From: [Chlorobium] sp. 445
GTDB lineage: Bacteria > Bacteroidota > Chlorobiia > Chlorobiales > Thermochlorobacteraceae
DNA length: 32,539 nt
NCBI GenBank assembly: GCA_002763895.1
Contig: NSLH01000028.1
Location: 1 to 32,539, forward strand
Direction: 5' to 3'
The notes under the pieces are model-generated. The model was not told the DNA's origin. It was given only the letters and a program-made list of their open reading frames with translations, and did no database searches. The translations under genes and the position numbers were made by a program. This document shows positions 1 to 32,539 of the stretch, in pieces; position 1 is the first letter of the stretch; each line of letters opens with the position of its first letter.

Positions 1-270
1 GGGCGGAAGAGCGCCCAGTGGCGAAAGAAGCAGTGCAATGCCTGGCAGATATGGATAAGGTTCATCGGGCAGAGGATGGCGATAGACATCTGTGCCTGCA
101 AGCAAGTGTTGCCCGACATTTACGATAAGATGCACATCACCTTTGAGACGTGTGCTCGACTGCAGTTGCTTGAGTGTAGCTGAGAGTGCAATAACAAGCG
201 CCAGAGCTGCAAGTGCACTCCAGTACAGCTTGACGCGCAGAGAAGCAGAGAGTGTCATCAAATTCTGCAT
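1..270 (-). CDS. GT87/DUF2029-like membrane glycosyltransferase, N-terminal fragment
   Basis: Ninety in-frame codons run from an ATG at 270 on the minus strand off the left edge of the window, so only the N-terminus is visible. Residues about 10-30 form a hydrophobic membrane segment. They are followed by a segment containing AGTDVYRHP and, after a short gap, YPYLPGIALLLSPLGALPP. That arrangement (a G-D/T-x-Y turn, then a Y-x-P-rich hydrophobic helix ending in a Pro pair) is typical of polyprenyl-phosphate-dependent mannosyl/arabinosyl transferases of the GT87 (DUF2029) type, which act on the outer side of the inner membrane. A GTG three codons upstream is an alternative start. The gene begins 35 bases after the SDR stop on the same strand, so it is probably cotranscribed with it. 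Sugar and acceptor cannot be told from this fragment; another polytopic GT-C family is possible. Confidence 0.6.
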   Translation of the reverse strand, partial: MQNLMTLSASLRVKLYWSALAALALVIALSATLKQLQSSTRLKGDVHLIVNVGQHLLAGTDVYRHPLPDEPYPYLPGIALLLSPLGALPP

Positions 271-305
271 GATTAACACGCGCCATTAGGCTTTTACGAT
301 GCAGC

Positions 306-1025
306 TCAAAGTTGATGGCTTTCTGGTTGCAAGACAAGTTCGCCGAGTACGAGTTGCTCTGGCTGTGTGGCGCAAAGCAGAACCATATCAGCAGCTTGGT
401 CAACGGTCAGCATTTTCTCGCGCTGTACACGCATGGTGATCTTGTCCCAAAATGTGGTATTGACCCCGCCGAAGTGCAAAAGTGAAATCTTCACACCATC
501 GCGCATCAAGTCTTGTGTCATGGCTTTGGATAAGCCTGTTACACCATACTTCGAAGCAGAATAACCTGAGGACATGCGCATGACCGCTTTACCTAAAATG
601 CCCGGCAAATTAATGATGTGTCCTGATTTTTGTTTTACCATCACTTCACTCACAAACTTTGAAGCATAAAATGTGCCTTTGAGATTCACATCAATCATGG
701 CATCAAATTCCTCGACGCTAAGTTCAGTTATGGGTTTAAGATGTCCGACGCCAGCACTATTGAGCAGAATATCAATTCTGCCAAAGGTAAAAACCGCACG
801 ATCTACAAGCGACTTGACTTCAGCGGCTTTTGTTACGTCGCAAGGCACGACAAGCGAATCAGTGTCGTAGAGATCGAGAAGTTCTTTGGCAAGTGTGTCG
901 AGTTCAGATTGGGTGCGGCTTGCAAGAACAAGTTTTGCACCCTCGCGCGCAAAGCGAATAGCAGACGCTCTGCCGATGCCACGACCTGCACCTGTAATCA
1001 GAGCAACTTTTCCTTCAAGTTTCAT
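306..1025 (-). CDS. short-chain dehydrogenase/reductase lacking the usual catalytic Ser
   Basis: This 239-residue protein has a classical SDR Rossmann fold. The dinucleotide-binding TGAGRGIG lies at residues 11-18, the adenine-loop Asp in CDV at 62-64, a variant NSAG (usually NNAG) at 89-92, and the active-site YSASK with Tyr155 and Lys159. The residue 13 before the Tyr, normally the catalytic Ser, is Gly142 within IINLPGILG, and the codon in the DNA supports Gly. The family reduces carbonyls or oxidises alcohols with NAD(P); the substrate is unknown and catalysis may be impaired or rearranged. It lies 76 bases downstream of pgi and 35 upstream of the GT87-like gene, all on the minus strand, so an operon is plausible. 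The assignment to SDR is secure; the specific activity is not. Confidence 0.88.
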   Translation of the reverse strand: MKLEGKVALITGAGRGIGRASAIRFAREGAKLVLASRTQSELDTLAKELLDLYDTDSLVVPCDVTKAAEVKSLVDRAVFTFGRIDILLNSAGVGHLKPITELSVEEFDAMIDVNLKGTFYASKFVSEVMVKQKSGHIINLPGILGKAVMRMSSGYSASKYGVTGLSKAMTQDLMRDGVKISLLHFGGVNTTFWDKITMRVQREKMLTVDQAADMVLLCATQPEQLVLGELVLQPESHQL

Positions 1026-1101
1026 TTGTGCTAAGTTAGTTTAGAAGATTGTCTGCTAAACCGCATTCAAAGAGCGGTTCGTTTCAATGATGAAAAGTAT
1101 G

Positions 1102-2754
<1,653 letters not shown>

Positions 2755-2805
2755 CTAGTGTTTTTTTTAGATAGCTGTTGATCTTGGCTTAGCAAAATAC
2801 GGAAA

Positions 2806-2833
2806 TTGAACGCGCTAATAAAGCCTGTAAAAT
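2806..2833 (+). promoter_or_regulatory. candidate sigma70-like promoter for the DUF2085 gene
   Basis: TTGAAC (2806-2811) is followed after 16 bases by TAAAAT (2828-2833). The predicted transcription start, about 2840, would leave a leader of some 35 bases before the ATG at 2877. The match is partial (four of six and five of six positions), and the lineage may prefer a different promoter form, so this is only a candidate. Confidence 0.3.
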
Positions 2834-2876
2834 GAAAGCTCACTAAAAACTCAAGTCACTTTCAACTGCAAAGACA

Positions 2877-3362
2877 ATGAATGCGATTGGAAATAGCAGC
2901 AATAGACATGCTCGTGCAATAATATTCGGCGTGGCTGGTATTTTACTAAGTTTAGCCATTGGTGCGCCAATTTTGGCAACACAAGGCAATACGGAACTCT
3001 ATGCACTTTTCAGCAGTGTGTGTCATCAAGCAAGTGAAAGATGCTTCTGCATAGCGGAGCGACCCATAGCACTTTGTGCGCGCTGTGTAGGTATCTACGG
3101 CGGCGTGATGCTTGCTGCGCTGCTCTTTCCAGAAAGATGGCTAGGTCGAAAAACGCTGCTGGCGCTTTTAGGCGTGGGGATAAGTGCTGTTGCAGTTGAT
3201 GTTGCACTTGAAACGGTGGGATTATATCACAATGTCAAATGGCTACGGCTATTGACAGGCTCAGCGTTAGGGATAGCACTTGCGCCATTTGCACTTGGTG
3301 CACTGATAGAGATGTGCTCAGAGAAGCTAGGTGAGCAAAAACATACAAAAAGTCTTTCGTAA
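2877..3362 (+). CDS. DUF2085 family membrane protein
   Basis: This 161-residue protein has about four membrane segments (residues near 13-33, 72-90, 93-112 and 124-145). It carries the two hallmarks of DUF2085: a CHQ motif (49-51) followed by Cys56 and Cys58, and CARCVGIYGG (67-76). The clustered Cys and His residues suggest metal or haem binding at the membrane, but no function has been established for the family as far as I know. It is transcribed away from pgi and followed within 45 bases by tRNA-Phe. A short hairpin overlaps its stop codon (about 3357-3374), followed by a T-rich stretch, and could act as a weak terminator. Family assignment is confident; role unknown. Confidence 0.82.
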   Translation: MNAIGNSSNRHARAIIFGVAGILLSLAIGAPILATQGNTELYALFSSVCHQASERCFCIAERPIALCARCVGIYGGVMLAALLFPERWLGRKTLLALLGVGISAVAVDVALETVGLYHNVKWLRLLTGSALGIALAPFALGALIEMCSEKLGEQKHTKSLS

Positions 3363-3405
3363 TTTTCATTACGAGTTTTATATTTACGCCCTCTGTAGTT
3401 TGAAC

Positions 3406-3478
<73 letters not shown>

Positions 3479-3486
3479 CAAGTTCT

Positions 3487-3513
3487 AAGCCGCTCCCGAT
3501 GCGGCTTTCTTTG
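3487..3513 (+). terminator. intrinsic terminator after tRNA-Phe
   Basis: AAGCCGC (3487-3493) pairs with GCGGCTT (3501-3507) around a 7-base loop, followed by a T-rich tail TCTTT. It begins nine bases after the tRNA end, the expected place for the tRNA transcript terminator. Confidence 0.7.
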
Positions 3514-3584
3514 TAAGCGTTACTAATGAAATTCAGAAGGCTGTAAAGCCATGCCCGCAGATGAAGTAACTAAATATTGTCAGT

Positions 3585-4244
3585 ATGACTGATATCTACA
3601 TGCTCCGAGAGTTGGAGCAGGTTCGAGCCATCGCAGATCCTCTACGCATTCGTATTCTCAACGTGTTGTGCGAAAAAGCAATGACAACCAAGCAAGTTGC
3701 CGAGTATTTAGGCGAAAATATCAACAAACTTTATCATCATGTTGAGACGCTCGAAGCGGCGGGGCTGATTAAGATGGTCGAGACGCGTCGAAATCGTGGA
3801 ACCTTGGAAAAGTATTTTCGAGCTGTTGCAAAGCACTTTACACTCTCGCCTGTGTTGTTTGAAGTGCGCCTTGATACCGAAGATGATGTCTCCGAGCTCA
3901 CGTTTTCTTCTACATTGCAAGCCACACTCACCGAACTCAAAGAAAGCCTAGCAAAAGGTTTGATTAAAAAGAACCGCAAGAAGCACTACTTTGCACGACA
4001 ATATGTTAAAACCACGAAACAAAAAGCTGAAGAGCTAAGTGATAAACTGCAAGAGTGGCTCAAAGAGTGTGAAGAAGCAAATACAGAAAATGGTGAAGTA
4101 ACCTATGCGCTGACCGTGACATTCTATCCTGTTGTGAAAGAACATGACGACAAAAAATCAGGACCTTTAGGCAACGGCTCTGACAAAGTGGGAGCGACTA
4201 AAGAAGTAACGTCGTCCCGCAAGATGCGATCCATGCTGCCATAA
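3585..4244 (+). CDS. ArsR-like winged-helix transcriptional regulator
   Basis: This 219-residue protein has an N-terminal winged helix-turn-helix at about residues 8-85. The ADPLRIRILNVL segment (17-28) is a classic ArsR/HTH_20 first helix. The recognition helix lies around QVAEYLGENINKLYHHVETL, and a wing follows with TRRNRGTLEKYFRA. Residues about 100-160 are charged and helical, probably dimerising or effector-sensing. The C-terminal 40 residues look disordered. There is no obvious CxC metal site, so metal sensing is not indicated. It follows tRNA-Phe and precedes a TMEM14-like protein by 67 bases. Target genes are unknown. The DNA-binding assignment is strong, the biological role open. 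Confidence 0.82.
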   Translation: MTDIYMLRELEQVRAIADPLRIRILNVLCEKAMTTKQVAEYLGENINKLYHHVETLEAAGLIKMVETRRNRGTLEKYFRAVAKHFTLSPVLFEVRLDTEDDVSELTFSSTLQATLTELKESLAKGLIKKNRKKHYFARQYVKTTKQKAEELSDKLQEWLKECEEANTENGEVTYALTVTFYPVVKEHDDKKSGPLGNGSDKVGATKEVTSSRKMRSMLP

Positions 4245-4311
4245 GTCTTAGCATCTGTCAGTCGAATAGACTGTGCAGCGCAATACGATTCAACCAAACC
4301 TTAGTTGTCAG

Positions 4312-4662
4312 ATGAATACCATCATACTTATCTATGGCGGTCTTTTGATTGTTCTTGGCATTGTCGGCTACATTCAGTCGGGCAGTGCAACAAGTTTCAT
4401 TGGTTCAGCAGCTGGTGTGCTAGCGATCGTTGGTGCATACCTCTACCAAACGCAAGAGTGGGCAAAATGGCTATGCTTTGCAGCGGCGCTGGCAATTATT
4501 GGCGGCTTAGGAGCAAGACTGCCGGGAGCCTTCTCCAAAATTAGTGCCGGCGAAGCCACACTCGGTGAATACTGGGTACGCTTCTCACTTGTTGGGCTTT
4601 CTTTGCTCTTTATTGTCTACTTCTTCTTTGGCTTGAAACAAAACACGAATACGGCATCATAG
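4312..4662 (+). CDS. TMEM14-like small membrane protein
   Basis: I start this at the ATG at 4312 (116 residues) because the hydrophobic core begins immediately after it. An in-frame GTG at 4273 would add 13 polar residues with no better ribosome-binding site. Four membrane segments are visible. The pattern IYGGLLIVLGIVGYIQSGS, then SFIGSAAGVLAIVGAYL, recalls the TMEM14/UPF0136 family, which in eukaryotes includes mitochondrial inner-membrane proteins and in bacteria is uncharacterised. It follows the ArsR-like regulator at short distance and could be cotranscribed with it. The family call is moderately secure; function unknown. Confidence 0.65.
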   Translation: MNTIILIYGGLLIVLGIVGYIQSGSATSFIGSAAGVLAIVGAYLYQTQEWAKWLCFAAALAIIGGLGARLPGAFSKISAGEATLGEYWVRFSLVGLSLLFIVYFFFGLKQNTNTAS

Positions 4663-4729
4663 GCTCATAGGGCAAAAGCATCTTGCGAATTCCAAGAGAG
4701 TTTCGTAAATACAAAGTAAGAGTCATCAC

Positions 4730-4737
4730 TAAATTTG
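4730..4737 (+). promoter_or_regulatory. Bacteroidota-type -7 promoter element
   Basis: TAAATTTG matches the Bacteroidota -7 consensus TAnnTTTG exactly and sits 26 bases before the ATG at 4763, giving a short leader. No matching TTG/TTTG is seen about 20 bases upstream, so only half of the promoter is supported. Confidence 0.4.
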
Positions 4738-4762
4738 ATGCAAAAGATTTACTGAAAAAGTC

Positions 4763-5290
4763 ATGAAGAAAGCACTTCTTACTGCAGTTCTTGTTATCGG
4801 AATTTCTCTTTCGACACAAGCGCAATTTGCCAAAGATGTGCCTCGTCAAACTGTTGAAGATGGAACGGCAGCGGTATTCCAAAAGCCTTCCGAGAGCTTC
4901 TTCGGACAACTCTTAGGTCCAGCCTTTGACGCGAATCATTTTCAGATGTATCACTCTTACTCGCTCTCCTATAACTCTTTCTTTGGAAACACCGTAGGCG
5001 AGTATGTCAATACGATGATTTACCAATTTGACTTCCCGCTTGCTGTTCGCGCCGATATCGGAGTCATTCATCAGCCTTTCGGCGTGACGCCCATGCAGCA
5101 GCAATTTCTTGGCGGACAGAATCTCTTTCAGGGTATCTATCTCAAGAATCTTCAAGCGGTCTATAAGCCCACGAAAGACATTACCATTGGGCTAAGTTTT
5201 CAGCAAATTCCGCAAGGACAATGGTTCTGGGGCAATCCCTGGGGAATGAGCAGAATGGGGCTGATGAGAGACCCCTATTGGGGCTGGTAA
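4763..5290 (+). CDS. exported protein of unknown function, possibly outer-membrane
   Basis: The 175-residue product starts with a clear Sec signal peptide (MKKALLTAVLVIGISLSTQAQ, likely cleaved near residue 20). The mature part alternates aromatic and polar residues (for example FQMYHSYSLSYNSFFG and VNTMIYQFDFPLAVRADIG), as in beta-strands of a small outer-membrane or periplasmic beta protein. The C-terminus is rich in Trp, Gly and Met. I do not recognise a named family, though similar short exported proteins occur in Bacteroidota and Chlorobiota. A -7-like element precedes it and an intrinsic terminator follows, suggesting a single-gene transcript. Confidence 0.72.
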   Translation: MKKALLTAVLVIGISLSTQAQFAKDVPRQTVEDGTAAVFQKPSESFFGQLLGPAFDANHFQMYHSYSLSYNSFFGNTVGEYVNTMIYQFDFPLAVRADIGVIHQPFGVTPMQQQFLGGQNLFQGIYLKNLQAVYKPTKDITIGLSFQQIPQGQWFWGNPWGMSRMGLMRDPYWGW

Positions 5291-5310
5291 AAAATTTTCT
5301 TTCATGGCGC

Positions 5311-5360
5311 AAAATCGCCGTTGGTCAAGGGCTATGCTCTGAAGCCGACGGCGATTTTTA
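5311..5360 (+). terminator. intrinsic terminator between the two exported-protein genes
   Basis: AAAATCGCCGT (5311-5321) pairs perfectly over 11 bases with ACGGCGATTTT (5348-5358) around a 26-base loop. The right arm ends in a run of T. It lies 20 bases after the stop at 5290 and only about 20 bases before the next start at 5380. Confidence 0.7.
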
Positions 5361-5379
5361 TTTTGGCTTAGTGCTGAGT

Positions 5380-6057
5380 ATGAAGTGCACTTCGACAGTC
5401 ATGCTGCTTTTCTATGCAAGCCTAGCTTCTGCACAACTCCACACACCTTTTCAACCGCCGACTCTAATTATAGATGCAAAAGCAGGTGTGAGCGCAATAA
5501 TTCCGCCCGACTTTTCACGGTGGAGTGAAACGGTTCGACTGGTACGCAGTCCAGATGTGCGCACAAGCCTTGATGCGGGCGGCACGCTGCTGCTGCGCCT
5601 GAGCGAATCGCTCTACGGCGGAATAGATTTAAGCTATGGCTTCTTTGAAGATGCTATTGACGCAACCACAGGTGTGCAACAACTGCGCTTGACAGGGACG
5701 ATACTAACGCCGTCAGCAGTCATAGCATTTGTACCGATTGAGCCGCTGCAAAGCCGCGCTTTAGTAAAATTTACTTTCGGAGCAGGTGCGCTCTTTGGAA
5801 CGGTGAGCAATACGCTGGCTGCACCGCAAGCATATTCAACGATTGGTGCCGCCCTGCTAGCTGAGTTTACATTTGGCTTGCCACTAGGTGAGTCTGTTGT
5901 GGCAACATTCAATGCTGCACTGCGTGGCGGTCTGACAAGTGGAGCACAGAATGGCAGTGTGCGCTTAGAGTATCTTGATAGCGATAGACAAGTTAAGCCC
6001 GTTACGCTAACTTTTATTGCAGGAGTGATTCGTTTTGGTATTGCACTTAAGCTCTAG
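5380..6057 (+). CDS. exported outer-membrane beta-barrel-like protein
   Basis: I start this at the ATG at 5380 (225 residues). The reading frame is open further upstream to 5221, but that extension would run through the preceding gene's end and its terminator, and only the 5380 start yields a signal peptide (MKCTSTVMLLFYASLASAQ). The mature part has repeated alternating hydrophobic strands with Gly turns (GGTLLLRLSESLYGGIDLSY, RALVKFTFGAGALFGTV, TFIAGVIRFGIALKL), typical of an 8- to 10-strand barrel of the outer-membrane-protein type. No specific family is recognised. It is followed by a palindrome and the phosphohexomutase gene. Confidence 0.7.
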   Translation: MKCTSTVMLLFYASLASAQLHTPFQPPTLIIDAKAGVSAIIPPDFSRWSETVRLVRSPDVRTSLDAGGTLLLRLSESLYGGIDLSYGFFEDAIDATTGVQQLRLTGTILTPSAVIAFVPIEPLQSRALVKFTFGAGALFGTVSNTLAAPQAYSTIGAALLAEFTFGLPLGESVVATFNAALRGGLTSGAQNGSVRLEYLDSDRQVKPVTLTFIAGVIRFGIALKL

Positions 6058-6100
6058 TAGGCTGATGAGAGATCATGCTGTGCGTTTTGCATAGAATCCG

Positions 6101-6114
6101 TATCTTATAAGATA
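6101..6114. promoter_or_regulatory. perfect 14-base palindrome upstream of the phosphohexomutase
   Basis: TATCTTATAAGATA is an exact inverted repeat ending 31 bases before the start codon at 6146. It contains TATAAG, which could be a -10 element, so a dimeric repressor bound here would block transcription. It may also be chance in AT-rich DNA. Confidence 0.35.
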
Positions 6115-6145
6115 AGAACATTTTCAAAAGTTGTAACAATCATCT

Positions 6146-7588
6146 ATGACCATCAAGTTTGGCACATCTGGCTGGCGAGCAGTTATCGCCGACGAATTTA
6201 CTTACGCTAATCTCACACTCGTGCTGGAATCCATTGTAGCGTATCTGCAAGAAAACAAGTTAGATGAAAAAGGTATCATCATTGGACGCGATACACGCTT
6301 TGGAGGTGAAGACTTTGCACAATATGCCGCACGTGTTTTAGCTGCAAGCGGCATCAAAGTATTTCTATGTGAGCGCGATGTCCCAACGCCTGTCATCAGC
6401 TATGAGATTCGGCGCCGAAGAGCAGGGGGCGGTATCAACTTCACAGCCTCGCACAATCCGCCTGAATATCAAGGCTTGAAATTCTCGACGGCAGATGGTG
6501 CACCAGCCTTGCCTGAAATTACCAAGCAGTTTGAGCAAGCCTTTGCAGAACGCTATGCAAAGGAGATAGCAAATCCGCACGAGCGCCGTTATCCTGAATT
6601 TCAAACACTGCTTGCTCAAGGTAAAATTGAAATCATTGACCCAAATCCTACTTACTTGCAGCGTCTCAGTGAGATTGTCGACACGAAAGTTATTGCAGAG
6701 TCAGGTATCAAAGTCATCTACGATGCAATGTACGGTACAGCGCGTGGCTACACAGATAAATTCTTGAAAGATTTGGGAGTAGATGTAGAAACGATGCACG
6801 ACTGGCGCGATGTCTACTTTGGCGGTCGTCCACCAGAACCGTCAGAAAAGAACATTCCTGAACTCATTGCGCGTGTCAAAGAATTGGGGGCTAAAGGGGA
6901 GTTTGTCATTGGCATTGCAAATGATGGCGATGCGGATCGATACGCTGCAATTGACTCGACAGGACGATACCTTCAAGCCAATCAGTTGTTAGCAATTCTC
7001 TTTCACTATGCGCTAAAGCATAAGCCAAATTGGAAAGGTTGCGTGGTCCGCACGCTTGCCACGACGCACCTAATTGATGCAATTGCAAACAAGGAAGGTA
7101 TAAAACTCTATGATGTGCCTGTCGGCTTCAAATACATCGGCGAAATCATGATGCGTGAGGACATGATTATCGGCGGCGAAGAATCCAATGGACTATCGGT
7201 CTATCAACACATTCCAGAAAAAGATGGAATTTTAGCGTGTCTGCTCTTCGTTGAAATTACAGCAAGAACCCGAGAACCGCTGTCAGAGTATTTGAATATG
7301 CTTCATGCACAATACGGGTATTTTTCAACCGTGCGAGAAAACTTGCGCTTGAGTGAAGAGCAGAAAAACGCTTTGCTTTCGCGCTTGCAACATCAAACCC
7401 CAAATGCGGTAGCCGGAAAAGAAGTTGTAAGGGTCGATAAGCGCGATGGCGTCAAAATGATTTGCAACGACGACAGCTGGCTCTTGGTACGATTTAGCGG
7501 CACGGAGCCTGTGGTGCGCTTCTATGCTGAATCGCATAGTGAGGCGCGCACGCAAGAAATCATTGAGTTTGCAAAAAGTCTTATTTGA
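6146..7588 (+). CDS. phosphoglucomutase/phosphomannomutase family protein
   Basis: This 480-residue alpha-D-phosphohexomutase moves phosphate between C1 and C6 of hexose phosphates, linking glycolysis to polysaccharide precursors. All four family signatures are present. These are the phosphoserine loop TASHNPPEYQG with Ser102, the Mg-binding DGDADR (260-265), the sugar-specificity loop GGEESNG (343-349) and the phosphate-binding RFSGTEP (449-455). The GEESNG form of the sugar loop is usual for enzymes acting on glucose and/or mannose phosphates rather than glucosamine (GlmM). The N-terminal FGTSGWRA segment is also typical. It stands in front of ybaB with 21 bases between. Exact sugar preference cannot be fixed from sequence alone. 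Confidence 0.93.
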   Translation: MTIKFGTSGWRAVIADEFTYANLTLVLESIVAYLQENKLDEKGIIIGRDTRFGGEDFAQYAARVLAASGIKVFLCERDVPTPVISYEIRRRRAGGGINFTASHNPPEYQGLKFSTADGAPALPEITKQFEQAFAERYAKEIANPHERRYPEFQTLLAQGKIEIIDPNPTYLQRLSEIVDTKVIAESGIKVIYDAMYGTARGYTDKFLKDLGVDVETMHDWRDVYFGGRPPEPSEKNIPELIARVKELGAKGEFVIGIANDGDADRYAAIDSTGRYLQANQLLAILFHYALKHKPNWKGCVVRTLATTHLIDAIANKEGIKLYDVPVGFKYIGEIMMREDMIIGGEESNGLSVYQHIPEKDGILACLLFVEITARTREPLSEYLNMLHAQYGYFSTVRENLRLSEEQKNALLSRLQHQTPNAVAGKEVVRVDKRDGVKMICNDDSWLLVRFSGTEPVVRFYAESHSEARTQEIIEFAKSLI

Positions 7589-7609
7589 ACACCTAAACTA
7601 TTCAACGCA

Positions 7610-7966
7610 ATGAATATGAACTTCAAAGATATGGCTGGAATGCTGAAGCAAGTGCAGCAAATTAGCCAAAAGATGGAAGATGTGCAGCGTGAACTTGCAA
7701 AACTGACTGTTACGGGTGAAGCCGGCGGCGGCATGGTCAAAGTTACAGCAAACGGCAAGCATGAGATTCTCAAAGTCGAGATTGAAAAAGACCTGCTCAG
7801 CCCCAATGAGCAAGATATGCTGCAAGATTTAATTGTAGCGGCAACAAACAAAGCACTGCAAGAATCAACCCGCCTAGCACAAGAAGAAATGCTTAAGGCT
7901 ACAGGCGGAATGATGAACCAGATGGATTTCCTCAAAGATTTGAACATAGGAGGGAGTCAGGCGTAA
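7610..7966 (+). CDS. ybaB: YbaB/EbfC family nucleoid-associated protein
   Basis: This 118-residue cytoplasmic DNA-binding protein matches YbaB/EbfC. It has an N-terminal Met/Lys/Gln-rich helix ([19 protein letters not shown]), the conserved [18 protein letters not shown] beta hairpin, and a C-terminal helix around [10 protein letters not shown] ending in a Gly/Met-rich tail. Family members bind DNA as dimers and influence nucleoid structure and gene expression. ATGs at 7610 and 7616 are both possible starts. In many bacteria ybaB lies between dnaX and recR. Here it sits instead between a phosphohexomutase and a secreted-protein gene, whose ATG follows the ybaB stop with no intervening base. 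Confidence 0.93.
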
Positions 7967-10822
7967 ATGTTTAAGCTACGCTTGAAGACTCTGCGAGTTA
8001 TCTCGGCATTTGGCTTGCTGCTGGGTCTTGGCGCTACATTATGGCTCTGGTGTCAGGACGAAGAACTAAGGGAAGCCTATTACATAGAGCGAGGTGAGAG
8101 ATATGAAAATCCTGAAGCGCGCTACAAATGGGAAATAGAGCAACTGCTCGATCCTTACACGGGTAAATTGCCTAAGGATATTCGCCGCAAAGAATTGCTC
8201 TATGCCAACCGATTGCCAAGCGATGATGAAATCCGCGAAAGAGCGGCGCTGGGTTGGTTTAATCAAAATGCAAAAACGCAGTTGCAAACGCAGCAACTGC
8301 AAAGTGTGCAGTGGAATTTTCGCGGACCAATTAATGTCGGTGGACGCACACGCGCGTTGGCTATTGATGTGAGCAATGAAAATGTCATCCTTGCAGGTGG
8401 GGTTTCTGGCGGCATGTGGCGTAGCAACGATGGCGGAAGAACATGGCGCAAAACCACTGCCCCTGATGAACTGCATAGTGTCTCTTGCTTGGCGCAGGAT
8501 ACACGCCCGAGACGGCGCAATATCTGGTATTATGGCACAGGCGAATTGCGCGGCAACAGTGCAAGCTCCAATATCGGTGGCGGTCTTTATCGTGGCGATG
8601 GCATCTTCAAGTCCGTAGATGGCGGCAATACTTGGGCACGCTTACCTTCAACTGTAACTAACGCCCCACAAGTCTTCGACAACTATTTCGATTGGGTCTG
8701 GAACATTGCTATTGATCCGTCGAACTTGAATGAGGATGAAGTCTATGCGGCGACACTTGGCGCAATTCATCGAAGTATTGATGGTGGCAACAGTTGGCGT
8801 GTGGTATTGCCTCAAGGTGGAAATTTTTCTAACGCAGTCATTTCACCGCGCTTTAATGATGTCGCTGTGACATCAACAGGGGTAGTCTATGCAGCAATGA
8901 GTTCAGCAACGAGCGATGCGAATGTAACAGTAGCACAAGGACGCGGCATCTGGCGTTCAACAGATGGCATAAACTGGACAAACATTACACCAGCAAACTT
9001 TCCAAGCACTTACAATCGCATTGTGATTGGCATTGCCCCCTCAAATGAAAATATTGTCTATTTCTTGGGTGAAACGCCCAATAGCGGATTCAATGGCGAT
9101 GGCAGAGACTGGACAAGTCTCTGGCGCTACACCTACATTTCAGGAGACGGCACCGGCGCAGGTGGTCGCTGGGAAGATTTAACGAGTAACATGCCCGCGT
9201 TCGGCGGTTCTGTTGGTAACATGAATTCACAGCAGAGTTACAACCTTGTTGTCAAAGTCAAGCCAGATGACCCAAATGTGGTCTTTATTGGTGGCACAAA
9301 TCTCTACCGTTCGACCAGCGGGTTCACAACAAACACGAACACGGCTTGGATTGGTGGCTACTCCAATCTCAACAACATCAGCCTCTACCCCAATCATCAT
9401 TGCGATCAGCACTGCATTGTATTTTTGCCATCCAATCCGAATGTGATGTTTACAGGTAATGATGGCGGCGTACAGCGCACAAATAATTGCATGGCACAAA
9501 ATGTGGTCTGGGAAGATCTATCGCGTGGCTACATCACATCACAATTCTATACGCTGGCTATAGAACAGAACACAGTGAGCGACATCATCATTGGTGGCTT
9601 GCAAGACAACGGCACACAGTTTGTCAATTCATCAACGGCTGATGTGGATTGGCGTGAAGTGTACGGCGGCGACGGTGGCTACTGTGCCATTGCAAATGGC
9701 GGCAATCCATATTTCATCTCTGTCCAAGAAGGCAGAATTTTCCGTGCATCGCTAAGTGCAGATGGTCGCCCACTCTCAGTAGTATCTATCACACCGCAAA
9801 ATGCCAGTAACCCGCTCTTTATCAATCCATTCGTCTTAGACCCAAACAATAGTAACATTCTTTACTCACTTGGCGGCGATAGAGTTTTTCGTAATACCAA
9901 TGCGCTCACATCAACAGCGGCGAGCTGGGATACACTCTCACCACCTTTCCCCGGAGCAAGGCTAACGAGTTTAGCCATCTCACGCACGCCTGCTAATCGA
10001 TTGTACTATGGCACAAACAACGGCAGAGTCTTTCGCGTCGATGATGCGCACTCCAATGCCGCTGTTACAACAGAAATCACAGGTGCAAATTTTCCACGTA
10101 GCGGCACATCTAATGTGGGCTATGTTAGTTGCATTGCAATTGACCCAACGGATGCAAACAAAGTTATGGTCGTATTTTCAAACTACAACATTCTGAGCCT
10201 GTTTTACAGTGAAGATGGTGGCGCAAGTTGGTCGGCAGTAGCTGGAAACTTAGAGGAAAATCCTGATGGCACAGGGAGCGGACCAGCCGTAAAATGCGCA
10301 GAGATTTTGCCCGTGCAAGGTGGCAAAGTCTATTTCGTGGGCACTACAACAGGACTCTACGCTACAGCAAGACTAAATGGTATGCAAACCCAATGGGTGC
10401 AGCAAGGACACAGAACACTTGGCAATGTGGTCGTCGATATGATTCGTGCAAGGCAAGCAGATGGATTGGTGGCGGTCGCAACGCATGGCAATGGTATCTA
10501 CAGCGCAAACATTACAAATCTAACGCCGCTCTCAGCACAAACAGATGCACCAATTGCACGCTCATTCCGATTGATGCAAAATTATCCTAACCCATTTAAT
10601 CCAACAACGCTAATTCAATATCAACTGCCAACGCCGAGCATGGTTTTGCTCAAAGTCTATGATGCGTTAGGACGAGAAGTGGCAACACTTGTCAATGAAC
10701 GCAAAGACGCAGGTCTGCATCAGGTCGAATTTCGCCCGATGAATCTTGCAAGTGGCACCTATTTCTACCGCTTGCAAGCAGGGCAATTTGTGGAAACCAA
10801 AAAGATGATGCTTATCAAGTAA
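7967..10822 (+). CDS. secreted beta-propeller protein with T9SS C-terminal sorting domain
   Basis: The 951-residue protein has an N-terminal hydrophobic export segment (about 11-28). A very large sortilin/BNR-like region follows, with Asp-box turns at 153-160 (SNDGGRTW), 216-223 (SVDGGNTW), 270-277 (SIDGGNSW), 331-337 (STDGINW) and 748-755 (SEDGGASW). Residues about 868-951 (YPNPFNP, then LKVYDALGREVATL, then SGTYFYRL and KKMMLIK) form a classic type A sorting domain of the type IX secretion system, so the protein should be released at or attached to the cell surface. Such propellers bind or cleave glycans or proteins, but no catalytic residues can be assigned. The start abuts the ybaB stop. 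A strong AGGAGGGAG site at 7948-7956 inside ybaB suits coupled translation. Confidence 0.92.
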   Translation: MFKLRLKTLRVISAFGLLLGLGATLWLWCQDEELREAYYIERGERYENPEARYKWEIEQLLDPYTGKLPKDIRRKELLYANRLPSDDEIRERAALGWFNQNAKTQLQTQQLQSVQWNFRGPINVGGRTRALAIDVSNENVILAGGVSGGMWRSNDGGRTWRKTTAPDELHSVSCLAQDTRPRRRNIWYYGTGELRGNSASSNIGGGLYRGDGIFKSVDGGNTWARLPSTVTNAPQVFDNYFDWVWNIAIDPSNLNEDEVYAATLGAIHRSIDGGNSWRVVLPQGGNFSNAVISPRFNDVAVTSTGVVYAAMSSATSDANVTVAQGRGIWRSTDGINWTNITPANFPSTYNRIVIGIAPSNENIVYFLGETPNSGFNGDGRDWTSLWRYTYISGDGTGAGGRWEDLTSNMPAFGGSVGNMNSQQSYNLVVKVKPDDPNVVFIGGTNLYRSTSGFTTNTNTAWIGGYSNLNNISLYPNHHCDQHCIVFLPSNPNVMFTGNDGGVQRTNNCMAQNVVWEDLSRGYITSQFYTLAIEQNTVSDIIIGGLQDNGTQFVNSSTADVDWREVYGGDGGYCAIANGGNPYFISVQEGRIFRASLSADGRPLSVVSITPQNASNPLFINPFVLDPNNSNILYSLGGDRVFRNTNALTSTAASWDTLSPPFPGARLTSLAISRTPANRLYYGTNNGRVFRVDDAHSNAAVTTEITGANFPRSGTSNVGYVSCIAIDPTDANKVMVVFSNYNILSLFYSEDGGASWSAVAGNLEENPDGTGSGPAVKCAEILPVQGGKVYFVGTTTGLYATARLNGMQTQWVQQGHRTLGNVVVDMIRARQADGLVAVATHGNGIYSANITNLTPLSAQTDAPIARSFRLMQNYPNPFNPTTLIQYQLPTPSMVLLKVYDALGREVATLVNERKDAGLHQVEFRPMNLASGTYFYRLQAGQFVETKKMMLIK

Positions 10823-10858
10823 GATGCCCAAGGATTGCTGCCTGCAAAGAGAAAATAA

Positions 10859-10882
10859 AAAGGGCGCAGTGATGCGCCCTTT
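10859..10882. terminator. bidirectional intrinsic terminator
   Basis: AAAGGGCGCA pairs perfectly over ten bases with TGCGCCCTTT around a GTGA loop. A-rich sequence precedes it and T-rich sequence follows, so it can end both the plus-strand propeller gene and the minus-strand aldolase gene, which converge here. Confidence 0.88.
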
Positions 10883-10891
10883 AACTTTGAG

Positions 10892-11983
10892 TTAAGCAAT
10901 CGTGATATGCTTATCAAGATAGACATCTTGAATTGCATTGAGAATTGCGATGCCTTCTTTCATGGGCTTTTGGAAGGCTTTGCGTCCAGAAATGAGACCC
11001 ATACCACCAGCACGCTTGTTGATAACAGCCGTCCTGACCGCGTCAAAGAGGTCATTGTCGCCTGATGCACCACCTGAATTGATCAGACCCGCTCTGCCCA
11101 TGTAGCAATTAAGCACTTGATAACGGCAAAGATCGATAGGATGGTCGGTGACAAGGTCGGTATACATTCGGCTATCCGATTTGCCGTAGGGGCTGTCCTT
11201 CGTGCTCAGGGCTTTGTAGCCCCCGTTGTTCTCTGGCAATTTTTGCTTGATGATATCAGCTTCAATCGTTACGCCCAAGTGATTGGCTTGCGCGGTCAGA
11301 TCAGCTGAGACATGATAATCTGTGCCATTGACCTTGAAAGCAGGGTTGCGCAAGTAGCACCAGAGAATCGTTGCCATACCCAAATCATGCGCTTGCTTAA
11401 ACGCTTCAGAGACCTCAATAATTTGGCGGCTGGATTCAGCGGAGCCGAAATAAATGGTGGCACCGACAGCCACACAGCCCATATCAAATGCCATCTTGAT
11501 ATTACCGAACATGATTTGATCAAACTTGTTCGGATAGGTCAGAAATTCGTTGTGGTTTATTTTGGCAATGAAAGGAATTTTGTGCGCATATTTACGCGCT
11601 ATACTGCCCAGTACGCCAAATGTGGAGGCGACAGCATTGCAGCCACCCTCAATGGCAAGTTTGACGATGTTTTCACCGTCAAAGTAGATTGGATTCTTGG
11701 CAAATGACGCGCCAGCAGAGTGCTCAACGCCTTGGTCGACAGGTAAGATCGAAAGGTAGCCTGTGCCAGCAAGTCGCCCTGTATTAAAGAGCAGTTGCAA
11801 ATTGCGCAGCACATTGGGACTGCGGTCGGAGTGTGCCCAGACACGGTCGACAAAATCAGGACCGGGCAAATGCAAATGTTCTTTTGGAATCTTGGCTTTG
11901 TGTTCCAAAAGAGTCTTGGCTTCAGCGCCTAACACTTCTTCGACATCGATGGTGAGATTGCTCTCGAGAACGGCAGTACTCAT
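10892..11983 (-). CDS. fbaB: class I fructose-bisphosphate aldolase, DhnA/FbaB type
   Basis: This cytoplasmic enzyme splits fructose 1,6-bisphosphate into triose phosphates, or runs in reverse in gluconeogenesis, through a Schiff-base lysine. The 363-residue length and long stretches closely resemble E. coli FbaB. These include [10 protein letters not shown] (80-89), [59 protein letters not shown] and [20 protein letters not shown]. The likely Schiff-base residue is Lys246 in ADIIKQK. The gene faces the propeller gene across a shared terminator. It is divergent from mlaE, with a 172-base intergenic region carrying a 12-base palindrome. Assignment is very secure. Confidence 0.97.
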
Positions 11984-12072
11984 AGTTTGTAATCATTTTG
12001 GTTGGAAAAACCACTTTTCGCCCATTGAGGAAACAGTTAAATATAAAAATTTTCATACGGTTTGTTTGCTGA

Positions 12073-12084
12073 TGTAGTACTACA
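12073..12084. promoter_or_regulatory. perfect 12-base palindrome in the fbaB/mlaE divergent region
   Basis: TGTAGTACTACA is an exact inverted repeat about 90 bases from the fbaB start and about 70 from the mlaE start. Its place in the middle of a divergent promoter region fits an operator for a dimeric regulator. No binding protein can be named. Confidence 0.35.
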
Positions 12085-12155
12085 AAATTGCGCAATCAAG
12101 CACAGGTAACCTTTACAATCACTTTAAGCATAATGCCACAAAACACAGAAATACC

Positions 12156-12902
12156 ATGACACTTGCTATCAATTTTTTTACAGAGATTGGTCAAATTGCA
12201 ATGATGTTCGGCGGTGTGCTGAAAACTTTGCCTCGCTGTTTCAAGGATCGCAAATTGATTGTAACGCAAATGTCGCACATTGGTGTGGATTCACTGCCAC
12301 TTGTGGTGCTCGTCTCCATTTTCACGGGCGCAATCGCTGCGTGGCAAGCTGCCTATCAGATGAAAGGACTTGCGCCAATGAGCCTTGTCGGTGGCATCAC
12401 ATCGCGTGTGATTATTATTGAACTCGGTCCCGTGCTGACAGGCATTATCATCGCAGGGCGCGTGGGCGCCTCTATCGCTGCAGAAATCGGTACAATGAAA
12501 GTTACCGAACAAATCGACGCGCTGGAAACCATGGCAATCAACCCCATACGCTACCTTGCCATGCCACGCATTTTAGCTACAACATTGATGTTGCCGATTC
12601 TCGTCATTTTTGCAAACCTTGTGGCAATTGCAGGCGCATTTGTCGTCTCATCCTCCTTCTTAGGGCTTTCTGCATCAGGATTCTTTGACTCGCTCAAAAA
12701 TTTCTTTTACGTCAAAGATGTGTTTGGAGCGCTGCTCAAAGCGGCAATTTTTGGATTGGTGACCTCAGCAATTGGTTGCCACATTGGCTTCCGTACGGAT
12801 GGCGGGGCAGAAGGTGTCGGGGTCGCTACGATTCGCAGTTTCGTAGTCTCTTCCGCCACAATTCTCATCGGTGATTATTTCCTGTGGCTCTTTCTTTTTT
12901 GA
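12156..12902 (+). CDS. mlaE: MlaE family ABC transporter permease (lipid transport)
   Basis: This 248-residue inner-membrane permease is of the MlaE/YrbE type, which moves phospholipids or related lipids between inner and outer membranes as part of MCE transporters. About five to six hydrophobic segments are visible. The family core ELGPVLTGIIIAGRVGAS is followed at once by IAAEIGTMKVTEQIDAL (residues about 89-123), then by MAINPIRYLAMPRILA, all hallmarks of MlaE. No MlaF ATPase or MlaD substrate-binding gene lies next to it, so its partners must be encoded elsewhere. A DUF4412-like exported protein follows 51 bases later and may be cotranscribed. Confidence 0.94.
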   Translation: MTLAINFFTEIGQIAMMFGGVLKTLPRCFKDRKLIVTQMSHIGVDSLPLVVLVSIFTGAIAAWQAAYQMKGLAPMSLVGGITSRVIIIELGPVLTGIIIAGRVGASIAAEIGTMKVTEQIDALETMAINPIRYLAMPRILATTLMLPILVIFANLVAIAGAFVVSSSFLGLSASGFFDSLKNFFYVKDVFGALLKAAIFGLVTSAIGCHIGFRTDGGAEGVGVATIRSFVVSSATILIGDYFLWLFLF

Positions 12903-12953
12903 ATGTAACTCCAAACGCAAAGCATCGTAACGCTTTCTATAGCCCAAACCAAA

Positions 12954-13574
12954 ATGACCTACATCCTTTTCTTTGCGCTGCTTTTTACATCGCCTAAACC
13001 TTTTGAAGGTTCAATCATCTTTTCGGTCTCTGCGCCAGAAGTGAAGAACGGTAAGCTTGTGATCATGCTCTCACGCTATGGCGCAAAAGCAATCTTCGAT
13101 GGTAAAAATCAAGCCTTTGAGTTCTTGATTCCAAAGCAAGACAGTGCAGCCTACAAACTCAATGCCTACGCCAAAACATATAATATCGTTGGACTTGCAG
13201 AGTCACAGCGGCTGGCTGAATCACTTGGACGATGGGATGCCTACACGCTTGACAAGCTCGGTGAAGAGACCGTATTAGGCTACAAATGCAAGCGATGTCG
13301 TCTGAGCACGAAACAGCGTACGATAGAACTCTGGACAACAAGCGAGATTTTAGATGCAGAGGAACTGACCAAACTTGCAGGTGCTGTTACACTTCTTGGC
13401 TTAAATCCGAGAATGGTTGATGAGATGAAAAAAGCAGGTGTAGCAGGATTTCCGCTGAAAGTGCGCGCTGAAGAAAACGGTCAGATTTTGACAATTGACG
13501 CAAAGAAAATCTCTAAAAAAACTTTCCCAAAATCCACATTTGAGATTCCAAAAGGCTACAGACCTATCGAATAG
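12954..13574 (+). CDS. DUF4412-like exported protein
   Basis: The 206-residue protein starts with a short hydrophobic export segment (MTYILFFALLFTSP) and continues as a mainly beta protein. FEGSIIFSVSAPE begins the typical DUF4412 strand pair. The diagnostic LGEETVLGYKCKRCRL lies at about 102-117 and is followed by a WTTSEIL segment. DUF4412 proteins are periplasmic or outer-membrane proteins of Bacteroidota relatives with no proven function; their fold may resemble lipid carriers. Being directly downstream of mlaE raises the guess that it handles lipid in the periplasm, but this is inference. The gene carries an A7 run (13515-13521) without loss of frame. Confidence 0.72.
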   Translation: MTYILFFALLFTSPKPFEGSIIFSVSAPEVKNGKLVIMLSRYGAKAIFDGKNQAFEFLIPKQDSAAYKLNAYAKTYNIVGLAESQRLAESLGRWDAYTLDKLGEETVLGYKCKRCRLSTKQRTIELWTTSEILDAEELTKLAGAVTLLGLNPRMVDEMKKAGVAGFPLKVRAEENGQILTIDAKKISKKTFPKSTFEIPKGYRPIE

Positions 13575-13607
13575 AAAACGCTGCACTGCCCGAAGCTAAT
13601 GCAGCGT
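13572..13607 (-). terminator. intrinsic terminator, stronger on the minus strand
   Basis: ACGCTGCA (13578-13585) pairs with TGCAGCGT (13600-13607) around a 14-base loop. Read on the minus strand, the hairpin ends in a short T run, suiting the end of the lipoprotein gene whose stop is at 13633. It may also serve the convergent DUF4412-like gene. Confidence 0.5.
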
Positions 13608-13632
13608 GTGAGCTTGCTACTCTTTTCAGAAG

Positions 13633-14580
13633 TTAGAAAGGTAAAAATGCGCCAGATATCCATTGGCAGGAGCCTCTGAACTCACCACGGCGACCCCTGA
13701 CGGAAATGGGCAGGATACCACTGCGCTCTTGCGAAAGATCAATGCTGAACTCACGGTTGACTTGACTTTCGCTGTAGGTTTCACCGCGCACAAAAGTGAT
13801 GCGTGCGGTGTATGTGCCAGTAATTGTACCAGATGTCGCACGCGCATAAATGTTCTGGACGCGGCGTGTACGATTGAGAGGCACCACAACATCGCGCAGT
13901 GTAGCTGTGATGGTGTGATTACTGACGCGTAGAGCCTCGCCAGCTGTCAGTGAGTCAATACCAGAGCGACGATAAGGTGCCGCAGAGTTGAGCGTCATAA
14001 TAGGATTTGCAGTATCCGCAAAGGAGATTGTGCCGCGCAGCGCACCCTCTAATCGGGTCAAGCGATGCGATAGCTGACGGTTTTTAAAGTAGCCTGTGCA
14101 AGAATCAGGCACGATTTCAAAGGTGACAAGGTCGGCAAGCTGGTTGTTTGTTCTGAGAAACTGTTGCCCGACACCATCGCGTGAAAAACGCAGACGATAC
14201 TGGCGTGTCCAACTGCCTTGCACCGTAGGGGTATTGATTGAGCGTTGCACGCTAATGGTCCAAGTCTGGTTTGCCGGGTTGTACTCACGGCGGCGAATCA
14301 TGCCATTGCGGCTCAGCATAGGACGATTGTCCAGCAGGGTTGCGGCATCAGGTGAAGCCATAAAGTTCAGCACCCCGTCAGAAGTAAGTTCAACAATGTC
14401 AGTGAGTTGATCATTGAGTCCGCCATTGTCAGAGCCTATTGCCCCTGAAATGACGGTAGCAGCATCCAATGAAGCAAGTTGGCTCTCATCTTGAGCGGGC
14501 TCAGAGGCTGTTTGACAGCCTATTGCGCCAAGCAAAATCAGCGCGAAAGCAGCACGAAGGAAAAGAGATGAGCGTTTCAT
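13633..14580 (-). CDS. putative lipoprotein of unknown function
   Basis: I start at the ATG at 14580 (315 residues) because it gives a compact lipoprotein signal, MKRSSLFLRAAFALILLGA followed by IGC, with Cys22 as the lipidated residue. An in-frame ATG four codons upstream (14592) is possible. The mature protein begins with an acidic, Ser/Gln-rich linker and then a beta-rich body with repeated strands such as WTRQYRLRFSRDG, TITATLRDVVVPL and GTYTARITFVRG. That resembles a surface or periplasmic beta-sandwich. Two conserved-looking Cys remain (in DSCTGYF and GSCQW) and could form a disulphide. No family is recognised. It likely ends at the hairpin at 13572-13607. Confidence 0.75.
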   Translation of the reverse strand: MKRSSLFLRAAFALILLGAIGCQTASEPAQDESQLASLDAATVISGAIGSDNGGLNDQLTDIVELTSDGVLNFMASPDAATLLDNRPMLSRNGMIRRREYNPANQTWTISVQRSINTPTVQGSWTRQYRLRFSRDGVGQQFLRTNNQLADLVTFEIVPDSCTGYFKNRQLSHRLTRLEGALRGTISFADTANPIMTLNSAAPYRRSGIDSLTAGEALRVSNHTITATLRDVVVPLNRTRRVQNIYARATSGTITGTYTARITFVRGETYSESQVNREFSIDLSQERSGILPISVRGRRGEFRGSCQWISGAFLPF

Positions 14581-14738
14581 AGTTAGATGCACGATTTAGA
14601 TAGTTTGAAAATTTGTTTTTAATCTACAAGTCGCTTTTCATGGCTTTGAGCGACTGTGCACTCAAAGAGACAGATAGGGGTCAGAAAAGGTTTAATAAAT
14701 CTGATAAGCAAGTGTGGGAAAAAACAAATAGTATGCAT

Positions 14739-14769
14739 TTGGAAAGCACAAGAGAGACGAGTATATTTG
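14739..14769 (+). promoter_or_regulatory. promoter for tRNA-Asp
   Basis: TTG (14739-14741, within TTTG) is followed after 20 bases by TATATTTG (14762-14769), an exact match to the Bacteroidota -7 element TAnnTTTG at standard spacing. Seen as sigma70 boxes it also reads TTGGAA-N17-TATATT. Transcription would begin near 14775, about 30 bases before the tRNA. Confidence 0.6.
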
Positions 14770-14806
14770 CAATCCTTTTCTGAGCAGCGGTGTGTGCTGC
14801 AAGTGG

Positions 14807-14880
14807 GGAGCTGTAGCTCAGTCGGTTAGAGCGCCTGCCTGTCACGCAGGAGGCCGCGGGTTCGAGCCCCGTCAGCTCCG
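14807..14880 (+). tRNA. tRNA-Asp (anticodon GTC)
   Basis: A complete cloverleaf is seen. The acceptor stem pairs GGAGCTG (14807-14813) with CAGCTCC (14873-14879). Anticodon stem CCTGC/GCAGG encloses loop CTGTCAC with anticodon GTC at 14841-14843, and the T arm contains GGTTCGAGCCC. The discriminator base is G14880, expected for tRNA-Asp, and the CCA end is not encoded (next bases CAA). A strong promoter candidate lies at 14739-14769. Confidence 0.97.
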
Positions 14881-14930
14881 CAATCCTCCCTAAGATGTTC
14901 TGCCTTCTATGCCTTCTATTTGGGTGGTTT

Positions 14931-15834
14931 CTACAGCGAAGCAATGACTTCGTCTATGGTAGGAATACGGGTTTTGATAACAGAGCGCAGTTTGTGATTA
15001 TCTAAGCTGCAATCACGCGGGCGTGGCGGCGTTGAAACAACGCTATCCAGCGGCGCAGCGCGATAGGAAGATTCAGGCACGCCGAAATGCTCAAAAATTT
15101 TCTTCCCAATTTCATAACGCGAAAGACGCTCGCTGCCCACGGCATGAAATATGCCCCTTGCCTCTCTAGCGGCATCAAGTGCAAATTCCAAGATAATGTG
15201 TGCAAGCGTCTCTACTGAAATCGGTGAGCGATATTCATCTGTGAAAAGTGTGGGAACACGCGACTGTGCCACCTCAAGCATTAAACGCTCATTAAGGCTA
15301 CGGGTACCGCGTGGTGAGTATCCAAGCATAATCGTCGTGCGAAGAATGATATAGTCTTCGAGCGTTTTTAGTGATGTAATCTTCGCTAATCATCTTAGTT
15401 TCACCGTAGAAGCTAAGTGGGTGGCGCAAATCGGTTTCCACATAATGTCCCTGCTTGCCATCAAAGACTAAGTCGGTGGAGATGAAGATAAGTCGTGCAT
15501 GAAAATGTTCGGCAAGATTGGTAAGCGTGCGTGTAACCAGAATGTTTTGCAGCGTAGCTTCATCACGTCGCCATTCGCAAGCAGCAGGTTCCGTCATTGC
15601 CGCAGTGTGAATAATCACATCCGGTCGCCATTGAGAAATCACATTCCAAACCGTGCTTTCAGATGTCAGATCAAATGAGAGCGGCTTGTAGCCATTTGAA
15701 AATGCTGGTCGAACAACAAAGGTTTTGCTGCGTTGCACGGCGCAGACATCCACATTAGGGCGTGTGCCGAGAAAACGCAAGATGTTGCCGCCAAGCAAGC
15801 CGCTGGCGCCTGTCAGAAAAATTTTAACGGGCAT
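14931..15834 (-). pseudogene. RmlD-like sugar-nucleotide reductase, broken by a single-base frameshift
   Basis: Two overlapping frames together encode one extended-SDR protein of the dTDP-4-dehydrorhamnose reductase (RmlD/RfbD) kind. The first (15834 down to 15298) has GASGLLGGNI (9-18) for NAD(P) binding, STDLVFDG and the active-site YGETK. The second (to 14931) continues with LEDYIILRTTIMLGYSPRG and the substrate-domain segment. The frames join if one base is removed from the T5 run at 15365-15369 (A5 on the coding strand); the merged product would be 300 residues, normal for RmlD. Rhamnose or a related sugar pathway is suggested, but no other rml gene is nearby. It may be a true pseudogene, a sequencing error or, less likely, recoding. 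Confidence 0.8.
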
Positions 15835-15919
15835 TGAAGATAAAGTTTCAACTTGCGCAAATTAGCACTGTGCACCAAGAGTGCACGGCTAGAACACTGT
15901 AAGTAACAAAGAAAACAAG

Positions 15920-16632
15920 ATGCAAAATTCTGAACCGTCCAATGTCGAGACGCTCAAGGGCGAATCGCAAAAACTGCCGCAAGTCAAGCACAAATTGACT
16001 ACTACAACGAACTTGCGCGCAAAGCTATTCACGTCTGTTCGATTGCCATCCCACTGATTTATTATCACATTCCGAGAAAACTTGCGCTGGTCTTGCTCAC
16101 GATTCTGTTCCTAGGCTTTTTCTTAGTGGATTTGCTCAAGATGTTTTCAAAGCCGATTGCTGTGTGGTATTTCAAAACTTTTGGTGCGCTGCTTCGACCT
16201 CATGAAAAAGATGAAACAAAGAAACGCTTCAATGGAGCAACCTTCGTAACAATGTCGGCACTGCTAAGCGTTGCACTGTTTCCAAAAATGATTGCGATTA
16301 GCTCATTTGCAATTTTGATTGTGGCTGATACTGCAGCAGCATTGGTCGGCAGAAAATTTGGAAAGATCCCGCTTTTCTCAAAGACAGTGGAGGGCAGTAT
16401 TGCATTTTTTGTGGCGGCGGTGCTTGTAGTGCTGCTGACACCAAATCTAAATCTCGTGGTGGGTATTGGGCTAGCAATAGTAGCAACAATTGCTGAAGTT
16501 GTGCCGCTGAGAATGATGGGCTATACAATAGATGACAACCTGACTATTCCTTTAGCCTCTGCGACATTTGCTTATGTGTGCTACATCATCTTTCTGCCAG
16601 ATGAGATTGCACTGCTGAGAGTGGGAGAATAA
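15920..16632 (+). pseudogene. dolichol/phytol-kinase-like CTP-dependent polyprenol kinase, frameshifted near the N-terminus
   Basis: The frame open from about 15934 to the stop at 16632 encodes a polytopic kinase of the SEC59/VTE5 (polyprenol or diacylglycerol kinase) family. DYYNELARKAIHVCSIAIP is followed by a membrane helix. The CTP-binding signature ADTAAALVGRKFGKIPLF is followed by SKTVEGSIAFF, and a further signature is YTIDDNLTIPLASA. This frame has no ATG, GTG or TTG before 16093. An ATG at 15920 opens a different frame that reads MQNSEPSNVETLKGESQK and meets the kinase frame if one A is added to the A5 run at 15969-15973. The merged protein would be 237 residues, a normal length. In this group such kinases often salvage phytol or farnesol (inference). 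Confidence 0.72.
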
Positions 16633-16635
16633 AGC

Positions 16636-17049
16636 CTACACAGGTAAAGAAAGGTCAGGCTTGGGCAAATCGCCGTCATGAATTTTATCAACATACCACC
16701 ACCAATGCGAGAGCGGATAGCGCTTGCGCCGATAGGAATCGTCTAACAAGCCAATGCCAAACTCATATTCTTCAAGATACTTGTAGGCTTTATCCAAGAC
16801 AATAGCGTCATTGCGACGGACTTCAGCGGCAAGTTCAGGTGTCAGTTCGTTCTTGCGGATTTCAATGTCACTGCGGTAAAAAAGAAATTCATCATAGCCT
16901 TCAATCCAGATTTCTTCGGGGTCGGCAAGGTCTTTGCAATAGCGTGCATAGATTTTCACAAGTTCTGTGATGGTAAATCCACGAGAACAATAAAGCGGCG
17001 GTGTCGGTTCGTTTATCATCTTGTTTGGCTCATGGTCTTGGCTAGTCAT
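16636..17049 (-). CDS. conserved-looking hypothetical cytoplasmic protein
   Basis: This 137-residue protein has no signal peptide or membrane segment. It is acidic and aromatic-rich, with stretches such as [18 protein letters not shown] and the unusual [18 protein letters not shown] near the C-terminus. I do not recognise the family. Its start overlaps the last eight bases of the upstream hydroxyacyl-CoA dehydrogenase gene, a clear sign of translational coupling, and it stops only three bases from the convergent kinase gene. A role linked to the dehydrogenase is possible but unproven. Confidence 0.75.
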
Positions 17050-17896
17050 ACTTGTAAAATCCTCTGCCAGACTTGCGTCCTAAATACCCAGCTGCAACCA
17101 TATTTTTCAGAAGAGGTGAGGGACGATACTTAGAGTCGTTGAAGCCTTCGTAGAGCACTTCCATAATCGCAAGGCACACATCTAATCCGATAAAATCAGC
17201 CAAAGTGAGCGGTCCCATCGGGTGTGCCATGCCTAATTTCATAATTTCGTCGATGGCTTCGGGTGTTGCCACGTTTTCATAGACACACTGAATAGCTTCG
17301 TTAATCATGGGCATCAGTACACGGTTGGAAATAAATCCGGGATAGTCGTTGCAAGAAACGGGCACTTTGCCAATGGCTTTAGCCGTAGCTTCAATAGCAG
17401 CGAAGGTGGCATCGGAAGTTTGAAGTGCGCGAATAACTTCGACGAGTTTCATCACAGGCACAGGATTCATAAAGTGCATGCCAATCACTTGCGCAGGACG
17501 CCGGGTGGCAGCAGCAAGTTTTGTGAGCGAAATTGAGCTAGTGTTAGAAGCAAGAATCGCTGTGGGTTTAGTGTGTTCATCGAGCGCACGAAAAATCGAC
17601 TGCTTGAGTTCAAGATTTTCATTGACGGCTTCAATGACAAGGTCAGCATCTTTAACTGCAGTAGCCAAATCGGTGCTTGTGCAAATACGCTGCAAGGTTT
17701 GCGCTTTTTGCTCTTCAGTGAGTGTGCCTTTTTTGATTTGTCGATCCAGATTCGTTGAAATCGTTTGAAGCGCACGGTCTAAAAACTCTTGCTTGATGTC
17801 GACCAGCATAGTGGGGTAGCCAAATTGTGCGAAGACATGAGCAATGCCGTTGCCCATTGTACCGCCGCCAACGACAGCAATGCGATGAATGTCCAT
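17042..17896 (-). CDS. 3-hydroxyacyl-CoA (3-hydroxybutyryl-CoA) dehydrogenase
   Basis: This 284-residue cytoplasmic NAD(P)-dependent enzyme interconverts 3-hydroxyacyl-CoA and 3-oxoacyl-CoA. The Rossmann motif [16 protein letters not shown] lies near residues 8-23. Catalytic and binding residues are Ser120 in [12 protein letters not shown], His141 in [16 protein letters not shown] with Glu153, and Asn191 in [15 protein letters not shown]. The C-terminal domain carries [15 protein letters not shown] and ends with [12 protein letters not shown]. The short, single-function form is typical of Hbd/PaaH enzymes. With ETF-QO and an acyl-CoA ligase in the same window it supports fatty-acid or butyrate oxidation, though the synthetic direction is also possible. 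It overlaps the next gene by eight bases. Confidence 0.95.
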
Positions 17897-18133
17897 GCTT
17901 ATGTAAAAATTTGCGTGATAAAAATTACATTGAACTGACTGTGAAAATCATGTGCTGCAATTCTACAAAAAAACTCGGAAAGCTGTAGCCAACATCAAAA
18001 GCGTAAGCGCACTGCGCCCTAGTTCAAGTTGACCGACATCCTTCAATTTGGTTTTGAAAGAAAGTTGTAAAGCCCTTAACTTCTTGCAACCCACAATAAT
18101 TCCAATAACTGTTAAACAACAAGGAGAAGCAAT

Positions 18134-18730
18134 ATGCCAAAGAAAATCTTGATGCTTGTCGGCGACTATGTCGAGGACTATGAAGTGATGGTGCCCTTTC
18201 AAACCCTATTGACGGTAGGGCATCAAGTTCATGCGGTTTGCCCCGATAAGAAAGCAGGCGATGTGGTGCGCACCTCAATTCACGACTTTGAAGGCGACCA
18301 AACCTACACTGAAAAGCGTGGTCATAACTTCAAGCTCAATGCCACATTTGCAGATGTCAAGCCAGAAGACTACGATGCCCTTTTCATCTGCGGTGGACGT
18401 GCACCAGAGTACATTCGGCTCAATTCAAAAGTGATTGAGATCGCTCAACATTTTGCAAAGCATAACAAACCGATTGGGTCTGTGTGTCACGGCGTACAAG
18501 TCTTGACTGCAGCGAACGTGGTAGCAGGCAAGAAAATTTCTGCTTATCCAGCATGCGCTCCTGAAGTCAACATGGCAGGGGGACACTACGAGCAAATTGC
18601 AATGGATGAAGCGATTGTCGATGGCAATATCGTCTCTTCACCAGCTTGGCCTTCTCATCCGGCACTGCTTTCGAAGTTTCTTGAACTTTTGGGCACAAAG
18701 ATCATGCATGAAGAAGGCGCAATGGCATAA
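18134..18730 (+). CDS. DJ-1/PfpI family protein
   Basis: This 198-residue cytoplasmic protein belongs to the DJ-1/PfpI superfamily, which includes proteases, glyoxalases/deglycases and chaperones. The nucleophile elbow is GSVCHGVQVL with Cys118 followed by His119. The conserved acidic residues lie in GDYVEDYEVMVPFQTL (10-25), and ICGGRAPEYIR (85-95) is the typical Gly-rich turn. The ribosome-binding site AAGGAG at 18121-18126 is strong, eight bases before the ATG, unlike most starts here. A very stable hairpin follows, so it is a single-gene transcript. The exact activity cannot be chosen from sequence; PfpI-like peptidase or stress protein are both possible. Confidence 0.92.
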   Translation: MPKKILMLVGDYVEDYEVMVPFQTLLTVGHQVHAVCPDKKAGDVVRTSIHDFEGDQTYTEKRGHNFKLNATFADVKPEDYDALFICGGRAPEYIRLNSKVIEIAQHFAKHNKPIGSVCHGVQVLTAANVVAGKKISAYPACAPEVNMAGGHYEQIAMDEAIVDGNIVSSPAWPSHPALLSKFLELLGTKIMHEEGAMA

Positions 18731-18750
18731 TGGTCTTAAGGATTAAAAAC

Positions 18751-18800
18751 ATAAAAGAGTGCGAGGGTTTGCCTGAAGGCAAGAACTCGCACTCTTTTAT
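18751..18800. terminator. strong intrinsic terminator
   Basis: A 15-base perfect stem pairs 18751-18765 with 18786-18800. Its loop holds a nested hairpin (TTGCC/GGCAA at 18769-18773 and 18778-18782). The right arm contains CTCTTTTAT. It lies 21 bases after the DJ-1 gene stop. Confidence 0.9.
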
Positions 18801-18899
18801 TAGCACATAATTGAATTGAAAGTCTGTCGAGCTTTTTTGAAGCGCGACATTTCGTTATCTTTTTGCCTTCAAAAACGCAGTAAGACCAAACTATAATCA

Positions 18900-20801
18900 A
18901 TGAGAAAACTGCTTGCTTCACTCTGGCTCTCCCTACTTTTAAGTTTTTTACAAGTCATACAGATTGCAGCACAAACCGCTGCGGACGATTCACTCTATGT
19001 GCGGCAAAACTTTACCAAGCGTGAAGTTTATATCCCAATGCGCGATGGTGTCAGGCTTTTTACCTCGATTTATGTGCCGAAAGATTCCTCAAAGAAGTAT
19101 CCGATTATCATGTTGCGCACGCCTTATAGTGTTGCGCCCTACGGAGAAGATGCTTACCGCACCTCACTTGCTCCAATTGAGCTCATGCGTGAAGGATACA
19201 TTTTTGTCTATCAAGACGTGCGCGGGCGATATATGTCCGAAGGAGAGTTTGTAAATGTGCGTCCAAATGTTCCGGGTAATGCAACAAAAGAGATTGATGA
19301 GTCCAGCGATACTTACGACACGATAGAGTGGCTCGTCAAGAATTTACAAACCTGCAATGGCAGAGTAGGCATTTGGGGAATTTCTTATCCCGGTTTCTAT
19401 GCTGCCGCAGCAATTCCAGATGCACATCCAGCACTCAAAGCCGTCTCGCCACAAGCACCGGTAACCGACTGGTGGATTGGCGATGACTTTCATCACAACG
19501 GCGCATTTTTCTTTGCTGATGCTTTTACATTTCTCTACTCTTTTGGTAAGGCACGACCGCAGCCTACCACAATAGGCAATCCACCCTACCGTTTTCCAAC
19601 GCCCGATGCTTACAAATTTTTCCTCGAGCTTGGCGCATTGAAAAATGTCAATCAAAAGATCTTTCGTGATAGCATTGCATTCTGGAATGATATTATGAAT
19701 CATCCCGACTACGATAATTTCTGGAAATCGCGCACGCTCCTGCCACACCTCAAGAACGTAACGCCAGCTGTGATGACCGTTGGCGGTTGGTATGATGCTG
19801 AAGATCTCTACGGACCGCTCAAAGTCTACGATGCCATTGAACGCCAAAATCCAAATGCAAAAAATATACTGGTGATGGGCCCATGGTTTCATGGTGCATG
19901 GGCAAGAACCGATGGTGATCAGCTGGGCTATATCAAGTTTGGCTCAAAGACGGGACCGTATTATCGTGAGAATGTTGAGAAGGTCTTTTTTAATGCGTAT
20001 CTCAAAGACAGCGTGGAAGCTAAGTTGCCAAAAGCCATCTTGTTTGATGTGGGCAAAAATGAGTGGCGAACCTTTAACGAGTGGCATCCAAAAAATGTGA
20101 TTGAGAAAAACCTGTACTTTGATGCAAATGGCAAACTTTCATTTGAGCCACCAAAAGAGGCAAAAGGTTATGATGAATACATCAGCGACCCAAATAAGCC
20201 AGTGCCCTACACGAATGAAATTCGCCTTGACCGCAGTGTAGAGTATATGATTGAAGACCAGCGCTTTGCGGCGCGCCGTCCTGATGTGCTCGTCTATCAA
20301 ACTGATGAACTCAGCGAAGATATTACGCTGGCAGGAGATATTTTTGCCAATCTTTTTGTCTCAACTACAGGCAGTGATGCCGATTTTATCGTCAAGTTAA
20401 TTGATGTCTATCCTGACAGTGCACGAGATGACTATAGCGATAAGCCATTAGGACGGCGCGTTTTTCCTGCACCAGTGCGGTTAGGCAGTTTTCAAAAATT
20501 AGTGCGCTGGGAAGTCATGCGTGGGCGCTACCGAAAAAGTTATGAAAAGCCCGAAGCGATGAAGCCCAATCAAATCGAGCAAATTAAACTTGAATTGATG
20601 GATGTGCTGTACACTTTCAAGAAAGGGCATCGCATTATGGTGCAGGTGCAAAGTTCGATGTTCCCGCTCATTGACCGCAATCCGCAAAAGTTCGTAGATA
20701 TCTACAAGTGCGATGACCGTGATTTTCAGAAAGCCACACATCGAGTGTTTCGTGCTGCAAATGCGGCATCGCACCTCAAGGTCAAAATTTTGCCAAAATG
20801 A
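18900..20801 (+). CDS. CocE/NonD family exported hydrolase
   Basis: The 633-residue protein begins with a Sec signal peptide (MRKLLASLWLSLLLSFLQV then a short tail, cleaved near residue 25). An alpha/beta hydrolase of the S15/CocE type follows. The nucleophile is Ser162 in GISYPG, the acid is likely Asp299 in GGWYDAEDLYGPL, and the base is His331 in MGPWFHGAW. RMRDGVRLFTSIYVP-like sequence (MRDGVRLFTSIYVPK, 47-61) and VYQDVRGRYMSEG (103-115) are also family hallmarks. The C-terminal third is the beta jelly-roll domain. Relatives cleave acyl groups from peptides, amino-acid esters or cocaine-like esters. Here it is exported, so it probably works on peptides or esters in the periplasm or outside. 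It overlaps the next gene by four bases. Confidence 0.94.
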   Translation: MRKLLASLWLSLLLSFLQVIQIAAQTAADDSLYVRQNFTKREVYIPMRDGVRLFTSIYVPKDSSKKYPIIMLRTPYSVAPYGEDAYRTSLAPIELMREGYIFVYQDVRGRYMSEGEFVNVRPNVPGNATKEIDESSDTYDTIEWLVKNLQTCNGRVGIWGISYPGFYAAAAIPDAHPALKAVSPQAPVTDWWIGDDFHHNGAFFFADAFTFLYSFGKARPQPTTIGNPPYRFPTPDAYKFFLELGALKNVNQKIFRDSIAFWNDIMNHPDYDNFWKSRTLLPHLKNVTPAVMTVGGWYDAEDLYGPLKVYDAIERQNPNAKNILVMGPWFHGAWARTDGDQLGYIKFGSKTGPYYRENVEKVFFNAYLKDSVEAKLPKAILFDVGKNEWRTFNEWHPKNVIEKNLYFDANGKLSFEPPKEAKGYDEYISDPNKPVPYTNEIRLDRSVEYMIEDQRFAARRPDVLVYQTDELSEDITLAGDIFANLFVSTTGSDADFIVKLIDVYPDSARDDYSDKPLGRRVFPAPVRLGSFQKLVRWEVMRGRYRKSYEKPEAMKPNQIEQIKLELMDVLYTFKKGHRIMVQVQSSMFPLIDRNPQKFVDIYKCDDRDFQKATHRVFRAANAASHLKVKILPK

Positions 20802-21472
20802 AGGCATTGAAACACTCGGTAGCATTGAGACGACTGTGCAGCATATTGGCGCTGGCAGCGATGCTGATAGTCCAGCCTGCTGTAGATGCTCTAGCACAAC
20901 CGCTTGCAAAACACTTTGCTGAAAAACGTCTGGGCGCACAGCAAAGTGCAATGTGGATACTGGGCACATGGGCAGGTGTCTCCATTTTGTCAGGCGTAGG
21001 GCTTTCAGTGCAGTCGGAAAATACGACGCTGCGGTATCTTGGTTTTCAAAATATCGGGTGGGGAGCGGTCAATGCAGCGCTTGCAGGCTTTGCACTGTTT
21101 GGATTAGGTGCGCAAATTGCTACATTAGACACGCTAAGCCCCGGCGCAGAAGCCCTGCTCAAAGAGCTTTCAGAAGAACATACCTTCTCGAAAATTCTCT
21201 TGGTCAATGCAGGACTTGATGTCGGTTACATGTTGGTCGGAGGCGCCTTAATGTGGGCGGCGCGAAATGGACTAAGTCGAAGCGATGAATTTTTTGGAAG
21301 TGGACTTGGCGTATTGATTCAAGGTGCGTTCTTGCTCATCTTCGATATCTGGCAAGCTGTTGTGTCAGGACATCGCACAACAGACCTTGAAAATGCACTG
21401 CGCCCGATGCTCTCCGTTACTGCCACAGCACTTCCGTTTGGCACAGGTCTTGCGCTGACTGTTTCGTTTTAA
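20798..21472 (+). CDS. DUF6992-like membrane protein
   Basis: This 224-residue protein has an N-terminal signal or anchor (about 8-32) and further membrane segments. Its layout, SAMWILGTWAGVSILSGVG, then GWGAVNAALAGFALFGLG, then KILLVNAGLDVGYMLVGG and LIQGAFLLIFDIWQA, matches what I recall of the DUF6992 family in Bacteroidota relatives, whose function is unknown. Its ATG overlaps the hydrolase stop (ATGA), a sign of coupled translation, so the two products are made together. It meets the minus-strand alpha/beta hydrolase after two bases, with no terminator between. Confidence 0.65.
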   Translation: MKALKHSVALRRLCSILALAAMLIVQPAVDALAQPLAKHFAEKRLGAQQSAMWILGTWAGVSILSGVGLSVQSENTTLRYLGFQNIGWGAVNAALAGFALFGLGAQIATLDTLSPGAEALLKELSEEHTFSKILLVNAGLDVGYMLVGGALMWAARNGLSRSDEFFGSGLGVLIQGAFLLIFDIWQAVVSGHRTTDLENALRPMLSVTATALPFGTGLALTVSF

Positions 21473-21474
21473 CA

Positions 21475-22461
21475 TTACTTTGCGACGTTAGTACGCAAAG
21501 CGTCACTGCGCAAAAAGTTCAAAATTGCCTCACTGACTTCTGCGCTGCGCTCAATTTGAATCATGTGCCCAGTTTGTGGAAGCATCAAAAGTTTTGCGTT
21601 AGGCATCGCTTTGACGCCTTGTTCCATCACTTCACGTGTGCGACCGCCATGCAAAAATGGGTTGGGAATGAGATTGTCGTTTTCACCTGCAAGCACAAGT
21701 GTAGGTGCCTGAATTTTTCCGAGCTTATCCCAGACATATTCATCGAGCATGGCGCCAACGCATTTCCACACGGCATAAGCGAATCGATCGAACTCTTCTG
21801 TGCCAGCTAAACGCACACGCTCTTCAATGAGCCATTCCCATTCATCATTCCATTCATAGAAATTGTTGGTGATGTTAGCGCGCACACGCTCTTGCGGTGT
21901 TTTCTTGACAAAGTCAGGAGTGGTAGCGTTGCGTAGCCAGTCGCCTTCGCCTTGTTTGAAAGCCTCGAACCCAGCAGGTGAGAGCAAAACCAATTTCTCT
22001 ACGGATTCAGGAAAGTGCAGGGCGGCAGTCATAGCAATTTGTCCACCCATAGAGTGCCCAACCCAAGTTGCTTTCGTGATGCCAAGTTCGCTCAGCAGCG
22101 CGCGAACGGTCTCAGCATAAAATTTCAAGGTGTAGGGCGCTGAATAAGGCTTTGATGATTTGCCATATCCAATTAAATCAACGGCAATAACGCGAACGCC
22201 TTGTGCTTGCAGAGTGGGGATATTGTATCGCCAAAAGCCCATATTGCTAGCAAGCCCGTGAATAAGAACAATCGGCTGACCTGCACCTTTGCTATCATAA
22301 TACGCCATCATGACACCATTGACGGATTTCATCTCGGTGCCGAAAGGATAAGCAATATCCTGAAACTTCATCGGTGGGGCGGCATGGTAGAGTTTAGAAT
22401 TGCCGCATCCTGAGAGTGCGATGAGGCAGACAAGCAAGAAAGAGCGTTTTACGTTCGTCAT
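21475..22461 (-). CDS. alpha/beta-fold hydrolase lipoprotein
   Basis: The 328-residue protein opens with a lipoprotein signal (MTNVKRSFLLVCLIALSGC), with Cys19 as the lipidated residue. An alpha/beta hydrolase follows with oxyanion HGLASNMGFW (68-77), nucleophile GHSMGG with Ser137, and likely Asp262 in LAGENDNLIP and His299 in PQTGHMIQIE. Such enzymes are esterases, lipases or C-C bond hydrolases; here it is membrane anchored in the periplasm or outer membrane. It starts 21 bases after the stop of the beta-barrel gene on the same strand, so it is probably the third gene of an envelope operon. Substrate unknown. Confidence 0.92.
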   Translation of the reverse strand: MTNVKRSFLLVCLIALSGCGNSKLYHAAPPMKFQDIAYPFGTEMKSVNGVMMAYYDSKGAGQPIVLIHGLASNMGFWRYNIPTLQAQGVRVIAVDLIGYGKSSKPYSAPYTLKFYAETVRALLSELGITKATWVGHSMGGQIAMTAALHFPESVEKLVLLSPAGFEAFKQGEGDWLRNATTPDFVKKTPQERVRANITNNFYEWNDEWEWLIEERVRLAGTEEFDRFAYAVWKCVGAMLDEYVWDKLGKIQAPTLVLAGENDNLIPNPFLHGGRTREVMEQGVKAMPNAKLLMLPQTGHMIQIERSAEVSEAILNFLRSDALRTNVAK

Positions 22462-22482
22462 GGTTAGAGCTCATAGCATTGA

Positions 22483-24057
22483 TTAAAACATTAGCCAACT
22501 AAGTGTACCAAAAACAACCCAAGGGTTTTGCGGTCGCGTGGTAAGTGCGTTTGGACGTGTCAGTGGGCTGTCGTAGAAATCACCGTTGAACATGTAAGCC
22601 ACACTGAGCCCTAAATCGAGAAAGAGTGCGAGTGTGTATTTGAGTTCGGCGTTGAGTTCGGCTCCGATGAAGCGACCGACATCGCTGGGCGTCTGATTGG
22701 CAAGCGCAGCTGCAGCACCAACTTTTATTAACACTTTATTAGGTACAAGATTGTTGAAGTAGTTAAAGAAAACAGCTGTGGTGCCAAAGCCCATGTTAGA
22801 AATATCGTGAACAGCAGAGTAGTAGCGGTTTACGACTTGTGCATCGGGGAAGAGCAGAAATGCGCGGTGTGAGCTAAAAATACCAACAGGTGAGCCCCAA
22901 GTGTTACCTGTTACAACACCGGTGTATTGACCATCGCTCACATTGTTGGCATCACCAGAAGTGTAGAGCGCTTCGAAGGAAATACGGTCGTTGTTGGTTT
23001 GACCGTATTTGTAGTTCAGTGAAAGATGAGCTGTAAAGCCAAAAATACCGATGTTGCCTGTGCTCTCGCCCTGTGGCGTGAAAGTATTGAGATTGCCGAA
23101 GTTGAACACAGTGAGTGCGCTTGCCCAGAGCCGTCCGCCGATAAAGTCGCGATTGTAGGCAAAGTTAGCGCCTGTCCAGAGCACATCGCCCTTGTAGCGA
23201 TTTTGTCCCAACCGAAACCGTGCGCCGCCGTTATACTCGACTAACAGCGAGTTAAAGCCTTGACCGAGAATTGAGACTCCGCCTTCACCTTGAGCTCTGT
23301 CGTAGAGATACCAGATGCTGCCGCCAAGTTCCCACAACCCAGAGAGGCGGGTTTCGGCATCTGCCATCAACAAGACGACATCATCATCGATTTGAATAAA
23401 ATTTTCATAGAGCTGAAAATAGGCGAGGCGACCTATAGTGACAGGCGTAAGATTGAAGTAGGTGCTCATGCCGACGCCTTGTGTGCCCCAGAACATCAAG
23501 CGGTTAGCGCTGGTCTGATGGGTTTGCAGCGTATTGACATTGGGGTCGCGCGGGTTATCAAAAATGCGCTGAATGCCAATAACCACATTCCATGCAGGAT
23601 TGATTTTGAGTTCAAGGTTTGCCAGCAAAGTTTGAATGTTCACAGTCCCTGCGTTGATTGCGCCGCCGACATTATTACCGACGCCGTAGTTGACATCGCC
23701 CCAAGTAACATCGACTTTGAAGAGCGTGCGAAAAATTGCGATGCCATCTAAAATCGCAGGTCGATAGACGAAGAGCGGCACAAAGCGTCCTTCACCATAA
23801 AAAGCAGTTTGGGGCACAGTAGAGGTGCTGTTCGGTCCGAAGAGCCGACCAATAATTTGCCCACGCAGAAATTCATTTTCAGGCGCAATGTTGCTGGCCG
23901 TAAGGCGCGTAAAAAAGAATCCAATGAATTGCAACTCAGGCGGCGGCTTTTCAGGCGTGCCCATACGACGTTCATCATCGACAGGGTAGTTCGGCAACTG
24001 TGCCCACAGAGAAGTGGCATAGAAAAGGATAGCGACAAAGCATAAAGCAATTTTCAT
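22483..24057 (-). CDS. outer-membrane beta-barrel (porin-like) protein
   Basis: I place the start at the ATG at 24057 (524 residues). It has the ribosome-binding site GGGGAG (24064-24069) and gives the signal peptide MKIALCFVAILFYATSLWAQ. The frame is open to 24150, but that would add 31 non-signal residues. The mature part has many amphipathic beta-strands with aromatic girdle residues (TVFNFGNLNTF, AHLSLNYKYG, DRISFEALYTSGD) and ends WVVFGTLSWLMF, with a terminal Phe as in outer-membrane barrels. It could be a 16- to 18-strand porin or export channel; I recognise no specific family. It lies between a lipoprotein and a lipoprotein hydrolase on the same strand. Confidence 0.82.
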   Translation of the reverse strand: MKIALCFVAILFYATSLWAQLPNYPVDDERRMGTPEKPPPELQFIGFFFTRLTASNIAPENEFLRGQIIGRLFGPNSTSTVPQTAFYGEGRFVPLFVYRPAILDGIAIFRTLFKVDVTWGDVNYGVGNNVGGAINAGTVNIQTLLANLELKINPAWNVVIGIQRIFDNPRDPNVNTLQTHQTSANRLMFWGTQGVGMSTYFNLTPVTIGRLAYFQLYENFIQIDDDVVLLMADAETRLSGLWELGGSIWYLYDRAQGEGGVSILGQGFNSLLVEYNGGARFRLGQNRYKGDVLWTGANFAYNRDFIGGRLWASALTVFNFGNLNTFTPQGESTGNIGIFGFTAHLSLNYKYGQTNNDRISFEALYTSGDANNVSDGQYTGVVTGNTWGSPVGIFSSHRAFLLFPDAQVVNRYYSAVHDISNMGFGTTAVFFNYFNNLVPNKVLIKVGAAAALANQTPSDVGRFIGAELNAELKYTLALFLDLGLSVAYMFNGDFYDSPLTRPNALTTRPQNPWVVFGTLSWLMF

Positions 24058-24092
24058 AGCGTTCTCCCCAGTTTTCAAAACCTTGCATGAGT

Positions 24093-24148
24093 GCTTAGGT
24101 GCAGTGAGACGCCACTCCTTAGAGGCATCCCACCGACTAATCCTAAGC
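24093..24148 (-). other. possible structured leader between lipoprotein and porin-like gene
   Basis: On the minus strand GCTTAGG (24142-24148) can pair with CCTAAGC (24093-24099) over seven bases, enclosing about 42 bases with a further short AGTG/CACT hairpin. It sits in the 104-base gap before the porin-like gene. It may be a weak terminator, a processing site or a chance pairing. Confidence 0.22.
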
Positions 24149-24161
24149 AAAAGCGAAGGGT

Positions 24162-24674
24162 TTATTGACGCACGTAGCGCTGAACATTAGCTTGCCCAAA
24201 TGCACCGCCCGATGTACTTCCGAAGCCAGCGGTGGCAGTAGGCGGCGTAACACCTTGGAGAGGAGGCTCTGTCTGCGCAATTTCATATCGCATCGTGTTG
24301 CCGCTGACTTCATAAATCCCAACTGCCGTAATAGCTGTAGGCGTACTTTGATTGACCCTAATGTTTCGGATGTTTGCATTTGCACCCGTGGCCCCGCCAG
24401 CTGAAGTCGTGTAAGTCCCGCGTAAAGTGCCTTCAACGCCAGCTGAATCGCGCTGTACAACCACGTATGAGCCATCTCTGTTAAACGTAGCTTGAATGCG
24501 GCGAATCCGAAAGGGTGGAGCAAAGAGAATCGGTGCGACATTTGTGCCTTCCGATACCCATGTGCCAACAATCGGATCTTGGGTGCTCCCAGAATCTGAT
24601 GAAGTCGTAGAGCCTTGGCATGCAGCCATGGTCAAAGCAGCACAGAGCAAGAGCAGAAAACTGATATTTTTCAT
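24162..24674 (-). CDS. small lipoprotein, lipocalin-like
   Basis: The 170-residue product has a lipoprotein signal (MKNISFLLLLCAALTMAAC) with Cys19. A Ser/Thr-rich linker follows, and then a DPIVGTWVSEG segment (33-43), the common opening strand of lipocalin-like beta barrels. Later strands include ATFNRDGSYVVVQRD and EGTLRGTYTTS. The C-terminus is Gly/Ala/Thr-rich. An AGGAG ribosome-binding site lies at 24679-24683. It is the first gene of a likely minus-strand set with the porin-like protein and the hydrolase. Function is unknown; lipocalin-like folds often bind small hydrophobic ligands. Confidence 0.78.
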   Translation of the reverse strand: MKNISFLLLLCAALTMAACQGSTTSSDSGSTQDPIVGTWVSEGTNVAPILFAPPFRIRRIQATFNRDGSYVVVQRDSAGVEGTLRGTYTTSAGGATGANANIRNIRVNQSTPTAITAVGIYEVSGNTMRYEIAQTEPPLQGVTPPTATAGFGSTSGGAFGQANVQRYVRQ

Positions 24675-24760
24675 TTTTCTCCTATGAGTTTAGTTGAGAA
24701 AGCACGACTCAAAATGAATCGCATAGAAAACGGTCTAAATCGCGCACGGCAAATGATGAG

Positions 24761-26264
24761 CTACTCTGCTTGAAGAAGCGCTTTGCGATTGATTTTGCCA
24801 GCAGCGTTCTTTGGCAGTGCATCCAGAAAGACGACATACTTTGGTATTTTATACTTTGCCAGATTTGCTTGACAAAATGCTTGCACATCGCGCTCGGAGA
24901 GCACAACACCTTCTTTCAAAACCACGAATGCCTTGCCAACTTCGCCCCACTTTTCATCAGGTACAGGCACAACGGCGGCTTCAGCAATACATGGGTGCGA
25001 ATGCAACACGCGCTCGACTTCAGCAGGATAGACATTTTCTCCACCAGAGATGTACATGTTCTTTTTGCGATCGACCACATAGTAAAATCCTTCTTCATCT
25101 TCTCGCGCTAAATCGCCTGAATAAAGCCAGCCATCTTTGATAGCCTTTGCCGTTTCTTTAGGGTTATTCCAGTATCCTTTTGTAACGACATCGCCTTTGA
25201 AGATGAGTTCGCCGACTTGCCCGCGCTGAACATCATTGCCCTGATCATCGACAAGACGCACATTCAGATAAAAAATTTGGTACACCAATCGAGCCAATTT
25301 TGCGCACGGCATCGCTGTGATGCAGTGAAAAAAGATTAGGTCCAGCTTCTGTCATGCCAAACCCTTGACGAATCGGCACGCCACGATTTTGCCAAAGTTC
25401 AATCACAGACAGCGGCAAGGCTTCGCCACCAACTAGAAAAAAGCGTATGCGGCTCAGATTGACGGTGTGAAAACTTGGTGCCGCCGCAAGCAGTTTGAGT
25501 ATCGTCGGCACAGCCATAAACATCGTGGCTTGCTCCTGCTCGAGAAGCTGCAGTGTGGTCTCTGCATCAAATTTTTTCATGAGGCAAGAATAGGCACCGT
25601 GATGCAGAAAAGGTGTGGAAAGCACATTGAGTCCGCCCGTATGAAAAAGTGGCATGGCGCATATTGTCCTATCTTCAGTTGAAAGATCTAGGCGCATCAT
25701 CGTATTGACACTGTTCCAAAAGAGCATCCGATGAGAATACAGCACACCTTTGGGCAAGCCGGTGGTGCCGCTTGTGTAAAGAATGAACACAGCATCATCT
25801 TCGCTGAGCTTTGCAAGCGACATGAAAGACTCTGCAGAATCTCGATACGCATAACCTTCATCTTGCAAGTTCTGCAATGACCATTTGTGAGGAATGGTGT
25901 CAGCAATTGGACATTGCGAGAGCGTAGAGAGATACTTGTCTTCGGTGATGAGAAGTTTAGGCATGCAGTCAGCAAGGACTTGATTGATTTCTTTTGCTGC
26001 TAAACGAAAATTGAGCGGGACAATAATTGCGCCAGTTTTTTGTGCGACAAAAAACAAAATGAAGTGTTCCAGACAATTTTCAGCGTAAAGTGCGATGCGA
26101 TCACCATGTGTGAGACCAAACTCTTGCGTGAAGAGCCGCGAGAGGCGGTTTGAAATGTGATCAAGCTGGGTGTAAGTTAAAGTTCGTTCTGTCTCAAACT
26201 CTTTGAGTGCGATTTTCTGAGGCGTGTATAGACAAAGTTTTTCTAGCCAGTTGAAGATCATCAT
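24761..26264 (-). pseudogene. long-chain acyl-CoA synthetase (AMP-forming), split by a single-base frameshift
   Basis: Two minus-strand frames encode one adenylate-forming ligase. The upstream part carries ILYTSGTTGLPKGVLYSH (161-178) for ATP binding, MPLFHTGG and QGFGMTEAGP (300-309). The downstream part has GWLYSGDLAREDEEGFYYV, DRKKNMYISGGENVYP and PKNAAGKINRKAL with the catalytic Lys. The frames meet at A6 (25270-25275) beside TTT (25276-25278). Removing one base gives GSIGVP followed by FYLNVRLVD and a protein of 500 residues, a normal length. It would activate fatty acids to acyl-CoA. It starts three bases after the MFS gene stop, as the last gene of a four-gene operon. It may be a pseudogene or a sequence error. 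Confidence 0.85.
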
Positions 26265-26267
26265 CGC

Positions 26268-27533
26268 TTAATCCAAGTTAAGAGTGTTCATTTGTCGATT
26301 CCCAAGAGCTAAGACCACAGCAGCAAGCACGCAAGCAACGGGACAAATGATAAGCGAAAGTCGCATTGCTTCAGGGTTTGCACTGACATTCCACTGATCA
26401 TTGAGGTAGCCAATCACAAGGGGAGCGATACCATAGCCAGCAACATTGACAAGAAAGAAATAAATACCTACAGCAAGGCCGCGCATGGTGGGTGCGGCAA
26501 TATCGTTGAGGTCTGCAAACGAGGGACCAAGCCATGAGAGACTAAAACCAATCAAGAAAAAGTTGAGTGCAAGCAAAAGCACAAGATTTTCACCAAGGAG
26601 CATCAGCGACCAGCAGAGCGCACTCGCAAAAGCAGAAAGGCTTGCCAATTTCATGCGACCGCCTACTTCTTTCTGACGAAATTTATCGGCAAGATAGCCA
26701 CCACCAATAATCCCAATGAACCCACCTGTAATCATAGCAATGCCAAACCAGCTGCCGATTTCAACCAAGCTTAATTTGTGCACGCGCACAAAAAACACGG
26801 TAAGCCAAGCGCCAACACTTGCTGACGCAACATTGAAAAGTGCATAACCACTATGATGAAACCATATCTTCGCCGTTTTGTAGAGTGCGCGCCAATCTGA
26901 GACAGTCTCTTGCCTTCGCACTTCGCTGTGTCCGCGTTTGGGCTCAATAAGTGCTGCAACAAGCAAAGCAATCAGCACACCGGGAAAACCCAAGAGGTAA
27001 AACGCATATCGCCAGCCGATGGCTTCGGCAATCACGCTACCAAGCAGGAAGGCAAGTCCACTGCCCAGCGCAATTGCCGATGAATAAATGCCTTGAACGG
27101 TCGCGCGCCGTTCTCGTGGAAAGTAATCACTCAGCAGAGAAAGTGCGGCAGGACCAAGTGTGGCTTCGCCAATGCCAACGCCAATGCGGCAAAGAAAAAT
27201 TGTCCAGAAATCAACAGCAAAGCCTGTGAGCCCTGAAAAAACGCTCCACGATGCAAGTCCAATGGCAATCAGCGTTTTGCGTGACATGCGATCAGCAAGA
27301 CGACCAAAAGGGATGCCTAAGAGAGTGTAGAAGATGATAAACGAGGTGGAGCTCAGCAGCGCAAGTTGCGTATCGCTGAACTGCAGCTCGCTCTTAATTG
27401 GCGTAAAGAGAATGTAGATAAGCATGCGGTCTAAGAAGTTGAGCAAATAGACCAGTGTCAGCAAGCCAAGTGCATACCATGCATATCTTTCAGAGAAAGT
27501 CTGTGGTTTGATTTCAGCTGCAGGTGCGTGCAT
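26268..27533 (-). CDS. Spinster-type MFS transporter
   Basis: I start at the ATG at 27533 (421 residues), which has AAGGAG at 27541-27546. The open frame to 27614 would add 27 residues overlapping the upstream gene's end. Twelve membrane helices are visible. Family hallmarks are YLLNFLDRMLIYILF in helix 1, LGIPFGRLADRMSRKTLI after helix 2, CRIGVGIGEATLGPAALSLL and SDYFPRERRATVQGIYSSA, as in Spinster (Spns) proteins. Animal members export lysophospholipids and sphingosine phosphate; bacterial members are varied. Its place between a FabH-like enzyme and an acyl-CoA ligase suggests export or uptake of a lipid or acyl product (inference). Confidence 0.9.
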   Translation of the reverse strand: MHAPAAEIKPQTFSERYAWYALGLLTLVYLLNFLDRMLIYILFTPIKSELQFSDTQLALLSSTSFIIFYTLLGIPFGRLADRMSRKTLIAIGLASWSVFSGLTGFAVDFWTIFLCRIGVGIGEATLGPAALSLLSDYFPRERRATVQGIYSSAIALGSGLAFLLGSVIAEAIGWRYAFYLLGFPGVLIALLVAALIEPKRGHSEVRRQETVSDWRALYKTAKIWFHHSGYALFNVASASVGAWLTVFFVRVHKLSLVEIGSWFGIAMITGGFIGIIGGGYLADKFRQKEVGGRMKLASLSAFASALCWSLMLLGENLVLLLALNFFLIGFSLSWLGPSFADLNDIAAPTMRGLAVGIYFFLVNVAGYGIAPLVIGYLNDQWNVSANPEAMRLSLIICPVACVLAAVVLALGNRQMNTLNLD

Positions 27534-27564
27534 CGTATCTCTCCTTGTTGAAGTGAAATCTGAC

Positions 27565-28554
27565 TCAAAACTTAAATGCAGCGCTAGCAAATGCAAGTCC
27601 GCCGCCTGAACCAATGAACATAATGAGGTCGCCGCGCTTGACCTTGCCTTTTTCTAAGGCATCGCAGAACGCCATAGGAATGCAAGCAGAGCCAGTGTAG
27701 CCATATCTGTCCATGATTGTGTGGGCGCGCTCGCGCGGTACATTCAAATTATCCAGAGTTTGCCAAATGCTATTGATGTTGATTTGTGTGAAAAAGTATT
27801 GCGCAAAATCAGTTGGCTGCAAGTTGAGTCGCGCCGCAAGTGAGCGAGCCATCTTCGTCCAAACTTCTGCGTTAAGTTCTTTCGGAAATTTTCTCACGAA
27901 TTTGAGCAGATGATCTTTGTTAGAAAGCGCTCGGTCTGAAATGGGCTCGTGCGTACCGCCAGCATAAATCCCCATCCAGTCGTGGTATTGCCCTTCGGTG
28001 AGCAGTTCGCTTGCAAGAAAGCCGCGCGTAGAATTTTTCTCGGCTGTAAGAATTGCAGCGCCTGCACCATCTGCAAAAAGCGTAACGGTTTTTTTATCCT
28101 TCATATCCAAATACTTGCTCATAGCGTAGGCGCCGACAACAAGAATGTGCTGATAGCGTTCGTCAGAACGAATGTATTTGGAAGCAACATCGAGCGCAGT
28201 AACAAAACCTGCGCATGCGGTGTTAATGTCGAAAGTGCCCGCGCGTTTTGCGCCTAAACGGTGTTGAACCACTGAAGCCGTCGAAGGCGAGATATATTCG
28301 GGTGTGTCGGTAGCTACGATAATTAGATCAAGCTCTGAAGGCTGAAGGCTGGCATTGGCAAGGGCAGCGCGTGCAGCGTGTTCGACAAGATCAGCTGTGG
28401 ATTCATCGTCTTTACACCATCGACGCTCGCGAATGGTTAGATTCTCTACAAGCCAAGTATCTACATCTTCGCCCAAGAGTTCATTGAAGTAAGCATTTGC
28501 AATGATACGTTCAGGCGCGTACATCCCCGTTGCAGCAATAATAGCGTTTTGCAT
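27565..28554 (-). CDS. ketoacyl-ACP synthase III (FabH)-like protein with altered active site
   Basis: This 329-residue thiolase-fold protein has the KAS III layout. The nucleophile is Cys114 in FDINTACAGFVTALD, and GDL-SGGG-type ends appear as RGDLIMFIGSGGGLAFA. The His and Asn of the usual Cys-His-Asn triad are replaced. Thr256 stands in FFTQININSIW where FabH has HQAN, and Tyr286 in YGYTGSACIPMA where FabH has GNTSA. The 30-residue spacing between the two sites is kept, so the alignment is firm. It may therefore acylate or condense by a different mechanism rather than decarboxylate malonyl-ACP. A GGGAGA ribosome-binding site lies upstream (about 28564-28569). It follows fabG by 83 bases. 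Confidence 0.88.
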   Translation of the reverse strand: MQNAIIAATGMYAPERIIANAYFNELLGEDVDTWLVENLTIRERRWCKDDESTADLVEHAARAALANASLQPSELDLIIVATDTPEYISPSTASVVQHRLGAKRAGTFDINTACAGFVTALDVASKYIRSDERYQHILVVGAYAMSKYLDMKDKKTVTLFADGAGAAILTAEKNSTRGFLASELLTEGQYHDWMGIYAGGTHEPISDRALSNKDHLLKFVRKFPKELNAEVWTKMARSLAARLNLQPTDFAQYFFTQININSIWQTLDNLNVPRERAHTIMDRYGYTGSACIPMAFCDALEKGKVKRGDLIMFIGSGGGLAFASAAFKF

Positions 28555-28637
28555 TGGAACAAATCTCCCTTCTTGCTTAGAGATCGATTAAGTAGAACCA
28601 CCTATGTTTTGGCTCTGTTGATAAAGTGCTTGCCGCC

Positions 28638-29381
28638 TTAGGCAACATAGCCGCCATCGACACTCAGCACGGTGCCTGTAATAAACGCTGCCTCATCAGA
28701 TGCTAAAAAAAGGTATGCGCTAGCAACATCTTCAGGCGAGCCAAGCCGTCCAAGCGGCGTGCGTTCTTTAACACTTGTCAAGACTTTTTCAGGTACAGTT
28801 GTAATCATCTCGGTTGCAATGAAGCCGGGCGCAACCGCATTGACCGTGATGCCTTTCTTACCTAATTCTCTTGCCCAAACTTTGGTCATACCAATTAGAC
28901 CTGCTTTAGCGGCGACATAGTTTGTTTGACCAAAGTTGCCATAAAGTCCAACAACAGAAGCGGTATTGATAATGCGACCGTATTGCTTTTCTGCCATGTA
29001 CGGCGCGACAGCTTTTGCACAATTGAAGACACCAGTGAGATTGACATCAATCACCTGTTGCCACTGTTGTGCGGTCATCTTAAGCAGTGTGGCGTCGCGC
29101 GTAATACCCGCATTGTTGATAAGAACATCAAGGTGAGAGAATTTTTCGTAGGCGCGCTTAGCCGCAGCTTCTACTGAAGCAAGGTCTGCGACATTGACTT
29201 CATCAAAATGCACAGCGAAGCCCTTTGCAGTGAGTTCTTGCAAGAGACTTTCACCTTTTTCACGACTCATATCCCAGATAATCACTGTGGCGCCTTCACA
29301 AGCAAATTTTTCAGTAGTGGCTTTGCCGATGCCTTGTGCACCCCCAGTGATAATTGCGGTTTTACCATCTAAGCGTCCCAT
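28638..29381 (-). CDS. fabG: 3-oxoacyl-ACP reductase type SDR
   Basis: The 247-residue protein is a classical FabG-like SDR that reduces 3-oxoacyl groups with NADPH. All catalytic parts are present: TGGAQGIG (12-19), NNAG (89-92), Asn114, Ser142 in NTASVVG, Tyr155 and Lys159 in YVAAK, and the C-terminal TGTVLSVDGGY. It is the first gene of a four-gene minus-strand operon with the FabH-like protein, Spinster transporter and acyl-CoA ligase, so it may be devoted to that pathway (or to hydroxyacyl-CoA, as in PhaB) rather than be the housekeeping FabG. A promoter candidate lies at 29424-29454. Confidence 0.93.
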   Translation of the reverse strand: MGRLDGKTAIITGGAQGIGKATTEKFACEGATVIIWDMSREKGESLLQELTAKGFAVHFDEVNVADLASVEAAAKRAYEKFSHLDVLINNAGITRDATLLKMTAQQWQQVIDVNLTGVFNCAKAVAPYMAEKQYGRIINTASVVGLYGNFGQTNYVAAKAGLIGMTKVWARELGKKGITVNAVAPGFIATEMITTVPEKVLTSVKERTPLGRLGSPEDVASAYLFLASDEAAFITGTVLSVDGGYVA

Positions 29382-29423
29382 TGTCGCCTTGGTTAATTGG
29401 TCAGTAGTTAGTTTTTATTATTT

Positions 29424-29454
29424 GAAAACTAAAAAACGCTATTCAGAAAAACAA
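29424..29454 (-). promoter_or_regulatory. candidate promoter of the fabG operon
   Basis: On the minus strand TTG (29452-29454) is followed after 20 bases by TAGTTTTC (29424-29431), one base off the Bacteroidota -7 element and with the same spacing as the tRNA-Asp promoter. Transcription would begin near 29418, about 37 bases before the fabG start. Confidence 0.35.
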
Positions 29455-29543
29455 GCGCATGCTCTGAGGCGAGAAGAGCAAGAGACAAACGCAAATACGA
29501 TTCGGGGGATGAGACTTAGAAGAAGGGTACTGCAGTATCGAGC

Positions 29544-30512
29544 TTATTTCCAACGCACGCGAACGGAGCCGACGCCGCTCGAGACATGAAGCTCGAGCAC
29601 GTGCTTTGCTTTGGAAAAATTGCCGCTGTAGAACCACTCGCCATCTTGGGTGAAATCGTCGGGAAGGGCAATTGAGGAGAAAAAGTTATCGGCATACTTG
29701 ATTTTTACGCCCGCTTCTTTCGGCAGGAGAATGCGCAGTGAGCCAGCGCCGATTGAGACATTAACTTTTGAGGATTTTGAGGCATGAAAGTCGCTGCCGC
29801 TGAAATCCAGCACCACATTAGAGGCGCCGCCACTGAAATCCATTTCTTCAAAGTTAGCATTGCCAAGCCCTTCGACGACGAGTTTAGATGCCCCTGTCGA
29901 GAGACGAAGTTTTTTCATCGTAACAGGGTTGGGCTCATTGAAGCGCAGTTTTGTGGCGCATGCGCCTGAGACCAGATTAAGGTCAGAGATTTTCAAGCCC
30001 GACATATTGAGATCATTGTATCCAGCGCCGACTGAAAAATCGAGTTGGACAGGAATGCCAGTAGGGAGAAAGAGTTTCAGGACGGATTCGCGCAGGTCTT
30101 TTTCTTCTTCGGTTTCATCACTGCTGCCGAAGAGGGAGCGCCAGTCGAGGCGAAGGCGGCGTCGGCGCGGTTCCTCATTCGCCTGATTGTGCTGGAGCGA
30201 CAAATAGCCTACGCCATCACGAATTGAATATGCGGCAAGCAAGCTAGCTGTGTCGGTAGAGTGAAATTCGTATTCAAACGCATTAGAGCTTTGTTGAGAA
30301 CCCAGTTGCAATTTCAGTGCGCCTAAGTCAAGTTGAACGGAAAGAGTTTTCTCGCTAGTGAGCGGCACAGCACGACGCAAAACGGGGATTTGTGACTGTG
30401 CAGTGTGCAAAAAAGAAAACAAAGCAGCAAAAAGGAGTAGAGCAAACTTAAACTTAAAGACGTTTATATCGGGAAGGAGAGACTGTACTAAACTGTGCCT
30501 CATTAGTCGCAT
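29544..30512 (-). CDS. exported beta-rich protein of the toastrack (DUF4097/DUF2154) kind
   Basis: The 322-residue protein has a signal region (FKFALLLFAALFSFLHTAQS, about 21-40). The second half is built of repeated short strands: FSVGAGYNDLNMSGLKISDL, RLSTGASKLVVEGLGNANF, FSGGASNVVLDFSGSDF and NVSIGAGSLRILLP. The recurring S-G-A/V-G plus alternating hydrophobics is typical of the toastrack/LiaF-C type beta-solenoids, which bind membranes or scaffold at the envelope. A charged RRRRLRLDW stretch lies in the middle. ATGs at 30512 and 30503 are both possible. A promoter candidate lies at 30536-30566. Function unknown. Confidence 0.75.
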   Translation of the reverse strand: MRLMRHSLVQSLLPDINVFKFKFALLLFAALFSFLHTAQSQIPVLRRAVPLTSEKTLSVQLDLGALKLQLGSQQSSNAFEYEFHSTDTASLLAAYSIRDGVGYLSLQHNQANEEPRRRRLRLDWRSLFGSSDETEEEKDLRESVLKLFLPTGIPVQLDFSVGAGYNDLNMSGLKISDLNLVSGACATKLRFNEPNPVTMKKLRLSTGASKLVVEGLGNANFEEMDFSGGASNVVLDFSGSDFHASKSSKVNVSIGAGSLRILLPKEAGVKIKYADNFFSSIALPDDFTQDGEWFYSGNFSKAKHVLELHVSSGVGSVRVRWK

Positions 30513-30535
30513 AAGTTATGGAAAAATCCATGGCA

Positions 30536-30566
30536 GAAAATTAATGCAAATGCATAGTCGTAACAA
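30536..30566 (-). promoter_or_regulatory. candidate promoter of the toastrack-like gene
   Basis: On the minus strand TTG (30564-30566) precedes TAATTTTC (30536-30543) by 20 bases, the same layout as the fabG and tRNA-Asp promoters. The leader before the ATG at 30512 would be short, about 18 bases. Confidence 0.4.
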
Positions 30567-30573
30567 GTTCTTA

Positions 30574-30585
30574 CCTTAGCTAAGG
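30574..30585. promoter_or_regulatory. perfect 12-base palindrome upstream of the toastrack-like promoter
   Basis: CCTTAGCTAAGG is an exact inverted repeat lying eight bases upstream of the candidate -33 element and 25 bases past the stop of the small membrane protein gene. It could be an operator or activator site; no binding protein is known. Confidence 0.3.
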
Positions 30586-30609
30586 CAAATATGTTTCAGG
30601 CAAGAAGAA

Positions 30610-30774
30610 TTATTTCATAGCCCAGTCAATTAGCCAAGCAAAGCGGCTGCGCTGCAAGAGATGAGCCACAAGATAGAGCAGAGCAAATAGTGCACCTGGA
30701 GAGAGCAAAAATGCCCGAAACCAGGTCCAGAAGGAGATAGGTGTCTCCACCGGTGAATATTCTGACTGCGCCAT
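30610..30774 (-). CDS. 54-residue single-span membrane protein next to ETF-QO
   Basis: This short frame begins at an ATG at 30774, 18 bases after the ETF-QO stop on the same strand, and ends at 30610. The product reads MAQSEYSPVETPISFWTWF, then a hydrophobic span RAFLLSPGALFALLYLVAHL (about 20-39), then LQRSRFAWLIDWAMK. It has a polar N-terminus, one membrane helix and a basic-aromatic tail, as in small subunits that anchor or stabilise respiratory enzymes. The ribosome-binding site is weak, so translation may depend on coupling to ETF-QO. I do not recognise a family. Its coding status rests on position and composition. Confidence 0.55.
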   Translation of the reverse strand: MAQSEYSPVETPISFWTWFRAFLLSPGALFALLYLVAHLLQRSRFAWLIDWAMK

Positions 30775-30792
30775 AGCAAGGGACAGGGCGGG

Positions 30793-32493
30793 CTATCCAT
30801 TCGTGTAAATCGGACCGCCGCCGCCTTCAGGCACTTTCCAAGTAATGGCTTGATATGGGTCGGCAATGTCGCATGTTTTGCAATGCACACAATTTGACGC
30901 ATTGATGTGCAATTTCTTTGTGCCCATGAGGTCATCAGTTGAGACCATTTCGTAGACATTTGCGGGGCAGAAGTGTTGGCATGGATTGCCATACTCGGTG
31001 ATGCATTTTGTGTTGCAAATATCTGCGATCACATCAGGGCGAATGTATAGATGGCACGGTTGGTTTTCTTCGTGTGTCGTTTTGGATTCGTAGACATCGC
31101 TAAGTTTGTCGAAAGTGAGTTTGCCATCGAACTTAAATTCTGCTTTTTCACGCAGGTATTTTTCGCGCCAGATTCTTGAGAAACGTGCCATGTGGGTATG
31201 GTCGGCATCGAGCGGGAGCTTATCTTTAAGAATTTTGCCACCGAGGAGCATTTGCAGTCCAGCGCGTAGCATACCAAAGTAAAGTCCGTAGTTGAAGGCT
31301 TGTCTGAAATTACGAGAGCGATAGAGTTCTTTTTTTGCCCAAGAGGCATGAAATTTTTCCTCGTAGAGTTTGAGTGTGTCGGCAGAAAAATCGTTTTTCT
31401 TTAAGGCTTCAAAGATGGTTTCAGCAGCGAGCATGCCCGACTTCATGCAGAGATGAATGCCTTTAAGACGCATCATATTCAAAAAGCCACCGGATTCGCC
31501 TGTAAGCAAAAGCCCATCGGCATAAAGGCGCGGCATAGAGAAGTAGCCGCCACCTGAAATGGTCTTAGCACCATAGCCGACCATCTTTCCGCCTTCTAAG
31601 AGTGTGCGCACGAACGGATGCGTCTTGAACTTTTGCAAATTGAAATGCGGGTCATTGGTAGGGTCTTCAGCATCAAGGGCAGTAACAAAACCGACGGAGA
31701 GCATGGTCTCGCTCATGGCATAAATCCAGCTACCGCCATAGATATCAGCAGGCAACGGGAAGCCCATCGTATGAATAACGGCACCTTTCTTGATACGACC
31801 AGCAGGAATCTCCCAGATTTCTTTGACGCCTGTTTCGTAGGATTGTGGATTGCGGTCAGTATCAAGATTCAGAATACGGACGATTTGCTTCGTCAGCGAG
31901 CCGCGTGGTCCTTCACCTAAGACCGTAAGTTTAGCGCGAATGTTCATTCCGGGCTCAAAGTTAGGTTTGGGCTGACCTGATTTGTCTAAGCCTTTGTCGT
32001 CGGTGCGAACGCCGATGACTTTACGCCCATCGAGTAACAGTTCTGCGCCAGCAAACCCTGTAAAGATATTGATACCTTGCTCTTCAGCGATTTTTCCAAG
32101 CCAGGCACCAAACTTGTTGAGCGAAATGATATAATTCCCATGATTTTGCATGGGCGGTGGTATCAGTGGAAAACGAAACTTAGATTTTGCGGTAAGAAAA
32201 TAGAGCGACTCCGTTGTAACTTCAGTTTCAATTGGGCAACCGCGCTCTTTGAAGTCAGGCATAAGTTCGCGCAAAGCAATCGGGTCCAAAATCGCGCCCG
32301 AAAGCAGATGATCACCTACACGCTGACCTTTTTCGAGAATAGCAATTTGCGGCTCTAACTTTTGAGCAGACTGCGCATTGTGCGCGTCGATGAGGTTTTG
32401 AAGATGAATTGCTGCGCAAAGATTGGCAGGACCGGCGCCCACGAAGAGAATGTCCATCTCAAGTGTCTCGCGCTGAATGTCTGGCTGTGGCAT
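30793..32493 (-). CDS. electron-transfer flavoprotein:quinone oxidoreductase
   Basis: This 566-residue membrane-associated enzyme takes electrons from reduced ETF, loaded by acyl-CoA and other dehydrogenases, and passes them to quinone. FAD-binding VGAGPANLCAAIHL lies at about 18-31, GEGPRGSLTKQI at 193-204, and GGSWIYAMS and GESGGFLNMMRLKGIH at 334-347 mark the flavoprotein core. The C-terminal 4Fe-4S domain has CPANVYE with Cys509 and NCVHCKTCDIADPYQAITW with Cys535, 538 and 541, ending PEGGGGPIY. This is the fused mitochondrial-type form, not the split FixC/FixX. No etfAB genes are in the window. A small membrane protein gene follows 18 bases later. It points to a quinone-linked, respiratory fatty-acid or amino-acid oxidiser. 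Confidence 0.96.
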   Translation of the reverse strand: MPQPDIQRETLEMDILFVGAGPANLCAAIHLQNLIDAHNAQSAQKLEPQIAILEKGQRVGDHLLSGAILDPIALRELMPDFKERGCPIETEVTTESLYFLTAKSKFRFPLIPPPMQNHGNYIISLNKFGAWLGKIAEEQGINIFTGFAGAELLLDGRKVIGVRTDDKGLDKSGQPKPNFEPGMNIRAKLTVLGEGPRGSLTKQIVRILNLDTDRNPQSYETGVKEIWEIPAGRIKKGAVIHTMGFPLPADIYGGSWIYAMSETMLSVGFVTALDAEDPTNDPHFNLQKFKTHPFVRTLLEGGKMVGYGAKTISGGGYFSMPRLYADGLLLTGESGGFLNMMRLKGIHLCMKSGMLAAETIFEALKKNDFSADTLKLYEEKFHASWAKKELYRSRNFRQAFNYGLYFGMLRAGLQMLLGGKILKDKLPLDADHTHMARFSRIWREKYLREKAEFKFDGKLTFDKLSDVYESKTTHEENQPCHLYIRPDVIADICNTKCITEYGNPCQHFCPANVYEMVSTDDLMGTKKLHINASNCVHCKTCDIADPYQAITWKVPEGGGGPIYTNG

Positions 32494-32539
32494 AGCAATT
32501 TACTGCAGGAAGTTAAGTGTTGCTGAAAATAAATAATAA

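Follow-up and report, generated by a model that had tools for sequence, protein, structure and literature searches.

Gene content of the locus and family assignment

The window, i.e., the whole stretch of DNA analysed (contig NSLH01000028.1, positions 1 – 32,539, of [Chlorobium] sp. 445), stems from a 2.8-Mb MAG and harbours an operon that encodes, in this order, an SDR, a KAS III-like protein, an MFS transporter, an acyl-CoA ligase, a small lipoprotein, an outer-membrane beta-barrel, and an alpha/beta hydrolase (Table 1). Over the stretch of the KAS III-like gene (27565 – 28554), several stops interrupt plus-strand frame 1. Among named relatives, the closest is Candidatus Thermochlorobacter aerophilum, whose KAS III-like protein is 88% identical to that of the window. 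The ligase gene is a single unbroken ORF in loci L034 and L035; the frame break in the window lies at a run of T near position 25280 and may reflect an assembly or read error, or a recent loss. Within the operon of Candidatus T. aerophilum, the MFS gene is split into two ORFs (L034, 9011 – 10287). Elsewhere in the window, two overlapping ORFs on the minus strand (14931 – 15834) together resemble, as judged by eye, one frame-broken RmlD-like sugar-nucleotide reductase, and an electron-transfer flavoprotein:ubiquinone oxidoreductase is encoded two genes upstream of the SDR (30793 – 32493, minus strand), which fits a beta-oxidation-type metabolism.

Table 1. Features of the operon in the window and active-site codons of its KAS III-like protein
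Feature	Position	Strand	Basis or remark
KAS III-like protein, Thr/Tyr clade, 329 aa	27565..28554	minus	ATG start; Pfam/NCBIfam, FabH-chain alignment, model
Cys114 codon, putative nucleophile, equivalent to E. coli FabH Cys112	28213..28215	minus	Cys in 111/111 clade rows and 45/45 His/Asn rows
Thr256 codon, at FabH His244	27787..27789	minus	Thr in 110, Ser in 1 of 111 clade rows
Tyr286 codon, at FabH Asn274	27697..27699	minus	Tyr in 111/111 clade rows
Ser316 codon, at FabH Phe304	27607..27609	minus	Ser in 111/111 clade rows; Phe in 39/45 His/Asn rows
Asp83 codon, at the Glu position of HMG-CoA synthase-family proteins	28306..28308	minus	Asp in 111/111 clade rows; no acid in the 45 His/Asn rows
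Partner SDR, FabG-like, Asp at the end of beta-strand 2 (NAD type)	28638..29381	minus	SDR of its cluster in 71/82 loci
MFS transporter	26268..27614	minus	Real start probably a later ATG near 27533
Acyl-CoA (AMP-forming) ligase	24761..26264	minus	Two overlapping frames, 25245-26264 and 24761-25312
Small lipoprotein, 170 aa, no Pfam family	24162..24674	minus	Lipoprotein signal by eye
Outer-membrane beta-barrel like AlgE, MOMP, and OprD/Occ porins, no Pfam family	22483..24057	minus	Structure model
Alpha/beta hydrolase with lipoprotein-type signal peptide	21475..22461	minus	Signal by eye

The KAS III-like protein matched the Pfam families ACP_syn_III and ACP_syn_III_C and passed the cut-off of the broad NCBIfam subfamily model PRK09352 (259 versus 249 bits), whereas it missed the cut-off of the fabH model TIGR00747 (229 versus 292 bits). 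Its scores with the HMG-CoA synthase models ranged from 31 to 68 bits, as against cut-offs of 244 to 360 bits (31 versus 360 bits for TIGR01835). An AlphaFold2 model of the window's protein, built with 66 sequences of the Thr/Tyr clade described below (the sequence sets A1 and A2 contained 66 and 29 sequences, respectively), had a mean pLDDT of 96 and displayed the FabH fold. Among the matches listed, its best structural match was 4ryb, a FabH (Z 47.5, 318 residues aligned, 1.8 Å), and comparison with E. coli FabH (6x7r) gave a Z of 47.2 and an rmsd of 1.4 Å (318 residues aligned, 29% identity); every chain among the matches listed (two lists of 50) was at most 33% identical to the model. A canonical FabH, possessing His and Asn, is encoded on another contig of the window's genome. 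In addition, a 94-aa open frame of this genome (G000:C31:3638-3913) matches the KAS III C-terminal part weakly (35 bits), as the third such match there. The designation of the window's protein as a beta-ketoacyl-ACP synthase, which originates from the broad NCBIfam model, is probably a misnomer.

Active-site residues of the Thr/Tyr proteins

Alignment with E. coli K-12 FabH by means of MAFFT paired Cys114 with Cys112, Thr256 with His244, and Tyr286 with Asn274. The preliminary description of this DNA had named Cys114, Thr256 (in a TQIN motif), and Tyr286 (in a GYTGS motif), and the window's protein contains these residues exactly as given there. The accompanying argument, namely that His and Asn had been substituted and not misaligned, holds as well. 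Indeed, the two sites are 30 residues apart in both the window's protein and E. coli FabH, and HMMER placed T256 on the His and Y286 on the Asn, ungapped in between, in the five solved FabH chains shown; the same pairing was returned in all three printed alignments of the clade profile.

Altogether, 160 rows of KAS III-like proteins were aligned, with second-tier matches shorter than 250 aa, L003, and the duplicates L002 and L004 being excluded. The Cys was present in all of them. Thr or Ser occurred together with Tyr in 111 rows (110 Thr and one Ser), including the window's protein, and His together with Asn in 45 rows, including E. coli FabH; four rows had neither pair, namely L144 (Asn and Asn), L155 (Pro and Ala), and two operon paralogues (Leu and His). 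The 111 Thr/Tyr rows are partly redundant, since they collapse into 103 distinct cores and, at 90% identity, into 86 groups. All 111 carry Thr or Ser followed by Gln in the region of FabH His244, where the window's protein reads TQIN. Among other positions of E. coli FabH, Phe87 is replaced by Ser in 110 clade rows and by Thr in one, Arg36 by Asn in 98, Arg249 by Asn in 99, Lys214 by Glu in 93, and Phe213 by Lys in 81 and by Pro in 17 of the 111 rows, with Asn247 retained in 110. Five residues (Asp83, Tyr143, Tyr197, Asn228, and Trp232) are invariant throughout the clade rows and rare or absent at these positions in the His/Asn rows. The preliminary description had allowed for a conserved His elsewhere in the pocket; by sequence none was found, the best column being H215 (94 of the 111 rows) and no column containing His in 109 of the 111 rows. 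A decayed paralogue was ruled out, because the residues are strictly conserved within the clade.

Phe304 of FabH plays a role in malonyl decarboxylation. His244 and Asn274 are described, in excerpts of PMC10054515, as stabilisers of the malonyl-derived enolate. The loss of these three residues disfavours malonyl decarboxylation, and decarboxylative condensation has very probably been lost. A KAS III that decarboxylates in the usual way despite its Thr and Tyr would agree with the PRK09352 score and with the FabH fold, but its probability is very small, given that the TIGR00747 cut-off was missed, that the His, the Asn, and Phe304 are all replaced in 111 of 111 rows, and that the genome already possesses a canonical FabH. 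Four of the other FabH residues concerned, F213, K214, R249, and R36, have been reported to bind ACP or pantetheine (excerpts of PMC8036411 and PMC4606726). Their replacement would suit the use of CoA instead of ACP, but a KAS III of Acinetobacter reportedly still binds ACP although R36 and R249 are missing (PMC8036411, same excerpts). A role in scaffolding or regulation, with a CoA ester bound and little or no catalysis, would have a parallel in PqsB, a KAS-like subunit reported to be devoid of catalytic residues (PMC4807248, in part), yet this is most improbable for the Thr/Tyr proteins, as the invariance of Cys114, Asp83, and Tyr286 in 111 rows is hard to explain by binding alone.

Asp83 was compared with the Glu of L175 and L176, two members of the HMG-CoA synthase family (both over the cut-off of Pfam PF01154). 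It comes after a conserved Thr that closes a strand, a setting shared by the Glu of these two proteins, and it fell on Glu E82 of L176 in eight of eight MAFFT runs, with which a pairwise alignment with L176 concurs. When L175 was the sole HMG-CoA synthase-family row, one of three MAFFT modes paired Asp83 with the Glu and the other two paired it with an Asp close by, and the pairwise local alignment with L175 placed it off the Glu. The Glu aligned with Asp83 is presumably the general base of HMG-CoA synthase.

Phylogeny, distribution, and gene neighbourhoods

Both groups of rows had been defined by the two residue positions, and their separation in a tree constitutes an independent test. In a tree of 62 rows, the Thr/Tyr rows were located on one side of a branch (97/99); in a tree of 52 rows, from which the catalytic and neighbouring columns had been removed, and which omitted L153 and L155, both on long branches, as well as the two operon paralogues, they formed one clade (100/99). 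In these trees of sampled rows, Thr and Tyr, which 111 of the 160 aligned rows possess, are common to a clade. The distinct subfamily that the preliminary description had considered is borne out by this single clade, the invariant residues, and a recurring operon, so that the Thr/Tyr proteins almost certainly represent one. The two operon paralogues adjoin the clade on a long branch in the 62-row tree (99/88). These are second, very divergent KAS III-like proteins of 340 aa in Melioribacteraceae operons (L094, 9646 – 10668; L108, 5851 – 6873), which keep the Cys and have Leu and His at the two sites; the paralogue was also found in L132, apparently the same genome as L094. A further unusual KAS III-like protein, L155, occurs in a genome of the window's order (G048), has Pro and Ala at the His/Asn positions, and sits on a very long branch.

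The 111 rows originate from the Chlorobiota, Ignavibacteriota, Bacteroidota, Calditrichota, Balneolota, and Krumholzibacteriota, and from one Chloroflexota plasmid. Within the window's family, the gene is present in seven of nine genomes, with no clade-level match in G006 (95% complete) and G008 (81% complete); across the remaining 52 genomes of the order, no match exceeded 167.3 bits, which is the level of FabH. Among the 148 genomes of the phylum, the window's genome included, 31 had a match of at least 350 bits, separated by a clear gap from the next match at 183 bits; residues were read in those of the 31 other than G114, G148, and G108. The search of genome contigs returned 172 loci, of which the best 80 showed 60 – 88% identity and included records of Ignavibacteria, Saprospiria, Flavobacteriia, Cytophagia, Calditrichota, KSB1, Balneolia, Kapaibacterium, and Krumholzibacteriia. 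Matches at E 1e-65 or better occurred in eight of 58 genomes of the phylum of the Krumholzibacteriia record and in six of 40 genomes of that of the Calditrichota record; Cys, Asp, Thr, and Tyr were present in all ten matches read of these 14, two of which (L163 and L179) come from genomes already in the set. Plasmids yielded 377 records with a match. Two of these were read, the Chloroflexota one having the clade residues (approximately 43% identity to the window's protein) and the Streptomyces one His and Asn. One scan of viral contigs gave four pattern matches and no relative. In an open-access full-text literature search, no description of the clade or the operon was found in titles or abstracts.

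Neighbouring genes were clustered over 82 loci (80 named loci, being the best 80 of 172, plus L010 and the window) by single linkage, which can merge paralogues; the LytTR and kinase clusters were named by eye. The counts are lower bounds, because of contig ends and of long antisense ORFs that displace real genes. An SDR was found in at least 71 of the 82 loci, an AMP-forming acyl-CoA ligase in at least 70, a sodium:solute symporter in at least 59, and an alpha/beta hydrolase in at least 50. Less frequent were a small regulator, weakly CudC/HTH-like (at least 34), a TonB receptor (at least 31), the lipoprotein (at least 30), the barrel (at least 29), an MFS carrier (at least 11), and an AtoB-type thiolase (at least 9). 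The regulator of the CudC/HTH-like cluster is absent from the operon in the window. In 44 of the 81 loci where the KAS III-like gene was called, the SDR gene lies immediately before it in the same orientation, with a median gap of 11 bases. At the 14 loci whose protein shows 50 – 54% identity to that of the window (L117 – L129 and L136), ligase, SDR, and symporter were counted at least 14, 10, and 10 times, respectively. The lipoprotein keeps a GFGS motif in 16 of 16 aligned sequences. A 464-aa protein without Pfam or NCBIfam match (L093, 425 – 1816, and 23 other loci) often lies beside the SDR in operons of Saprospiria and Flavobacteriia.

Another type of thiolase is present in the operons L095, L107, and L137. 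On the Chloroflexota plasmid, which possesses a thiolase that is 37% identical to that of L095, the SDR and KAS III-like genes are located beside a gene for a protein like butyryl-CoA:acetate CoA-transferase (310 bits, under the cut-off of 675), and further genes code for a 102-aa protein, a Zn-ribbon OB-fold protein, an alpha/beta hydrolase, and an ABC system with substrate-binding protein. Acyl-CoA dehydrogenases and enoyl hydratases were not found among the 14 largest neighbour clusters. The neighbourhoods also bear on an acyltransferase like CerJ or ChlB3, in which Cys114 would move an acyl group from CoA to an alcohol, an amine, or a thiol. The Cys is retained, the decarboxylation residues are gone, and the KAS III fold performs acyl transfer in CerJ and ChlB3 (PMC9573744, in excerpts); such a function nevertheless appears quite unlikely, as the catalytic His required by these two enzymes, according to the same excerpts, was not found in the clade, and as neither an acceptor-making nor a sugar gene occurred among the 14 largest neighbour clusters.

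Possible pathway and comparison with known systems

Ser-Tyr-Lys and an Asp at the end of beta-2 are present in each of the 73 partner SDRs, 72 of which belong to the cluster and one to the plasmid; the position of the Asp is Ala in E. coli FabG and Lys in the FabG of the window's genome; Arg129 of FabG is mostly lost. Asp at the end of SDR beta-2 marks NAD(H) use, and NAD-linked oxidation is therefore indicated. The model of the barrel (pLDDT 75) was closest to AlgE (Z 23.8, 351 residues aligned, 3.6 Å), in a tie with MOMP (23.2) and the OprD/Occ channels (OpdL 23.1, 325 residues aligned, 3.5 Å), the sugar porin maltoporin scoring lower (20.1). The modelled barrel is likely a substrate channel, and specificity for carboxylates is at most suggested, the tie of the Occ channels with MOMP and with AlgE, an exporter, counting against it. 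Porin, carrier, ligase, and NAD-type SDR are together read as a system for organic acid uptake and oxidation, and a catabolic role of the operon seems probable. A canonical thiolase occurs in all nine genomes of the window's family, with one elsewhere in the window's genome, and in three of the 49 genomes of family f4 of the same order; within the order, the gene is confined to the family whose nine genomes all have the thiolase. The thiolase occurs without the gene in two of these nine genomes and in the single f3 genome (G010). This co-occurrence fits a heterotrophic setting, as one taxonomic split and not as a strict association.

A tentative explanation is that the window's protein descends from FabH, depends on CoA, and catalyses a Claisen-type reaction without decarboxylation, in an operon for organic acid uptake and degradation; its most likely substrate would be the 3-ketoacyl-CoA that the SDR produces, which it would cleave, and thiolysis in particular is put forward with equal reserve. 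The preliminary description had named an acyltransferase or a non-decarboxylating condensing enzyme as possibilities. A non-decarboxylating Claisen-type reaction is favoured by the operon and the invariant Asp83; it is more likely degradative, which the preliminary description had not proposed. We infer CoA in place of ACP, the direction, the substrate class, and the residue roles. Firstly, the exported alpha/beta hydrolase would release a (3-hydroxy)acid, to be imported via the barrel or a TonB receptor and an SSS or MFS carrier. Secondly, the ligase, or the CoA-transferase in the case of the Chloroflexota plasmid, would form the CoA ester. Thirdly, the NAD-type SDR would oxidise the 3-hydroxyacyl-CoA, and the Thr/Tyr protein would cleave the resulting 3-ketoacyl-CoA with CoA. 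As none of the 14 largest neighbour clusters is an acyl-CoA dehydrogenase or an enoyl hydratase, the substrate would enter as a 3-hydroxyacid. For the cleavage itself, of which we infer every chemical step, Cys114 would attack the keto carbon of the 3-ketoacyl-CoA, acetyl-CoA would depart as an enolate and take a proton from Tyr286 and/or Asp83, and the acyl group on Cys114 would be handed to CoA. In PqsBC, the H269A variant is reported to undergo acyl loading without the His (PMC4807248, in part), which makes acylation of Cys114 plausible; this loading, the lost decarboxylation residues, and the catalytic Tyr of Ltp2 and Sal together underlie the proposed mechanism with Cys114, Tyr286, and Asp83.

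Since a true thiolase is present in some of the operons and one occurs elsewhere in the window's genome, a second one would be redundant there, and another step may apply. Profile alignment with the operon thiolases covered the N-terminal half only (probabilities of 85.8% and 6.0%), with Tyr286 outside. A doubtful extension of the proposal is an independent second origin of thiolase, whereby FabH would have given rise to a degradative, CoA-dependent, His-free Cys-Asp-Tyr enzyme cleaving 3-ketoacyl-CoA; this enzyme would be central to an operon, widespread but so far overlooked, that serves the use of 3-hydroxyacids (or related esters) in Bacteroidota and neighbouring phyla. Alternatively, the reaction may run forward as a non-decarboxylating condensation of the HMG-CoA synthase or OleA type, in which Asp83 would deprotonate an acyl group that attacks a second acyl-CoA and the SDR would reduce the product. 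The location of Asp83 at the Glu position of HMG-CoA synthase-family proteins would suit this, as would the set of KAS-like protein, hydrolase, AMP-ligase, and SDR, which recalls OleABCD; such a condensation seems unlikely, however, in view of the NAD-type SDR, the porin, the symporter, and the lipoprotein signal of the hydrolase, the scores of 31 – 68 bits with HMG-CoA synthase models (cut-offs of 244 – 360), and the lack of a conserved His.

The TQIN region is taken here to correspond to the YDHF/YDCY region of Ltp2 and Sal, and Tyr286 presumably corresponds to Tyr344 of Ltp2. A retro-aldolase similar to Ltp2 and Sal, in which Tyr286 and either Asp83 or Cys114 would act as acid and base, would have precedents in the Tyr/Tyr and Tyr/Cys aldolases reported to have arisen in the thiolase fold (PMC12329534, in excerpts). 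The chance that it applies is slight, as these excerpts place the catalytic Tyr of Ltp2 and Sal in YDHF/YDCY, where the window's protein has TQIN, and as a ketone made by the SDR would be superfluous for an aldolase.

The Chloroflexota plasmid member is annotated as ketoacyl-ACP synthase III. Together with the PRK09352 cut-off passed by the window's protein, this makes it likely that many genomes carry a name implying fatty acid initiation, which the active site and the operon contradict. If the Thr/Tyr protein is a His-free Claisen enzyme, as in the preferred reading of 3-ketoacyl-CoA cleavage, it would widen the known range of the thiolase fold, provide a natural test of the residues needed for decarboxylation, and point to a carbon source of many uncultured Bacteroidota and Ignavibacteria.

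With E. coli FabH, the window's protein shares the fold, the Cys nucleophile, and the equivalents of Gln245 and Asn247; it differs in that His244, Asn274, and Phe304 have given way to Thr, Tyr, and Ser in its clade, which also has Asp83, in that the ACP-binding residues are mostly changed, and in that the partner SDR is of the NAD type. The catalytic triad of HMG-CoA synthase consists of Cys, His, and Glu; both have a Cys and, right behind the conserved Thr of the preceding strand, an acidic residue, whereas the clade lacks a conserved His and the window's protein scores low with the family models. Thiolases are characterised by two catalytic Cys residues and the His of a GHPxG motif. OleA has a Cys-His-Asn active site, of which His and Asn are missing in the Thr/Tyr clade; 3row, 6b2s, 4kti, and other chains, which we take to be OleA chains, match the window's protein at 61 – 66 bits. 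OleABCD comprises a similar list of four enzyme types, but here the SDR is FabG-like, the ligase is FadD/MenE-like, the hydrolase has a signal peptide, and transporters are present. PqsBC is also KAS III-like, with a Cys reported to be acylated from CoA; unlike the protein with Thr256, PqsC keeps the His in a Cys-His dyad, and PqsBC is a biosynthetic heterodimer (PMC4807248, in part). Similarly, CerJ and ChlB3 combine the KAS III fold with an altered triad, although theirs is Cys-His-Asp (PMC9573744, in excerpts) and the clade has no conserved His. Finally, the steroid aldolases Ltp2 and Sal possess another motif and a DUF35 partner, but their Tyr-based catalysis on the thiolase fold constitutes a precedent (PMC12329534, in excerpts).
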